DNA from: an endosymbiont of Escarpia spicata
Lineage (GTDB): Bacteria > Pseudomonadota > Gammaproteobacteria > Chromatiales > Chromatiaceae
NCBI GenBank assembly: GCA_003349915.1
Contig: QFXE01000021.1
Coordinates: 62,001 to 126,000 of the forward strand
Direction: 5' to 3'
DNA length: 64,000 bases
Shown here: positions 1-64,000 of the stretch, one piece after another
How the letters are laid out: each line of letters starts with the position of its first letter
How positions within the stretch are numbered: position 1 is the first letter of the stretch
The notes under the pieces: model-generated
Told to the model about the DNA's origin: nothing
Databases searched by the model: none
Seen by the model: only the letters and a program-made list of their open reading frames with translations
Position numbers and translations under genes: made by a program

Positions 1-72
1 GCCCAAGGCTATCTATACAGCCATCCTCTCCCAGAAGCCGATTTTCGGCAGCTGTTCTCCGAAACCATTTGA
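1..72 (+). CDS. C-terminal end of an EAL-domain protein (partial)
   Basis: The first 23 codons run in frame from the window edge to TGA at 70-72 and encode AQGYLYSHPLPEADF followed by a short tail. The QGYLYS.PLP pattern is the usual C-terminus of EAL-type c-di-GMP phosphodiesterase domains; two other EAL proteins in this window end with QGYLYSPPVP and QGYLFSRPVP. Only the tail is visible, so activity and further domains cannot be judged. Confidence 0.6.
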   Translation, partial: AQGYLYSHPLPEADFRQLFSETI

Positions 73-148
73 TGTGCCGGGTATTAGTCCGTATTTTTTC
101 GAGTAGCGCTATAATTTCGTATCCAAACAAATCATCTCGGACGAGGTT

Positions 149-466
149 ATGACAATACAGACATCCATTCAGCAAAAACTTCAGGCAGCGCTTTCGCCGG
201 CCTTTCTGGAAGTGAACAACGAAAGCCATATGCATGATGTGCCTGAAGGATCAGAGTCCCACTTCAAGGTCGTCATCGCGAGCAAACGCTTCGAAGGGGA
301 GAAACTGCTCAACCGCCACCGCTTGATCAACAAAATCCTGGCCGACGAGTTGCAGGGAGGCGTGCATGCTCTGGCACTACACACCATGACACCAGAAGAG
401 TGGTTCGAACGTAATGGCAGCGTACGGGATTCACCAGAGTGCCTTGGTGGTTCCAAGGTTAAATGA
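149..466 (+). CDS. bolA: BolA family protein
   Basis: This 105-residue protein matches the BolA/IbaG size. It carries the BolA core: an N-terminal helix (IQQKLQAALSPAFLEVNNES), the H.. and SHFKVVI strand, and the helix-turn segment KLLNRHRLINKIL with the conserved RHR. BolA proteins act with monothiol glutaredoxins in handling Fe-S clusters, and some also bind DNA. The next gene, four bases downstream, is a glutaredoxin-like protein, so the pair is probably co-transcribed and functionally linked. A TATAAT sequence lies at 110-115 and a GAGG ribosome site precedes the ATG. The family assignment is firm; the exact BolA subtype is not resolved. Confidence 0.85.
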   Translation: MTIQTSIQQKLQAALSPAFLEVNNESHMHDVPEGSESHFKVVIASKRFEGEKLLNRHRLINKILADELQGGVHALALHTMTPEEWFERNGSVRDSPECLGGSKVK

Positions 467-470
467 CGCA

Positions 471-809
471 ATGCTGGATATCATAAAAAGGTTTCTGGGT
501 GCCGCCGCTCCCATACATAGAAGTATGGACGAGCAACAGCAAGTCGATGAGGAAACCCGTCGGCTCGCACTCTATCAGTTCTCCACCTGCTCTTATTGTA
601 TAAAGGTTCACAGGGTCATCAAGCAGCTGGGCCTCAATATCGAATACCGCGATGCAGCCAACAATCAGCTTTGGAAGCAGGCACTCATCAAAGAGGGAGG
701 CCTCTATCAGACACCCTGCCTGCACATTGAGCACCAGGATGGCTCAGTGCAGTGGATGTATGAATCTGCAGATATTATACGATATCTCAAACGACGTTTT
801 TCCACCTGA
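471..809 (+). CDS. Glutaredoxin-like protein with CSYC motif
   Basis: I chose the ATG at 471, four bases after the bolA stop, over an upstream in-frame start at 414 that would overlap bolA. The 112-residue product has a thioredoxin-fold glutaredoxin pattern: a strand (LALYQFST), the redox motif CSYC near residue 40, a helix (IKVHRVIKQLGL), a TPCLHI segment standing for the cis-proline region, and a C-terminal helix (SADIIRYLKRRF). It likely reduces disulfides or handles Fe-S clusters in the cytoplasm with the adjacent BolA. The roughly 30-residue N-terminal extension is not typical of small glutaredoxins. Confidence 0.75.
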   Translation: MLDIIKRFLGAAAPIHRSMDEQQQVDEETRRLALYQFSTCSYCIKVHRVIKQLGLNIEYRDAANNQLWKQALIKEGGLYQTPCLHIEHQDGSVQWMYESADIIRYLKRRFST

Positions 810-810
810 C

Positions 811-3465
811 TCAAACCGTCGTCTGCTCGACCCCGGCAAGCTCATCGAGCAATGCGGCCCGCACCGCAACAAACTCATCACTGATCTCTTCCATCATCTC
901 TTTCACGGCATCAAAGTCGCCCTGTTCACCCAGCACTTCCATCTCTCTGCACTTTTTGGAGAGTTGCAGTGCGCCTACATTAGCGCTACTGGACTTGATA
1001 CTGTGGGCTGCCTCACGGATGCCTTCACCATCATTGGAAATAATTGCCTGATGCAATTTCCTTATTAAGCTGGGGGTGACATCCAGAAAGAGATTGACCA
1101 CTCTGCTGATTATGTCTGACCTTCCCGGCTGCTGTAAGGCTCTGATCTTATCCAGCACAAGAACATCAATAACCGCTTCGTCATCCACTGAAGAAGGGTC
1201 GGCTATTCCCGCTGATTTTTCCAACTGTAACCAGTGGGACATTACAGTCAGTAGCTCATCCGTGGAGAAAGGCTTACCAAGCAGGTCATCCATACCAGCA
1301 CGGAGACACTGCTGACGAATATCCTTCTGCAGATCGGCTGTCAACGCAATAATGGGAATGCGCCTTCCCTCGCCCTGTTGTAATTCATACAGGCGAATTT
1401 CCTCGGTTGCTCTGAAACCGTCCATCTCTGGCATATGGCAATCCATCAGCACCAGATCAAAAACATCCAGTTTCATCGCATCCAGCGCCTCCAGTCCATT
1501 CTCCGCGACCACAATATGGCACTTCTGCAATTCAAGCATACCCAACGCCACTTCCTGATTGACTGGGTTATCCTCTACCAGCAGGATTTTTACACCGATC
1601 CATCTATCATCTCGTGCCTGTTGGGGAAAGATTTCTGCCTCTCTTCCGGCAGGCACGGGTTCTCTATCAAAGACGACATTCAAGCAACGCAATAATTGAT
1701 CCAGACGCACCGGCTTGGTCAGCTGGAAATGCACAAGTCCATTCGGCACCTCGGACAGTTGCTGATTCAGTGGACTCAAAATCACGATTCGGGTAGCCGC
1801 CAGCGCAGGCTTCTCTTTAATCATCCGGGCCAGCACCGCGCCACTGGCCCCAGGCATCTGTCGGTCGAGCATAGCAATATCGTACGGATTTCCGACGTCG
1901 GCAGCGGCATTCAGCATGGACAAAGCCTGGCTCCCATTTTTCGCGATATCAACCGACAGACCCAATGCGCTGATCTGATTCATCAAATACCCGCACACCG
2001 TCGCATTGTCATCAACAATCAGAAGACGCCTATTCAGTAGATCTTCATCCAATGCAGCTTCCGGAAAAATTGTTTCTCTCTCTATGTTCAGCCAGAGATC
2101 GAAGTGAAAGCAGCTTCCCCGTCTTAATTCACTCTCAACCTTCAGTTTCCCGCCCATTAGGCCAAGAAGCTGATTGGAGATATTCAGTCCAAGACCAGTA
2201 CCGCCATATTCACGTGTAATTGAACCATCTGACTGCGTAAAGGCCTTGAAGATGCGCTGTTGGTTACCGGCATTGATGCCAATACCTGTGTCTATTACCT
2301 TGAATAAGAGACGAGCTTCGTTCTCAGACAGTTGCATCACCTCCAACTCCAATACCACTTCACCCACTTGGGTAAACTTAATGGCATTTCCCAACAGATT
2401 GACCAGCACCTGCTCCAGGCGTACAGGATCACACCTGAAATAACTGGGCATGTTGGGCGGTAACACTGCAGTCAACTCAAGGCCTTTTCTATAGGCCCGA
2501 TCGGCCAGCAATTCTACTGCGTCCTCAATGAGATGCCGCAGATTGACGCTTTGCAGCTCCAGCTCCAGCCTGCCGGCTTCAATTTTGGAGAAATCCAGCA
2601 CATCATCGATCAGATGAATCAAGCGGCCGCCAGAACGCTTGATGGTTTGGGCAAAGTGGTGCTGACGTTCATTGAGACTGCTCTCCATCAGCAGCTCCGC
2701 CATGCCCAACACGCCATTCATTGGCGTACGGATCTCATGGCTCATTTTGGCAAGAAAGGACGACTTGGCGGCATTGGCCGATTCAGCGGTACTTTTAGCC
2801 TGCTGGAGACTATTGATCAGTGCCTCATTCTCATATTGCAGCAGGAAATTGTCACGCAACGTTCTGTTCTGCTTGTTCACGACCATAGTCATAAACAGGC
2901 TATAAACCAGCATCATGAAAAAGATATGCGACACCCCATCCGGACTGCTGGAATAGAATTGCAGAGCGATAATAATAGGGGCCGGCAAAATGTAAAAGAT
3001 CGCCGCCACTGAACTGATTGCCAGGACATGAACCCCCGCCGATATCATGCCTGCAACAACAAGCACAACCATCATCACACCAATGGGATTGTTCTGTAGT
3101 ATCGACAAAAGCACCCAGGCAACCAGACCCCAGCTCAGCCCCACCAACGCAGTCAGAAAGACGTAGATCTTCACCCAGAAATCTGTCGTCCCAAATTTCG
3201 TCCGGTAGTTCCCATAGGCCCATGCTGTCACCAGGCGCGCCATCACCAACAGATTCATTGGGACAAGCCAGACCAGGACCGATTCCATGGGTAAAAGAGG
3301 TGCAAAATATAAAGCCAGCAAAACGCTAACAAACGAAACGATCAGATTTGGCAGCAATGCACTGCCGTATAGCACCCGGGCCTGCTCCAGTCTGAACAAA
3401 GCATCCAGCTCCACACTATCCTGCGGCTGAGATGATCCCGGTTTTTTCTCTCCGTCCACCCTCAA
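811..3465 (-). CDS. Hybrid sensor histidine kinase (TM-HisKA-HATPase-REC-REC-Hpt)
   Basis: This is an 884-residue membrane-bound phosphorelay kinase. Residues about 38-200 are hydrophobic with several membrane segments and no obvious periplasmic sensor domain. HisKA follows ([10 protein letters not shown], His243), then HATPase_c with the N box ([10 protein letters not shown]), DTGIGI and GGTGLGL. Two receiver domains follow, with phosphoacceptors Asp534 (MLDRQMPG) and Asp675 ([11 protein letters not shown]). A C-terminal Hpt carries His821 ([13 protein letters not shown]). The order recalls BarA/GacS/ArcB-type kinases, but the tandem RECs and missing HAMP differ from GacS. It lies 63 bp downstream of the Hpt-REC-GGDEF gene on the same strand, suggesting an operon and a shared phosphorelay. 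Confidence 0.9.
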
Positions 3466-3528
3466 CTGTCACCCGCGTCGGAAGAAAAAACACTCTCTAA
3501 AAGCTGTCTGTACAATCAACACAGAAAG

Positions 3529-5565
3529 TTACCTGCTCTCCACACAGTTTCGCCCTCGATCCTTGGCGGCATACAATGCTTTGTCAGCTGCCTTCAACAA
3601 TTGCTCATAACTCTCATCTCCGCTACTGGCGGCAGTAACACCGAGACTCACAGTCACCTGTTCATTGAAGTTTCTAGTCCCAAAAGAGTGATCGGCCACA
3701 GCGCGGCGCAGTCGTTCGGCCATCTGATTGGCCGCGTCGATATCCAACCCGATGCTGAACATCAAAAACTCTTCTCCGCCGATGCGGCCGATGACATCAT
3801 ATGTCCGGGCAGTCATACGCAGCACACCGGCCAATTCACGTAAGACAATGTCTCCCACCAGATGGCCATGGGTATCGTTGATGCGCTTGAAATAGTCGAT
3901 ATCCACCAGAGTGCATGAAAAGGTAAGCTTGTTTCGGCGCGCCTCTGCCAACCCCTGCTGCATTCGTTCCAGTGTGTGACGGCGGTTGGGCAACCCCGTC
4001 AGTGCATCAGAGATAGCCAGCTCATTGACCCGTTCGAAAGCAGCGGCAGCCCGCAGAAGATAACGGATACGCTGCACCAACACCGGCCACACCACCGGCT
4101 TTGTAACAAAGTCGGTGGCTTCAACCGCGTAAGCCTTTTCAATCGCAGGCAGATCATCATGACCGGTCACCATGATCACCGGCAGGTTTTCTCCGCCAGG
4201 AAGCAGGCGCAACCTCTCACAGACCTGGAGACCATCAAGTTCAGGCATTTCCAGATTGAGCAGCATGACCGCCGGTTTATCTGTGAAGAAGCGGTCGAGC
4301 GCTATGCGGCCGTTCTCGGCAAGCACCACATCGAAGCCTCCCTCTTGCAGCAGGGATTTCGCCATCTCCCGTTCGGTCGAGTCATCATCAACCACCATCA
4401 CCCTTGGCCGCCGCTCCCCATCAACCAGCTCTTGGCCGGCGATGTCCGCACCCACCAAATAGGGGCTCGCCAGCTTACTGTCCTGCTCCCGGTCGATCTG
4501 CCAGGGTTCATCCTCCGGCAATTCAGTAAGCACCACTTCCAAAGCCTGGCTGACACGGGAAAACTCATCCCGAATCGCCCGCAACTGTTTTTCTCCCTCC
4601 AGAACTTTGCCATCGCGGGCTTCTTTTTCCAGATTCCTGCAGAGGGCCGAAAGCCGGAGGGCAGTCAGATTGGCACTTGACGATTTCAGACTGTGTGCAA
4701 GCTGAAATAGCGCTCTCGCATCCCGCCTGTCGAAAGTCTGTTCCATCTTTTCCAGCAGCGCCTCGGCACTGGAGAGATAGGTATGGATCAGCTGCGTGAG
4801 ACGGCCTACCCGTAAACCCTGAAAATTATTCTTCAATACCAATAATTTTTCCGCATCAAGCGGTTCTGACACGGTCGTTTCCAAGCCAGTGCTTTTCTCG
4901 CCAATAGCGGATACCGCTGACCCCAGCCGGGTTAAAGACACGGAGGGGAGTTGGTGTACCCTCCAGTCGATCAGCCTGATCAAGAACGCACTGCCGGCCA
5001 CCGTCAGGCCTGCCGCCATCAGCAAAATCATAACCAGTGATAGCGCAGAGTTACGTGCCACTCCCAAGGCAGGCGTCTCACTGAGAATCAGGTCAACATA
5101 ACCAAGGGGCATGCTCCCTGCCGTCCGCTGTTCCGATGGGATCGGCGTAAGAAAACGGATATAGGGTTCACCGGTGACGGGATCAGGAAACCGATCAACC
5201 ACAACCCTCGACTCCCCTGGTGTGATGCCTGCAGGAGGCGCTGTCAGTGACAAACGGGTCGCCGTCCAGTGGCTGAGAATAGTCTGGTCGGGACGCAACA
5301 CGGCCAGATAGAGCGGTTCAGTTTGGTTTGCCAAACCTAAAAAACGCTGTAGATCCAGGTCGCGGTTTTCGCGCATGGGTTCTTCAACAAGCTGCGCGAC
5401 TGCCCGTGAAAACTCCACTCCACGTAGTTGCAGTGCATCCAGGCCTGCCTGTTTTTGCCAGTCCATCCAAAGCAGCACCACGCTCGAAAGCACCAACAGC
5501 AGCACCAAAACCGGCGCTCGGCGCTTCAAAACCAGCAGGATTTTTTTATTGTTATCTGTTTTCAA
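3529..5565 (-). CDS. Membrane Hpt-REC-GGDEF diguanylate cyclase
   Basis: The protein has 678 residues. A membrane segment near 18-34 and a second near 175-199 enclose a periplasmic region of about 140 residues. An Hpt domain follows (LAHSLKSSSAN, His291), then a receiver domain, then GGDEF with the variant GGEEF at 596-600 and an intact inhibitory site RTYD at 587-590. The receiver keeps its acidic pair (VVDDD), Thr and Lys (TKP), but the phosphoacceptor position reads MLLNLEMPELDG, with Asn437 instead of Asp. The cyclase module looks competent, since GGEEF is a common active variant. It is the first gene of a likely two-gene unit with the hybrid kinase. Confidence 0.88.
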   Translation of the reverse strand: MKTDNNKKILLVLKRRAPVLVLLLVLSSVVLLWMDWQKQAGLDALQLRGVEFSRAVAQLVEEPMRENRDLDLQRFLGLANQTEPLYLAVLRPDQTILSHWTATRLSLTAPPAGITPGESRVVVDRFPDPVTGEPYIRFLTPIPSEQRTAGSMPLGYVDLILSETPALGVARNSALSLVMILLMAAGLTVAGSAFLIRLIDWRVHQLPSVSLTRLGSAVSAIGEKSTGLETTVSEPLDAEKLLVLKNNFQGLRVGRLTQLIHTYLSSAEALLEKMEQTFDRRDARALFQLAHSLKSSSANLTALRLSALCRNLEKEARDGKVLEGEKQLRAIRDEFSRVSQALEVVLTELPEDEPWQIDREQDSKLASPYLVGADIAGQELVDGERRPRVMVVDDDSTEREMAKSLLQEGGFDVVLAENGRIALDRFFTDKPAVMLLNLEMPELDGLQVCERLRLLPGGENLPVIMVTGHDDLPAIEKAYAVEATDFVTKPVVWPVLVQRIRYLLRAAAAFERVNELAISDALTGLPNRRHTLERMQQGLAEARRNKLTFSCTLVDIDYFKRINDTHGHLVGDIVLRELAGVLRMTARTYDVIGRIGGEEFLMFSIGLDIDAANQMAERLRRAVADHSFGTRNFNEQVTVSLGVTAASSGDESYEQLLKAADKALYAAKDRGRNCVESR

Positions 5566-5869
5566 TCTTGTATCCGTAAAATCAGTTTTTCACGCCGCCG
5601 CTCATAAGGACGATAGAGAGATGCGCAGGCAGTGCTCGCGCAATTCAGCACTGGACGGAAACCACTCCTGGCATCTGTCCTCCAGCGATTCTGCGCGTTC
5701 CTGAAAATATTTCGCGTGAGATGGACTACAACTTGGAACCCAGCCCCCCAACCAGTGGGACTATGGCAAGAGCCCGATTAGTAATATCCCTATTAGGTAA
5801 TAGGATGCATACTACCAAAATGCGACATGGATCACTCGGAATCTATTTCCTGCTTTGAGTATTTGCGAA
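5566..5869. other. Intergenic region between the GGDEF gene and recQ
   Basis: This 304 bp stretch holds the upstream region of the reverse-strand GGDEF gene. On the minus strand an open frame without a convincing start ends with a stop at 5602-5604. It reads HAKYFQERAESLEDRCQEW and continues to a C-terminal SLSSL. Its composition looks protein-like, so it may be a gene remnant or a small gene with a rare start. I see no clear terminator or promoter consensus. Confidence 0.3.
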
Positions 5870-7993
5870 TTAACCGCACTCTGCAGCCAGAACACAACGC
5901 AAAACCCCGTAATCCCAAGCCCCGTCGAGAGCCTCATAGAGCGGCTTCAAACGCCCCTCTTCACAGACGTCCAGATGCTCCATAAGCCTGACGATCTCGG
6001 TATACTCTTCAGCCTCGACGGGCAACACATCGGTAATATCCAGCAATCCGACCTCCAGCGCCTCGGCGAAGTGCGAATACACCGTAGTGAGCTTGAGTTC
6101 CCGCTCTTGAGCGATACGTTGCGCATCCTTCCCGTTGTTGAACAGATAGAGGGTTTCGTTGACAGTGTCGCTGAGATTGTTGCGCAGCAGATCGGGCAGG
6201 GGATATTCACAGATATGCAGCAGAAATTGCTGGCCATAGCGGGCCAACTTGCTCTCGCCCACGCCGCTGATGGCGGCCATTTCATGCAGTGAGGCAGGAC
6301 GTCTACGCGCCAGTTCGGTTAGCGTGGCATCGTGAAAAATGACGTAGGGCGGCACCCCCTGTGCCTCTGCCAATTCCAGTCTCAGGACTCGCAATGACTC
6401 GAAAAGAGGACGATCAAAGGCCCGCAGTCCTGAAAGTTTTCGTTGCCGCTTCGACTTCTCTTTTTCAACCTTGCGCTGACGACGCAGCATCAGCCCCTGC
6501 TCACCCCGCAACAGCGGCCGGCTCTTTTCGGTCAGCCGCAGTGAACCGTGACCCGCCACATCGATATCGAGATACCCTTGGGCAATCAACTGCCGGAACA
6601 GGGAACGCCACTCACTGATGGAGAGGTCAGCCCCGATACCAAAGGTACTGAGCCGGTCGTGCCCAAAACGCTGGATGCGATCATCTTCCTTGCCCCGCAA
6701 CACATCGACCACATAGTTCACTCCGAATCGCTGACCTGTGCGGTAGACACAGGAGAGCGCCTTGCGGGCCGCTTCCTGGGCATCCCAGGTCTCCGGCGGC
6801 AACATACAATTATCGCAATTACCACAGGGCTCCGGCAAGGTTTCACCGAAGTAGGCCAGCAGTGCCTGGCGACGACAGCCGGTCAACTCGCAAAGCCCCA
6901 GCATCGCCTCCAGTTTGTGGTGAGCAACGCGTTTGAACTGGTCTTCCGAGTCCGAGGATTGAGTGAACTGGCGCAGGGTAATCACATCCTGCAGTCCATA
7001 AGCCATCCAGGCATTGGCCGGTTCACCGTCCCGGCCAGCGCGTCCGGTCTCCTGATAGTAGGCCTCGACACTCTTGGGCAGGTTCAGATGGGCGACAAAG
7101 CGAACATCCGGTTTGTCGATCCCCATGCCGAAAGCGATAGTTGCAACGATAATCACCCCGTCCTCCCGCAGGAACCGGGACTGATTGTTGCGCCGCTCGG
7201 CATCGGATAACCCGGCATGATAGGGCAACGCTTTGCGGCCCTTGGTACTTAACCAGTCGGCGATCTGCTCCACCCGCTTGCGGGAGAGACAATAGACGAT
7301 TCCGGCATCACCCGGATGTTCACGTTGCAGGAACTGCCACAACGCATCTTTCGCATTCTGACCCTCCGCCAGTGCATAGCGAATGTTGGGCCGGTCAAAA
7401 CTATTGATGAAGATCGCTGCGTTCTGCAGACCGAGTTGCTCGATAATCTCGTGCCGGGTACGCTCATCCGCCGTCGCAGTCAGGGCGATGCGTGGCACGC
7501 CTGGAAAACGTTCCTGAAGTATCGACAGCCGTTGATAATCCTTGCGAAAGTCATGACCCCATTGGGAGACGCAATGCGCTTCATCGATGGCAAAGAGCGC
7601 CAGCGGCACCTGCTCCAGCAGTGAAAGCGTCCGCTCATTGAGCAGCCGTTCCGGTGCGATATAGAGCAGATCCAACTCCCCGGCCAGGAGTGCCTGCTCA
7701 GTGGCGCGGGTGGACCCCATATCAAGTGTGGAATTCAGAAATGCAGCGTTTAGACCAAGCTGGGTCAGGGCATCCACCTGATCCTGCATCAGCGCAATCA
7801 GGGGTGAGATCACCACGCCCACTCCTGGCCTTATCAAGGCCGGGATCTGGTAGCAGAGCGACTTGCCGCCGCCGGTGGGCATCAGGGCCAGGGCATCCTG
7901 TCCCTCAAGCAGGGCTGCGATGATGTCGGACTGATTGTGGCGGAAGGTTTCGTAGCCGAAGGTGTTGTTGAGGATTTGGAGGGCGCGGTGCAT
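5870..7993 (-). CDS. recQ: ATP-dependent DNA helicase RecQ
   Basis: This 707-residue superfamily 2 helicase unwinds DNA 3'-5' in recombination and repair. The N-terminus ([18 protein letters not shown]) is typical of RecQ. Motif I is [12 protein letters not shown], the DEAH box is [15 protein letters not shown], and motif VI contains [10 protein letters not shown]. The RecQ-C zinc site uses Cys residues in CELTGC and CGNCDNC, followed by the winged-helix RQC region. A C-terminal HRDC domain ([21 protein letters not shown], interrupted here) runs to about residue 600, with an extra C-terminal helical extension of about 100 residues. That makes it longer than E. coli RecQ (about 609 residues). 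Confidence 0.95.
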
Positions 7994-8455
7994 GGGGGGT
8001 ATTGTAACTTTTTCTTAGTCTTGAGTGTTTCCTGCTATATCGAATAATTTGTGTCGCTACGCGACGGTTTTTCTAACGGGGCTTCCGCGCCCCTACGGCA
8101 GGTTACTTTTCTTTCGGGAAAAGTAACCAAAACCATTGCTCCACCACGCCACCCTATCGGGTGGCCCTGCGCTACTCGCAAAACAGGGGAGCCGCAGAAC
8201 TCGCTACGCTCAAACAACTGTGGCTCTTGTCCCTGTTTTACTGCGTTGCTCGGTGGCGTGAAAGTCGCCCAGCCGCTAGCCAGGCGAGGTGCTGTCTGCT
8301 AGTGGGTAATCCCGTTTCTGTCACGAGCATCATAGCGGCCCGCAGGGCGTGACAGTCAGGCGTGCTTTCTTTTGTTCAGCAATAAAAAGAAAAAACGACA
8401 GCGTAAGGAAACACCGATCAAAAAAACCTCGCGTAACGATACAAAACCTACCCGG
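7994..8455. repeat. Intergenic element rich in inverted repeats
   Basis: The 462 bp between recQ and the symporter contain no gene I can support. The stretch about 8050-8390 is built of nested inverted repeats. One is a perfect hairpin, GGTTACTTTTC / GAAAAGTAACC, at about 8101-8128; others pair CACCACGCCACC with GGTGGCGTG-like sequence. Short ORFs on both strands here have the look of spurious translations often found in dispersed gammaproteobacterial intergenic elements. Whether it is multicopy in this genome cannot be told from one window. Confidence 0.5.
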
Positions 8456-9796
8456 CTACTTACGAAAATAATCCCGCGTCAACCCAAACACCACCGGACT
8501 CAACAACAGCAACGCCAACAGATTCGGCAACGCCATCATCGCGTTCAAGGTGTCCGCCACCAGCCAGACGAAATCGAGCTGCTCCTGCGCCATCGCACCC
8601 ACCGGGATCATAATGATCCAGAGCGTGCGAAAAGGAAAAATCGCCCGCACGCCAAACAGGTACTCCACACACTTCTCGCCGTAGAAACTCCAGCCCAACA
8701 GGGTGGTGAATGCAAAAATCGCCAGCCCAAAGGTCACCACATAACCACCCACACCGGGCAGCGCCTGTTCGAAGGCCATGGAGGAGAGGGCCGCCCCTGT
8801 TTCACCGCTGGTCCAGGCACCGGTCACCACAATGGCCAGACCGGTGATGGTGCAGACGATCAGGGTGTCGATGAAAGTACCAAGCATGGCGATGGTTCCC
8901 TGCCGCACCGGATTGTCGGTGGCCGCCGCCGCATGCGCAATCGGCGCACTGCCCAGCCCCGCCTCATTGGAGAAGATGCCACGGGCCACACCAAATCTTA
9001 TCGCGGCCCAGATCGCCGCGCCGGCGAACCCCCCTGTGGCCGCCGTCGGTGTAAAGGCGTGCTCGACGATCATGACGACCGCAGACGGAATCTCGCCAAA
9101 ATGGGTAAACAGCACCATCAGACCACCCGCAACATAGGCAATCGCCATAAAGGGCACCAGCTTGCCGGCAACGTCCGCAATCCGCCGTACTCCACCGATC
9201 AGCACCAGTGCGGCAAGTATCGCCATTACCCCACCGGTCACCGCAGCAGGTATCGCCAGATTGGTCTCCAGCACGTCGGCAACCGAGTTGGCCTGCACCG
9301 TATTACCAATGCCGAAACCCGCCAGTGCGCCAAATATTGCAAACAGGGTGCCGAGCCAGGCCCAGCGCCTACCGAGACCGTTCTTGATGTAGTACATGGG
9401 GCCGCCGATGTGATTCCCCTCCTCATCCACTTCGCGAAAGCGCACCGCCAGCACCGCTTCGGCATATTTGGTGGCCATGCCCACCAATGCGGTACACCAC
9501 ATCCAAAAAAGCGCACCCGGTCCACCGAGTGCAATGGCGGTGGCAACACCTGCGATATTACCGGTACCGATAGTGGCGGAGAGGGAGGTCATCAGGGCGT
9601 TAAAGGGGCTGATCTCACCTTCCCCCTGGCCTCTGCGCCCCTGCCACAACATGCGGAAACCGTGGCCCAAACGCGTCAGGGGAATGAGCCTCAGGCCCAA
9701 CATGAGAAACATCCCGGTACCGAGGATCAGCACCAGCATCACCGGTCCCCAGACAATGCCGTTCAGCCCTTTGACAAGTTCGGTAACACTCTCCAC
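8456..9796 (-). CDS. Sodium:alanine symporter family (AGCS) transporter
   Basis: This 446-residue polytopic membrane protein belongs to the alanine/glycine:cation symporter family. Family signatures are visible: SATIGTGNIAGVATAIALGG and GPGALFWMW near residues 70-110, GGPMYYIKNGLG near 150, and ARGIFSNEAGLGSAPIAHAAA around 275. Family members import alanine or glycine with Na+ across the inner membrane. The start is GTG at 9796, preceded by GAGGAGGA. It stands alone, with recQ in the same direction but separated by a repeat element. The substrate is inferred only from the family. Confidence 0.92.
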   Translation of the reverse strand: MESVTELVKGLNGIVWGPVMLVLILGTGMFLMLGLRLIPLTRLGHGFRMLWQGRRGQGEGEISPFNALMTSLSATIGTGNIAGVATAIALGGPGALFWMWCTALVGMATKYAEAVLAVRFREVDEEGNHIGGPMYYIKNGLGRRWAWLGTLFAIFGALAGFGIGNTVQANSVADVLETNLAIPAAVTGGVMAILAALVLIGGVRRIADVAGKLVPFMAIAYVAGGLMVLFTHFGEIPSAVVMIVEHAFTPTAATGGFAGAAIWAAIRFGVARGIFSNEAGLGSAPIAHAAAATDNPVRQGTIAMLGTFIDTLIVCTITGLAIVVTGAWTSGETGAALSSMAFEQALPGVGGYVVTFGLAIFAFTTLLGWSFYGEKCVEYLFGVRAIFPFRTLWIIMIPVGAMAQEQLDFVWLVADTLNAMMALPNLLALLLLSPVVFGLTRDYFRK

Positions 9797-9991
9797 GCAA
9801 ATCCTCCTCGATAGTTCTTATGATTCCCGGCCTTCAGAGGCTGAGTGACCCATCCACTATACACTCGCCGATGAAGTGGTCACACTGACCGAGTTATGAC
9901 TTGACTTTTCACCACATTAGGGTAACCGTAGAGTTTAACGAAAATACAACACAGGTTGAGCCGCGTAGAACCTGACTAAGAGGCCATCGTC

Positions 9992-10354
9992 ATGTCTGTC
10001 TGTAAAAACATCAAAGGGTATACCCGTCAGCATGAACGCCTGGCGGATTTCTTCTCTCTGATGGCTGTTGCCCTCTTCTTTGCCACCCTGTTTCTCAGCC
10101 TCACCTACCACTCCTTGATTCTCAACTGGATCATGGCCAACGTCGTCGTTCACGGCTTACTACTCATTGCCGGATTGGTGCTTGATGTGGCGCTGATATT
10201 CGTCTTTCTGAATTTTGGCGCATCCCGTTTTTCTGAAGAGGAAGAAGGCTGTTTCCATACATTCAAGGGTCGGCGTGCAGGTACCGGCTCCCTCGGCATG
10301 ATGTTCAACAGCTGGTTGCATCACATGGAACACGTTGGTAAAAAGCATCGTTGA
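9992..10354 (+). CDS. Small membrane protein of unknown function
   Basis: The product has 120 residues with two hydrophobic helices at about 22-42 and 50-76, short charged ends, and a C-terminal soluble tail containing SEEEEGCFHTFKGR. I do not recognise a family. It lies between the divergent symporter and the TAtT lipoprotein gene 56 bp downstream, so it could be the first gene of the TRAP locus, but nothing in its sequence shows that. The coding call rests on length, hydrophobic pattern and lack of a competing frame. Confidence 0.55.
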   Translation: MSVCKNIKGYTRQHERLADFFSLMAVALFFATLFLSLTYHSLILNWIMANVVVHGLLLIAGLVLDVALIFVFLNFGASRFSEEEEGCFHTFKGRRAGTGSLGMMFNSWLHHMEHVGKKHR

Positions 10355-10410
10355 GGCTGTTTCAATGTTTTGAAGCGGCATCCTGAAACGTACTTTTCCG
10401 ACGGGTCCAC

Positions 10411-11262
10411 ATGGCCAGACGATTCCTAACTATCAAAGCCACTGCGTTTGGCCTCTTTCTGCTACTGATCTCGGGTTGCGCCTCGATGGCGACTGACCGG
10501 CTGGCGGGTAATCTCTCCAGTGCGATGCTGAATCAGACAGACCCCGAGATCGTCCGCAGCGGCGCACCTGCCTACCTGCTGCTGCTCGATTCCCTGATTG
10601 CCGACGACGATGATGACCCGGCGCTGCTGTTTGCCGGTGCCAGACTGTATAGCGCCTATGGGGGAGGACTGGTCAGCGACACTGAACGACGGAAAGGCTT
10701 GGCGGACAAGGCGCTGGACTATGCAAGCCGGGGACTCTGCCAGTCCCAGCCGGATATCTGCGCCACGATGGACAAACCCTTTACCGAGTTCGAACCGAAT
10801 GTGCTGAAGGTGGGTCCATTGGATGCCGAAGGGCTCTATGTTTTCGGCACCAGTTGGGCAGGCTGGATTCAGGCCAACCTGGATGACTGGAATGCCATCG
10901 CTGAACTACCAAAAATCGAAGCCGTGCTGCAGCGGGTCATCGATCTCGACCCGGCCTACGAGGCAGGACGCGCACAACTCTATCTTGGCGTGATTCGCAC
11001 CCAACTCCCTCCCGCCCTTGGGGGAAAACCTGAGGTCGGACGCAAACATTTCGAACTTGCCATCCGCTATTCAGAGGGAAAAGATCTCATGGCGAAGGTG
11101 GAGTTCGCCCGCCGCTACGCCCGTCTGCTGTTCGACCAGGAACTGCACGATAATCTCCTGCACGAAGTCATCGCTGCAAACCCTTCCGTCCCCGGCCTGA
11201 CCCTCAGCAACGTTATCGCACAGCGCCAGGCCAGGGAGATGCTGAACGACGACTATTTCTAA
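10411..11262 (+). CDS. TRAP transporter TAtT component family lipoprotein
   Basis: This 283-residue protein begins with a lipoprotein signal (GLFLLLISGCASM), placing the lipidated Cys near residue 23. The remainder is helical and TPR-like (PAYLLLLDSLIADDDDDPALLFAGARLYSAY; AVLQRVIDLDPAYEAGRAQLYLGVI, each interrupted), matching the TAtT family. TAtT proteins are TRAP-associated lipoproteins that trimerise and are thought to pass ligand to the DctP subunit. The dctP gene follows 61 bp downstream, consistent with this role. The motif GGKPEVGRKHFELAI is typical of the C-terminal part. Confidence 0.85.
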   Translation: MARRFLTIKATAFGLFLLLISGCASMATDRLAGNLSSAMLNQTDPEIVRSGAPAYLLLLDSLIADDDDDPALLFAGARLYSAYGGGLVSDTERRKGLADKALDYASRGLCQSQPDICATMDKPFTEFEPNVLKVGPLDAEGLYVFGTSWAGWIQANLDDWNAIAELPKIEAVLQRVIDLDPAYEAGRAQLYLGVIRTQLPPALGGKPEVGRKHFELAIRYSEGKDLMAKVEFARRYARLLFDQELHDNLLHEVIAANPSVPGLTLSNVIAQRQAREMLNDDYF

Positions 11263-11323
11263 TCCGCCCGCACCCATCTACAATATCCATTTTTCCAGTT
11301 ATCGCCTGTAGTAGGAGTTACCT

Positions 11324-12319
11324 ATGATCCGCGTGATCATAACGCTGTTATTTAGCCTGAGTCTGACATCCGTCGCCCACGCCACCACCCTCAAGATCGC
11401 CACCTTGGCACCAGACGGCACCGCCTGGATGAAGATCATGCGGGCAGCAGCAGGAGAGGTAAAAAAGAAGACCGACGGCCGCGTCAAGCTGCGCTTCTAT
11501 CCCGGCGGCGTGATGGGCAACGATAACAGTGTTCTGCGTAAGATCCGGGTCGGCCAACTGCACGGCGGCGCCATTACCGGTGGCGGACTGGCAGCAGTCT
11601 ATCCGGATGCCCAACTCTACAGCCTGCCTTTTCTGTTTCACAGCCTGGATGAAGTTGACTATGTGCGCGCGCGTATGGATCAGGAGATCATCGACGGGTT
11701 ACGCAAGAAAGGGTTTGTCAGCTACGGACTCGGCGAGGGGGGCTTCGCCTATATGATGTCCAACAGTCCTGTGCGGGAGAGCGCAGATCTGAGAAAACAG
11801 AAAATATGGATACCCGAGGGTGACATGATCAACAGCGTCGCCTTTAAAACCACAGGCGTCTCACCCATCCCCCTGCCCATCACCGATGTGCTTACCGGCC
11901 TGCAGACTGGCCTCATCGACACCGTTGCCACCTCGGCCATCGGTGCCATCGCCCTGCAGTGGCATACACGGGTGAAGTATCTGACCAACATCCCCCTGAT
12001 CTATCTCTACGGCACCTTGGCGATCAAGGAGAAGGCGCTGAAAAAACTCTCTCCTGAAGACCGGGAAGTTCTGCATACTCAACTGACTACAGCCTTCCAG
12101 ACGCTCAACTCCCGCAATCGTGAGGATGAGAAAAAAGCCCTCGAGGCGCTGAAAAAACAGGGCATAGATTTCATTGAGCCGACCACCCAGGGCCATCAGG
12201 AGTGGGCACAAACCGCAGCAGCCACGGTGAAGGCGCTGGAAAACGATGGCCTCTTCTCCCCCGAACTGTTCAGAAAGGTTCAGGGGTTGCTCAATAAATA
12301 CCGACAATCCAACCACTGA
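11324..12319 (+). CDS. dctP: TRAP transporter substrate-binding protein DctP
   Basis: The protein has 331 residues with a Sec signal peptide (ITLLFSLSLTSVAHA) and the DctP fold: KIATLAPDGTAWMKIMRAAA at the N-terminus, GGVMGNDNSVLRKIRVGQLHGG, then LPFLFHSLDEVDYVRA. It captures a substrate, often an organic acid or similar solute, in the periplasm for the DctQM permease. The ligand cannot be read from the sequence. A GGAG ribosome site lies upstream of the ATG. It follows the TAtT gene and precedes cupin, dctQ and dctM. Confidence 0.92.
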   Translation: MIRVIITLLFSLSLTSVAHATTLKIATLAPDGTAWMKIMRAAAGEVKKKTDGRVKLRFYPGGVMGNDNSVLRKIRVGQLHGGAITGGGLAAVYPDAQLYSLPFLFHSLDEVDYVRARMDQEIIDGLRKKGFVSYGLGEGGFAYMMSNSPVRESADLRKQKIWIPEGDMINSVAFKTTGVSPIPLPITDVLTGLQTGLIDTVATSAIGAIALQWHTRVKYLTNIPLIYLYGTLAIKEKALKKLSPEDREVLHTQLTTAFQTLNSRNREDEKKALEALKKQGIDFIEPTTQGHQEWAQTAAATVKALENDGLFSPELFRKVQGLLNKYRQSNH

Positions 12320-12340
12320 CCGCCACCACAGGCCAGCGTG

Positions 12341-12370
12341 GTGCCTGATCAGCTTCGTTTGATCAGGCGC
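12341..12370 (+). terminator. Hairpin after dctP (possible transcript stabiliser or attenuator)
   Basis: A perfect 9 bp inverted repeat GCCTGATCA / TGATCAGGC with an 8 nt loop lies 21 bp after the dctP stop. No T-run follows, so it is more likely an mRNA-stabilising or partial-termination hairpin. Such a structure would leave more binding protein than permease. Confidence 0.45.
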
Positions 12371-12401
12371 CTGCAAACCCGGCATATTTTGGTTCTATCT
12401 C

Positions 12402-12716
12402 GTGCAAAATCTGTTTAAACCGGCAAAAATCTCCGCAGAAGAGGAATTCTTCGAAACATTGCTGCAGTGTGGCAACGTCTCAATAGAAAAGATTCAGAGC
12501 CCTCCATCGACCCACACCGAAACCTACGACCAGGAACAGGATGAGTGGATCGCCCTGCTCCAGGGCCAAGCCTCTTTGCAGATGGAGGATCGCGTTGTCA
12601 TCCTGCAGAGGGGGGACACCCTGTTTATCCCAGCTCACACCCCCCATCGGGTTCTGGAAACCAGCACCGACCCCACCTGTATCTGGCTGGCAGTACATAT
12701 TCACGCATCGCCTTGA
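12402..12716 (+). CDS. Cupin-domain protein
   Basis: This 104-residue single-domain cupin starts at GTG. Conserved cupin motif 1 is recognisable (HTETYDQEQDEWIALLQG) and motif 2 reads GDTLFIPAHTPHRV, with His ligands that would bind a metal. Such small cupins include enzymes, ligand-binding proteins and stress proteins; the function here is unknown. It sits inside the TRAP locus between dctP and dctQ, so it may act on or sense the transported compound, but this is inference from position only. Confidence 0.75.
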   Translation: MQNLFKPAKISAEEEFFETLLQCGNVSIEKIQSPPSTHTETYDQEQDEWIALLQGQASLQMEDRVVILQRGDTLFIPAHTPHRVLETSTDPTCIWLAVHIHASP

Positions 12717-12779
12717 TGATAAGCCCTTCGTGCCGAAGACTATAGTTTCTGCGCTGACAGCCCGTATAATGTACCGATC

Positions 12780-13268
12780 ATGGAAGTCAAACTAAAGCGA
12801 GTCAGAGAGTTCATACTGTTTGCCGAGGATGGTGTGATGGCGCTTCTCCTGACGGCCATGATCCTGCTTGCAGTCACCCAGATACTGCTGCGCAATTTTT
12901 TCGACTCCGGCATTATCTGGGCCGACCCCACCCTGCGCATGCTGGTTCTCTGGATCAGCCTGATGGGCGCCATCGCCTCCACTCGGGAGGATCGGCACAT
13001 CCGTATCGACCTGCTCTCCCGCTATCTATCCGGTTCAAGGCGCAGTTTTATCCAGGCCATCACCGATCTTTTCAGCGCCATTGTATGCGGCCTCATCGCT
13101 TGGCACGCTGCGCGCTTCGTCGCCTTTGAGTACGAAGATGGCTCCCTTCTGTTCGGCAGTTTCCCGGCCTGGGCCGGAGAGAGCATCATCCCCATCGGCT
13201 TCGGCATCATGACCCTGCGCTTTCTGTTCAATATGCCCCTGCGATTTCTGGCGGGGGATAAGCAGTAA
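12780..13268 (+). CDS. dctQ: TRAP transporter small permease DctQ
   Basis: The 162-residue membrane protein has about four helices and the DctQ pattern: MALLLTAMILLAVTQILLRN in helix 1, ADPTLRMLVLWISLMGAIAS, then REDRHIRIDLLSRYL. It pairs with DctM as the membrane part of a Na+-coupled TRAP uptake system. The stop overlaps the dctM start (TAATG), indicating translational coupling. A TATAAT sits only 10 bp before the ATG (12765-12770); without a clear -35 its role is uncertain. Confidence 0.9.
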   Translation: MEVKLKRVREFILFAEDGVMALLLTAMILLAVTQILLRNFFDSGIIWADPTLRMLVLWISLMGAIASTREDRHIRIDLLSRYLSGSRRSFIQAITDLFSAIVCGLIAWHAARFVAFEYEDGSLLFGSFPAWAGESIIPIGFGIMTLRFLFNMPLRFLAGDKQ

Positions 13269-14542
13269 TGCTGATCGCCCTGGGTCTCATCCTGGACGCC
13301 CTGTTCGGCGCCCCGCTGTTTACCGTCATCGGCGCCAGCGCCCTGATCGGCTTCCACCAATCGGAGATCGACCTCTCCGTGGTCGCCATCGAGTTTTACC
13401 GCATCGCCGAGATGCCGGTGCTGCTGGCGATCCCGCTCTTCACTTTCGCCGGATATCTGCTAAGCGAAAGTAATGCACCTCACCGGTTGGTGCGCGTCAC
13501 TCAGACGCTGCTGGGATGGATGCCCGGCGGACTCGCCTTCGTGGCGCTTATCGCCTGCGCCCTCTTCACCGCTTTTACCGGCGCCTCCGGCGTCACGATC
13601 GTCGCCCTCGGCGCCCTGCTCTATCCGGCCCTCACTGAAGCGGGTTACCGGCAGAACTTCAGCCTGGGGCTGGTCACTACCTCCGGTAGCCTGGGACTGC
13701 TGTTCGCTCCAGCGTTACCGCTCATCCTATACGCAGTGGTAGCGCAGCAGCTCGGCATCGGCGGCTCCATCACCGTAGACGACATGTTCCTGGCCGGCAT
13801 CCTGCCGGGGCTGCTGATGCTGCTGATTCTGGTGGCCTGGAGCCTCTGGTCGAGCCGCGGCGTCAAATTAACCACTTTTTCCAAGGCAGAGGCGCTGTCG
13901 GCCATCAGGGAAGCTGCCTGGGAGATTCCACTGCCGATCATTGTGCTCGGCGGCATCTACAGCGGCTATTTCGCCATCTCCGAAGCTGCAGCGGTCACCG
14001 CCTTCTATGTGCTTGTGGTCGAAGTCTTCATCCATCGGGAGATCTCCCTGCGCAGGCTGCCCCAAGTCATGCGCGAGGCGATGCTGCTGGTAGGCGGCAT
14101 TCTGGTCATCCTCGGCATGTCACTGGCCTCAACCAACTATATGATCGATCAGGAGATCCCCACCCAGCTTTTCGACTGGATCCGTGAGCGGGTGTCGGAC
14201 CCGCTGACCTTCCTGATCCTGCTCAACCTCTTTCTGCTGGTGCTGGGCACCATGCTCGACATCTTTTCGGCACTGGTGCTGATGGTACCGCTGCTACTGC
14301 CGGTAGCCCTCCAGTACGGCATAGACCCGGTACACCTCGGCATTATCTTCCTCGCCAACATGCAGATCGGCTACTTCACCCCACCGGTGGGCATGAACCT
14401 CTTTATCGCCAGCTACCGCTTCAACAAGCCGGTGACACAGATCTACCGCGCCACCCTGCCCTGGTTCTTCCTCCTTTTTGGCGCGGTATTGATCATCACC
14501 TACTGGCCATCCCTCTCCCTGGCCCTGCTCAACCGCAGTTGA
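13268..14542 (+). CDS. dctM: TRAP transporter large permease DctM
   Basis: This 424-residue protein is the TRAP channel subunit with about 12 membrane helices. Typical segments are visible: PVLLAIPLFTFAGYLLSES, ALFTAFTGASGVTIVALGAL, SGSLGLLFAPALPLILYA and NMQIGYFTPPVGMNLFIASY. It completes the set TAtT-DctP-DctQ-DctM. The 3' end overlaps the convergent EamA gene by 43 bp, so the two reading frames share the same DNA at 14500-14542. Confidence 0.93.
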   Translation: MLIALGLILDALFGAPLFTVIGASALIGFHQSEIDLSVVAIEFYRIAEMPVLLAIPLFTFAGYLLSESNAPHRLVRVTQTLLGWMPGGLAFVALIACALFTAFTGASGVTIVALGALLYPALTEAGYRQNFSLGLVTTSGSLGLLFAPALPLILYAVVAQQLGIGGSITVDDMFLAGILPGLLMLLILVAWSLWSSRGVKLTTFSKAEALSAIREAAWEIPLPIIVLGGIYSGYFAISEAAAVTAFYVLVVEVFIHREISLRRLPQVMREAMLLVGGILVILGMSLASTNYMIDQEIPTQLFDWIRERVSDPLTFLILLNLFLLVLGTMLDIFSALVLMVPLLLPVALQYGIDPVHLGIIFLANMQIGYFTPPVGMNLFIASYRFNKPVTQIYRATLPWFFLLFGAVLIITYWPSLSLALLNRS

Positions 14543-15408
14543 GGCCAGAACCGGCTGCCCAATTCAAAACCGAGCAGTCCGAGCATGATCAGCAGGGTGC
14601 CGAACCAGACCCAGCCATCCACCGACTCTCCGTTAAACCACTGACCGATCAGCAAGGCGATCACCGGCGTTATCAGGGTAATCAGCGCTACGCGCATCGT
14701 CTCCACATGGCGTAACAGGTAGAAATAGAGCGCAAAACCCAACACCGATCCGATAATCCCGAGATAGACTATCGCAGAGATCACCCGCTCATCGACGACC
14801 CTGGGCCACGCCTCCCCCTGCAGAAACCATGTCAACAGAAACAGCGGCACCGCCACCATCAGCCCACCGCTGGTGACCACCAGACCATGTAGTTCAGCGT
14901 TGATTCGCTTCACCCAGACCGCACTCGCAGAGTGAGTGACCACAGAAAACAGTACACCAATTACCCCCCAAGCCATCTGCTCACCCTGGTCCAATCCGGC
15001 ACTGAATATCACGGCCAAACCGGACAGTGAGATAAAAACAGCCAGCAGACGCATTGGCGTCAACCCCTGTTCAGTCAACCACAACCGTGCCATCAGGCCA
15101 GTAACGATAGGCGTCAAACCAAACAGCACCGCAATCCATCCTGAAGGGATGAACTGGGAAGCCCAGTAGACCGACAGCATCGCCACGAAGATACCGAGAC
15201 CAGCGGCCAGATAGGTGCGGCGCGCCACGTCATGCCAGGGCATACGCAACCGCATCAGCTGTACCAGCACCAATGCCAGCACCACGCCAATGACCATGCG
15301 CCCGGTAACGCCGAACAGGAAACCCACACCCTCACCACTCCACTTTATTGCAAGCGGTGTGGTGCCCCAGATCAGGATAACCCCCAGATAGGCGGCCGGC
15401 ACGGACAT
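14500..15408 (-). CDS. EamA/DMT family transporter
   Basis: This protein has about 302 residues and ten hydrophobic helices in two EamA repeats (VILIWGTTPLAIKWSGE at the start; VVTHSASAVWVKRIN opening the second). It belongs to the drug/metabolite exporter superfamily in the inner membrane; the substrate is not predictable. I chose the ATG at 15408, giving MSVPAAYLGV. GGAGGA lies 7 nt upstream of it, whereas an upstream in-frame ATG has no ribosome site. A strong minus-strand terminator hairpin ends only about 30 nt before this start. Confidence 0.88.
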   Translation of the reverse strand: MSVPAAYLGVILIWGTTPLAIKWSGEGVGFLFGVTGRMVIGVVLALVLVQLMRLRMPWHDVARRTYLAAGLGIFVAMLSVYWASQFIPSGWIAVLFGLTPIVTGLMARLWLTEQGLTPMRLLAVFISLSGLAVIFSAGLDQGEQMAWGVIGVLFSVVTHSASAVWVKRINAELHGLVVTSGGLMVAVPLFLLTWFLQGEAWPRVVDERVISAIVYLGIIGSVLGFALYFYLLRHVETMRVALITLITPVIALLIGQWFNGESVDGWVWFGTLLIMLGLLGFELGSRFWPQLRLSRARERDGQ

Positions 15409-15440
15409 GACAAATTCCTCCATTTTTCTTAACGCCAAAC

Positions 15441-15475
15441 AAAAAAGGCCGCAGGTGTAACATCTGCGGCCTTTT
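15441..15475 (-). terminator. Rho-independent terminator or attenuator upstream of the EamA gene
   Basis: A 12 bp GC-rich stem (AAAAGGCCGCAG / CTGCGGCCTTTT) with a 9 nt loop is followed on the minus strand by TTTTTT. It ends transcripts coming from the right and lies about 30 nt before the EamA start codon. It may therefore act as an attenuator of that gene or terminate the upstream small genes. Confidence 0.7.
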
Positions 15476-15497
15476 GGAATCTTGCTTATTCAGTAGA

Positions 15498-15611
15498 TCA
15501 ATCGCTGATCTTTTCCTCCAGACACGCAGACGGCATGACCACCGCCCAAATGGACAGTCGGCGCATGACGAACAGATGTTTAACGTGTAAAGAGATCATG
15601 ACAGACAGCAT
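15498..15611 (-). CDS. Possible 37-residue leader peptide
   Basis: An ATG at 15611 with a weak GGGG upstream opens a 37-codon frame that ends 23 bp before the terminator stem. The product begins MLSVMISLHVKHLF and ends ACLEEKISD. Position between a small gene and a terminator/attenuator hairpin fits a leader peptide. The composition is unremarkable and there is no family match I know of, so this is tentative. Confidence 0.25.
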   Translation of the reverse strand: MLSVMISLHVKHLFVMRRLSIWAVVMPSACLEEKISD

Positions 15612-15639
15612 GCCCCGCTATTGCGGTGCGGTCAACGGC

Positions 15640-15822
15640 TTATTTTTTATTCCGGTTGTTCCAGAGTCCCACCCCAATCGTGGTGAGACCCAGGGCGATA
15701 CCGGTGGAAAGCGCCATGCGGGCCAGCCACTCCGGCCAAGCCGGGTTTGGGGTTATCAGGGCAAAAACACCGATGATAATGAGCCAGAATGAGAGCTTGC
15801 CGAGTAGGGCCGATTTCAACAA
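15640..15822 (-). CDS. Small membrane protein
   Basis: This 60-residue protein has two hydrophobic helices (LSFWLIIIGVFALI and MALSTGIALGLTTIGVGL) and ends WNNRNKK. I prefer a TTG start at 15822 because GGAGG lies 8 nt before it. An in-frame ATG at 15843 would give 67 residues but overlaps that ribosome site. It looks like a real small inner-membrane protein of unknown function. Downstream are a possible leader ORF and a terminator. Confidence 0.5.
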   Translation of the reverse strand: MLKSALLGKLSFWLIIIGVFALITPNPAWPEWLARMALSTGIALGLTTIGVGLWNNRNKK

Positions 15823-15994
15823 ATATTCATCCTCCAAAATCATTGTTAATTGAATGGGTTCGAAGCAGCAACAAAGTGTTTTTTCACTGCATCCAGAGTT
15901 ATCTTGAACGCGTCTTGCAAAACTAACACAAACAGAAAAATTTTTAGTGGGGATAGCACTGCACAGGACAAGAAAAATAGACGCACTAATTTTC

Positions 15995-16021
15995 TAAAGT
16001 ATTTGCCAAGCTAGCCGAAAG
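15995..16021 (+). promoter_or_regulatory. Sigma-28 (FliA) type promoter
   Basis: TAAAGTAT, an 11 nt spacer, then GCCGAAAG matches the FliA consensus TAAAGTTT-N11-GCCGATAA at 13 of 16 positions with exact spacing. It lies about 90 bp upstream of two chemoreceptor reading frames, the usual targets of FliA. The match is read directly from the sequence; use in vivo is inferred. Confidence 0.7.
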
Positions 16022-16113
16022 GTGCATAGAGAGATGTATTTTCCCAAAGAATCTTGGATTTCTCAAGTACACCTCAATCAATACAAATAATAAATTACCA
16101 AAGGGAGATGGTT

Positions 16114-16254
16114 ATGAATATCCCATATAACTTAACGATCAAAACCCGCCTGATCTTTCTGGTCAGTTTTGCGGTGGTGTCGACGGTGATCATCGGCCTG
16201 CTTGGCATCAACGTCATGCACAATGCCAAAAGGAATATTTATTCGCAAAATTAA
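16114..16254 (+). pseudogene. Truncated chemoreceptor N-terminus
   Basis: A 46-codon frame with a good ribosome site (GGGAGATGGTTATG) encodes MNIPYNLTIKTRLIFLVSF and continues through one membrane helix to a stop. This is the typical N-terminal signal-anchor of methyl-accepting chemotaxis proteins, but the sensor, HAMP and signalling parts are missing. A complete receptor gene starts 13 bp later. It is probably the remnant of a receptor gene replaced or fused by recombination, or possibly a small translated leader. Confidence 0.55.
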
Positions 16255-16267
16255 CGGAATTTGAAGT

Positions 16268-18652
16268 ATGAAACAGTTATTAGGATCTCTGCGAATAAAT
16301 CTCAAAATCTGGTTGGGATTTGGGCTGGTACTATCAGTATTGGCCGTCATATCTTCTTTGACCCTGGTCAGCCTGGGCGGCGTACAGGAACGAGTCACGG
16401 ATGTGGTGGAAGCGCGACAACCTACCCTCATACTCTCCAAAGAGCTGGCAACCCAACTGCAGCAGTCAGCAAGTGCGCTGGGATTCTATCTCCTCAGCAA
16501 GGAAGAGACTCATAAGACCGCCTACCAGCAAGGGCTTGCCCGGGTGGATAAGGTGATTGCCTCGTTAAAACAGCTACCGGCCATTGACAAGGATACAGAG
16601 GCCTTGGCACTGGTAGAAGCGATCGATACCGACGTACAACGTTTCCGCGCGCTTGAAGCTGGCCTGTTTGAAGCGGCAGCCAATTCCGAGAAGAATTTCC
16701 CCGGCATCGCCTTCGCCAATGCCAACATCAACCCCATTACCCGAACCATGGCACAGCTCACCTCGCAGATGATTTTATCTGAACTGGACGAAGAGTCCGA
16801 TGAGATGCGCAAACAGCTTCTGGCTGATATTGCAGACCTGCGCTACGTCTGGAGCAATGTGATGAACGGCATTCGTGGTTACCTGGCGTTTCGGAGTGAA
16901 TCCGCGCTAACGGATATGGAACTGTACATTCAACAAGCAGACAAATTGGTCGTGAAAATTACCGGCTACGGTGATGAATTGACGCTGGATCAGGCGGATG
17001 CATTGGAACAGATCAAGGAGAGAACGCCGCTCTTCAAGGAACGTTTGGAGCAGTTACACACCATCCATGGTAGTCAAAAATGGCGTACCGATGCCTGGTT
17101 GATACGCAGTGAAATCGGCCCGCTGTTCCGCGACATAGAAGGTAAACTGGATACCCTGGTGAAGGAACAGGAATACAAGATTAAACAGACCAGTAATGCC
17201 TTGCTGGCTGATGCCTCTGGTACAACCCAACTTGTCTGGGCATTGTCTGCTTTTGGTCTGTTGGTCGGTTTGCTGATCGCCTGGGTTATCGCCCGGGTAA
17301 TCTGCAAACCCTTGCGGCATGCTGCGGCTACCATGGATGAAATTGCCTGTGGGGATGGTGATCTGACACGACGCCTGTTTAAATGTGGCGATGACGAGAT
17401 CGGTCAGCTGGCCGATGGTTTTAATGCCTTTGCAGACAAGATCCGGGATCTGGTTGGTGACGCTGCACGTTCCACCAGCGGAGTGATCGCCGCAGTCGTG
17501 AAGACCGAGGAAATGACCAGCCAGATCACGCGCCGGATTTGTCGGCAGGAAACAGTTACAGAACAAGTAGCCACCGCCATGAATGAGATGACCGTAACCA
17601 TTGTCGATGTTGCCAATAATGCCGCAACGGCTGAAAGAGCAGCGCAGGCAGCAGGGAAAGAGGCAAGTGCCGGGCACGATATTGTCTCTGAGACTGCCGA
17701 CGCCATCCAGTCGCTTGCAACCGAAGTGCAAACTGCAGAATCGGTAATTGGACAGGTTGAAGCGGACAGTAATAATATCGGCGCAGTGCTGGACGTAATC
17801 AAAAGTATTGCGGAACAGACCAACCTGCTGGCACTCAATGCGGCCATCGAGGCGGCCCGCGCCGGCGAGCACGGGCGGGGTTTTGCCGTGGTTGCAGATG
17901 AAGTACGCAGTCTGGCCAACCGTACGCAGGAATCGACGGGTGAAATCGAGGCGATGATCCAACGTCTGCAAACCGGCACACACCGTGCGGTTTCCGTGAT
18001 GGGCGCAGGCCGGGAAAAGGCGGTGGCCAACGTCGAGCAGGCTAGACAAACACTTGAATCCTTGCAGGGAATCACTGAGGCAATCAGCACCATCAACACC
18101 ATGAACACCCAGATTGCCACAGCTTCAGCTCAACAGCGCACCGTTGCTGAGGAGATCAGTTTTAACATTGCCAACATCAGCAAGGTCAGCAAGGAAACCG
18201 CTCAGGATGCCCGTTTGACAACAGAAATTACGGATAGATTGGGCAAACTTGCCGCTGAACTCCAGGGTAACATTCAGCAGTTTACGATTGCAGGTGAAAT
18301 AGGCGTGGATTTTGAGTCAGCCAAATCTGCGCATTTAGCCTGGAAGGCCCGGCTGCGGGCTTTCCTCGACGGCAGAGAGTCACTCTCTCACAAAGAAGCG
18401 GTATCGCATCACGATTGCGTGTTGGGTAAATGGTATTTTTCCGAAGGGATTAAGGCCTATGGTGATATCCCACAGATGAAAGCGATAGATAAACCCCACG
18501 CGGAGATGCATCGCATCATCAAGGATATAGTCACACTGAAGGGGAAGGGGCAGACGACTGATGCGGAGGCTCTATATCAAAAAGTCGGACCGCTTTCCGA
18601 TGAAATTATTGGTCTGTTGGTAAAAGTGGAGGGTGCGATTCTGGATCGTTGA
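16268..18652 (+). CDS. Methyl-accepting chemotaxis protein with C-terminal CZB domain
   Basis: This 794-residue chemoreceptor has an N-terminal membrane helix (about 13-35), a long helical periplasmic sensor (about 40-310), and a second helix near 320-343. HAMP follows ([21 protein letters not shown]), then the signalling domain with the hairpin tip [22 protein letters not shown]-terminal chemoreceptor zinc-binding (CZB) domain carries [23 protein letters not shown] and DKPHAEMHR, giving a His/His/Cys/His metal site. CZB domains in related receptors sense zinc or hypochlorous acid through the Cys. A FliA-type promoter lies upstream. Confidence 0.9.
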
Positions 18653-18775
18653 TCCTGAATCTTATCGAAACGGTAGTTGACCTGCTTCAGGTTACGAGTA
18701 GTCTGTTGGAAAAGATGGCACGCCGGTGACATATTTCTCTCTGAAAGCAGGGCGAATATGTCATGAGATAAAAAC

Positions 18776-19549
18776 GTGTCGAGTCATCGTTTGGAAGGGA
18801 CGGATCGATCAGTGCAGTACGATGTCAAACCCTGGTTTATCGGCTTGGCGGCTGCATGGACATTGTGCATCCTGAGCGCCCTTTCCTGGGGTGTCCACCA
18901 TGAGTACCAAGATGCTCAGGAGCAGGCGCGAACCCAACTACGCGCTAATTTCTTCAAGGACCTCTCCTTCCGGCGCTGGGGCGCCAAACATGGCGGCGTC
19001 TATGTGCCGGTTACCGAGCAGACCCAACCCGATCCACTATTGGCGGACTATCCGGAACGGGACGTGTCCACTCCATCCGGGCGTCTCCTGACTCTGATCA
19101 ATCCGGCTTTGATGACGCGCCGGTTCTACGAAATGGTCGATGAGGGTGACACGGGGGTACGCGGCCACATCAGCGGACTACGGCCGTTAAACCCGGAAAA
19201 CAAGCCAGATACCTGGGAAGCGGAGGCGCTGGAAGCCTTCAAAACTGGAGCCAGGGAGATTACCGCTGTCACAGCGTTGGATGGGCAACCCTATCTACGT
19301 CTGATTCGGCCATTGAAGATGGCAAAACCCTGCCTCAAATGCCATATTCAACAGGGATTCAAACTGGATGATCTCAGTGGGGCTATCAGCGTATCGATAC
19401 CAATGGCCCGGCTTGAAGAGGAGGCCAGACATCATACACAGGTAATGATAGCCATACTTGTTACGATCTGGCTGGTTTGGGTATGGGTTACCGCCGTCAT
19501 TCCCTGCAAATCCAGGAACGGGAACAGGCTGAATGGAATCTGCGGGTAA
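18776..19549 (+). CDS. DUF3365 heme-sensor domain, N-terminal part of a frameshifted GGDEF-EAL protein
   Basis: The GTG-started frame of 257 codons has a membrane helix near 18-36 and a periplasmic DUF3365/Tll0287-like domain. Its c-type heme motif is KPCLKCHIQQGF, followed by GAISVSIPM. A second helix starts at VMIAILVTIWLVWVW. After that the sequence stops making sense, while the +1 frame continues with a linker and GAF/GGDEF/EAL domains. One extra base near 19476-19482 (TTTGGG to TTTTGGG) would restore one continuous frame. The periplasmic heme probably senses redox state or a gas. Confidence 0.75.
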   Translation: MSSHRLEGTDRSVQYDVKPWFIGLAAAWTLCILSALSWGVHHEYQDAQEQARTQLRANFFKDLSFRRWGAKHGGVYVPVTEQTQPDPLLADYPERDVSTPSGRLLTLINPALMTRRFYEMVDEGDTGVRGHISGLRPLNPENKPDTWEAEALEAFKTGAREITAVTALDGQPYLRLIRPLKMAKPCLKCHIQQGFKLDDLSGAISVSIPMARLEEEARHHTQVMIAILVTIWLVWVWVTAVIPCKSRNGNRLNGICG

Positions 19550-21435
19550 GTGAGAAAAAGATCCGGCAGGATTACCACTCGCAGAGGGCGCTCTCCTCTA
19601 TTCTCAAAATCTCCATGCAGTCCGTTCCATTGAAGGAGAAGTTGAAGCAATCCCTCGATCAGATACTTTCCATCCCTTGGTTCCACATTCAGGAGAAAGG
19701 CTGCATCTTTCTTGTAGAGGGCGACGATCCTTCGTTGATAATGCAGGCACAGCGAGGACTGTCAAAATCCCTGCAAACGGCTTGCGCAACGGTGCCTTTC
19801 GGGAAATGTCTTTGTGGTCGTGCAGCACAGAGTGATGAAATAATCTTTTCGGATTGCGTGGATGAGCAACATCTGAATATCGGTTTACCAATGGCAGACC
19901 ACGGCCACTACTGCGTCCCCATTCTCTCCAACGAAAGAACCATCGGCATATTGAATCTCTATGTTGAAGCGCACCATCGGAAGAGTGAGGACGAAGTCAG
20001 GTTTCTATTGGCTGTGACCCATGTGCTGGCAGGTATGATCATACAAGATCAGGCTGAACAGGAACTGCAGCAACATGCCTTTTACGATGTTTTGACCAAA
20101 CTACCGAACAGGGCTCTGTTCATGGAGCGGCTGGATCGTTTGATACAACATTCGAAGCGGCATCCCAACAGCCTGTTTGCGGTTCTTTTCCTGGATCTTG
20201 ACCGATTTAAAAATGTTAATGACAGCCTCGGTCATACGACAGGTGATCAACTGCTGATCGGTGCATCGGAGCGACTGCAGGCATGCATTCGCCCCAGTGA
20301 TACGGTGGCCCGCCTGGGAGGTGACGAATTCATCATTCTGCTGGATGAGATCGATGATGTCGCCGAACCCTATCGTATCGCCGGACGCATACATGAGATG
20401 TTTAAACGCCCATTTGAATTGGCGGGACACGAGGTCTTTTCCACCACCAGCGTGGGTATTGCCCTCGCCAAGCCGAATGATCAGGATGCGGAGAAACTGC
20501 TACGCAACGCTGATAGTGCGATGTACCGAGCCAAGAACCAGGGTCCTGGGCAGACTGCAGTGTTCGACAGCGAAATGCATGCACAGGCAATCATGCTGCT
20601 GAACAAGGAGATAGATCTGCGCCAGGCTGTGGAAAATGAAGCGTTGCAGGTCCATTATCAACCAATTATCGGCATCGAGTCAGACCGTCTTGTCGGCTTC
20701 GAAGCCCTCGCCCGCTGGGATCATCCGATATATGGCATGGTTTCACCGGATGAGTTCATCCGGATCGCTGAAGAGAGTGGTTTGATCCAGGCGCAGGGAG
20801 CGCAGATATTGGGCAAGGCCTGTAGGCAAATGCAACAATGGATTAGCCAATCTCCTTCCCATGCTGACCTGTACGTGAGCGTCAACCTTTCTCTGAAACA
20901 GGTTCTTTTCCCCGGGTATATCGATTGGCTGGAAAATGTACTGCGGGAAACGGGGTTGCCGCCCAGAAGCTTGAGACTTGAGATCACCGAGAACATTCTG
21001 ATGGAGGATGTGGAAACCACTTGCGCTATCCTCGACCAGATAAAGCAACTCGGAGTGGGCCTCTATATCGATGATTTTGGCACCGGCTACTCATCGATGA
21101 GCTACCCGCACAGTTTTCCATTCGACGCATTGAAGGTTGACCGCTCCTTCGTATCAAACATCGGCAAGGGAACTCAACATGCTGACCTGATAGGGGGCAT
21201 AGTTGCCGTCGCGAAAAGCTTCAGAATGGATGTAATTGCCGAGGGAGTGGAGAGGCAGGAGCAGTTGGAGAAACTTCAGGAACTGGGTTGCAACAGCGTT
21301 CAAGGCTATTTCTTCTCCCCACCTGTAACGTCGGAAGAAGCCGGCAAGTTATTGACCAGGAAATCAGGTTGGCTGGTACCGGCCCCCACTGGAACCGGTA
21401 CCAAACATCATTCTCAGCCTTTCAGATTGGCCTGA
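19477..21435 (+). CDS. GAF-GGDEF-EAL protein, C-terminal part of a frameshifted gene
   Basis: This 652-codon frame opens with a TTG that is probably not a natural start; it continues the upstream DUF3365 protein after a frameshift. It contains a linker (QIQEREQAEWNLRVSEKK), a GAF-like domain (about 50-195, with CLCGRAAQSDEIIFSDC), and GGDEF (RLGGDEFIILL, inhibitory site RPSD five residues before). An EAL domain follows with EALARW, EITENI, DDFGTGYSS and EGVERQEQ. Both c-di-GMP synthesis and hydrolysis motifs are intact. Only membrane anchoring and heme sensing are lost if the frameshift is real. Confidence 0.85.
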   Translation: MGMGYRRHSLQIQEREQAEWNLRVSEKKIRQDYHSQRALSSILKISMQSVPLKEKLKQSLDQILSIPWFHIQEKGCIFLVEGDDPSLIMQAQRGLSKSLQTACATVPFGKCLCGRAAQSDEIIFSDCVDEQHLNIGLPMADHGHYCVPILSNERTIGILNLYVEAHHRKSEDEVRFLLAVTHVLAGMIIQDQAEQELQQHAFYDVLTKLPNRALFMERLDRLIQHSKRHPNSLFAVLFLDLDRFKNVNDSLGHTTGDQLLIGASERLQACIRPSDTVARLGGDEFIILLDEIDDVAEPYRIAGRIHEMFKRPFELAGHEVFSTTSVGIALAKPNDQDAEKLLRNADSAMYRAKNQGPGQTAVFDSEMHAQAIMLLNKEIDLRQAVENEALQVHYQPIIGIESDRLVGFEALARWDHPIYGMVSPDEFIRIAEESGLIQAQGAQILGKACRQMQQWISQSPSHADLYVSVNLSLKQVLFPGYIDWLENVLRETGLPPRSLRLEITENILMEDVETTCAILDQIKQLGVGLYIDDFGTGYSSMSYPHSFPFDALKVDRSFVSNIGKGTQHADLIGGIVAVAKSFRMDVIAEGVERQEQLEKLQELGCNSVQGYFFSPPVTSEEAGKLLTRKSGWLVPAPTGTGTKHHSQPFRLA

Positions 21436-22055
21436 ATGGTCCCTACAACAACGTCACTGGAGGTAGCGTTGATGTCCCACAGCATGCCTTTGCCCTCGTA
21501 AAAGCCAGCCAGCGGTGCAGTCTGTTCGTTGAAGACGTCCAGGCGCTTGGAGATCGCCTCTTCGGTCTCATCGTCACGCTGTACTACGGCACCGCCGCAA
21601 GCGTCACACTTGCCCCCTTCCTTCGGCGGGTTGCTCTTGACGTTGTAGATGGCACCGCAGTCCACGCAGGTACGACGGGTGGTCAAACGGTCGAGGATCA
21701 CCTCACGCGGCACGTTCAGGTTGACCACGCCGTCCAGTTCGATGTTCAGCTTGGCCAGCAGTTCCTTCAACGCCTCTGCCTGGGGAATGGTGCGGGGAAA
21801 ACCGTCCAGCAGGAAACCGGCCTTGCAGTCGTCTTCCAGCAGGCGCTCGCCCATGATGCCCATGATCAAGTCGTCGGAAACCAGCTCGCCGGCGGTCATG
21901 GCTGTCTGGGCCTTCTTGCCCAGTTCGGTGCCGGCCTTGACGGCGGCGCGCAGGATATCGCCGGTGGAGATCTGCACGGAACCGTCGATAGCGGTCAACA
22001 GTTTGGCTACAGTGCCTTTGCCCGCGCCGGGCGCACCCAGAAGAATCAGTCGCAT
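21414..22055 (-). CDS. adk: Adenylate kinase
   Basis: This 213-residue protein catalyses ATP + AMP to 2 ADP in the cytoplasm. It starts MRLILLGAPGAGKGTVAKLL (P-loop). The AMP site contains STGDILRAAVKAGTELG, followed by GFPRTIPQAEAL. The LID carries a zinc-type Cys set (TCVDCGAIYN and CDACGGA), which is found in part of the family. The length is normal. It is a single gene convergent with the GGDEF-EAL gene, and the two overlap by 22 bp. Confidence 0.97.
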   Translation of the reverse strand: MRLILLGAPGAGKGTVAKLLTAIDGSVQISTGDILRAAVKAGTELGKKAQTAMTAGELVSDDLIMGIMGERLLEDDCKAGFLLDGFPRTIPQAEALKELLAKLNIELDGVVNLNVPREVILDRLTTRRTCVDCGAIYNVKSNPPKEGGKCDACGGAVVQRDDETEEAISKRLDVFNEQTAPLAGFYEGKGMLWDINATSSDVVVGTIQANLKG

Positions 22056-22286
22056 AGTCTTACCCTTAATTTACTTAAAATGGAGAATCGAGTTGATGGG
22101 ATGTTTCCCCCGCTCACACGGGAATTGGGCGCAGATTGTGTCGCTACTGGGGGAAAAAATCAAAATTGTCTGCAAATAGACCGCCTCAACGGTGGATTTT
22201 CGCCGCCCATTCTGGTGAAATTCATCGTCTTCCTGCTCGTTTTGCAGACGGATTCTCCAACCTAACAAGGTCGACCTGGACGCAGC

Positions 22287-23009
22287 ATGAACTCCCCTGA
22301 CCCGACAACCCACGATAAACCCGCCTCCGGCAGCCCGCGCCCCGGCAATGGGCGTATCAGGCTGATTCTGGCACTGGGGGCCGTCGCCCTGCTGATCTTC
22401 TGGTTCTATCCGATGCTCTTTACGAAAGAGGTAAGCCCCGAGATACCGCAGGAAGAGATCGACCCCATCATCCGCGCCCAGATCGAAGCGGCCAAGCTGC
22501 CGGACAAGGAGTCGGCAGAATCTGCGCCGGTAGAGATTGAGTCCAAACCCGATACAATTGATATCCAGACGGCAAAGATAGAGATGCCTCAGACTCTCCC
22601 CCCCCCTTCCCCGGATTTGGAAGAGGGTGAGGCCGCGAGAATCCTTATCGCCTCTATCCGTAATGGCAGGGAGAACCTGGAACTGAATCAGCTGAGTCAA
22701 CGGGCAGACTCATTCCAGCAGGAGGGCAAAACCACTGACGCCTATCTGCTCTATTTCTTCGCCGCCCGGCAGGGTCACGCGGACTCGGCCCTGATCCTGG
22801 GCAAGATGAACGACCCGGCCACGTTCGATGCCGACAACGAGGTACTCGAACAGCCTGACCCGACCCAAGCCTTCAAGTGGTACTCCATGGCCGCCGGAAA
22901 TGGACTCAGCGAGGCACAGACCCGCCTCGCCACACTGCACGATACCATTGAGCAGGCGGCTGCCAACGGAGACCCCCAAGCGCAACGACTGCTGCTGAAC
23001 TGGCAATGA
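22287..23009 (+). CDS. Membrane-anchored Sel1-like repeat protein
   Basis: The product has 240 residues: a short cytoplasmic N-terminus, one membrane helix (LILALGAVALLIFWFYPMLF, about 28-47), a Pro/Glu-rich linker, then helical repeats of Sel1 type (DAYLLYFFAARQGHADSALI; AFKWYSMAAGNGLSEAQTRLA). Sel1 repeats mediate protein-protein contacts. The stop overlaps the next start (ATGA), so it is coupled to the vWA gene. It is the first gene of a four-gene run with an ABC transporter, perhaps as an adaptor; the function is unknown. Confidence 0.7.
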   Translation: MNSPDPTTHDKPASGSPRPGNGRIRLILALGAVALLIFWFYPMLFTKEVSPEIPQEEIDPIIRAQIEAAKLPDKESAESAPVEIESKPDTIDIQTAKIEMPQTLPPPSPDLEEGEAARILIASIRNGRENLELNQLSQRADSFQQEGKTTDAYLLYFFAARQGHADSALILGKMNDPATFDADNEVLEQPDPTQAFKWYSMAAGNGLSEAQTRLATLHDTIEQAAANGDPQAQRLLLNWQ

Positions 23010-25051
23010 CTATGCAACTGCGAATTCTTTCCCTTATTCTGCTCCTTTCCCTGACGAACGGCCCACTGTTTGCCGCGTTGGAGACCCCTCTTCGCCCCCT
23101 TTTGATGCCGGACAAACAGTCGCTCTATCAGCGTGTATTGGTCAAACCGGATGCGCTCATCCACGCCACCCCAGTCCATGAAGCAGGCGAGAAAGCCGTC
23201 CCGTTTACCGCCTTTTATGTCTATGCAAGGAAGGAAGTCAACGGCGAGGGCTGGCAGCAGGTGGGGCACAACCGCCACGGCCAGCTTGCGGGCTGGATCA
23301 GGGAGGCGGACCTGATCCCCTGGAATCAGGGGCTGACCATCGCCTTTAGAGAACCCCTGGGCAACGACCGCGTCCTTCTGTTCAGAGACAAGGCGGGACT
23401 CAGATCACTGGTGGACACCTACGACCTGGAGCATTACAAGCAGGTCTATGCGGATGCTGAAAGCGGCAAACTGACCGCCGAATCTCCGGTTATCGCCATC
23501 CAGCCAAAAACCCATGTGGACATCCTCAAGGATTTCTATCTGGTCCCTATCCGCAGCCATGAGGATGTCTATCTCGGCAATGAACAGGCGCGCATTCTGC
23601 AAGTCTCCAGCGTACCTTTGCAGACAGCAAGAAAGCAGCCGCCGAAGAGAGCGCAGGCTAAACCAGCCAACCCAACAACAGCAGCGCCGGCCAAACGGTT
23701 CCGCTCAGGCGTGGTCTTTGTCATCGACGCCACCCTCTCCATGGATCCCTACATCGACCGCACCCGTGAGGCAGTACGCAAGGTCTACGAAACCATCACC
23801 AAAGAGGAGCTCACCGGCGATGTCAGCTTTGGCCTGATCGCCTTTAGGGACAACCCCGAAAGCGTACCGGAACTGGAGTACCTCACCCGCACCTACGTCA
23901 CACTCGAACAGGGGCAGAACGCCGACGGTTTCTTCAGGCAGGTCTCTTCGCTGAAGGCCGCCACCGCTTCCAGCAAAGGATTCATCGAAGACAGTTTTGC
24001 CGGCATCAACGAGGCCATCGATAACATCAACTGGGAGGGACAGGATGCCCGCTATGTCGTGCTGATCACCGACGCCGGCCCGCGAGACGCCTCCGATCCC
24101 CTCTCCGGCACCGGCCTCAATGCCGAAAGCCTCGCCCGGTTGGCACGTAACAAAGGTATCGCCCTCTCGGTGCTGCATCTGCTGACCCCGAGCCAGTACG
24201 CTAACCACGAAGACGCCGCGGAACGTTACAAGGCACTCTCCTACTACCCGGGCATCGGCAGTTTCTATTTTGGCGTCAAGACCGGCGACGTGAACCGCTT
24301 TGGCCGCGTCATGGATTCCCTGGCCCACCAGATCACCGATCAGGTCAAGGTCACTGCCATCGCCGCAGCGGGCAAGACGATCCAGAATCAGGCAAAACCT
24401 GCCCCTGTCCCCGCCAGCGTCGAGCAAGAGGTTGCGCAGGAAGAGGAACCGGATCAACTGGCCCAGTTCCAGGCCAAGGTCGCAAAGCTCGGTTATGCCC
24501 TGCGCATGCGCTATCTGCAGCAGGACAAGGCGGAGCAGATCCCCAGCGTTTTCAATGCCTGGCTGGTGGATCGGGATTTCAAAAACCCGGAGCGCCAGAC
24601 CCTGGACGTGCGCGTCCTGCTGACTCGCGACCAGCTGAGTGATCTGCACAGCATCATGCGTCAGGTGTTGGAAACCGCAGAGGAGGGTCTGCTCTCCCCT
24701 CGCAGTTTTCTCAATGATCTGAAGAGCCTGGCCGCCACCATCTCCCGGGATCCGGAACAACTCGGCAGCACCACCCGCGTCAGCGGCGCCCTCGAAGGCA
24801 ACCTGGCGGACATGGGTTTCATGCGCGAATATATCGAAGACCTGCCCTACACCGGCGAAGTGATGGGCCTCTCCCTGGAAAACTGGCAGGACTGGCCGGC
24901 GAGGGATCAACTCGCCTTCATCCACCGGATGGAGGAGAAGATCAACTACTACCAGGTTCTGCACGACCATACCGACCTCTGGGTCTCTCTCGATGGCAGT
25001 TCGATATCCGGAGACTCAGTATTCCCTATCGCGTTGGAAATGCTGCCTTAA
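23006..25051 (+). CDS. Periplasmic vWA-domain protein (PpkA C-terminal type)
   Basis: This 681-residue protein starts with a signal peptide (LRILSLILLLSLTNGPLFAA). An SH3-like segment follows at about 40-110 (GWQQVGHNRHGQLAGWIREA). A von Willebrand A domain lies at about 230-430 with a MIDAS motif DATLSM, a variant of DxSxS, plus LIAFRDN and LITDAGPRD. A long C-terminal helical region completes it. The layout resembles the extracytoplasmic vWA part of PpkA-type kinases but lacks a kinase domain. It is translationally coupled to the Sel1-like gene and followed by ABC genes. Confidence 0.78.
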   Translation: MTMQLRILSLILLLSLTNGPLFAALETPLRPLLMPDKQSLYQRVLVKPDALIHATPVHEAGEKAVPFTAFYVYARKEVNGEGWQQVGHNRHGQLAGWIREADLIPWNQGLTIAFREPLGNDRVLLFRDKAGLRSLVDTYDLEHYKQVYADAESGKLTAESPVIAIQPKTHVDILKDFYLVPIRSHEDVYLGNEQARILQVSSVPLQTARKQPPKRAQAKPANPTTAAPAKRFRSGVVFVIDATLSMDPYIDRTREAVRKVYETITKEELTGDVSFGLIAFRDNPESVPELEYLTRTYVTLEQGQNADGFFRQVSSLKAATASSKGFIEDSFAGINEAIDNINWEGQDARYVVLITDAGPRDASDPLSGTGLNAESLARLARNKGIALSVLHLLTPSQYANHEDAAERYKALSYYPGIGSFYFGVKTGDVNRFGRVMDSLAHQITDQVKVTAIAAAGKTIQNQAKPAPVPASVEQEVAQEEEPDQLAQFQAKVAKLGYALRMRYLQQDKAEQIPSVFNAWLVDRDFKNPERQTLDVRVLLTRDQLSDLHSIMRQVLETAEEGLLSPRSFLNDLKSLAATISRDPEQLGSTTRVSGALEGNLADMGFMREYIEDLPYTGEVMGLSLENWQDWPARDQLAFIHRMEEKINYYQVLHDHTDLWVSLDGSSISGDSVFPIALEMLP

Positions 25052-25058
25052 ATTAACT

Positions 25059-25838
25059 GTGAGCAGTTTTTCCCATGAGCGGTCGGGGGCACCCAACCCC
25101 ACCGGCAACAGAATACTCATCTACCATTTGCGCGACGTGGTAAAGACCCGAGAGGCAGAGGGCGTGGCCTTCCGTCTGCGCGTGCCCAGCCTGCAGATCG
25201 CAATGGGGGAGAAGGTCGCCCTGATCGGCGAGAGCGGCAGCGGCAAGAGCACCCTGCTCGACATGCTCTCCATGACCCTGAAGCCCAGCGAAATAGGCTC
25301 CTTCCGCTTTCGCCCGGGTCCCGGTACCGAACCCGTGGACATCTCGGAGCACTGGCGCAAGAATCGGCTCAACCGGCTTGGCGACCTGCGCCGTCAGCGT
25401 ATCGGTTATGTCATGCAGACAGGTGGACTGCTGCCCTATCTCACGGTGCGGGAAAATATTGGTCTCTCGCGGCGACTGCTGAATATGCCGGGAGATGAAA
25501 TAATCGAAGAACTCGCCGGTAATCTCGGTATTCGCCGCCATCTCGACAAGCTGCCGCACCTGCTCTCCGTGGGTGAGCGCCAGCGGGTTGCCATAGGCCG
25601 CGCCCTGGCTCATCGTCCCTCTATCGTCATCGCCGACGAACCCACCGCCTCCCTCGACCCGATCGCCGCCGAGAAGATCATGTCCCTCTTCATCGAACTG
25701 GTGGATGAGCTCAACATTACCGTCATCATCGCCAGTCACGCCTGGCGGCATATCAACCGGCTGGGTCTGCGTCACCTCTCCCACGTCACGCAGCGCGAGG
25801 AGAATGGCCATACCACCGAAACCGTGGTGAGTGGATAG
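25059..25838 (+). CDS. ABC transporter ATP-binding protein (MacB/LolD-like)
   Basis: I start this gene at GTG 25059, eight bases after the vWA stop; a longer frame overlaps that gene. The roughly 259-residue ATPase has all motifs: Walker A GESGSGKST, Q-loop YVMQTGGLLPYL, signature LSVGERQRVAIGRAL, Walker B IVIADEPTASLD and the switch His in ASHAWRH. It belongs to the subfamily that works with FtsX/MacB-type permeases, which drive mechanical work in the envelope rather than classical import. Its permease partner follows 147 bp downstream. Confidence 0.85.
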   Translation: MSSFSHERSGAPNPTGNRILIYHLRDVVKTREAEGVAFRLRVPSLQIAMGEKVALIGESGSGKSTLLDMLSMTLKPSEIGSFRFRPGPGTEPVDISEHWRKNRLNRLGDLRRQRIGYVMQTGGLLPYLTVRENIGLSRRLLNMPGDEIIEELAGNLGIRRHLDKLPHLLSVGERQRVAIGRALAHRPSIVIADEPTASLDPIAAEKIMSLFIELVDELNITVIIASHAWRHINRLGLRHLSHVTQREENGHTTETVVSG

Positions 25839-25871
25839 TGCTCTATCCAGGTGATAATTACGGATTCAGCC

Positions 25872-25962
25872 AGGATGTAGGGTGCGCTATGCGTACCATG
25901 ATTGGCGTGAGTACCGTGATTACGGCTTGTTTTGGTGCGCATGGCGCACCCTACGCATCCTG
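25872..25962. repeat. REP-like inverted repeat (GTAGGGTGCGC family), copy 1
   Basis: The left arm AGGATGTAGGGTGCGC and right arm GCGCACCCTACGCATCCT are reverse complements flanking about 55 bp. The same core recurs near 27.2, 62.8 and 63.7 kb. Here it lies between the ABC ATPase and permease genes, inside a likely operon. Confidence 0.75.
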
Positions 25963-25985
25963 ATTTTATTTGTTAAGGAGCACTA

Positions 25986-27197
25986 GTGCTGCGCCGCTTT
26001 AAAAACGTCTTCTGGCTCGCCAATCGCGATTACAAGAACGAATGGCAGATGTCCGGCTTCTTCGTGATCGCCCTGGCCGCCGTGCTGGCTCCGATGATGA
26101 TCCTCTTCGGACTCAAGTTCGGCATCATCGGCAGCATGCTGGACAATCTGATCGAAGATCCCCGCAACCGGGAGATCCGTCCCATCGGCAGTGGCCGATA
26201 CGACCGGGCCTGGATCGAAAATCTGCGCAGCCAGGACGGTGTCAACTTCATCGTACCCCGCACCCGCGCCATCGCCGCCACCATTCAGCTCAAGAGCGAA
26301 AAGGCCTCCCGCATCCTGTCGGTGGAGATGCTGCCCACGGATCGTGGTGACCCACTGCTGAACGGACTCGATATACCCACCGGACTACATCAACTCGTCC
26401 TGTCCGAATCTGCGGCACGCAAACTCAAGGCTGGTAAGGGCGATAAGATAAGCGGCAGCCTGGCCCGGAGATTCCGTGGCCGCAGTGAACGGGTACATAT
26501 CGAACTGACGGTCGAGGATATTGCCAAACCGGGGGCATTCAGCCGTGACGGCGCATTCGCCCCTGTCTACCTGGTGGAGTCGGCAGAGGCGTTTCGTGAC
26601 GGCCAGGCGGTACCTGCCCTCGGCTGGAAGGGCAACAAACCGGAAGGCACAGGAAGAACCTACCCCAGTTTTCGGCTCTATACCCGCTCAATCTACGATG
26701 TCGAACCTATCAGCAAGATACTGTTGCAGCAGGGTATTGAGGTCCGCACCCGCGCGGCGGATATCGAGATCGTCCGCAACATGGATCGTAACCTGAGTGC
26801 GGTGTTCTGGCTGATCGCCGTGATCGGCCTGATCGGCTTCTCTTTCTCTCTCGGCGCCAGTCTATGGGCCAATGTGGACCGTAAACGCAAAGAGTTGAGC
26901 GTACTGCGGCTGGTGGGCTTTCGCACCGGCGATATCATCTGGTTCCCGGTGATCCAGTCACTTTTTACCGGCGTCCTCGGCTGGGCCAGTGCATCCCTGA
27001 TCTATCTGGGTGTCGCCTATACCATCAATGAAATGTTCGCCTCTCAACTGGAGAGTAGCGACACTGTCTGCCGACTGTTACCGGAACACTTTCTCATTGC
27101 TCTGGGACTGACCTGCACTGCAGCTATCCTCGCCGCCACCCTGGCGGGTTACCGTGCTGCCAGAATCGAGCCGTCAGAGGGCCTGAGGGATATCTAA
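25986..27197 (+). CDS. ABC transporter permease, FtsX/MacB-like
   Basis: This 403-residue inner-membrane protein has four helices: one near residue 22-45, a large periplasmic domain (about 50-260), then three at the C-terminus (FWLIAVIGLIGFSFSLGASL, FPVIQSLFTGVLGWASASLI, LIALGLTCTAAILAATLAGY). It ends with the family signature YRAARIEPSEGLRDI. Start is GTG at 25986 with AAGGAG 5 nt upstream. Together with the ATPase, the vWA protein and the Sel1-like protein it forms an envelope system whose task I cannot name. Confidence 0.85.
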   Translation: MLRRFKNVFWLANRDYKNEWQMSGFFVIALAAVLAPMMILFGLKFGIIGSMLDNLIEDPRNREIRPIGSGRYDRAWIENLRSQDGVNFIVPRTRAIAATIQLKSEKASRILSVEMLPTDRGDPLLNGLDIPTGLHQLVLSESAARKLKAGKGDKISGSLARRFRGRSERVHIELTVEDIAKPGAFSRDGAFAPVYLVESAEAFRDGQAVPALGWKGNKPEGTGRTYPSFRLYTRSIYDVEPISKILLQQGIEVRTRAADIEIVRNMDRNLSAVFWLIAVIGLIGFSFSLGASLWANVDRKRKELSVLRLVGFRTGDIIWFPVIQSLFTGVLGWASASLIYLGVAYTINEMFASQLESSDTVCRLLPEHFLIALGLTCTAAILAATLAGYRAARIEPSEGLRDI

Positions 27198-27207
27198 CTC
27201 GAGCAGT

Positions 27208-27232
27208 CATGGTGCGCACAGCGCACCCTACG
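27208..27232. repeat. REP-like repeat (GTAGGGTGCGC family), half copy
   Basis: TCATGGTGCGCACAGCGCAC followed by CCTACG is a right-arm half copy of the same family, 10 bp after the permease stop. No left arm is seen. Confidence 0.6.
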
Positions 27233-27270
27233 TTCCAACACAGGAGCGGCAACCCAAAATACCGTGAGGA

Positions 27271-27302
27271 GTAGGCCGGTTCCGCTACGCTTGATCGGGC
27301 CT
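27271..27302. repeat. GTAGGCC-type dispersed palindrome
   Basis: GTAGGCCGGTTCCGCTACGC continues into TTGATCGGGCCT. The core TTCCGCTACGCTTGA with GGCC ends also occurs in both orientations at 35115-35146 and 35171-35203, defining a second small repeat family. Confidence 0.6.
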
Positions 27303-27327
27303 GCGCCCTAAATGGCACAGAGCACCT

Positions 27328-27666
27328 TCAGTTCGATAAAAACAGGTACACACCAAAAAGCCCCCAGGAGATTAATAGCAATATCCAAGGCAGCCAGCTG
27401 TTTTTCGCCGGAGTGGTTTCCTCTACGGTTTCCGGTTGCATTGGTTGCGGCGCGGTTGAAGCCGTGGCTTTCTTCAGTTTTTTATCGAGCTCCCGCGCCT
27501 TGACCTTGTGTTGTTTCTTATAGAGGTCAATGCCCTTCTGGATGCCTTGGGCAATCAGCTTGGTCTGCTCCTTGGTCTGTCCCGGTTTTTGCGTCCCGCG
27601 CGCAATCTTCATCGCTTCATCCCTGGTTTCACCCGAAACCTGCACTTTTTTGGAATATTTTGCCAT
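27328..27666 (-). CDS. DUF2956 family protein
   Basis: The 112-residue protein starts MAKYSKKVQVSGETRDEAM and continues through IARGTQKPGQTKEQTKLIAQ, the conserved DUF2956 N-terminal part. A basic helix (KKQHKVKARELDKKLKKA), a Pro-rich linker and a C-terminal membrane helix (WLPWILLLISWGLFGVYLFL) follow. It is a tail-anchored inner-membrane protein with a cytoplasmic basic domain; function unknown. The family is largely gammaproteobacterial, which supports the taxonomic guess. Confidence 0.8.
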   Translation of the reverse strand: MAKYSKKVQVSGETRDEAMKIARGTQKPGQTKEQTKLIAQGIQKGIDLYKKQHKVKARELDKKLKKATASTAPQPMQPETVEETTPAKNSWLPWILLLISWGLFGVYLFLSN

Positions 27667-27833
27667 CGATTTAGGAGCCTCTGAATGAATCTGAGCAAGA
27701 TGAATTGGCGATCAGAATATGCCAATTTGAGGCGCAAATCGTACGTAATAGCCAGCTATTGCGAAGATTTGCAACGAATAAAGTGGCGAATTCTGGCGTC
27801 AAGGCACTTGATCATGATTCGTTCAGAAGCTCC

Positions 27834-30026
27834 TTAAACCACCCGTTTGACGTCCATCACGTCAGGCAACTGCTCGACTTTGGTTAGCAGCCGACTGAGC
27901 TGTTCCATATCGTTCACTTCGACGGTGAATTGCATCGTGGCAGTATCGGCCTTGCGGTCACTATGTGTTGTGACGCTGATGACATCAACCTCGTCGCTGG
28001 TGAAGATCGATGAGATATCACGCAGCAGACCCTTACGATCAGCCGCAAGGATACGGATATCGACCGGGTAGGTTGACTCTTCATGCTGATCACTCCAGCC
28101 TACCTCCACCAGACGCCCCAGTTCGTCCTCATCCATCGCGCGGATATTGGAGCAATTCCGCCGATGCACCGTCACCCCCCGGCCGCGGGTGACGTAACCA
28201 ACAATGGAATCATAGGGAACCGGCTTGCAACAACGGGCCATGGTGGTCATCAGATCGTCGACCCCATCCACCACCACTTCGCCTTTGATCTGCGCTTTAG
28301 TGCGCGCCTTTTCCAGGGGCAGTTCGGTCTGCTCCTGCTGCTTTTCTCTTATCCCGGAACCGGCCACCTGCACGGGTGACAGTTCGCCACGGCCGATGGC
28401 GGCATAGACATCGTCAACCTGTTTGAGATTGTGTCTCTCCGCAACTTTTTCCAGGTCGGGCTTTTCGATCACACTGAGACGGACGATTTCCCTGTCCAGG
28501 GCCGCACGACCAAGCTCGACATAGTGCTCATAATCGAGGTGTTTGAACCACTGGCGCACCCGGCTTCGCGCCCGACTGCTCTTCAGATAGCCGAGATGAG
28601 GATTGATCCAGTCCCGGCTGGGTGTGCCGTTCTTCGAGGTCAATACTTCAACGATTTCACCGCTCTTCAGGGGACGTGTGAGCTGCACAATGTGGCCATC
28701 CACCTTCGCTCCCTTGCACCTGTGCCCGACATCGGTATGGACCGCATAGGCGAAGTCGAGCGGCGTCGAGCCTTTCGGCAACTCGACCACCTTGCTCTGC
28801 GGCGTGAGGACATAGATGCGGGTTGCCTCCATCTCCGTGTCGATATGTTCGAGATGATCGCCATTGTCTTTCAGCTCCAGCCAGTGGCGCATCCAGACAA
28901 CGCGCAGCTCGAAGTCAGCATCATGTTTGGCGTTCTCCTTGTAGCGCCAATGGGCTGCGACACCCAATTCCGAATGGTGATGCATATCCTGCGTGCGAAT
29001 CTGTACCTCCAGCGTCTTGTCCTCAGGACCGATCACCGCAGTGTGAATGGATTGGTACATATTTGCCTTGGGGGTGGCGATGTAGTCATCGAATTCACCG
29101 GGGATGTGTTTCCAGAGCCCGTGCACGATACCAAGCACCTCGTAACACTGGGAAATATCACTTACCAACACCCGCACCGCCCGCAGGTCGAAGATTTGTT
29201 CGATATCCACCGCTTTGCGCTGCATCTTCCTCCAGATGGAGTAGATATGCTTGGGACGGCCACTGATATCCGCCTCTATGCCCTGTTTGCGAAACTCCCC
29301 GTCGAGCAGTTCAATCACTTCGTTGATAAACTGCTCCCGGTCCTCGCGCCGTCCATCCAGTTGACTGGCCAGACGCTTGTAATCAACCGGATTGAGAAAA
29401 CGCAGAGACAGGTCTTCCAACTCCCATTTGACCTGCCAGATGCCCAACCGGTTGGCCAGTGGCGCATAGATGGCGCGGGTCTCCTGCGCCAGACGCAAAC
29501 GGGTCTCTTCGGGAAGCTCACGGGCAATGCGCATCAGATGCAACCGCTCGCCCACAACAATCAACACGACGCGGACATCTTCCGCGATCCCCAGCAAGAG
29601 TCGCCGCAGGTTCTCTGCGTGCTCCGCCTCATCCACATGTTTGGTTTCGGAGGATAGACCGGTCAGGGCGTCGATTCGGGTGAGGTCATCCACCATGATG
29701 GCAACGCTTTTACCAAAGCGTTCTTTCAGCTGCTCCAGAGTGATCGCTGAATCGGTCAGCGACCCAAGCAGTATCGCCGCCGCAAGGGTCTCGCGGTCGA
29801 GGCGCATGCCAAACAGAATCTCCGCCACCGACAGGCCATGACGCAGCCGGGTCTCACCGGCGGGAAGAAAGACGTCGCCACCCGCATCCAACGCCAATTC
29901 ACAGGCGTCTCGCAGATAGTCGACATCCTCCCGGCTGCTCTCCTGCCCATACGCCTCCAGCCAGGCATCGATGCCCTGCTGATCGACAGACGTTCCTTCG
30001 GGCAGACTGGTGGTTACACTGACCAT
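27834..30026 (-). CDS. relA: (p)ppGpp synthetase RelA
   Basis: This 730-residue RelA/SpoT homologue makes (p)ppGpp from ATP and GTP/GDP at stalled ribosomes. The N-terminal domain lacks the HD hydrolase motif (LLGSLTDSAITLEQLKERFG where HD would be), so it should be synthetase-only like gammaproteobacterial RelA. The synthetase region includes YAPLANRLGIWQVKWELEDL and GRPKHIYSIWRKM. TGS (LPKGSTPLDFAYAVHTDVGH) and a C-terminal ACT domain (DRKGLLRDISSIFT) follow. The length is normal. Confidence 0.93.
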   Translation of the reverse strand: MVSVTTSLPEGTSVDQQGIDAWLEAYGQESSREDVDYLRDACELALDAGGDVFLPAGETRLRHGLSVAEILFGMRLDRETLAAAILLGSLTDSAITLEQLKERFGKSVAIMVDDLTRIDALTGLSSETKHVDEAEHAENLRRLLLGIAEDVRVVLIVVGERLHLMRIARELPEETRLRLAQETRAIYAPLANRLGIWQVKWELEDLSLRFLNPVDYKRLASQLDGRREDREQFINEVIELLDGEFRKQGIEADISGRPKHIYSIWRKMQRKAVDIEQIFDLRAVRVLVSDISQCYEVLGIVHGLWKHIPGEFDDYIATPKANMYQSIHTAVIGPEDKTLEVQIRTQDMHHHSELGVAAHWRYKENAKHDADFELRVVWMRHWLELKDNGDHLEHIDTEMEATRIYVLTPQSKVVELPKGSTPLDFAYAVHTDVGHRCKGAKVDGHIVQLTRPLKSGEIVEVLTSKNGTPSRDWINPHLGYLKSSRARSRVRQWFKHLDYEHYVELGRAALDREIVRLSVIEKPDLEKVAERHNLKQVDDVYAAIGRGELSPVQVAGSGIREKQQEQTELPLEKARTKAQIKGEVVVDGVDDLMTTMARCCKPVPYDSIVGYVTRGRGVTVHRRNCSNIRAMDEDELGRLVEVGWSDQHEESTYPVDIRILAADRKGLLRDISSIFTSDEVDVISVTTHSDRKADTATMQFTVEVNDMEQLSRLLTKVEQLPDVMDVKRVV

Positions 30027-30057
30027 TGGCGATTCACTGTGTTAGCGTCTGCTCACA

Positions 30058-31299
30058 CTAGTCGAGTACATGGCTCACAAGTCCATCCGCCAGCTTGGGC
30101 TCGAACCAGGTCGATTTGGGGGGCATCACCTCCCCCGCATCGGCTACCGCCATCAGGTCTTCCATCCCGGTGGGAAAGAACGAAAACGCAACCTGCATCT
30201 CACCGCTGTCCACTCTTTTCTCCAGACCAGCCAGACCGCGAATGCCGCCGACAAAGTCGATGCGGCTGTCACGGCGAGGATCGGAGATCCCAAGAATCGG
30301 ATCGATCAGATTGTTGGCCAACAGACTCACGTCCAAGCGACCCACCGGATCGTCGCTGGGGATACGCTCTCCACTCAGGCGCAGACGGTACCACTGCTTG
30401 TCCAGATACATGCCGAATTCGGCAGGCTGCGACGGCTTAACCGGTAAATCGCTGGTTTCGACACTGAAAGCCTCACCGACCCGAGACAGAAAGGCTGCTG
30501 GATCCAGCCCGTTGAGATCCTTCACCACCCGATTGTAGTCGAGGATCTGCATCTGATTGTGGGGGAAAATCACAGTCAGAAAGTAATTGTAGGACTCGTC
30601 GCCCGTATGGTTTGGATTGTCCGCCTTGCGGACAGCACCTACCCGGGAACCCGCCGCCGAGCGATGGTGGCCATCGGCCACGTAGAGGGCATCCATGGCA
30701 TCGAAAGCATCTGTCAGCCTAGCGACTGTGGTCTTATCAGCCACCACCCAGATCTCATGCAGCACACCATCAGCGGCGGTGACTTCGATAACTGGTGCGG
30801 CACTGCTTATCTCTGCAAGAGTGCTGTCGACAACGGAGGTACTGGGATAGACCAGAAACACCGGACCGGTCTGAGCGTTGAGGGCATCGACCTGACGCAC
30901 CCTGTCATCCTCTTTCGCAGGACGGGTGAATTCATGCTTTTTGATTCGATTGTTGTCGTAAGCATCTACAGAGGCAACAGCCGCCAGCCCCGTCTGCACA
31001 TGCTCACCCATGGTCAGCCGATAGACATAGAAACAGGGTTTTTCGTCCCGCACCAGTACGCCTTCATCCTCCATCTTCGCCAGGTTTTCCGCCGCCTTGG
31101 CATAGACTTCGGGCGCATAAGGGTCAGTGCCTTCAGGCAGGTCAACCTCTGGGCGGGAGATATGCAGGAAACTCCAGGGACGGCCCACCACCATCTCGCG
31201 GGCTTCCGCTTCATTCATTACATCGTAAGGTGGGGCGGCCACATCGGCGGCACGACCAGCGGCGGGACGCAGCCCCGGAAACGCTCTGATCAACGGCAT
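30058..31299 (-). CDS. DUF1015 family protein
   Basis: The 413-residue cytoplasmic protein starts MPLIRAFPGLRPAAGRAADV and contains AAPPYDVMNEAEAREM, a typical DUF1015 opening. Further conserved parts are FYVYRLTMGEHVQTGLAAVA and ALYVADGHHRSAAGSRV. Family members are unassigned; some occur near serine and phosphonate metabolism genes. It is separated from relA by 31 bp on the same strand and could be co-transcribed with it. The family is clear; the function is unknown. Confidence 0.85.
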   Translation of the reverse strand: MPLIRAFPGLRPAAGRAADVAAPPYDVMNEAEAREMVVGRPWSFLHISRPEVDLPEGTDPYAPEVYAKAAENLAKMEDEGVLVRDEKPCFYVYRLTMGEHVQTGLAAVASVDAYDNNRIKKHEFTRPAKEDDRVRQVDALNAQTGPVFLVYPSTSVVDSTLAEISSAAPVIEVTAADGVLHEIWVVADKTTVARLTDAFDAMDALYVADGHHRSAAGSRVGAVRKADNPNHTGDESYNYFLTVIFPHNQMQILDYNRVVKDLNGLDPAAFLSRVGEAFSVETSDLPVKPSQPAEFGMYLDKQWYRLRLSGERIPSDDPVGRLDVSLLANNLIDPILGISDPRRDSRIDFVGGIRGLAGLEKRVDSGEMQVAFSFFPTGMEDLMAVADAGEVMPPKSTWFEPKLADGLVSHVLD

Positions 31300-31410
31300 G
31301 TTGAGATCCTTAAAAGTTCAGGTGGAGAGACGCTACGGCGTCAACAAAAAGTAAAACCCAGAGATTGTTTCAAATGCATGAGCCATAGATCAAGCACATT
31401 CCCTGATCCA

Positions 31411-31428
31411 TGTCAGAAAATTCCTACA
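31411..31428 (+). promoter_or_regulatory. GacA/LetA/UvrY-type upstream box
   Basis: TGTCAG, AAAATT, CCTACA is an 18 bp interrupted palindrome matching the GacA box TGTAAG-N6-CTTACA with exact spacing and two differences. It also agrees with the Legionella LetA element TNAGAAATTTCTNA at most positions. It lies about 55 bp upstream of the putative start of a GGA-rich RNA. Confidence 0.65.
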
Positions 31429-31464
31429 TAAACGCCGGATATTTCCCGCAGATAAAATTCGGCT

Positions 31465-31605
31465 CAAGTGCCAAGATTAAGTTGTCGCCATAAGGACGTT
31501 ATGGATGACATCAAGGCGCACGGATGCACCAAGGATTGAAACATTTGCCAACCAAGCAGGGCGACATCGCCCCGGCTCCCACGGATCAGGGAGCCGGGGT
31601 TTTTT
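31465..31605 (+). ncRNA. Candidate Csr/Rsm-type regulatory sRNA (CsrA sponge)
   Basis: About 140 nt with several GGA motifs presented in hairpin loops. Hairpin 1 is CCATAA-GGACG-TTATGG (31488-31504). Hairpin 2 is GGCGCA-CGGA-TGCACC (31515-31530, one mismatch). CAAGGATTG (31530-31538) shows a third GGA, and the terminator loop ACGGATCA (31581-31588) a fourth; ATGGATG gives another. The terminator has an 11 bp stem (31570-31580 / 31589-31599) plus T6. A TAAAAT sits at 31453-31458 and a GacA-like box upstream. No ORF of note is present on this strand. The 3' end is antisense to the end of folK. The start site is estimated. CsrB/RsmY/RsmZ RNAs of gammaproteobacteria have exactly this architecture. 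Confidence 0.7.
31570..31605 (+). terminator. Rho-independent terminator of the candidate sRNA
   Basis: CCCCGGCTCCC / GGGAGCCGGGG forms a perfect 11 bp stem with loop ACGGATCA, followed by TTTTTT CTTTT on the plus strand. Orientation shows that it ends plus-strand transcription, where no protein gene exists. Its loop carries a GGA motif. Confidence 0.85.
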
Positions 31606-32119
31606 CTTTTCCGCCTGCCGGCTGGCCATCCACAGGCCAGATACGCTGATCTGCGTCATCGAAAACATCCCAAAGCGCCTGGTAGCTTTTTCCAATCAGG
31701 GGATGCATCTCTTCCCCCGCGACCTCAGACAGCGGCAGCAGGACAAAAGCGTAGTGGATAATTTCATCCCTCGGCAGCTGCAGTTTTGGTGAATCTATCA
31801 CCTGGTCTCCATAGGTCAACAGGTCAATATCCAGGGTCCTGGGGGTATATTTGTCTCCCGAGCGCACCCGGCCATTGGCATCTTCAATCCCCCGCAGCCG
31901 CTGGACCAGCGCTTCAACAGGCAAACCGGTTTCAATCCCCACCACCAGATTGTAAAAACTGTTCCCATCAAAACCGACAGCCTCACTCTCATAGGTGCGG
32001 GAGACCACCAGCTCACCGAATTGAGCCTTCAGATCGTGCAGTGCCTGAGTGATATGGCGCTGTCTGTCGATATTGCTGCCCAGGCTCAACCAGATTCTGA
32101 CCACTGCAGACTCAGTCAC
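31586..32119 (-). CDS. folK: 2-amino-4-hydroxy-6-hydroxymethyldihydropteridine pyrophosphokinase
   Basis: HPPK transfers pyrophosphate from ATP to 6-hydroxymethyl-dihydropterin in folate synthesis. I start at GTG 32119, which overlaps the folB end by 8 bp and gives a normal-sized 177-residue protein beginning VTESAVVRIWLSLGSN. Signature pieces are LSLGSNIDRQRHI, YNLVVGIETGL and the HPPK motif RTLDIDLLTYGD with PRDEIIHYAFVLLPL. The last codons run into the convergent sRNA terminator. Confidence 0.92.
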   Translation of the reverse strand: MTESAVVRIWLSLGSNIDRQRHITQALHDLKAQFGELVVSRTYESEAVGFDGNSFYNLVVGIETGLPVEALVQRLRGIEDANGRVRSGDKYTPRTLDIDLLTYGDQVIDSPKLQLPRDEIIHYAFVLLPLSEVAGEEMHPLIGKSYQALWDVFDDADQRIWPVDGQPAGGKEKTPAP

Positions 32120-32468
32120 GACTGCCCCGCTCGATGATGACCCCGACATCCCGTGCAGCACTTACCGCACCAATCTTGTTCATGGTCAACCGCACCCAGG
32201 GTACTTCGAACTCGTCGAGCACGATGTCCGCACAGCGCTCCGCCAACGTCTCCACCAGCTGGAACTCACTCCCCTCCACGAACTGAATCAGCCGCTTGGA
32301 GACCGCCTTGTAATCCAGGGTATCGTCGATGTGATCGCTCTCAGCCGCACGGGCTATGTCTGCTCCCATTTCGAGATCGATCACCACCGGTTGCCTGATC
32401 TCCCGCTCCCAGTCGTAGATGCCGATTACCGTCTCGATGCGCAGATTTCTGATGAAGACAATATCCAT
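32112..32468 (-). CDS. folB: Dihydroneopterin aldolase
   Basis: The 118-residue enzyme converts 7,8-dihydroneopterin to 6-hydroxymethyl-dihydropterin. It starts MDIVFIRNLRIETVIGIYDW with the conserved IG.Y/DWER region, then DDTLDYKAVSKRLIQFVEGS and FQLVETLAERCADIVLDEF, which includes the catalytic-region Glu. The length is normal. It precedes folK in a tight unit for two consecutive folate steps, divergent from plsY. Confidence 0.95.
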   Translation of the reverse strand: MDIVFIRNLRIETVIGIYDWEREIRQPVVIDLEMGADIARAAESDHIDDTLDYKAVSKRLIQFVEGSEFQLVETLAERCADIVLDEFEVPWVRLTMNKIGAVSAARDVGVIIERGSRD

Positions 32469-32597
32469 AGTTTTTCGTTATTGCTTAGCTATCAAGACAT
32501 GACATGTTAGAGATCCGGGGGAGAAAATCCAATCCGGTAAGTACCTTCTTTTTCAGCAGGTATTGACCTTGTAGTGGCTTAGGGTTCCAATTCACCT

Positions 32598-33200
32598 ATG
32601 ATCATTGAAATACTGCTTGTGCTCGGCGCCTACCTGTTGGGCTCCATCTCCAGCGCCATCATCGTCTGCAAATTGATGAGGCTGCCCGACCCCCGCACCC
32701 AGGGCTCCAACAATCCCGGCGCCACCAATGTGCTGCGAATCGGCGGCAAAAAAGCGGCGGCAATCACCCTGCTGGGTGACATGCTGAAAGGGCTGATCCC
32801 GATGCTGATCGCCCATCTGTTCACCGATTCACCACTGATCCTCGCCCTCACCGCCATGGCGGCCTTCCTCGGTCATCTCTATCCGCTGTTTTTCGGCTTT
32901 CAGGGAGGCAAGGGTGTGGCGACAGCGCTGGGCGTGCAGTTCGGCCTGCACTGGGCAGTCGGTGGCTCAGTGGCACTGGTTTGGCTCTTCATGGCCAAGG
33001 TGCTGAACATCTCCTCCCTGGCCGCCCTCGTCTCCATGGCCCTGGCGCCGGTTTTCGTCTGGTACTTCTGGCCTGCACCGGAACTGATCGCCATGCAGGT
33101 TGTGATGAGCATTATTCTGTTCTGGCGTCACCGCAGCAATATCCAAAATCTGCTACAGGGTGGCGAGGGAAAGATCTCCAAAGATCAAGAAGCGGAGTAA
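32598..33200 (+). CDS. plsY: Glycerol-3-phosphate acyltransferase PlsY
   Basis: This 200-residue inner-membrane enzyme acylates glycerol-3-phosphate with acyl-phosphate. It has five hydrophobic helices and the three conserved motifs: GSISSAIIV near the start, RTQGSNNPGATNVLRIGGKK, and FLGHLYPLFFGFQGGKGVATALG. The length is normal. It is divergent from folB, the arrangement often seen in gammaproteobacteria. Confidence 0.95.
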   Translation: MIIEILLVLGAYLLGSISSAIIVCKLMRLPDPRTQGSNNPGATNVLRIGGKKAAAITLLGDMLKGLIPMLIAHLFTDSPLILALTAMAAFLGHLYPLFFGFQGGKGVATALGVQFGLHWAVGGSVALVWLFMAKVLNISSLAALVSMALAPVFVWYFWPAPELIAMQVVMSIILFWRHRSNIQNLLQGGEGKISKDQEAE

Positions 33201-33242
33201 CGCCCACGGGAAATATGTTCGCGGATAACAAGGGGGGCACTG

Positions 33243-34982
33243 ATGGATCTCACCACCGGACTGACAGGCATGCTACCGGCCATCATACTGGTCAGCGCTG
33301 TGCTCAGCGCCCTTCTCTCACTCATCCTGATCCGCATCTACCGACGCGCGGTCATCCGCTCCATGAACAGGGGCACGCAAGCGGACGGCCCGCCATCTCG
33401 GGCAGAAATTTCTGAAACAAAGCGTGTAACCGGCACTTTATCGATTTCCACGCTTAAGCCCGATGACACCATCTCTCAGGAGGCCCTGGCTGCTTATTCC
33501 AGGACTTCCGATTCACTACGGCAACTCGGGGGCGTCTACCTGCTGGCGGGGCTGGCATACGCAGTGATCCTCAGTCTGCCCTGGATGATCACAGCGGGTG
33601 ATGGTTTCCCGCTGATGCGTTTTGTTTGGCTTGCGCTCTGTTATGCCTGGCCAACCCTACTTACGCTCCAGTTGGTGGCCCTAACCTCGCGGCGTGAACG
33701 TTTTCTGGCCTTTGGGGTTTACGGCCTGCTGCTGGTCTCGGCAGCAACCATCGCGCGAATACGAAATCCTGCGCTGGATGCCGGGCTGCTCACCTTCTTC
33801 TGGTTGTTTGCCAATGCCGCCGCCACCCTCCTGCTGACTGCTTTTATGACGCGACGCATACGCGCGGTAGGCTCCCTGGTCTTGGCCTTCGTTGTTGCCG
33901 GGGTCACAGGTGCCTTCCTTCTCGTAACTCTCGCAGGCAGCAGCGACGACATGTTGACGGGCATCTCAACCGCTGGGTTTGCCATGGGACTCGGCGCAAC
34001 ATCCCTCTTTGTTCTTCTGCACCTCGCCGGCTTTATCCTGTTTGCCATACTCGGATGGTGGCTACTCGGTCGCCTGGGCCGGGCCTACCGGCACAAACGC
34101 ATGAGTGATCAGTCGATCATGATAGATGCCATGTGGCTGCTGTTCGGTGTGTTGCAATCCATCACCCTCGCCTTTGAGAATTGGGCCTGGATCTTTACCG
34201 GCCTGGTCGCCTTCGGCGCCTACAAGCTGATAACGCACATCGGCTTTGCCCGCTTCTTTCCCGTCATGCGGGACAAATCCGGCCACTCATTGCTGCTGTT
34301 GCGGGTCTTCTCTCTCGGTCGGCGCAGTGAACAGCTGTTCGATCAGTTTAAGAAACGCCGGCTGAGAATCGGCGATATCAATCTCATTGCCGGTCCTGAC
34401 CTAGCAACAACCACGGTAGAACCCCACGAATTCCTCGATTTTGTCGGCGGGCGCCTCTCACGTCAGTTCATTGAAACCGACCAGGATCTGCAGGAACGCT
34501 TGGAGAGACGTGATATCAGCCCTGATCCGGATGGCCGCTACCGGGTCAATGAATTCTTCTGCCGACAACATAGCTGGCAGATGACCATGCAGCAGCTGGC
34601 CGCCAATACCACGGCGGTCCTGATGGACCTGCGCAGCTTCTCCAGCAGCAACCAAGGCTGTCTATGGGAGTTGGAACAGCTACTGAAAGGGGTCTCATTG
34701 GAGAGGGTGATTTTTCTGCTGGATGAAACCACTGACCGCCGGCTTCTCGAAGCGCGACTCCAGGAGATTTGGCAGCGGCTTCCCGCCGATTCAGTCAACA
34801 CTATGCAGGGAGAGGCAACAATCAGACTTATCCTCTTGTCCGACACGGCCGGATGGAATATTGACGATGTTGTCAGGCAGACCATACAGGCGTGTGACAG
34901 GGTGAGCCATGACCGAAGGTCCAGTGGACCTTCGCAGCATGGCGAACGACCGGACAGGAAGTCCGGGCCGGGGTCAATATAG
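33243..34982 (+). CDS. Polytopic membrane protein with a soluble C-terminal domain, unknown
   Basis: This 579-residue protein has about eight to nine hydrophobic helices between residues 5 and 330. A soluble C-terminal domain of about 230 residues begins HSLLLLRVFSLGRRSEQLFD. That domain has alternating strands and helices (INLIAGPDL; TTAVLMDLRSFSSSNQGCLW; RVIFLLDETTDRRLLEARLQ), giving a Rossmann-like or TIR/SLOG-like impression, including an E following an S-rich strand. I do not recognise a named family. It lies 42 bp after plsY. An enzymatic or nucleotide-binding role for the C-terminus is only a guess. Confidence 0.7.
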   Translation: MDLTTGLTGMLPAIILVSAVLSALLSLILIRIYRRAVIRSMNRGTQADGPPSRAEISETKRVTGTLSISTLKPDDTISQEALAAYSRTSDSLRQLGGVYLLAGLAYAVILSLPWMITAGDGFPLMRFVWLALCYAWPTLLTLQLVALTSRRERFLAFGVYGLLLVSAATIARIRNPALDAGLLTFFWLFANAAATLLLTAFMTRRIRAVGSLVLAFVVAGVTGAFLLVTLAGSSDDMLTGISTAGFAMGLGATSLFVLLHLAGFILFAILGWWLLGRLGRAYRHKRMSDQSIMIDAMWLLFGVLQSITLAFENWAWIFTGLVAFGAYKLITHIGFARFFPVMRDKSGHSLLLLRVFSLGRRSEQLFDQFKKRRLRIGDINLIAGPDLATTTVEPHEFLDFVGGRLSRQFIETDQDLQERLERRDISPDPDGRYRVNEFFCRQHSWQMTMQQLAANTTAVLMDLRSFSSSNQGCLWELEQLLKGVSLERVIFLLDETTDRRLLEARLQEIWQRLPADSVNTMQGEATIRLILLSDTAGWNIDDVVRQTIQACDRVSHDRRSSGPSQHGERPDRKSGPGSI

Positions 34983-35005
34983 AACTCAACGGCTTCGCCA
35001 GGGAT

Positions 35006-35061
35006 GGCGAAAGGCGAAAGGCGAAAGGCGAAAGGCGAAAGGCGAAAGGCGAAAGGCGAAA
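35006..35061 (+). repeat. Tandem heptanucleotide repeat (GGCGAAA)x8
   Basis: Eight perfect copies of GGCGAAA run without interruption (56 bp), 24 bp after the end of the unknown membrane protein gene. A unit length not divisible by three would change the reading frame on gain or loss of a copy, and such tracts are prone to slippage. Confidence 0.95.
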
Positions 35062-35114
35062 CAAGTATGTGTCAGGGCCTACCAAATGCAAACATTTTTC
35101 CACACCGAATGCAT

Positions 35115-35203
35115 GTAGGCCCGATCAAGCGTAGCGGATCGGGCACTCAGATTGTGACAATGCTTTTGTGGGTGCCGGTTCCGCTACGCTTGAACCGGCC
35201 TAC
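35115..35203. repeat. Pair of GTAGGCC-type palindromes in opposite orientation
   Basis: Copy 35115-35146 reads GTAGGCCCGATCAAGCGTAG onward and copy 35171-35203 reads GGTGCCGGTTCCGCTACGCT onward. They share the core with 27271-27302 and face each other, forming a BIME-like pair in the tsaD 3' intergenic region. Nothing else is seen between 34983 and 35278 apart from the heptamer tract. Confidence 0.55.
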
Positions 35204-35278
35204 GGACATTCAGCCACCAACGGCAGAAACGACGGAGTTCGGCACATCCATTGGCACGGCCTCCTTTCTCCTTTTGCC

Positions 35279-36310
35279 TCAAACAGCCTCCAGGCCCTCC
35301 ATTCCCCAGCGCGGCCTGGCGGAAAACTGCAACGGCTCGCTCTGTCCTGCCCGCAGACGCTGCCAACCCGCGTAGGCGATCATCGCCCCGTTGTCTGTGC
35401 AGAATTCCGGTCGCGGGTAGTAAGCGCGTCCGCCCTCCTTCACCATCATCTCACCAATGCATTCACGCAAACGGCGATTGGCACTCACACCACCCGCCAT
35501 TACCAGGGTCTTGACGCCGGTCTGCCTTACCGCACGGCGACACTTGATCATCAGGGTATCCACCACCGCATCCTCGAAGGCCCGGGCAATATCCGCCAGG
35601 GTCTGCCGGGGCAGAGGATCACCTTCCTCCCGCTTGGCAGCCTGCTGGGTGTTGAGGGCAAAGGTCTTGAGTCCACTGAAACTGAAATCCAACCCGGGAC
35701 GATCTGTCATCGGACGTGGAAAACGGTAGCGTTTCGGATCGCCATCCTGTGCCAGCTTCGCCAGTTCCGGCCCACCGGGATAGGGCAGCTCCAGCAGTTT
35801 GGCGGTCTTGTCGAACGCCTCTCCCGCGGCATCATCCAGCGACTCCCCCAAAAGCTGGTATCTGCCGATCCCGTCCACTTTAACCAACTGGGTATGCCCG
35901 CCGGAGACCAGCATGGCGATAAAAGGGAAGCCGGGCGACTCCGCCTCCAGCATCGGCGCTAACAGATGCCCCTCCATGTGGTGCACACCCACCGCCGGCA
36001 CCTGCCAGGCCCAGGCCAGACTGCGCCCGATCGCACTGCCCACCAGCAATGCCCCCACCAGGCCGGGGCCAGCCGTGTAGGCCACACCATCGATGGACTC
36101 GCTGCTGATCTGCGCCTGATGAAAAACTTCCCGAATCAGCGGCAAAGCCTTGCGCACGTGGTCCCGCGAGGCCAGCTCCGGCACCACTCCACCGTATTCG
36201 GCATGGATTTCAATCTGACTGTGCAGCGCATGGGCCAGCAGGCCACCTTTGCTGTCATAAACAGCCACACCTGTCTCATCACAAGAGGTCTCTATTCCCA
36301 AAACCCGCAT
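35279..36310 (-). CDS. tsaD: tRNA N6-adenosine threonylcarbamoyltransferase TsaD
   Basis: TsaD transfers threonylcarbamoyl to A37 of ANN-decoding tRNAs. I start at ATG 36310 ([19 protein letters not shown]), the canonical N-terminus, with GGGGA upstream; an ATG six codons earlier is less likely. Metal-binding HMEGH is present ([11 protein letters not shown]), as are [10 protein letters not shown] and [13 protein letters not shown]. At about 343 residues its length is normal. It is divergent from rpsU, the classic gammaproteobacterial arrangement. Confidence 0.96.
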
Positions 36311-36347
36311 ATTCTGTTGTTTCCCCATAGAGCATGTACGATTAACT

Positions 36348-36376
36348 TTGCAAAACCCGGCATCTGTGCGTAAAAT
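36348..36376 (+). promoter_or_regulatory. Sigma-70 promoter of the rpsU-yqeY-dnaG unit
   Basis: TTGCAA (36348-36353), a 17 bp spacer and TAAAAT (36371-36376) form a good sigma-70 promoter about 50 bp before the rpsU start. It lies in the tsaD-rpsU divergent region. Confidence 0.6.
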
Positions 36377-36429
36377 CCGCGCCTTTCACCGTTTGCAAAG
36401 CTTAACAGAGTCCTAGGAAGCACACACAG

Positions 36430-36645
36430 ATGCCCAACGTACGCGTCAAAGAGAACGAACCTTTTGAAGTTGCCATGCGCCGTTTCAAGCGCTCCTGCGA
36501 GAAGGCCGGCGTCCTCGCCGAAGTCCGCCGCCGCGAGTTCTACGAAAAACCCACTTGGGAGCGCAAGCGCAAGGCAGCAGCAGCAGTCAAGCGTCACCTG
36601 AAGAAGGTCTCGCGCGAGAACCGTCGCTGGGAACGCCAGTACTGA
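36430..36645 (+). CDS. rpsU: 30S ribosomal protein bS21
   Basis: This 71-residue basic protein starts [20 protein letters not shown] and continues [20 protein letters not shown], the standard bS21 sequence. It binds the 30S platform and helps initiation. The length is normal. It heads the macromolecular synthesis operon with yqeY and dnaG. Confidence 0.98.
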
Positions 36646-36670
36646 TCCTACCTGACCGGCGCTTTCAGCA

Positions 36671-37114
36671 ATGTTGAAACAACGGATTCTGAATGATGTA
36701 AAGACCGCCATGAAGGCGAAGGACAAGCCCCGGCTTGGCACCCTTCGCCTGATCACTGCGGCGATCAAGCAGCGCGAAGTCGACGAGCGCATTGAGCTTG
36801 ACGACACGCAGGTGCTGACCATCCTGGACAAGATGATCAAACAGCGCAGGGATTCGATCAGTCAGTATGAAAAGGCTGGACGCGCCGAGCTGGCCGAACA
36901 GGAACAGCGCGAAATCGAAGTCATTCAGGACTATCTGCCGGAGGGCCTGAGCGACGCAGAGATCACCGCAATGATCGACGAGGCCATCAACGCCACAGGC
37001 GCCAGCGCCATGCAGGACATGGGCAAGGTGATGGGTCAGTTGAAGCCAAAAATGCAGGGCCGCGCCGACATGGGCAAGGTCAGCGGACTGGTAAAGCAGA
37101 AACTGGCAGGCTGA
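36671..37114 (+). CDS. yqeY: GatB/YqeY domain protein
   Basis: The 147-residue protein starts MLKQRILNDVKTAMKAKDKP and matches the stand-alone YqeY family, related to the tail domain of GatB. It includes LRLITAAIKQREVDER and a C-terminal GKVMGQLKPKMQGRADMGKV. It probably binds tRNA; the cellular role is undefined. It is consistently found between rpsU and dnaG in gammaproteobacteria, as here. Confidence 0.94.
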   Translation: MLKQRILNDVKTAMKAKDKPRLGTLRLITAAIKQREVDERIELDDTQVLTILDKMIKQRRDSISQYEKAGRAELAEQEQREIEVIQDYLPEGLSDAEITAMIDEAINATGASAMQDMGKVMGQLKPKMQGRADMGKVSGLVKQKLAG

Positions 37115-37197
37115 CAGACCAGGTTCAAACCTTCCACCGGCAACACCACTTTCCGCTATCCTTAGCGAAACCCAGTTGCTGAGCACCGCCAGACATC

Positions 37198-38952
37198 ATG
37201 GCAGGAAGAATCCCCCCTCAATTTATCGATGACCTCCTCACGCGCGTGAATATCGTCGACGTGGTCAACCACCGCGTCCCCCTGAAAAAAGCCGGCAGAG
37301 ACTACCAGGCCTGCTGTCCATTCCACGACGAAAAGACCCCCTCCTTCACCGTCAGTGCCGAAAAACAGTTCTATCACTGCTTCGGTTGCGGCGCCCACGG
37401 CTCCGCCATCGGCTTTCTGATGGAGTATGACAACCTGGGTTTCGTCGAAGCCGTCGAGGATCTCGCAGGCATGGCAGGCCTGGAAGTCCCCAGAGAGGCT
37501 GGAGTCTCACAAGGGCCAGATCTGCGACCGCTCTACGATCTGCTTGAAAAATCTGCTGACTTCTACCGCAGTCGACTGCGCGAACATCCCCAGGCCCCAC
37601 AAGCGGTCCAGTACCTGAAAAACAGGGGTCTGAGCGGCGAGATCGCTGCCACCTTCGGCATCGGTTACGCTCCGCCCGGATGGGACAACCTGCTGAAACA
37701 TTTTGGCACCGATGAACAGACCATCGGCAAACTGCGCGAAACCGGGCTCATCTCGGAACCCGACGACAAACGTTACGACCGTTTCCGCAACCGGATCATC
37801 TTCCCCATTCGAGACCAGCGCGGCCGGACCATCGGCTTTGGCGGGCGCGTGCTGGACGACAGCACACCCAAATACCTCAACTCACCGGAAACTCCCCTGT
37901 TCCATAAAGGCCGCGAACTCTATGGGCTTTATGAGGCCAAGCAGGCACTGCGCAAGATCGAACGCCTACTGGTGGTCGAAGGGTATATGGATGTGGTTGC
38001 CCTGGCCCAGTTCGGCATTCGCAATGCCGTGGCCACACTGGGCACCGCCACCACACCGGAACATCTGGAGCTGATCTTTCGCACCTGTCCTGAGGTGGTC
38101 TTCTGTTTCGATGGCGACCGGGCGGGGCGGGACGCTGCCTGGAAGGCGCTGCAGACTGCCCTGCCTGTGATGCGCGAGGGGCGCGAAGCCCGTTTCCTCT
38201 TCCTGCCGGACGGCGAAGACCCCGATACCCTGATCCGCAAGGAGGGTAGCGAAGCGTTCGACATGCGCCTGGATCAGGCACAGCCACTCTCAAACTTCCT
38301 GCTCGAACACCTGGCGTCCCAGGTTCGCATGGACACCATCGATGGCCGCGCCCGACTGGCTGAACTGGCGAGACCCCTGCTGGAGAAGCTGCCTCCCGGC
38401 ATCTTCCGTCGCATGATGTATCAGCAACTGGAGCAGACAGTGGGTCTGCAGAACGGCACGCTTGGCAATAGCGCCAACCCGCCCCAAGCCGGCAAGCGAC
38501 CACCCGCATCGGGCGGAGAGTATCGGAAACAGCGGCCCAAACTGATCAGCAACGCCATCGCCCTGCTGCTCGACATGCCAACCGTGGCACCGGTAGCAAA
38601 AGAAGTGTCCGACGACTGGAAAAACTGGGACACACCGGGAATCCCTCTACTGCATGAATTACTTGAAATTATCTATACCCATCCTACGCTTAATAAAGCA
38701 ACACTACTCGAACGTTGGCGTGATCGGGACGAGTATCGCCATCTGGCGAAAATTGCGGCACGCCGATTTGATTTTCCAGGCATGAATCATGAAGCGGAGT
38801 TTCGTGACGTACTGAACAGGCTTGTCGATCAATACAGAAAAGCCAATGCATTGGCACCAAGGAACGCGCCGCTCAGTGAGATGTCTGAAGAGCTGTCGGA
38901 GCTTAGACAAAGATTTCCCGGCAAAATCGAGGCCGACGATGACAATGAATAG
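37198..38952 (+). CDS. dnaG: DNA primase
   Basis: The 584-residue primase makes RNA primers for replication. The N-terminal zinc domain contains CPFHDEKTPSF and CFGCGAHG. The RNA polymerase core includes FRNRIIFPIRDQRGRTIGFG, and the TOPRIM motif reads LLVVEGYMDVVALAQFG, with FCFDGDRAGRDAAW after it. The C-terminal DnaB-interacting domain covers roughly the last 140 residues. The length is normal. It follows yqeY and precedes rpoD. Confidence 0.97.
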   Translation: MAGRIPPQFIDDLLTRVNIVDVVNHRVPLKKAGRDYQACCPFHDEKTPSFTVSAEKQFYHCFGCGAHGSAIGFLMEYDNLGFVEAVEDLAGMAGLEVPREAGVSQGPDLRPLYDLLEKSADFYRSRLREHPQAPQAVQYLKNRGLSGEIAATFGIGYAPPGWDNLLKHFGTDEQTIGKLRETGLISEPDDKRYDRFRNRIIFPIRDQRGRTIGFGGRVLDDSTPKYLNSPETPLFHKGRELYGLYEAKQALRKIERLLVVEGYMDVVALAQFGIRNAVATLGTATTPEHLELIFRTCPEVVFCFDGDRAGRDAAWKALQTALPVMREGREARFLFLPDGEDPDTLIRKEGSEAFDMRLDQAQPLSNFLLEHLASQVRMDTIDGRARLAELARPLLEKLPPGIFRRMMYQQLEQTVGLQNGTLGNSANPPQAGKRPPASGGEYRKQRPKLISNAIALLLDMPTVAPVAKEVSDDWKNWDTPGIPLLHELLEIIYTHPTLNKATLLERWRDRDEYRHLAKIAARRFDFPGMNHEAEFRDVLNRLVDQYRKANALAPRNAPLSEMSEELSELRQRFPGKIEADDDNE

Positions 38953-39056
38953 CGCACAGGGGCAACTGACGCAAACCACAGACCAGTCACATTTCGGGTA
39001 AAACGCATGGAAACAAGGCACAATTCAAGGCACTACTGGAAAAAAATTAAAAAACC

Positions 39057-39066
39057 GTGCTAGAAT
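39057..39066 (+). promoter_or_regulatory. Extended -10 promoter upstream of rpoD
   Basis: GTGCTAGAAT contains an extended -10 element (TGnTAGAAT) about 50 bp before the rpoD start; no good -35 is visible. It suggests that rpoD has its own promoter in addition to read-through from dnaG. Confidence 0.5.
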
Positions 39067-39114
39067 GGGCAGTTCGTTTGTCGGCTCGTGCGCACCCGTA
39101 TAACAAGGTAAAAA

Positions 39115-40959
<1,845 letters not shown>

Positions 40960-40972
40960 AACGCCACAGCAC

Positions 40973-41013
40973 AAAAAGGCCGCGGGTACAGCGAGCGTAC
41001 CCACGGCCTTTTT
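40973..41013 (+). terminator. Rho-independent terminator after rpoD
   Basis: AAAAAGGCCGCGGGTAC / GTACCCACGGCCTTTTT forms a long stem with one mismatch and a 7 nt loop, and ends in a T5 run. It starts 13 bp after the rpoD stop and isolates rpoD from the tRNA. Confidence 0.9.
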
Positions 41014-41036
41014 GCTACAATCCTCACGCCCTATTC

Positions 41037-41110
<74 letters not shown>

Positions 41111-41113
<3 letters not shown>

Positions 41114-41268
41114 ATAATTTCAATGACTTACAAATTTCAGCCGATTGGTGAGTTTTCTCATGTAGGCATGGGAAATAAGTTTTATGCTCTTACTCCAGAT
41201 TTGTAATCAGCTGGTCGGTAGTTCGACCTCTCTCGCCAACTCCAATAAAATCAAAGACTTACAAAAAT
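41111..41268 (+). other. tRNA-like remnant and duplicated tRNA-flanking sequence
   Basis: The 27 bp directly after the tRNA (41111-41137, starting CCAATAATTTCAATGACTTA) recurs at 41242-41268 with 22 of 27 identities. Just before the second copy, 41195-41240 reads like the 3' half of a tRNA: a TTGTAATCAG anticodon-arm segment, a GGTCGG variable part and a GTTCGAC T-loop. It resembles tRNA-Thr(UGU) but has lost its 5' half and acceptor pairing. This is what repeated integration at a tRNA end leaves behind. Confidence 0.55.
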
Positions 41269-41308
41269 CCCGCTTCGGCGGGATTTTTTCTGTAGACGAA
41301 TTGTAGAC
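41252..41308 (+). other. att-like module A: CAAAGACTTA, hairpin, GTAGAC-N5-GTAGAC
   Basis: CAAAGACTTA (41252-41261) is followed by a terminator-like hairpin (AAATCCCGC-TTCG-GCGGGATTT, T-run) and then by GTAGAC twice, at 41292-41297 and 41303-41308, separated by 5 bp. A module with identical geometry lies at 47761-47818. From 41309 to 41528 I see no gene. Confidence 0.5.
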
Positions 41309-41528
41309 GGTCTGGTTTTGTGCAAGATTGTTTTGCATGGAATTGATTGATGAATACAATTAAAGATAGTTATCGAACATAGCACAATCCATTAATAAAA
41401 TTAATGCAAAATAAAGGGAATTAATTGCGAACAATGTATTTACCCACTAAACTCTCCTTTAACAACACCCCCCACGCCTCTCATCAGAACGGCGCACCCT
41501 GGGGGGTCACTTTTTCTGGGGCCGGAAA

Positions 41529-42422
41529 ATGAAATACAACAAGCCCCATACTGACTTTGATGGCCAAGTCGATCTACTCATTCAACGTGGAATGATAGTG
41601 TCAAATCGAGAGCAGGCCAGGTATTACCTCCAACACCTCAACTACTACCGATTGTCTGGTTACTGGCTGCCTTTTGAAGTCAGTCGAAATCCTCACCAAT
41701 TCGCGTCTGGTACCAATTTTGAGCAGGTTATCGATCTTTATGTCTTTGATCGAGAATTGCGTTTGCTGGTCATTGACGCGGTAGAGCGTATTGAAGTATC
41801 GGTCCGAACTCAGTGGGCTTATCACTTATCAGAGAAGTATGGGCCACATGCTCATCTTGATAGTGGGCTGTTTTTCAAACAGGACAAATATCTGGCGACA
41901 CTTGGTAAGCTCACGGGTGAAATTGCTCGTAGCAAAGAGGCATTTATTCAGCATTTGCTAGATGCATACGATGAAACGACACCGCCCATATGGGCTGTTG
42001 TCGAGGTGATGTCGTTTGGTCAGCTCTCTCAATTCTATGCCAATTTGAAGTTGCGCCAGGACAGAAAATCCATCGCCGACACCTATAATCTGGATGAAAA
42101 AGTGTTGGGCTCATTTCTTCATCAAATCAACACGATCCGCAATGCCTGTGCGCACCATAGCCGCCTCTGGAATCGTCGCTTCACCATGCAGATGATCATA
42201 CCCGGCAAACGCCCTGCAGGATTGCAGCAGAATTTCAATCGAGACCAAATGGTGCTGAAGAAAATCTACAATCCTTTGGTGATGCTAGCCTATTTAATGG
42301 ATCGGACCTGCCCGAGTCACCATTTCAAAACCAGGCTGAAAGATTTACTCGATCAGCATAATATTGATGAGGATGCGATGGGCTTTCCCCGACAATGGCG
42401 CGCCCTGCCCATTTGGAACTAG
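41529..42422 (+). CDS. Abi_2 family abortive-infection protein (HEPN-type)
   Basis: The 297-residue protein has the Abi_2 (AbiD/AbiF-like) pattern: an N-terminal LIQRGMIVSNREQARYYLQH, then YYRLSGYWLPFE, YVFDRELRLLVIDAVERIEV, and WAVVEVMSFGQLSQFY. A C-terminal RNACAHH matches the RX4H motif of HEPN ribonucleases. Members block phage growth, probably by cleaving RNA. It is the first gene after the tRNA and att-like module, with accessory neighbours. Whether it works alone or lost a partner is not visible. Confidence 0.82.
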   Translation: MKYNKPHTDFDGQVDLLIQRGMIVSNREQARYYLQHLNYYRLSGYWLPFEVSRNPHQFASGTNFEQVIDLYVFDRELRLLVIDAVERIEVSVRTQWAYHLSEKYGPHAHLDSGLFFKQDKYLATLGKLTGEIARSKEAFIQHLLDAYDETTPPIWAVVEVMSFGQLSQFYANLKLRQDRKSIADTYNLDEKVLGSFLHQINTIRNACAHHSRLWNRRFTMQMIIPGKRPAGLQQNFNRDQMVLKKIYNPLVMLAYLMDRTCPSHHFKTRLKDLLDQHNIDEDAMGFPRQWRALPIWN

Positions 42423-42454
42423 AACCCGAATAAACAACGGTCCGGAAACGACGG

Positions 42455-42643
42455 ATGCCCATTCTTGATTGGTTAAACAAAGGCGAGGCGGTACGCACCG
42501 CAAAGCAGGTGGAGATTCCGGTGCCTTACCGGCTGCTTCAAGGGGTGAAGAGTCTCTCTTATGGTGATCCCGCCAGCGAAAACATGCTGATCCAGGGCGA
42601 TAATCTGGAGCACAGCAAATGGCTCTCCATGATGAGGATCAAT
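42455..42643 (+). pseudogene. Remnant of a type III restriction-modification methyltransferase gene
   Basis: The frame starts MPILDWLNKGEAVRTAKQV and reads PYRLLQGVKSLSYGDPASEN then MLIQGDNLEHSKWLSMM, the N-terminus of Mod-type adenine methyltransferases. In full-length homologues about 40 residues carrying the catalytic DPPY lie between GDNLE and a later DDNLEH.KWL.MM. Here the two DNLE stretches are fused, implying an internal deletion between short repeats. The frame then runs into an inverted-repeat element and stops. It cannot be active. Confidence 0.7.
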
Positions 42644-42702
42644 AGGGGACAGACCACGTTTTTCAGCAGCCAACCATAATAAACCGTGGTCTGTCCCTAT
42701 TA
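42641..42702. repeat. Inverted-repeat element (GGGGACAGACCACG), copy 1
   Basis: AATAGGGGACAGACCACGTT and its near-perfect reverse complement AACCGTGGTCTGTCCCTATT enclose about 20 bp. The same 60 bp unit recurs at 43346-43405 in the same orientation, and a degenerate right arm lies at 44210-44232. It resembles RAYT-associated REP sequences or a short MITE. Confidence 0.85.
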
Positions 42703-42736
42703 TTCACGCTTAGATGTTAGCAACTAAAAAACACTT

Positions 42737-43267
42737 ATGAAGCATATTATTATTATCGCTGTAATTTTGAATCTTGCTGGCTGTGGTTACAAAGCCCTTA
42801 AGCCAGAAACACTTAATGTTAACGTAGCCGGTAACCAGCTATCAGCCAGCAATATTGTTACAGCTAACTACTGTGAAGGAGGTATCCTTCTCCCCGGCCA
42901 TACTGAATTCCACTCACAAAAATGTTTTATCGTAGAAACAAAGGATCGTTTCATATTCCTTCGGCGTAAAGGAGAAGAAGTCAGTAATACAAAGCCACCA
43001 TTAGGTGAACTCAAATACACACAAATACAAAGCATAGGAATGTGGAAATCAGGCGTTGGGCGCCAACTACACATTCGCATACCAACAGGTGATACATTTG
43101 TCCTTCAGTTTCAGTTAATGAAAAGTGCAGCATTTATTAATACAGAAGCTATGGACAGCCTGTATAAAAATTTAAAATCAAAAGGATATCCAGAATTCGA
43201 AGTGACTGAAATAACACTCCCTGTAACGGATCTTCCCTTCTTCATCTTCTTGCCAATAATAATCTGA
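42737..43267 (+). CDS. Small lipoprotein of unknown function
   Basis: This 176-residue product has a lipoprotein signal (HIIIIAVILNLAGCGYKAL), with the lipidated Cys near residue 16. A beta-rich body follows (KCFIVETKDRFIFLRRKGEE; GRQLHIRIPTGDTFVLQFQL) with a hydrophobic C-terminus. I do not recognise a family. The gene is AT-rich compared with its surroundings and lies between two direct copies of the GGGGACAGACCACG element, suggesting horizontal acquisition. Confidence 0.6.
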   Translation: MKHIIIIAVILNLAGCGYKALKPETLNVNVAGNQLSASNIVTANYCEGGILLPGHTEFHSQKCFIVETKDRFIFLRRKGEEVSNTKPPLGELKYTQIQSIGMWKSGVGRQLHIRIPTGDTFVLQFQLMKSAAFINTEAMDSLYKNLKSKGYPEFEVTEITLPVTDLPFFIFLPIII

Positions 43268-43345
43268 AAAAAATGCTAACAAATAGCTCCAGAGGACTTT
43301 TGAGACTGTGCGGTTTTTGTGCATTCCGCTACGCTACATCGTTTT

Positions 43346-43405
43346 ATAGGGGACAGACCACGTTTTTCATCAGCCACCCATAGTAAACCGTGGTCTGTCC
43401 CTATT
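43346..43405. repeat. Inverted-repeat element (GGGGACAGACCACG), copy 2
   Basis: ATAGGGGACAGACCACGTTT is paired with AAACCGTGGTCTGTCCCTAT; the internal part TTCATCAGCCACCCATAGT is close to that of copy 1. It truncates the 5' end of a relE remnant on its right side. Confidence 0.85.
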
Positions 43406-43407
43406 AT

Positions 43408-43574
43408 TTCTTCCGGCTGTTTGGAATGCCAGATTGTTACAAGATCAAACAGTGCGGCTCAGGTTACCGGCTGGTCTATCACGTAGATCAGGAAGAAATC
43501 GTTGTCTTGGTCCTCTAGGTAAACGCGAGAGAAATCGAGCTTACAAGACGGCCAAAAAACGACTTGTCGAATAA
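43408..43574 (+). pseudogene. RelE/ParE-type toxin remnant
   Basis: One frame reads RLFGMPDCYKIKQCGSGYRL then VYHVDQEEIVVLVL and stops. A second frame continues LGKRERNRAYKTAKKRLVE to a stop at 43572-43574. Together they match the C-terminal two thirds of RelE toxins (MPDCYKIKLR..GYRLVY... and GKRER..Y). The N-terminus is replaced by the inverted-repeat element, a frameshift lies near 43515, and no antitoxin gene is seen. Confidence 0.75.
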
Positions 43575-43678
43575 TGACTTATTGATAAATGCCAGGACAT
43601 CATTTACATCGCTCTTTAACAATTTGATAGCCACTCAAGCAGTTACTACGAATACGCCCAAACTTATTGGAGAGATTC

Positions 43679-44205
43679 ATGAAAAAAAACGCTTGAACAA
43701 TACCGGCAATTGGCTGTTCAGCGGCATCTCGATGGAGAAAGCCCTGAGGGCATTTGTATCTCTCTTGGTCGAACCAGACCATGGTTGTACAAGTGGCTGG
43801 ATCGTTATGACCCAGGCGATCCAGATTGGTGCCTGGATAGATCCAGATTGCCACTCTCCAGCCCACAGCGAACAGCCAGAGAGATTGAGGAGATCGTTAA
43901 AGTGACCCGTCTCAGCCTCTACAACCAGGGCCTGTTCTGCGGTGCCCAAGCCATCCTGTGGTATCTTGAAGAGCAGAACGTACAGCCCTACCATCTCTTC
44001 GAACCATCAACCGTATTCTGAGCCGTAATGACCTGACTCACCGGCGTACGGGACGCTACGAGCCAAAGGGCGCACGGTACCCGAATCTGCCTACAAGGAC
44101 CCCAAACTTTCGACACCAAACGGATTTCGTAGGGCCGCGTCATCTCAGAGGTAAAGCCGACTCCATACGATTCTACAGTATGAACGCCATTGGTCTGAGG
44201 GAGAA
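43679..44205 (+). pseudogene. Degenerate IS481-like transposase
   Basis: The frames join to KKTLEQYRQLAVQRHLDGES, ICISLGRTRPWLYKWLDRYD, then LSLYNQGLFCGAQAILWYLE, followed in another frame by SLRTINRILSRNDLTHRRTG and HQTDFVGPRHLRGKADSIRF. This is a helix-turn-helix plus the start of a DDE integrase-core transposase. A run of eight A after the ATG (seven would be in frame), a second frameshift near 43995 and a missing C-terminus make it dead. IS481-like is my best family guess. No terminal repeats are identified. Confidence 0.65.
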
Positions 44206-44228
44206 AAATGTGGTACGTCCCTTATTAT

Positions 44229-44333
44229 TCACTCAAGGAAGTGATCCAGAATCGCATCGGAGACCCGGTCGGCCAGCTTGTCCGGATGACCTTCCGATAC
44301 CGACTCAGAGATAAATAGATAATGGCTTGGCAT
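44229..44333 (-). pseudogene. metK: N-terminal fragment of S-adenosylmethionine synthetase
   Basis: A 34-codon frame starts [20 protein letters not shown] and continues [14 protein letters not shown] to a stop. [24 protein letters not shown] is the invariant N-terminus of MetK. All catalytic domains beyond it are missing; the break coincides with a degenerate right arm of the GGGGACAGACCACG element (44210-44232). Its 5' end overlaps the 3' end of the upstream 398-residue gene by 29 bp. Confidence 0.8.
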
Positions 44334-45501
44334 GGTTTTTCCGCCTGAGTTTGCTGACCCAACGATCCACTGAGTTCCAGTTCGCACGAATGAAGTCCGG
44401 CTCGGAATCGGCTTGAGCCTCGGCATCCAGGAGTTTTTTCAAGGCCTCTTCCCGGCCGACATTTAGAACGGCTGCGACTAAGGGGAGTCTATCTGGAGAC
44501 ATCAAGCGCCCATACTCCACCCAGCGGGTCTCCTGCTCATCGGTAAATTTGAGCCTTATGTCCTGGATTTCCAGGCAGGCAGGAAAAATCATCGCCGTCC
44601 ACTCAATCCCGCCCGGGTATTCCGATGGGACAAGGTGGCCATCTGGACTTCCGATGAATCCCTGTCGGTGAAAATGGCCTATCACCCTCGTCAGGTCGCG
44701 AAATGAGCAACTCCCATGGACAAGGTAAATCCTGCGGTTGAGATCAAGTGTACGCAGGAATGTTTTGAATGGTCGTACTCTGGGCAGGCCCTGACTGGCC
44801 AGGCCGACAATCTTCCGGTTAAAGCGTGCGAGTGCCTCTGGTGTGCCAGGAACATCGTGGCAGTCGCCCCTGATGTATTGGATTTGTGCACGAGTCAGGA
44901 CTGCATAGATCGAAACCACGGAAGCGATCTCCCGATCTGCTTCGATATCGTCAAGGCAGTCCACCAGTTCATGCAGTCTGTAACTGGGAACCGGGAAAAC
45001 CAGGGTTTTATACGCGCCAGCCGAAAAATTGGTTATGACCGGAAAGTTCTTGGGATGGGTAATGTACCGGGCATTGAATTCTGCTTCGATGCTCTGCTTG
45101 GCTTCATCCTCCCAGAGATCAGGAAAGGTGAAAGACATGTGTTGTTCCAGACTCTTCCAGTCCGTACCCGGGGTGTCCGTTATCATGCCTTCTATGCCCC
45201 GCCAGACAAATCGGGCAGTCAGGACACCTCGGGAAGCCTCGAACTCCAGTTCGACGTGCGTCTCTGGAACTGTATCTTCATAACGTACGAACCAGCCAGA
45301 ATCCGTGATCCGGAATGACTTCGCAGATAGTGTACCTAGATAGAGCCGGGACGGCAGATCAGTTGCAGAGCGAACTTCACAGGGTGCCTTGTACTGGCAC
45401 AGTGGTTGGCCGTAGGTGGTGCCAACAGGCAGAAAGTCGGTACCGAACTCAGGTGGTTCCACAAAAACGTCGGCATTTTCATTGTGGTTTGCGTTGCTCA
45501 T
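44305..45501 (-). CDS. Hypothetical protein, 398 residues
   Basis: I do not recognise this soluble protein. It has an acidic N-terminus ([20 protein letters not shown]), a beta-rich part ([40 protein letters not shown]), a mixed middle with [20 protein letters not shown], and a basic C-terminus ending in the region shared with the metK fragment. [18 protein letters not shown] is a possible ligand-binding stretch. No membrane helices or signal peptide are seen. It lies in the accessory zone, so a mobile-element cargo role is plausible but unproven. Confidence 0.65.
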
Positions 45502-46016
45502 TTGCTCACCTCTGCCGCCCCATAATTGCCGAGCGCGGCAACACCTTGGGGCAGAGGAAGTGTGGCAAGCGCTTTAGCAGCATTTCTGAATCGCCCTGCA
45601 AGTTGCTGATTAACTCGGCGACGCCTGTCTGACAGGCACAAAAAAACCCGCTCAGCTCACGCTAAAGCAGGTTGCCCCTCTCTTTAGCTGAATTTCTATA
45701 GCGCCCGCAAGCTGAACCGAACTCAAATCGGCGCTTATATTTAAGATTATGACCAATACCAATACTTGTCAATAGCAAAAGTTACAAGTGTAGTTTGATA
45801 AAGAGAAAGATGTAAATCACGCATACAAGGCAAACTCACTCGGACAAAAGCGTCGTTTAATTTGTGTATTCTGCTACGCTCCATCTTACACAAACCAATC
45901 GCCACTTTTGCCTTCCAGTGTTTCGCAACGTTATGCGGAAAGGAGCGTCAATGAAACAAAAAAGATCAATTTGAGATGATGCAATGTGAGTACTTGGCAT
46001 CGGCGAAGAGAAAGGC
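45502..46016. other. Intergenic region with minus-strand terminator and imperfect duplication
   Basis: There is no supported gene in 515 bp. A minus-strand hairpin (45642-45671; AACCTGCTTTAGC pairing with GCTGAGCGGGTT) followed by seven T lies upstream of the 398-residue gene and may terminate or attenuate. Two related stretches of about 50 bp, 45572-45620 and 45682-45733, share CTTTAGC, ATTTCT, CGCCC and GCAAG blocks and look like an old duplication. A further inverted repeat TTTGTGTA / TACACAAA lies near 45860-45896. Confidence 0.4.
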
Positions 46017-46886
46017 ATGATCCTCCTGGCTCACAGTCATAGCGACCAAGATGCAGCCTATGCACTGTCGGAATGGCTATACAAGGCGTGGCCCGACCTC
46101 TTCGTGTACCTCACGCATCGCCACTTTCCTGAGCCCGAAGAGATCATGGAACACCACTACCTGTCGGTGATTCCACACTCGGACGCTTTGCTCTGCCTCG
46201 TTAGCAGGAACAGCCTCGGATCTGACGCCGTATCGCTGGAGTTGCAGGTGGCCAGAAAAAGCTCGCGTCCGACAATACTAGTCCTTCATCCACAGATGAG
46301 TCCTTCTGATTTCCTCGAACTACAATCAGTTATCGAGTTCTGGGGTGACACCTACGGTGAGGTGATCGACACGCGAGATATTTTGGGTGAGCAAGCTCTC
46401 GTGGAGAGGCTCTGTAGAGAATTGAACAGGCCGTGGCCAGCGTTCGTACCATCCGGCTCTCTCACAGCCATCGTCAAAAAGCCGCGAAGATTACCGAGTC
46501 CGACGAGGATGCCAATCCCTGATACCGAAGCTATCTTCACAGGGCAAGCCTCTCGCGAGCAAGCAGAGCAGTGGCTCGCAATATTGCTCAAAGGGTGGGA
46601 CAACCGCATCCGCTCCCGTGGCCTCGAGTCGGGAGTCGACGCGATGGAACGCCTCTTTTCCCCGGAAAGCAGAGCGGCACAGTTGCTCACGTCATTTCCA
46701 GATTGGGCCTGGGGCAGTTTGATGACTCAGCTGCGCCCTTTGATAAATGACAAATTCCGAGCCGAGACTCAAGTCCTCCTCCACGCGCACCAGGGAAATC
46801 CTGAAATTTCGAGGGCGCTCGCCGCCATTCTGCTTCTTTCAGCTGAGTTAGAGTCTCATCTCGATGGCGACGTCCCCCCTTTCTGA
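46017..46886 (+). CDS. TIR-like domain protein
   Basis: The 289-residue protein begins MILLAHSHSDQDAAYALSEW, matching the first strand and helix of TIR domains. It continues with SDALLCLVSRNSLGSDAVSL then ELQVARKSSRPTILVL, where the Glu after the S-rich loop occupies the position of the catalytic NADase Glu. The C-terminal 120 residues are helical and unassigned (REQAEQWLAILLKGWDNRIR). Bacterial TIR proteins often deplete NAD in phage defence. Accessory context supports that, but no partner gene is evident. Confidence 0.65.
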   Translation: MILLAHSHSDQDAAYALSEWLYKAWPDLFVYLTHRHFPEPEEIMEHHYLSVIPHSDALLCLVSRNSLGSDAVSLELQVARKSSRPTILVLHPQMSPSDFLELQSVIEFWGDTYGEVIDTRDILGEQALVERLCRELNRPWPAFVPSGSLTAIVKKPRRLPSPTRMPIPDTEAIFTGQASREQAEQWLAILLKGWDNRIRSRGLESGVDAMERLFSPESRAAQLLTSFPDWAWGSLMTQLRPLINDKFRAETQVLLHAHQGNPEISRALAAILLLSAELESHLDGDVPPF

Positions 46887-46888
46887 AT

Positions 46889-47296
46889 TCAATAAACGTT
46901 CTTGGAATTCAGAAAAGCACCCAAGCTTATATCATGCTCGGTTATATGGAGCAGAGCCCAATCAGTGGAAACATCATAGTCGGAGTAAAAGGTAGGATAT
47001 TTTCCATTTGATACAGCAGTCACCAGATGGCCCAGATACTGAAGTAATATTCTGTGCTCCCGATGATGCTTTGCTAGTTCAGGATAATCATATTTTTTCA
47101 TCAACTGCTCTTCAGTTGAGAAATGCATTCTCGTAAATTCCACCAGATCAACTAACAAAGTCTTTAGATCATCTTTATCGATACAGGATTCCACTGCAGA
47201 ATGAAGATGATTTACAAGCTCAAGCATCCTCTGATGCTGAATATCTATTTCCTCGACATTAACGCTAAATTCATCACACCAGGTAACGATCGGCAT
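46889..47296 (-). CDS. Bacteriohemerythrin
   Basis: I start at ATG 47296 (MPIVTWCDEFSVNVEEID) because GGGAAG lies just upstream; an earlier in-frame ATG adds five residues. The 135-residue protein has the full di-iron ligand set: IQHQRMLELVNHLH, HFSTEEQLM, HHREHRILL and HITEHDISLG. It binds O2 and may deliver or sense oxygen in the cytoplasm. It converges with the TIR-like gene, 2 bp apart. Confidence 0.92.
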   Translation of the reverse strand: MPIVTWCDEFSVNVEEIDIQHQRMLELVNHLHSAVESCIDKDDLKTLLVDLVEFTRMHFSTEEQLMKKYDYPELAKHHREHRILLQYLGHLVTAVSNGKYPTFYSDYDVSTDWALLHITEHDISLGAFLNSKNVY

Positions 47297-47760
47297 ACTC
47301 TTCCCTCTCAATAAATCAAAAATCGTTGGGTATACAACTCAAACCAGATTTAATCAGTAACGTATTAAGTTAAATAACAAAATAGAAAAACCTCAGATAT
47401 CCAGCCCCCTTCCAGTACCACGCGCCAGCTGGATACCCGTACAATTATTGAAGCTGAACTACAGTTTAGTATTTTTATTCATATCCGTAACCCATTGATC
47501 AATAACAGTCAGACCATGGTGAAACCGTTTGGGCGCCGAGTTTCAGACCCACCAGCTGACCCGCCCCAACACAGATAGACACTAGAGATAGCAAAGAGAC
47601 GACCCACAGGCAAGTTAAGTTTCAAGCGCCGGTTCAGAGAAGCCGAAAGTGTCTCTGGTGTTATGTTGGCGGAATTTCAGGTTTGGGAGAGGTGCTTGGC
47701 CAACTCTGTTGCCACCACTCTCACCTTTGAAAGCGGACTTGCTTGGGCCGCCTTATAAAA
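47297..47760. other. Intergenic region upstream of the hemerythrin gene
   Basis: This AT-rich stretch carries the hemerythrin promoter region and about 300 bp without a coding signal that I can support. I see no recognisable RNA gene. Confidence 0.3.
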
Positions 47761-47818
47761 CAAAGACTTAGCGAGAAATCACTAAGCCCTTTGTTTTTGA
47801 GGTAGCAGCTGGGTAGCA
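47761..47818 (+). other. att-like module B: CAAAGACTTA, hairpin, GTAGCA-N5-GTAGCA
   Basis: CAAAGACTTA (47761-47770) opens a terminator-like hairpin (AAACAAAG..TTAG / CTAA..CTTTGTTTTT). This is followed by GTAGCA at 47802-47807 and 47813-47818 with a 5 bp gap. The order and spacing match module A at 41252-41308 to within one base, although the hexamer differs (GTAGAC there). Confidence 0.5.
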
Positions 47819-47891
47819 ATTCGACTAATTTGGATTCTGGCCTGGGAAGCCAAATGGAAATCTCAGCCAGCCTTCTGCTAATATCGCTAGC

Positions 47892-48488
47892 ATGTCAAAA
47901 GAGATAAAAAAAACAGCTCTTCGCCTGCCAAAAGCCTTACATACCGAGCTCCTTAAGGCAGCCGAAGGATCTGGCCGTTCAATGAAGAGCGAAATCATCG
48001 CTCGCCTTTCTGAATCTTTCGAGCAGAAGAGCGATGAATCAGAGTTCGCCGATGCCCTTGATGCAGTAAAGATGACCCATGAGCGCTTGGTGTCGTCTCT
48101 TTACCGACGTCTTTTTCATCTCGTTAGGATTGCTGAACTCACGTCATATGACATTGATGAGAGCGGATTAAGTCACTATTTGGATGAATTCAAAGAATGG
48201 GTGGGGCAATCGTCGTCACCAGGCATGGAAGAGTTATTTTCGATAGCTGGCCCAGAGAGCGCAGGTGCAAAAGCAGCCCACGCTGCAATGGCGTCACTTG
48301 ACCAAGACGCTTTGACCAAAGCCCAACTAATTGTTTTTGCAGAAGTGAGAAGGAACAAAAATCTGATCATCTACGCCATCGATCAGTTTGAGGACTACCT
48401 TGCCGCCAATGAAGAGCAAATCTGGAAAAACTCAAAATTGCGCGATCCGTTCTGGCTCTACAATCCGGATCTTCAGAAAAAAGAATAG
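47892..48488 (+). CDS. Arc-type ribbon-helix-helix protein
   Basis: The 198-residue protein starts with an Arc/MetJ-like fold: IKKTALRLPKALHTELLKAA (strand and helix A) and GRSMKSEIIARLSESFEQ (helix B), a DNA-binding dimer module. A helical C-terminal part of about 140 residues contains MTHERLVSSLYRRLFHLVRI and EVRRNKNLIIYAIDQFEDYL and has no family I recognise. It sits 73 bp beyond att-like module B, so it may be the first gene outside the accessory zone or its regulator. Confidence 0.75.
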   Translation: MSKEIKKTALRLPKALHTELLKAAEGSGRSMKSEIIARLSESFEQKSDESEFADALDAVKMTHERLVSSLYRRLFHLVRIAELTSYDIDESGLSHYLDEFKEWVGQSSSPGMEELFSIAGPESAGAKAAHAAMASLDQDALTKAQLIVFAEVRRNKNLIIYAIDQFEDYLAANEEQIWKNSKLRDPFWLYNPDLQKKE

Positions 48489-48535
48489 ACAACTTTTGGC
48501 GCATTGAAACAAGGCATGTTTATCAGGTTGAATGA

Positions 48536-48970
48536 ATGATGAAAAAGAAAGAAAAGAAAAAGCTGAAGAAGAAAGACAAAGTTCGCGTACTGGACGCCGC
48601 AGAGAATCAGGACGGAGTCCGGGATCTAAAACAGAGGATCAAACGACTGGAGTCTGAACTCAAACACTGCAAAAACACAATTGAGGCCCTGCGCCATCAA
48701 GTCAAGGACAAAAAGACCGAAAAAAACAAAAAGAGGAAGCCGGGTAATAGCGCCGTGAAATCCCTGCGGGCTCAACAGTCAACCACAGTAGCCGTTGCCC
48801 AAAGAAATGCCTGGAAGCGCCACCGTTACCTACGGGACAGGTACGATTTCTATCTTGATAACAGCCACGGCAAACCCGATGCCAGAGATCTTGCAGATAA
48901 AGATCTGAGACAGGAATACGGAGAGGATGCCGGTTTCTCTAAACAGGAATTAGAGCACATATTATCCTGA
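48536..48970 (+). CDS. Lysine-rich coiled-coil protein
   Basis: The 144-residue, strongly basic protein starts MMKKKEKKKLKKKDKVRVLD. A coiled coil follows (LKQRIKRLESELKHCKNTIE; ALRHQVKDK), then a second basic linker and a C-terminal part (RYLRDRYDFYLDNSHGKPDA; LRQEYGEDAGFSKQELEHIL). No family is recognised. It is 47 bp after the ribbon-helix-helix gene on the same strand and probably cytoplasmic, possibly nucleic-acid binding by charge. Confidence 0.6.
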   Translation: MMKKKEKKKLKKKDKVRVLDAAENQDGVRDLKQRIKRLESELKHCKNTIEALRHQVKDKKTEKNKKRKPGNSAVKSLRAQQSTTVAVAQRNAWKRHRYLRDRYDFYLDNSHGKPDARDLADKDLRQEYGEDAGFSKQELEHILS

Positions 48971-49029
48971 CTGAATTGGCGCGTGCAGCCATGATAGGTT
49001 GACCATGTCAGATTTATCAACCCCTCATT

Positions 49030-49659
49030 TTATCCCTGACTGAACTGATTCATCCCCCAGTTCCATGACTTCAGCAGGGTCTGACCGGACAAGGCAAACC
49101 ACTCGACCTGCAGCTTGGGGAAACTTACAACAGCACAGCTATGATTACACAGGGTACTGCCGGGGTTGATCACCAGGGTATCGCCCAGCCGCTCGGCAAA
49201 CACCTGATGAGTATGGCCGACCACCAACACATCGTATGCAAATCCCTGCAAACGGCCAGTCCAGTAAGCCCGCTGCTCGTCAATTGGTTCACCGCATTCA
49301 TCCAGCAACCTGATCCCATCCATGAAAGAATCCGGTGGGCTGGCATGCACCATATACAATCCCCTGCCTTTTACCACCATCTCCAGCGAGGCAGGCAGAC
49401 CGCTCAGATAGCGATAAGTGGATGAATCCTCTTTATCTGCCGCACGATCAAGATACCAGGCTTCATGGTTGCCTGTAACGCATGCACAAGCATTCGCCAT
49501 CAACAGATCGACAGTCTCGTCCAACGCCTCACCATAACCGGCGATATCGCCAGCGCAGAGGACATGCTCCACCCCCTCTTGCCGGAATATAGACAGCGCC
49601 TCCTCAACAGGCCCTGGCGTGGCATGAGGATCGCTGATGATGCCTATCTTAGTGTTCAA
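49030..49659 (-). CDS. Metallophosphatase (YfcE-type phosphodiesterase)
   Basis: This 209-residue calcineurin-like phosphoesterase has the full metal site in order: SDPHATPG (D.H), CAGDIAGYGE (GD), VTGNHEAW (GNHE) and VVGHTHQVF (GHTH). Small enzymes of this type hydrolyse phosphodiesters or phosphomonoesters in the cytoplasm; the physiological substrate is unknown. The first motif SDPHA differs slightly from the common SDxHG. It is a single gene transcribed toward the coiled-coil gene. Confidence 0.88.
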   Translation of the reverse strand: MNTKIGIISDPHATPGPVEEALSIFRQEGVEHVLCAGDIAGYGEALDETVDLLMANACACVTGNHEAWYLDRAADKEDSSTYRYLSGLPASLEMVVKGRGLYMVHASPPDSFMDGIRLLDECGEPIDEQRAYWTGRLQGFAYDVLVVGHTHQVFAERLGDTLVINPGSTLCNHSCAVVSFPKLQVEWFALSGQTLLKSWNWGMNQFSQG

Positions 49660-49845
49660 GGTACCCCTCTAACGCAAGGTCCTACTCTATATTCAGGCGC
49701 ATCCGCACGGCTGCTAAAACGGCAATGGCAACCGCAAAACGGTAAGAAGTCTGACCGCCATTTGTGATAGTGCACCACATCAAGAACGTTGTGAGTGTCT
49801 GAATACCCACGACGCTTCTTTTTCAGTATCGGATTACAGTTTGCC

Positions 49846-52800
49846 TCACTGCCCTCTTAAAAGTACCTCGAACTCATCCGCCGGTACAGGTGGACTGTAG
49901 AGGTATCCTTGCCCCTCATCACACTGAAGCGCATAGAGAAACCGTGCCTGTTCCTGATTCTCTATACCCTCGGCAGTGATTTTGAGACCAAGACTGTGGC
50001 CAAGCGAGATTACGGCCGTAGTAATCGCGCGGTTCTCCGGGTCATCCAATATGTCTTTCACAAACGAACGATCGATTTTTAGACGATCTATCGGCAGTTG
50101 TTTCAAGTAGGCCAGTGATGAATAACCTGTACCGAAATCATCAATCGCCAACCCGACTCCCATTGAACGCAGCCGTTCAAGAGAGCCGATAGTCTTTTTG
50201 GCCTGCTGCATGATGAAGGTTTCGGTAACTTCAATCTCCAGCGCGCCGGGTTCAAGACCGGTTTCAGCCAGGATTCTCTCGACGGTGGTCACGATATTTT
50301 CGCGCATCATTTGAGGACCTGCCACATTGACTGCGATGTGCTCCATGGCAAGTCCACTTCGCCGCCATTGCGCAGCTTGGGCGCAGGCGGTTCGTAGCAC
50401 CCATTCACCAATGGGGATGATCAGGCCGCTCTCTTCCGCAATGGGAATAAAGCGTAAGGGTGAGATAATACCCTCTTCGGGATGAAGCCAGCGGATGAGC
50501 GCCTCTGCACCAACGATTTTTCCCTCCACTGGAGAGTATTTGGGTTGGTAATAGACTCTGAACTGCTCTTGTTCGAGCGCCTCTCTCAAGCCCGCCTCAA
50601 GTTTCACTCGCTCGTATGCGACTGCTGTCATCTCCTTGCGATAGAAACTGAACGCACCACGCCCTTGCGACTTGGATCGATACATCGCCGTGTCTGCATG
50701 CTTGAGCAGTGTCGAGACATCGGTCCCGTCCTCTGGAAATACACTGATCCCCAAGCTCACACTCGTTTGCAGAGTTTGGCTTCCGATGCGGATGGGCTGT
50801 TTGAACGCCGACAATATCTTCTCAGCCGCTACTGCCGCGGCGCCGGTATCGGGAACTCTTTCCAGGATGACCGCAAATTCGTCTCCACCCAAGTGCGCAA
50901 CCGTATCCTCCTCCCTGAGGATCGATCTGACGCGCGCACCAACTTCCCATAGCACTTTGTCACCAGCCGGATGCCCGAACGCGTCATTGATGTGCTTGAA
51001 GTGGTCAAGGTCGAGACACAGCACCGCCACCTGATGGCCTTCACGCTGTGCCTGTTGCAGCGCGTGCTCACAGAGTGTGTTGAACAACAGCCGGTTGGGC
51101 AGATCGGTAAGTACATCATAATGGGCCAGCTGGGAGATCCTCTCCTCAGAGAGCTTCTGTTCTGTAATATCGGAAAATATTCCAATATATTGCGTAACAT
51201 TCCCCTGTTGGTCACGAACGGCGGAAATGTTCTGCCAAACAGGAAAAACCTCTCCATCCTTACGCCGGTTCCATATCTCACCGCTCCAGTGTCCCTTTTC
51301 GGTAAGAGTCGCCCATAATCTCCGGTAGAAAGAATCATCGTGGTGCTGGGAGCGCATGAGCCCCGCTTTTTGACCAACAACATCTTGCGGCGAATACCCG
51401 GTCATCCCGGAAAAAGCCCGATTGACACGCAGAATCCTGCTATCTACGTCGGTAATCAGGATGCCTTCGGAAGCGTTTTCAAACACGCTGGCGGCCAAAC
51501 GAAATTCTTCCTCATCCTGCTTGCGTTCAGTAATGTCCTCCGCCATGCCGGCAATGCGATAGCTTTCCCCTGCGGCATTGCGGACAGGGTAGCCCATAGC
51601 TTTGATCCAGCGCACTGAACGATCCGGAAGAACGACGCGATATTCCGGAAATTCGATATCTGTCAGACCACCTTGGCTCTTCTCGGTGATGTAATCCGCG
51701 ACCCTGCTCAAGTCATCAGGATGAATCGCGTCGAGCCAGGAGAGTGGCTTCTGATAGAGCGATTCACAGGAACGGCCCCATACCTCTTCATAGGCGGGAC
51801 TGACATAGATGACCTTCTGCCAATCGGGAGTCACGAGCCAGAAGACCTCACGGATATGCTCGGCAAGCTGCCTGAAGTTCTGTTCACTGGCGCGCAGGCT
51901 CTCTTCCATCTGCTTACGCTCTGTAATATCCCGTACGATTCCCCGATAACCCAGATAGCCACCATCTTGGTCGAATTTCGGGATACCACTGGTCTCAAGG
52001 AACACCTGCCGTCCTGTTTTGTGCCGACTGACATATTCGAGTCCCTTAAACGGCTTACCTGACTCTACGATGGCGTCGTACACAGCCGCCACTCTTTCCG
52101 CTTCATCCCGTGGCATCAAGTCAAACGGCGTTTTGCCAATTACCTCCTCGGGCGCGTAACCGAGCAGCTCCTCGATTTTGGCGCTCACATAGGTATATCG
52201 TGCGTCCGGCCCCACTTCACAAATACTGTCACTGATTACTTCCAGCAGATCGCGGTATCGCGTTTCACTTTTCAGCAGGGCAAGCTCGGCTCGTTTGCGT
52301 TTGGTAATGTCCTGGAGTGCGCCGATGACTCCATTCGGTCTCCCCATGCCATCGAAGCGGCTGGCAACCCAAATCCCATAAATACCGGTACCACTGGAGA
52401 AATTCAGAGGGAGCTCGGTGTATCCCTTCTGGTCAGATGACAGCAATCTTTCGATCAGTTCGCGGAATTCAGCCCGGTCCGGCTTTTCGAACGCCTCCAC
52501 CAGGCTATCCATGTTTGGATAGGCCTTTGAAAACGGCGTATCACAGTACGGGCAGGTTTCTTCACTCCACAGCAACTCGTCTGAGTAAAGATCGTATTCC
52601 CAAATTATCAGCCCTGTAGCCTTGACGGCCAAGCTCAACCTGGCCTCACTGTTGACCACATCCTGGATCAGCTCTCCGGCCTGCACCCCATAAATCCCCT
52701 GCCCGATATTTTCACCGGTGGGTGCCCCCGCTCCCTCGGTCAGCCATCGTTTGCTCACGTGAAAATACTGGGTCAGACGATTGAGCTTGGCCGTTGATAT

Positions 52801-52926
52801 ATTTCCACCATTGAGCCAGCTATGCAGCGATTGCCGCGAGACCCCCAACTCTTTCGCCAGCTCGCCGAGAGAGAGATCCTGTTCTCCGGCAAGTTGGGAC
52901 AATCGCTTTCCAAAACCAATATCCAT
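49846..52926 (-). CDS. HTH-PASx4-GGDEF-EAL regulatory protein
   Basis: This 1026-residue soluble protein opens with an XRE-type helix-turn-helix (FGKRLSQLAGEQDLSLGELA; KELGVSRQSLHSWLNGGNIS). Four PAS/PAC units follow at about 90-590. The first contains a CPYC pair (SEETCPYCDTPF) that could be redox-active. GGDEF is intact (HLGGDEFAVIL; inhibitory site REED), and EAL is intact (EALIRWLHPEEG, DDFGTGYSSLAYL, EGIENQEQ). A DNA-binding head on a cytoplasmic c-di-GMP enzyme is unusual. The region upstream carries several ACATT repeats. No membrane helix is seen. Confidence 0.88.
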   Translation of the reverse strand: MDIGFGKRLSQLAGEQDLSLGELAKELGVSRQSLHSWLNGGNISTAKLNRLTQYFHVSKRWLTEGAGAPTGENIGQGIYGVQAGELIQDVVNSEARLSLAVKATGLIIWEYDLYSDELLWSEETCPYCDTPFSKAYPNMDSLVEAFEKPDRAEFRELIERLLSSDQKGYTELPLNFSSGTGIYGIWVASRFDGMGRPNGVIGALQDITKRKRAELALLKSETRYRDLLEVISDSICEVGPDARYTYVSAKIEELLGYAPEEVIGKTPFDLMPRDEAERVAAVYDAIVESGKPFKGLEYVSRHKTGRQVFLETSGIPKFDQDGGYLGYRGIVRDITERKQMEESLRASEQNFRQLAEHIREVFWLVTPDWQKVIYVSPAYEEVWGRSCESLYQKPLSWLDAIHPDDLSRVADYITEKSQGGLTDIEFPEYRVVLPDRSVRWIKAMGYPVRNAAGESYRIAGMAEDITERKQDEEEFRLAASVFENASEGILITDVDSRILRVNRAFSGMTGYSPQDVVGQKAGLMRSQHHDDSFYRRLWATLTEKGHWSGEIWNRRKDGEVFPVWQNISAVRDQQGNVTQYIGIFSDITEQKLSEERISQLAHYDVLTDLPNRLLFNTLCEHALQQAQREGHQVAVLCLDLDHFKHINDAFGHPAGDKVLWEVGARVRSILREEDTVAHLGGDEFAVILERVPDTGAAAVAAEKILSAFKQPIRIGSQTLQTSVSLGISVFPEDGTDVSTLLKHADTAMYRSKSQGRGAFSFYRKEMTAVAYERVKLEAGLREALEQEQFRVYYQPKYSPVEGKIVGAEALIRWLHPEEGIISPLRFIPIAEESGLIIPIGEWVLRTACAQAAQWRRSGLAMEHIAVNVAGPQMMRENIVTTVERILAETGLEPGALEIEVTETFIMQQAKKTIGSLERLRSMGVGLAIDDFGTGYSSLAYLKQLPIDRLKIDRSFVKDILDDPENRAITTAVISLGHSLGLKITAEGIENQEQARFLYALQCDEGQGYLYSPPVPADEFEVLLRGQ

Positions 52927-52952
52927 AGAGATACCACGTCCATTACTATTTT

Positions 52953-52986
52953 ACATTTTGACATTATTGGACATTTCTCCCACATA
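52953..52986. promoter_or_regulatory. ACATT direct repeats upstream of the HTH-PAS-GGDEF-EAL gene
   Basis: ACATT at 52953, 52961 and 52971 and ACATA at 52982 are spaced 8, 10 and 11 bp, about one helical turn. They lie 27-60 bp upstream of the start codon. This could be the operator for the protein's own HTH domain; it is a guess from position. Confidence 0.3.
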
Positions 52987-53169
52987 TTAAAGGGTTAAAT
53001 ACCAGGGTACTTCTCCCATTTTTAACTGAGATGGATCGACCTGTTTCCAGCTTCGACTCTCAAAGTAAACAAGAACTCAAAGCGGTTCACTGACGCACCG
53101 CCTCCAAATCCATTCCCAACTATGATTAGATATATCGACTAATATAAAAAATCCGGACTTTTTCAGGCA

Positions 53170-55998
53170 GTGCCCATTACTTCCGACATCAAAGACTTGG
53201 ATGAAAAACAGACCTCCACGCAGCTGCTAGCCGTCGTGGAGGACCTGGTGGCTGAACTTCATCCCGAACAGCCCAATCTTCCTGACCCAAAACTGGCCGA
53301 CAAGCTGGACAGTGATCTCGGATTTGACAGCCTCAGCCGGGTTGAACTGCTGAACCGGGTGGAGCAACAATTTGCAGTACAGCTGCCCGAGCAGTTGTTC
53401 GCAACGGCCGAAACACCGGCGGATATCCTCCAGAACATCCTCTCTGCAGATCCGACGCTGCAGGAGAAGATGCGTGCTCTACCCCAGTCACCCGCGAAAG
53501 TCACACCTCTCGCCCTACTCCCGGAACAGGCTACAACTCTGCCGGAGGTACTTGAATGGCATAGCAAACAGAGCCCCAATCACACCCATATCCTGCTTTA
53601 TGGTGACGGCGAGCAGCCCACACCCATCAGTTACAAAAAACTCTGGCAGGGTGCGCGCAGAGTTGCGATCTCCCTGATTGAACACGGCCTGCAACCCAGT
53701 CAAACAGTTGCGATCATGCTGCCCACAGGGGCTGACTATCTCTTCAGTTTCTTTGGAATTCTGTTGGCCAGCGCCACCCCTGTTCCCATCTATCCACCCG
53801 TCAGACTCTCCCAGATCGAAGATCATCTGAAACGGCATGTGCGCATCCTGGAAAATGCCGGCGCGGTTATGCTGATCACCGTCCCGGAGGCAAAGAGCGT
53901 CTCCATCCTGCTGCGGAATCTACTCAATCAGGATCTGCAGATACTGGTATCAAATGATCTCGATCGTGAGTCTGTTTCGACCCCGCTGCCACGCTCTCGA
54001 CCCAATGACATCGCCTTCATCCAATACACCTCCGGCAGCACAGGCTTCCCAAAAGGCGTACAGCTAAGCCATTACAATCTGCTGGCAAATATCCGTTCCA
54101 TGGGGGAGGCGGTGGCAATCACACCAGAAGACGTCTTCGTCAGCTGGCTGCCCCTCTATCACGACATGGGATTGATCGGTGCCTGGCTCGGCAGTCTCTA
54201 TTTCGGCATTCCCCTGGTGCTGATGTCCCCCCTGCGGTTTCTTGTCAGGCCACAACGCTGGCTGTGGGCGATTCACGATCACAAGGGCACTCTCTCCGCG
54301 GCACCCAATTTCGCTTACGAACTCTGCCTGAAAAAAGTTCGGAACGAGGAGATCGAAGGCCTGGATCTCAGCACTTGGCGGATGGCTTTCAATGGTGCCG
54401 AGCCCGTTAGCCCAGCGACCATCCGCCGCTTCAGCAGCCACTTTTCCAGCTATGGCTTTGCTAATAATACGATGGCGCCGGTCTACGGCTTGGCGGAGTG
54501 TTCAGTGGGTCTGGCATTTCCACCCCCCGGCAGAATTGCCCCTATCGATCGCATTCAGCGCCGCCCGATGCGGGAGTCCGGTCTGGCGCTTGTTGCAGAA
54601 GAGATTGATCAATCCCCCTTGGAGTTCGTCGCCTGTGGAGCGCCACTGGCAAATCACGACATCCGTATCCTGGACAAAACCGGCCAGGTGCTGCCAGACC
54701 GGCAGGAGGGCCACCTGCAGTTTCAGGGGCCTTCCGCCACCCGTGGATACTTCCGCAATCCCAAAGCCACCCGCCAGCTGTTTGACGGCGACTGGCTCGA
54801 CTCTGGCGACATGGCCTATCGGGTTGGAGATGAGATCTATCTGACCGGCCGCAGCAAGGACATGATTATCCGTGCCGGGCGGAATATCTATCCTCAGGAG
54901 GTGGAAGAAAAAGTCGGAGAGATCGAAGGTATCCGCAAGGGTTGCGTGGCGGTTTTCGGTCATCTGAATGAGGCAACAGGCACCGAGGGGTTGGTGGTGA
55001 TGGCCGAAATCAGGGAGACGGCACCGGATACACAAGAGCGGTTACGCACCGAGATCATCCGCTCACTTAGCCAACTGATCGATGCCCCACCGGACGACAT
55101 CGCCCTGGTGCCGCCACACACCGTACTCAAGACCTCGAGTGGAAAGATACGCCGCGCTGCCTGCCGTGAAGCTTATGAACAGGGGGAACTGATCAAGGGC
55201 CGCCCACCAGTCTGGCGGCAGTTTGCTGACCTGATTGCCGCCGGTCTGCCGGTACAGTTTCAGAGATGGCGACACAAAACCGGCGAGTTGCTCTACGCCG
55301 GATATGCCTGGACCCTGTTCCTTATCGGTGCCACGATTGTCTGGCTGCTGGTGATACTGCTTCCAGGCACCGGCCTGCGCCGCCGCATCATGCACCACAG
55401 CGCCAGGCTGCTGATGAAACTCTGCGGCATCCGCCTGCAGGTCGAGGGGCTGAACCATATACCGGAAAACCGGGTCTCGGTACTGGTGGCCAACCACTCA
55501 AGTTACCTGGATGGTCTGATTCTGATCGCAGCAGTGCCGTTCACCTTTCATTTTGTGGCGAAGGCGGAACTGCTAGACAAATTCATTCCCCGGCTGTTTC
55601 TGCGACGCATCGGCACCTTCTTTGTCGAACGTTTCGACCATGGCGGCGGAGCCGGCGACACATCCTTTCTGTCTAAACAGACACAACAGGGGGAGACACT
55701 GCTGTTTTTTCCCGAAGGCACCTTTACCGCCCGTGAAGGCCTGCAGCATTTCCGGCTGGGGGCATTTGTCACCGCCACACAAAACAGGGTTCCGGTAATA
55801 CCGGTGACCCTCAAGGGCAGCCGAAAGCTGCTGCCCGCCAACTGCTGGAAACCCCGGAGAAATCCTCTCAAAGTGACCGTGGGGGAACCCATTATCCCAG
55901 CGGGGGATGAGTGGCAGGACGCCATCGACCTGCGCGATGGCACACGGCAAGTCATACTCGAAACTTGCGAAGAGCCGGATCTCTCCTGGACCCCGTAG
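53170..55998 (+). CDS. ACP / acyl-activating enzyme / PlsC acyltransferase fusion
   Basis: The 942-residue protein combines three modules. An acyl carrier domain has the phosphopantetheine site LGFDSLSRVE (Ser54). An AMP-forming ligase covers about 120-690 (QYTSGSTGFPKG, YGLAECSVGLAF, SGDMAYR, then GRSKDMIIRAGRNIYPQE). A C-terminal part has a membrane helix near 717-738 and a PlsC domain with VANHSSYLDG and FFPEGTF. It may activate a fatty acid, hold it on its own ACP and transfer it to a lyso-lipid. The order is the reverse of Aas, which is PlsC then ligase. Start is GTG at 53170. Confidence 0.88.
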   Translation: MPITSDIKDLDEKQTSTQLLAVVEDLVAELHPEQPNLPDPKLADKLDSDLGFDSLSRVELLNRVEQQFAVQLPEQLFATAETPADILQNILSADPTLQEKMRALPQSPAKVTPLALLPEQATTLPEVLEWHSKQSPNHTHILLYGDGEQPTPISYKKLWQGARRVAISLIEHGLQPSQTVAIMLPTGADYLFSFFGILLASATPVPIYPPVRLSQIEDHLKRHVRILENAGAVMLITVPEAKSVSILLRNLLNQDLQILVSNDLDRESVSTPLPRSRPNDIAFIQYTSGSTGFPKGVQLSHYNLLANIRSMGEAVAITPEDVFVSWLPLYHDMGLIGAWLGSLYFGIPLVLMSPLRFLVRPQRWLWAIHDHKGTLSAAPNFAYELCLKKVRNEEIEGLDLSTWRMAFNGAEPVSPATIRRFSSHFSSYGFANNTMAPVYGLAECSVGLAFPPPGRIAPIDRIQRRPMRESGLALVAEEIDQSPLEFVACGAPLANHDIRILDKTGQVLPDRQEGHLQFQGPSATRGYFRNPKATRQLFDGDWLDSGDMAYRVGDEIYLTGRSKDMIIRAGRNIYPQEVEEKVGEIEGIRKGCVAVFGHLNEATGTEGLVVMAEIRETAPDTQERLRTEIIRSLSQLIDAPPDDIALVPPHTVLKTSSGKIRRAACREAYEQGELIKGRPPVWRQFADLIAAGLPVQFQRWRHKTGELLYAGYAWTLFLIGATIVWLLVILLPGTGLRRRIMHHSARLLMKLCGIRLQVEGLNHIPENRVSVLVANHSSYLDGLILIAAVPFTFHFVAKAELLDKFIPRLFLRRIGTFFVERFDHGGGAGDTSFLSKQTQQGETLLFFPEGTFTAREGLQHFRLGAFVTATQNRVPVIPVTLKGSRKLLPANCWKPRRNPLKVTVGEPIIPAGDEWQDAIDLRDGTRQVILETCEEPDLSWTP

Positions 55999-56125
55999 AC
56001 AAAAATAGAACTATGCCCGCATTAAATTCATGTTTTAGGCTATCATGCCGATATAAGTAGAAGAGTGCTTTAACTATCACTCCATTTGATCCAAGACGAC
56101 CCTGAATTCGAATATAACTATTACT

Positions 56126-58063
56126 ATGATTCAAAATACTGGCGAATTAGCAAAGGACGCTAGTGCAGAACAAAATATAAAAGCAGAGCAGACCCGACTG
56201 ATCTACCGATCGATGCCGTTCTCTCTGCTTGCCATCCTGATCAACAGCTCAATACTGTCCCTCGTGTTGTGGCAGGTCATAGAGCACTCGACGATCATTG
56301 GATGGCTTGTTGCTGTCTACCTGACAACGCTCTACCGCTTTCTGACCTATCGCAATTTCCTCTCCACCAAGCCAGCGCAGGATGGGATCGAGTTTTGGAG
56401 AAGGCTGGCAATCCTCGGCGCCGCTCTCTCCGGCGCATTATGGGGTGCTGCATCCCTGCTGCTTTTTCCGCTGGAACATGTTGCCTATCAGGCACTTCTG
56501 GTTTTTGTCATAGCCGGTATGTCCGCCGGTGCAGTCACCACCCTCTCCTCCATCTTTGCAGCGTCAGCAACCTTTCTGCTACTGACATTGCTACCGTTTG
56601 TCTGGCGTTTTCTCTTCCTGGAGTCAGATGTCGGTTATGCCATGTCAGCCATGGGCATCCTCTTCACGCTGATAGTGGTCATCTCCTCCAAGCGGCTCAA
56701 CCAGTCTATCCAGGAATCACTCAAGGTACGTTATGAACGGCAGCTCGCCGAAGAGACAATCATCTACCAGGCCCACTATGATGAACTAACCCAACTGCCG
56801 AACCGCCGCCTGTTCATAGACCGCCTCAATCAGGAAATCACCCGCGCACAGCGGCATCAACACTTTGGTGCGATCCTGTTTCTCGATCTCGACCATTTCA
56901 AAAACATCAACGACTCTCTCGGACATCGGGTGGGTGACATACTGCTGCAGGAAGTTGCCCAACGACTTCGGCGGCGAATCCGCAATGAAGATACGGTCGC
57001 CCGCCTGGGCGGTGACGAGTTTGTCATTCTGCTCACTGAGATCGGCGATAGCAGGGAGATAACCTCCAGTTGGGCTCAGAATTTCGCAGCGAAGATACAA
57101 CTGTTATTCACTGAACCATTCATGGTCCAGGAGCACGAACTGCACTTGAGCGCCAGTATCGGCGTCACCCTGTTTCCCATCAATGGCGCTGTACCGGAAG
57201 ACCTTCTGCAACAGGCCGATGTGGCGATGTACCGCGCCAAGGCAGAGGGGCGGGACCAGAGCCGCTTCTTTCTACCCAGCATGCAGGAGGCTGTTCATCA
57301 GCGCCTGGAGATCGAAAAGGGTCTGCGCAGAGCCTTGGTGGCCGGTGAGTTGGAACTCTACTATCAACTGCAGGTGGATATTACCGGTGCATGTATCGGC
57401 GCAGAAGCGCTTCTGCGGTGGAACCATCCGGAACGCGGCCTCATCGCACCGAATGAATTTATATCCGTAGCGGAAGAGACCGGACTCATTTATAAGATTG
57501 GTGACTGGGTACTCGCCACCGCGTGCAGGGATATGGCACAGATCGGATTTAACAGACCGATCACCCTCTCTGTGAACGTCAGCCCAAAACAGTTTCGCGA
57601 AGCCAATTTCGTCGAACGTGTGCAGAACATTATCAATGGGTGCAGAATCAACCCCTCACAACTGCGCTTCGAAATCACGGAAAATGTGCTGATTGAGAAT
57701 CTCGACCAGACAGTAGAGCGCATGCAGCAGTTGAAAAAGTGTGGCATCAGTTTCTCTATTGATGATTTTGGTACCGGCCACTCTTCATTGGCCTATCTCA
57801 AGCAATTGCCTGTCGAAATGCTGAAAATCGACCGCTCATTCGTGCGCGACATCTCTACCGAACCCAACGACGCCATCATTGTGGAGACGATTCTAGACAT
57901 GGCAAGACACATGGGGCTGAAGGTCGTGGCCGAAGGGGTGGAGACCCCGGAAGCTTTTGCATTTCTTAAGGAGAAAGGGTGTGAATATTTTCAGGGCTAT
58001 CTATTCAGCCGTCCTGTGCCGCTACAGGATCTGCTCACCAAGATGGAGTCCACAGCCGCCTGA
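56126..58063 (+). CDS. Membrane GGDEF-EAL protein
   Basis: The 645-residue protein has five to six membrane helices in residues 30-190 (LLAILINSSILSLVLWQVIE; LLVFVIAGMSAGAVTTLSSI; TFLLLTLLPFVWRFLFLE), a MASE-like integral sensor. GGDEF follows (RLGGDEFVILL, inhibitory site RNED five residues earlier), then EAL (EALLRWNHPERG, EITENVLIEN, DDFGTGHSSLAYL, EGVETPEA). Catalytic motifs of both domains are intact, so it may switch between making and breaking c-di-GMP. It lies 127 bp after the ACP-ligase-PlsC gene. Confidence 0.9.
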   Translation: MIQNTGELAKDASAEQNIKAEQTRLIYRSMPFSLLAILINSSILSLVLWQVIEHSTIIGWLVAVYLTTLYRFLTYRNFLSTKPAQDGIEFWRRLAILGAALSGALWGAASLLLFPLEHVAYQALLVFVIAGMSAGAVTTLSSIFAASATFLLLTLLPFVWRFLFLESDVGYAMSAMGILFTLIVVISSKRLNQSIQESLKVRYERQLAEETIIYQAHYDELTQLPNRRLFIDRLNQEITRAQRHQHFGAILFLDLDHFKNINDSLGHRVGDILLQEVAQRLRRRIRNEDTVARLGGDEFVILLTEIGDSREITSSWAQNFAAKIQLLFTEPFMVQEHELHLSASIGVTLFPINGAVPEDLLQQADVAMYRAKAEGRDQSRFFLPSMQEAVHQRLEIEKGLRRALVAGELELYYQLQVDITGACIGAEALLRWNHPERGLIAPNEFISVAEETGLIYKIGDWVLATACRDMAQIGFNRPITLSVNVSPKQFREANFVERVQNIINGCRINPSQLRFEITENVLIENLDQTVERMQQLKKCGISFSIDDFGTGHSSLAYLKQLPVEMLKIDRSFVRDISTEPNDAIIVETILDMARHMGLKVVAEGVETPEAFAFLKEKGCEYFQGYLFSRPVPLQDLLTKMESTAA

Positions 58064-58329
58064 TCCACACGGAAATAACCAGTGATTTTATAAGTATTCA
58101 CCAATTACCCAAACGCCTTGAAATTACCTATAATCGAATCGTCTTACGTCAAGTTCGATGCGGGTGCAGTTCGTCCCAATCCGACTGGCACTATACGTCA
58201 GCAGCGGCACAGCACCTGAGACTGCCCTTTTCCCGGGAGACTGATTTCCTTGGGGCACTGCCTCAACCTGATCCACCAGATCTGCCGGCAATTTTCAAAC
58301 TGAAATCAGACCCCCAAAAGGAGTAGCCG

Positions 58330-59517
58330 ATGCCGCACACGAAGCCCCTGCTGATATCCATTCTGGCCAGCATTCTCAGTTTCAGCCCACTGGCCGTGCA
58401 AGCTGAACAGGCCTATCAGATCATGAAGGTCAAACGTGAACTGATACCCTTGACCATCGATATCGCAGGCACTGTGGCAGCTCGCAAGACCGCGCAGCTC
58501 ACTGCCCAGATCCCTGGACGCATCAATCGGATCGCCGGGCAGGAGGGTGACAGGTTCAACCGGGGCAACGAACTGATCAGCATCGACGACAGCGCCCTGC
58601 GTGCAAAACTGGATGCGGCTGTTGCCCAGAGGGATGCGGCCCTCGCCTCCATGCGCAACGCTAACGTGCAGCTCCACCGGGAGGTCAGGTCACCCCAGTC
58701 CACTGCGGGCAGCACCGCCCCAGGCGGTATGGGCATGCCTTCGATGATGGATCAGGCATTTACCAACCCGATGCAGAATATGATGGGCATGCGCAATCGG
58801 GGGGCGGAACGCCACTCCGATGTCGTTAACCGCCAGACCCAGGTCGCCCAGGCCAACACCCAGTACAAACAGGCCGAAGCACAGATCAAGGAGATTCAGG
58901 CCAGCCTGCGGGATGCCCGCAGCATCGCCCCCTTCAGCGGCGTTATTGAATCAGTCAATGTCGAGGTGGGTGACACAGTACAGCCAGGCCAACTTCTGCT
59001 GGTCTACAGTGAGACCTCTGGTTTTCAGGTATTGGCCGACGTACCGGTTCGCCTGCGCCCGGGTCTGAGTGAAGGGATGTCGCTTGGGGTCAGACTGGAC
59101 GGCGCAGATCCCGTCATCCAGACCAGGATCAGCCGCATATTCCCGGTTGCCGACCGCACCCAGCATACGGTGCGTTTCGAACTGGATCTTCCCGGCAACA
59201 CAGTCACCACCGTCGGCCAGTATGCGGAGGTAAGCGTCCCCGACCTGAGCACGCAGCAAAACAGCAATCTGGTCGTCCCGAACAGCGCGGTACGTAAGAA
59301 AGGCGGACTGCCGCTGATTTTCACCGTCGATGCCAACGGCTTTGCCAAGCTGCGTGTAGTGCGTCTCGGAGAAGCCGCCAACGCCGGCAACACAGTGCTC
59401 CTCTCCGGCATTCGGGAAGGCGACCTGATAATCAATAATCCACCGCCGGGCCTGCGTGCAGGCACTCAGGTGATGACACCTGCTGTATCCGCACAAGCTC
59501 CGAACAACAATCAATAA
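58330..59517 (+). CDS. RND efflux periplasmic adaptor (membrane fusion protein)
   Basis: The 395-residue protein has a signal peptide (ISILASILSFSPLAVQA), a lipoyl half-motif (IAGTVAARKTAQLTAQIPGR; GDRFNRGNELISIDDSALRA), a coiled-coil region rich in Gln/Ala, then the second lipoyl half (RDARSIAPFSGVIESVNVEV). Beta-barrel and membrane-proximal domains complete it (VGQYAEVSVPDL; VPNSAVRKKGGLPLIFTVDA). A Met/Gly/Pro-rich insert (GGMGMPSMMDQAFTNPMQNM) interrupts the coiled coil. It works with the RND pump encoded directly downstream. Confidence 0.92.
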   Translation: MPHTKPLLISILASILSFSPLAVQAEQAYQIMKVKRELIPLTIDIAGTVAARKTAQLTAQIPGRINRIAGQEGDRFNRGNELISIDDSALRAKLDAAVAQRDAALASMRNANVQLHREVRSPQSTAGSTAPGGMGMPSMMDQAFTNPMQNMMGMRNRGAERHSDVVNRQTQVAQANTQYKQAEAQIKEIQASLRDARSIAPFSGVIESVNVEVGDTVQPGQLLLVYSETSGFQVLADVPVRLRPGLSEGMSLGVRLDGADPVIQTRISRIFPVADRTQHTVRFELDLPGNTVTTVGQYAEVSVPDLSTQQNSNLVVPNSAVRKKGGLPLIFTVDANGFAKLRVVRLGEAANAGNTVLLSGIREGDLIINNPPPGLRAGTQVMTPAVSAQAPNNNQ

Positions 59518-59529
59518 CAGGTGCCTGCC

Positions 59530-62500
59530 GTGTCCGAGATCGACCAGAACAACCTTGGCTTGGCGGGCAAAACCGCCCGCTCGTTCATCCACTCCCCCCT
59601 CTCCCCGCTGCTCTTCCTGGCGATGCTGGCAATGGGCATCCTGGGTCTGATGGTCACCCCCCGGCAGGAGGATCCGCAGATCTCCGTGCCGCTGGTGGAT
59701 ATCTTCCTGAGCTATCCCGGCGCCAGCGCCCAGCAGGTGGCGGATATGGCGGTCAATCCGCTGGAGCGGATCATGAGCGAGATCCCCGGTGTCAAACATG
59801 TCTACTCTGCCAGCGCTCGCGGCGAAGGGGTGGTCACCGTCCGTTTCAAGGTCGGTGAGGAGACTGGACCCTCGCTGGTCAAGGTGCACGACAAACTTGC
59901 CTCCAACCTCGACAATATGCCCAGCGGCGTTCAGATGCCGCCGTTGGTCAAAGTGAAAGGCATCGACGATGTGCCAGTGGTAACCCTTACCCTCTGGTCC
60001 AGCGAGTTGGACGGCGGCAGCCTGAGGCGCCTGGGCCTGAATCTACTGCAGGAGTTCAAGCAGATCCCCAATACAGGTCAGGGTTTTGTGGTGGGCGGCC
60101 AGCGCGATGAGATCCGGGTCGAAATACTGCCCAACAAACTCTCCGGCTCCAACGTCACTGCCGAACAGGTGGCAAACGTGATCCGTGGCGCCAATGCCGA
60201 GAATGTGGTGGGCAACGCGGAGGCGGATAACCGTAACCTGCGGGTCTATGCCGGCAGTTTCCTGCGTAACGCACGGGATGTGCAAAACCTGGTGGTAGGC
60301 GTGAACAACGGCAAACCCGTCTACGTGCGCGATGTTGCCCATGTCAGCCACACGATGGAAGACATCGACAACTATGTAAACTACTACACTGGCCCAGCCT
60401 ATGCCCAAGCCTACGGCGAAGAGATCGTGGCAGACGGCGAGCAGGCAATAACTGTCGCCATTGCCAAGAAAGAGGGCTCCAACGGAGTCACAGTAGCCGA
60501 TGCAATCCTGGAGATGGCCGACTCCCTCAAGGGACGGCTTATCCCGGATCAGGTCCGGGTGGAGGTGACCCGCAACTACGGTGCCACCGCCCAGGACAAG
60601 GTCAACGAACTGCTCTTCAAACTGGTCGTGGCTACCGGCATCGTCACACTGCTGGTCTGGTGGGCGCTGGGGATCAAACCGGCGATCGTGGTCACCGTGG
60701 TGATTCCCGTGGTGATCTTGATGACGGTATTTGCCGCCTTCGTTATGGGTTTCAGTATCGACCGCGTCTCCCTATTTGCCCTTATCTTCTCCATCGGCAT
60801 CCTGGTGGATGACGCCATCGTGGTGGTGGAGAATATCTACCGGCGCTGGCTGATCGCCGGTTCCCCGGATACCGATGTCGCTGTCGACGCAGTGCGGGAG
60901 GTGGGCAACCCCACCATCCTCGCCACATTTACCGTGGTTGCCGCCCTGCTGCCGATGGCCTTCGTCAGCGGCCTCATGGGACCCTATATGGCGCCAATTC
61001 CGGTGCTCGGATCGGTGGCGATGATGATCTCCCTGTTCGCCGCTTTTGCTTTCACCTCCTACCTGGTGATGCGCATCCGTCCCTCCATGGAGAAATTGAA
61101 AAAAGCCGAAGAGAAGGAGCATGCCTCCAACGAGAAGCTGGACAAGCTGTTCCGCAAACTGATTCCCGCCCTGCTCGACAACAAGCTGCTCGGCTGGGGC
61201 TTCCTCGTGGGCCTGTTTCTAATCTTCTTCGCCGTCTGCGGCATGTTCTACACTACTGCGGTGACAGTGAAGATGCTGCCCTTCGACAACAAACCCGAGT
61301 TCGCGGTCATCATCGACATGCCGGAGGGCACTGCCCTGCCGACCACCAGCAATCTGGCAAGAGAGCTGGCGGAGGAGCTGCGCAAGGTGCCTGAAGTCAC
61401 CGCATTGCAAACCTATACGGGCTCTGCCCGCCCTTTCGATTTCAACGGCATGGTGCGCCACTATTACCTGCGGGAGAAGTCCTGGCTGGCTGAAATTCAG
61501 GTTCAACTGCTCGACAAAAAAGTACGCAAGCGCACCAGTCATGAGATCGCCGAAGCGGCGCGTGCAACGCTGACCCCGATCGCCCGAGCCATGGGTGCCA
61601 GAATCACCGTGGCTGAGATGCCGCCGGGACCACCAGTGTTACAGTCCGTGGTAGCGGAGATCTACGGTCCGGATGATAAAACCCGCCGTGAGGTTGCCCA
61701 CCACATGACGAAACTGTTCGATGCCGCCGAGAGCCTGGCCGACGTCGACAACTATCTGATCGAGCCATATCAATCCTGGCGTTTCGAGATCAACACCCGT
61801 AAGGCATCCATGCAGGGCATCTCAACCAATGCAGTCATACAGGCCCTGTCGGCCGCAATGGGGGGCTACCAGATCACCGACGTGCGCGCCGGCTCGGCAC
61901 TGGAATCTACCTGGATCGTCATGCAGGCCCCCCTCTCTCTACGCGCCAACCCCAAGGCCCTGAGCGACATGCCGGTGGCAATGCCCGGTGGCGGCAGTGT
62001 TCCGCTGGCCGAACTGGGACGTTTTATGAAAGTCGAGGAGGAGCCGATGATCTATCATAAAGATCTGCGTCCTCTGGAGTATGTGGTAGGCGATGCGGTA
62101 GGCCGACTGGGTGCCCCTACCTATCCAATGCTCGACATCGACGAAAAATTGCAGGCGTACAAAACACCGGATGGCGTCACACTCTCCGGCACCATGACCG
62201 GCCCGCCCAAAAATACCGGCATATCCGCCTTCGAATGGGGTGGAGAGTGGACGGTCACCTATGAGACCTTCCGTGACATGGGCGCCGCGTTTGCCGTGGC
62301 GCTGGTGCTGATCTATATGCTGGTAGTGGGCATGTTCGGCAACTTTACCGTACCTGCCATAATCATGGCGCCGATCCCTCTGACCCTGCTTGGCATAGTG
62401 CCGGGACACTGGCTGTTCGGCGCCCAATTCACCGCCACCTCCATGATCGGCTTCATCGCCTTGGCGGGCATCATCGTGCGCAACTCTATCCTGCTGGTGG

Positions 62501-62772
62501 ACTTCGCGGTTGAAGAGGTACGTAAAGGGATTGAGGTACGGGAGGCGGTTCTGCTCTCCTGTAAGGCCCGTACACGTCCCATCATGATCACTGCCTTCGC
62601 CCTGATGGGCGGTGCCAGCGTAATCATCACCGACTCCATCTTCCAGGGCATGGCGATCGCCTTGATGTTTGGGGTCTTCGTCTCCACCGCCCTTACACTG
62701 ATCGTTATCCCGATGGGTTGTGTTAATGCTTCAGAGAGTTTGAAGGAGATCGCGGCTGCACGGGATGAATAA
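59530..62772 (+). CDS. RND efflux transporter permease
   Basis: The roughly 1080-residue inner-membrane pump has the AcrB-type layout: one N-terminal helix (LLFLAMLAMGILGLMV), two large periplasmic loops and two blocks of five to six helices. Diagnostic residues are PRQEDPQISVPLVDIFLSYP and the proton-relay segment FSIGILVDDAIVVVENIYRR. I prefer GTG 59530, with AACAGG 8 nt upstream, over GTG 59521. No outer-membrane TolC-type gene is adjacent. The substrate is unknown. Confidence 0.93.
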   Translation: MSEIDQNNLGLAGKTARSFIHSPLSPLLFLAMLAMGILGLMVTPRQEDPQISVPLVDIFLSYPGASAQQVADMAVNPLERIMSEIPGVKHVYSASARGEGVVTVRFKVGEETGPSLVKVHDKLASNLDNMPSGVQMPPLVKVKGIDDVPVVTLTLWSSELDGGSLRRLGLNLLQEFKQIPNTGQGFVVGGQRDEIRVEILPNKLSGSNVTAEQVANVIRGANAENVVGNAEADNRNLRVYAGSFLRNARDVQNLVVGVNNGKPVYVRDVAHVSHTMEDIDNYVNYYTGPAYAQAYGEEIVADGEQAITVAIAKKEGSNGVTVADAILEMADSLKGRLIPDQVRVEVTRNYGATAQDKVNELLFKLVVATGIVTLLVWWALGIKPAIVVTVVIPVVILMTVFAAFVMGFSIDRVSLFALIFSIGILVDDAIVVVENIYRRWLIAGSPDTDVAVDAVREVGNPTILATFTVVAALLPMAFVSGLMGPYMAPIPVLGSVAMMISLFAAFAFTSYLVMRIRPSMEKLKKAEEKEHASNEKLDKLFRKLIPALLDNKLLGWGFLVGLFLIFFAVCGMFYTTAVTVKMLPFDNKPEFAVIIDMPEGTALPTTSNLARELAEELRKVPEVTALQTYTGSARPFDFNGMVRHYYLREKSWLAEIQVQLLDKKVRKRTSHEIAEAARATLTPIARAMGARITVAEMPPGPPVLQSVVAEIYGPDDKTRREVAHHMTKLFDAAESLADVDNYLIEPYQSWRFEINTRKASMQGISTNAVIQALSAAMGGYQITDVRAGSALESTWIVMQAPLSLRANPKALSDMPVAMPGGGSVPLAELGRFMKVEEEPMIYHKDLRPLEYVVGDAVGRLGAPTYPMLDIDEKLQAYKTPDGVTLSGTMTGPPKNTGISAFEWGGEWTVTYETFRDMGAAFAVALVLIYMLVVGMFGNFTVPAIIMAPIPLTLLGIVPGHWLFGAQFTATSMIGFIALAGIIVRNSILLVDFAVEEVRKGIEVREAVLLSCKARTRPIMITAFALMGGASVIITDSIFQGMAIALMFGVFVSTALTLIVIPMGCVNASESLKEIAAARDE

Positions 62773-62793
62773 ATGGGTCTATGAAGTGCAGAA

Positions 62794-62861
62794 CGTAGGG
62801 TGCGCCGTGCGCACATAAACAGGCTGTTGCAGCAATCATGGTGCGCACGGCGCACCCTACC
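62794..62861. repeat. REP-like inverted repeat (GTAGGGTGCGC family), copy 3
   Basis: CGTAGGGTGCGCCGTGCGCA and its reverse complement (GGTGCGCACGGCGCACCCTA) flank about 25 bp just after the RND gene. It is nearly identical to the copy at 63.7 kb. Confidence 0.85.
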
Positions 62862-62951
62862 GGATGAATTGAGTACCGGCCTGCGTAGACACCTGCAAAT
62901 TATCCTATAGTGAAATGTATGACTGGGAGCCATAAACTATAGGGATAACAG

Positions 62952-63701
62952 ATGATTCGTACTGTCTTACGCTTAACCTGGATGTTGTTGGGCTGGATTG
63001 AACTGATCCTGCTTACGTTGCTGCTCTATCCACTCTCATATCTTCCGGCACGCGCAGAACCCCGACGCTGGTATATACACCTGTTCAGGCTGTGGTCAGG
63101 TGCCTTCGTGCATGCATTGGGTGTCGACCTGCGCCTGCATCAGAAGAACCAACACCCGTTGCCAAAACAGTTTATTCTGATCGCGAATCACCCCTCCGCC
63201 TTTGAGGATATCGGTATTCCTTCTCTGTTCGACGTCCATTCCGTCGCCAAGATTGAAGTTCGTGACTGGTGGATCACAGGCAGAATAAGTGCAGCGGCAG
63301 GAACGCTTTTTGTTCGCAGGGAATCCAAAGAGTCCCGCAAGAATGTTACCGAAGATATTGCCAATGCACTGCGCAATGGCCTCAATATTGCGATCTACCC
63401 TGAAGGCGGCATCAAAGGGAAACGTCTGCACGATGATTTTCGCTACGGCATCTTTGATATTTCGAAACGCACAGGCATTCCGATTTTACCGGTCTACCTA
63501 CACTATGAATCACAGGATGACTTTCATTGGGGCGACCAGTCACTGCCACAAAAAATTTTTGAATTCATGCTCACGAAAAACAACCGGGTTAATTACTACC
63601 TGTACGATGCAATCCAGCCCGAGCAGTTTGAAGATAAGGAATCATACTGCCAATTTGTGTATGAAAAATATCGGGTCTGGCAGGAGAAATATCTTGATTG
63701 A
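62952..63701 (+). CDS. Lysophospholipid acyltransferase (PlsC-type)
   Basis: This 249-residue protein has an N-terminal membrane helix (LLGWIELILLTLLLYPLSYL) and the PlsC acyltransferase motifs: block I ANHPSAFED, where the usual HX4D is present, the block II region GTLFVRRESKESR, and block III IYPEGGIKG. It likely acylates a lysophospholipid at the inner membrane. It is flanked on both sides by near-identical REP-like repeats. It is distinct from the PlsC part of the ACP-ligase fusion at 53-56 kb. Confidence 0.85.
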   Translation: MIRTVLRLTWMLLGWIELILLTLLLYPLSYLPARAEPRRWYIHLFRLWSGAFVHALGVDLRLHQKNQHPLPKQFILIANHPSAFEDIGIPSLFDVHSVAKIEVRDWWITGRISAAAGTLFVRRESKESRKNVTEDIANALRNGLNIAIYPEGGIKGKRLHDDFRYGIFDISKRTGIPILPVYLHYESQDDFHWGDQSLPQKIFEFMLTKNNRVNYYLYDAIQPEQFEDKESYCQFVYEKYRVWQEKYLD

Positions 63702-63710
63702 AATAGGGGA

Positions 63711-63770
63711 CGTAGGGTGCGCCGTGCGCACCCGAAAAAGCAATCATGGTGCGCACGGCGCACCCTACCG
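63711..63770. repeat. REP-like inverted repeat (GTAGGGTGCGC family), copy 4
   Basis: CGTAGGGTGCGCCGTGCGCA is followed by CCCGAAAAAGCAATCATGG and the right arm TGCGCACGGCGCACCCTACC. The shared CAATCATGG next to the right arm shows that it is the same element as copy 3. Confidence 0.85.
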
Positions 63771-63832
63771 AGGAAACAAACGCCACCCTTCGACTTTTTG
63801 GTGGCTTGAACGCCGAAACCTGGGTTAATAGG

Positions 63833-64000
63833 TCAACTGTCTCCCGCTTCCGAAAGCTGGAACTGCAACTTCCCGCTGGCAATCTGTCTCACCCGGCCTC
63901 GATGCACGGGACTGAGCGAGAGAAAACGGGGGAAGAACCGCCAATAGGGTGGCGCCACGCCCATCATGTGCAAGAGCCTGAAAGCACGCACAGTCATTGG
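63833..64000 (-). CDS. C-terminal part of an unidentified protein (partial)
   Basis: A minus-strand frame enters from the right edge and ends with TGA at 63833-63835. It reads MTVRAFRLLHMMGVAPPYWR then FFPRFLSLSPVHRGRVRQIA and SGKLQFQLSEAGDS. An ATG lies at 63995-63997, but the frame is open beyond it, so this is more likely the end of a longer gene. I do not recognise the family. Confidence 0.4.
   Translation of the reverse strand, partial: PMTVRAFRLLHMMGVAPPYWRFFPRFLSLSPVHRGRVRQIASGKLQFQLSEAGDS

Follow-up and report, generated by a model that had tools for sequence, protein, structure and literature searches.

A candidate Csr/Rsm sponge RNA family of Sedimenticola-type and tubeworm-symbiont gammaproteobacteria with a conserved block complementary to the csrA mRNA leader

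The window, by which we mean the whole stretch of 64,000 nucleotides analysed here, carries a putative plus-strand RNA gene between a DUF1015 gene and folK. The features of the locus are as follows.

30058-31299, minus strand: DUF1015 gene (PF06245), one flank of the RNA gene
31411-31428, plus strand: GacA/UvrY/LetA-type box TGTCAG-N6-CCTACA, 56-73 nt upstream of the putative 5' end of the RNA
31433-31450, plus strand: possible degenerate second box, 22 nt 3' of the first, 7/12 by reading and weak in the window copy
31484-31605, plus strand: candidate sponge RNA gene of the Csr/Rsm type; 5' end placed at the conserved start GUCGCC, 3' end at the T-run
31484-31489, plus strand: closing stem, 5' strand GUCGCC, with covariation in 104 sequences
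31492-31496, plus strand: CsrA-type motif 1, AAGGA; GGA (31494) present in 94% of 104 aligned members
31501-31505, plus strand: CsrA-type motif 2, ATGGA; GGA (31503) in either of two adjacent columns (42% + 40% of 104)
31520-31524, plus strand: CsrA-type motif 3, ACGGA; GGA (31522) in 72% of 104; loop of the hairpin GGCGCA-CGGA-TGCACC
31531-31535, plus strand: CsrA-type motif 4, AAGGA; GGA (31533) in 96% of 104; unpaired in the minimum free energy (MFE) structure of two folds
31544-31557, plus strand: block UUUGCCAACCAAGC, conserved and antisense to the leader of the csrA mRNA
31560-31565, plus strand: closing stem, 3' strand GGCGAC, with covariation in 104 sequences
31569-31605, plus strand: intrinsic terminator with CsrA-type motif 5 (ACGGA, GGA at 31583-31585) in its loop; loop GGA in 95% of 104
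31586-32161, minus strand: folK (TIGR01498), the other flank of the RNA gene

The RNA would be about 122 nt long, with its 5' end at 31484. Against the window, the covariance model R1, which was built from 13 sequences including that of the window itself, gave 31482-31605 as the sole match at E <= 10 (132.9 bits). Folded from 31465 to 31607, the sequence was better than 200/200 shuffles (z -4.0); the shorter span 31485-31607 gave a z of -2.7 with 2/200 shuffles equally good, and both spans include the terminator. The terminator stem (31569-31600) consists of 12 pairs and is followed by the T-run. The first-pass annotation of this DNA had described about 140 nt free of genes, which is right except that the 3' end of folK reaches in: its stop codon (31586-31588) falls within the terminator. 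It had also counted four to five GGA motifs, one of them in the loop of a strong plus-strand terminator, and this count stands. Five motifs are usable, while a sixth GGA (31590) is paired and buried in the terminator stem. The two clean GGA hairpins that it proposed both form in MFE folds, and each needs a qualification. CCATAA-GGACG-TTATGG is present in the MFE of the window copy, where its rival is the conserved closing stem GUCGCC/GGCGAC (enforcing that stem gives -48.9 instead of -49.6); in alignments read by eye, the GGA motifs are a family feature and this hairpin is not. GGCGCA-CGGA-TGCACC depends on the fold, appearing in the MFE of 31485-31607 and of one further fold and not in that of 31465-31607.

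Related loci were sought by DNA similarity and with R1. A DNA search of 55 genomes gave matches in 16, among them the window's own genome and every one of the other five in its genus; the matches in two of the 16 (G006, G041) fall outside the RNA, and those at L014, L015 and L017 were dropped as not being the RNA according to R1. At E <= 0.01, R1 matched 109/194 genomes sampled from the window's family (Chromatiaceae), or 89/156 when only genomes of good quality were counted, and a good number of the 109 have two or more matches. A pattern scan of named genomes yielded 26 records, every one of which R1 matches. The named carriers include Sedimenticola species, the Solemya velesiana gill symbiont, the Escarpia laminata and Lamellibrachia anaximandri endosymbionts, two Cycloclasticus bins and others. 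Across the class, 7/369 genomes were matched with R1 and 10/369 with the model R2, each count including the own genome and two of the same family. One R1 match (L072, in G359) is taken as false, since it overlaps a T-box match (65.6 of 93 bits), and the three weakest R2 matches (L312, L313, L314) look like chance by reading. Two other R2 matches, L310 and L311, read as plausible members outside the family, with a GTCGCC start and GGA motifs; in L310 the block is shortened.

The structure of the RNA is conserved by compensatory change. Among 104 aligned members, 97.9% of cells are paired and 15/17 pairs show double changes, beyond 500/500 shuffles, with the caveat that the alignment was fitted to R1 and the pairing percentage is biased upward. 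The closing stem is paired in 99.7% of cells with 5/6 pairs changed on both sides, and the terminator stem in 96.9% with 10/11. When the structures were slid along the same alignment, pairing dropped to 37-55%. A MAFFT alignment of the first 13 sequences gave 98.6% paired and 8/17 pairs changed on both sides. GGA stands at the five places in 94%, 82% (two adjacent columns), 72%, 96% and 95% of the 104 members. The putative free-standing, non-coding transcript thus has a terminator and RNA covariation. As to the possibility, raised earlier, that relatives might keep the terminator without the GGA motifs or the palindrome, the relatives keep both.

We then consider how far these motifs differ from chance. 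In the window copy the bare GGA count is unremarkable (6 versus a mean of 3.6 in dinucleotide shuffles, p 0.065). On the other hand, the ANGGA count is 6 against a shuffle mean of 0.78, and 0/200 shuffles reach 6; five of these motifs are usable, one of them in the terminator loop. Family-wide, the mean is 4.43 ANGGA per RNA in 129 R1 matches compared with 0.91 in shuffles, where it should be borne in mind that R1 itself contains GGA. This set comprises 129 distinct members, with identical bodies counted once and weak matches down to 23 bits included. For accessibility, 92 non-redundant members scoring at least 35 bits were used. The unpaired probability was 0.59 for GGA versus 0.19 for other G, compared with 0.40 versus 0.30 in shuffled RNAs, and 159/508 GGA lay in MFE hairpin loops against 19/225 for shuffled RNAs. 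We hold a Csr/Rsm sponge role to be very likely, in which the RNA would bind and antagonize CsrA.

The box TGTCAG-N6-CCTACA is present at 31411-31428, as the first-pass annotation had claimed. It is the only match in the window, with zero mismatches, to the pattern TGTMAGN6CYTACA, which we take to be the consensus of the GacA/UvrY/LetA site. With 2 mismatches the same pattern gave 13 matches against a chance mean of 9.6, which is within chance. The box alone proves nothing, whereas its fixed place in relatives does. A box of at least 9/12 lies upstream of 114/129 members compared with 17/129 shuffled upstreams, and in 75 of them it starts 71 or 72 nt before the R1 start; this upstream region is outside the R1 model. 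Family-wide, the best boxes stand at about -115, -93, -71 and -49; this spacing of roughly 22 nt is reminiscent of GacA sites stacked along a single DNA face. In PMC2375449 the palindrome is placed upstream of rsmX, rsmY and rsmZ.

The own genome also holds candidate protein partners. Its single CsrA exceeds the NF002469 and TIGR00202 cut-offs. The best UvrY homologue is 50% identical (E 1.7e-63; next best 31%), and its best model is GacA/UvrY at 274.6 bits, just under the cut-off of 280. It is followed by a UDG-superfamily gene and then by a GIY-YIG/UVR (UvrC-like) gene; in E. coli, uvrY adjoins uvrC. The best BarA homologue covers residues 6-880, and its best model is BarA at 658.9, below the cut-off of 890. 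The BarA/GacA-CsrA circuit is therefore likely on these homologies, not proven, and GacA would control the RNA. Overall, the earlier proposal of a Csr/Rsm-type sponge under a GacA/LetA-like box has gained ground: RNA and box are conserved in relatives, and CsrA, GacA-like and BarA-like genes are present.

Comparison with known RNAs assigned the window RNA to none of the Rfam sponge families. At Rfam cut-offs the window gave tRNA only and no sponge family; at E <= 10 the stretch gave six matches, all far below cut-off and rejected; the best, mir-351, lies opposite the terminator on the minus strand with 22.9 of 70 bits. Over the family RNAs in relatives (9 + 9 + 3 loci), the only Rfam match was Bp1_162 in L096 (32.6 of 50 bits, on the other strand), taken as chance. 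RF00018 (CsrB) is absent from the E <= 10 matches in the window stretch and 9 relatives, while E. coli csrB, as a positive control, matches it at 380 bits. For RF00195 (RsmY) the own genome's one match at E <= 0.001 is on another contig, C16 (25.4 bits, cut-off 57), and RF00166 (PrrB_RsmZ) finds nothing at E <= 0.001 anywhere in that genome. The covariance check that the first-pass annotation had proposed gives no support to CsrB, RsmY or RsmZ membership. In architecture, the RNA is similar to RsmY as read from L178, a locus with an above-cut-off RsmY match: both have about 120 nt, GGA in a long-range stem, an upstream GacA-type palindrome and a terminator. It differs in that R1 gives L178 only 16.5 bits and RF00195 has no match in the window; moreover, the GCCAACCAAGC block is missing from L178, and its genome has a primary csrA leader without TTGGTTGG, the leader-site sequence described below. 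The sponge architecture also recalls PrrB/RsmZ (RF00166). E. coli csrB is unlike it in its 369 nt and in having no R1 match at E <= 10. The likeness to CsrB and CsrC of Enterobacteria lies in a multi-GGA antagonist of CsrA under UvrY (PMC7652899). We take the RNA, on these comparisons, as a putative member of the Csr/Rsm sponge class outside the Rfam CsrB, RsmY and RsmZ families. RsmA-binding RNAs have been predicted elsewhere (PMC5568370).

The longest conserved unpaired run of the RNA is not a GGA site. It is UUUGCCAACCAAGC (31544-31557), whose core GCCAACCAA is exact in 55/92 non-redundant members, an antisense stretch that the first-pass annotation missed: the csrA leader has a conserved site of which this run is the reverse complement. 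In the own genome, 14 contiguous pairs, two of them G-U, can form with the leader site GCTTGGTTGGTAAG, about 85-86 nt upstream of the csrA start. With at most one mismatch allowed, the block complement occurs at 20 places in this genome (one being the RNA itself), which is chance level given the 21 of a backward control; at the csrA-upstream place among these 20 the mismatch is kept as a G-U pair. Among the other near-matches in the own genome, only L202 (65 nt), L200 (182) and L201 (230) have the start of a sense frame within 300 nt, counting the next sense frame of at least 100 aa, and L200 lies inside another frame. csrA is the sole supportable target of the block. The block is more often unpaired than the RNA body without terminator (0.64 versus 0.48, n=50), as is expected for the accessible block of a base-pairing sRNA. 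In 50 leaders anchored on TTGGTTGG, the site lies at a median of 90 nt from the start (range 42-114), and the surroundings share gGCTTGGTTGGC and little else.

The complementarity between block and leader was scored over contiguous pairs (Watson-Crick 1, G-U -0.2). A score of at least 10 was reached in 62/70 genomes, compared with 18/700 shuffled leaders and 5/206 other 200-nt stretches of the same loci (this control omits one stretch over the RNA's own gene, with which it is 6/207). For a score of at least 11 the figures were 46/70, 2/700 and 3/206. Paired with the own leader, the 24-nt block had a duplex energy of -26.7 kcal/mol; leaders from other genera gave -24.4 and shuffled ones -17.6. 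In 52/60 genomes no more than 5% of 200 shuffles did as well as the own leader, and in 41 no more than 1%, this test covering 60 of the 70 genomes because 10 are absent from the alignment A6. TTGGTTGG occurs in 53/94 csrA leaders and the opposite sense, CCAACCAA, in 0/94. It is found in 52/78 leaders with an R1 match compared with 1/16 without (Fisher 7.6e-6, the genomes not being independent); eight of the R1-positive genomes in this count are taken from the R1 match table alone. The leader tests left out L218, whose leader is cut, and L305, where no start was found; the second csrA copies L302-L304, L306 and L307 were kept apart. The leader L273 (G020) has TTGGTTGG and no R1 match, and may reflect a missed RNA or a relic.

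Particular lineages show how the two sides vary. Block and site are both changed in G163 and G188 (CCAGACCAAGCA/TGCTTGGTCTGG) and in G062 (AATACCAACCAG/CTGGTTGGTATT), and in G148 both sides differ and form a 17-pair duplex (two G-U); in G033, G057 and G069, too, both sides differ from the common form and yet pair. G132 pairs perfectly over 17 positions, beyond the common core. In both G012 and G120, the two paralogues lengthen the duplex at a shared leader site, one to one side and one to the other. The pairing in G013 has one mismatch, and in G017 the site is missing before one csrA and present before the other. Both Cycloclasticus genomes have the site, with 11 pairs in one case and 15 pairs including one G-U in the other. 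Taken together with the scores above, these patterns make pairing of the RNA with the csrA mRNA quite likely. As judged by comparative sequence analysis, the locus is a conserved RNA family, in which family, structure, box and complementarity to csrA are all apparent.

Several results weigh on the other side. With the whole RNA, duplex energies were -57.6 for the own leader, -55.1 for foreign and -52.2 for shuffled leaders; 21/70 genomes pass the 5% level, and own beats foreign in 0.56 of comparisons (26 divergent genomes). This test is uninformative because long unrestricted duplexes swamp the site. With the 24-nt block, own beats foreign leaders in 0.64 of comparisons in 22 divergent genomes and in 0.65 in 38 canonical ones; taken individually, 9/22 of the divergent genomes stand at 0.86 or more and 8/22 under 0.5. 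No good leader site was found in G151 and G047, and G101 and G129 have weak ones. In 16/18 multi-copy genomes one copy or more has a score below 10, and the own genome is among them (11.6 for the window copy, 8.6 for the second), so that pairing would belong to some copies. The leader site is not especially open (0.37 versus 0.41). That pairing opens or closes the ribosome-binding region of csrA was rejected, since blocking the site changes its predicted accessibility by -0.001. The site would be transcribed as part of the csrA mRNA. A TAGAAT-like word (at least 5/6) lies 34-53 nt upstream of it in at least 36/50 leaders, in a scan run without a chance control, and would put the site inside the transcript; a sigma-70 promoter scan of the own csrA leader gave no match that passed.

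We propose that this is a sponge family of Sedimenticola-type and tubeworm-symbiont gammaproteobacteria, reaching Cycloclasticus, in which one GacA-driven RNA would set CsrA activity and, via a conserved antisense block, CsrA synthesis as well; we give this reading a probability of about 0.75. An active BarA/GacS-like kinase and GacA/UvrY-like regulator would switch the RNA on at the box at 31411. The five ANGGA motifs, framed by the closing stem and the terminator, would bind CsrA dimers and free CsrA would fall. The unpaired UUUGCCAACCAAGC would meanwhile pair with the site in the csrA 5' leader, about 86 nt before the start codon, the most likely effect being less csrA expression or a shorter-lived mRNA, although repression is a sign that we infer and hold to be only about an even call. 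The same signal would then titrate existing CsrA and curb new synthesis. The RNA is probably dual-function, titrating the CsrA protein and pairing with the csrA mRNA. McaS of E. coli offers a likeness, as it base-pairs and also binds CsrA in one RNA, its partners being motility and biofilm mRNAs; we know of no pairing of McaS with csrA, and to our knowledge it is not a GacA-box sponge family. Nor do we know of such a two-level switch for CsrB, RsmY or RsmZ.

The main rival to repression of csrA is that the pairing is real and runs in reverse: the leader would capture or destabilise the sponge, or the RNA would raise csrA translation, in a negative feedback limiting the sponge. We regard this as rather unlikely, though worth serious attention. 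A site at a median of 90 nt upstream is too far for a direct block of the ribosome, and blocking it leaves the predicted ribosome-binding access unaltered; feedback loops are also usual in the E. coli Csr circuit (PMC7652899). Against this, it is general knowledge that upstream pairing can also trigger mRNA decay. Less probable still is a plain Csr/Rsm sponge whose block serves the RNA only (in fold, stability or as a protein site) and whose match to csrA has another cause, for example a shared protein-binding sequence. The sponge features are indeed independent of the block, the own-versus-foreign duplex tests are weak overall, and some genomes and many second copies have no good match. Such a cause sits poorly with the leader site standing in the same sense as the block in 0/94, with a site that in certain lineages reaches past the common core (G132 has 17 pairs), with site and block changing together in G163/G188, G062 and G148, and with the opposite extensions by the G012 and G120 paralogues on the same leader site. 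That there is no RNA gene, only a chance GGA cluster with a terminator or a neighbour's terminator, is very improbable and, given the conservation, as good as refuted: although the box scan is within chance once mismatches are allowed and the GGA count is near chance in the window copy, DUF1015 and folK lie on the minus strand while the terminator T-run is on the plus, and conservation, covariation and box spacing hold across genera.

If the two-level control of CsrA is true, a sponge would join protein titration and pairing with the target protein's mRNA in one circuit, and the combination of sponge action with synthesis control could be tested directly. A search of the open-licence literature by title and abstract found nothing on this RNA or on pairing of a Csr/Rsm sponge with csrA mRNA, and nothing joining Endoriftia and CsrA. 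According to PMC7652899, Csr/Rsm sponges are the textbook case of protein-binding rather than pairing RNAs, and base-pairing RNAs are contrasted there with CsrB/C. For uncultured chemosynthetic symbionts the circuit points to a full Gac-Rsm output, and it might, speculatively, govern the switch between free-living and host-associated states. Covariance models are supplied for the family, which has no Rfam 15 match.

Finally, the family occupies several genomic places. The first-pass annotation had remarked on the place beside folK; the RNA does lie between DUF1015 and folK in genera g1 (the window's) and g8, only there among the members tested, while a commoner site and a second copy in the own genome had been overlooked. 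The commonest tested site is that of dtd and typA: 46/129 members lie within 1.5 kb of both, with dtd upstream and typA downstream, convergent in all but L152. typA alone is a neighbour in 11/129 and dtd alone in 7/129, whereas 17/129 members are beside DUF1015, 16 of them also beside folK, and 47/129 are beside none of the tested neighbours. The second own copy (G000:C2:564170-564299, L049 6171-6300) is in a dtd/typA stretch. Its box is TGTTCAGAAAATTCCTACA, its csrA complementarity is shorter than that of the window copy, and a gene reading like a methyl-accepting chemotaxis protein lies between it and typA. Two g8 genomes (G088, G171) have four tandem RNA copies between dtd and typA, on the minus strand at L051 3880-5039 and L053 2585-3745; each L051 copy reads as terminator-ended. 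L055 has two RNA copies and a weak third. Further pattern-perfect boxes occur in two relatives, at L017 1506-1523 and L015 1501-1518 (minus strand), the latter next to what reads as a dtd-like start, a place at which one would expect an undetected copy of the RNA. In one csrA leader (L018 1475-1503), GGA motifs lie near the start codon (AAGGAAAACAGGGAGATTGGATTATG), which suggests autoregulation by CsrA.
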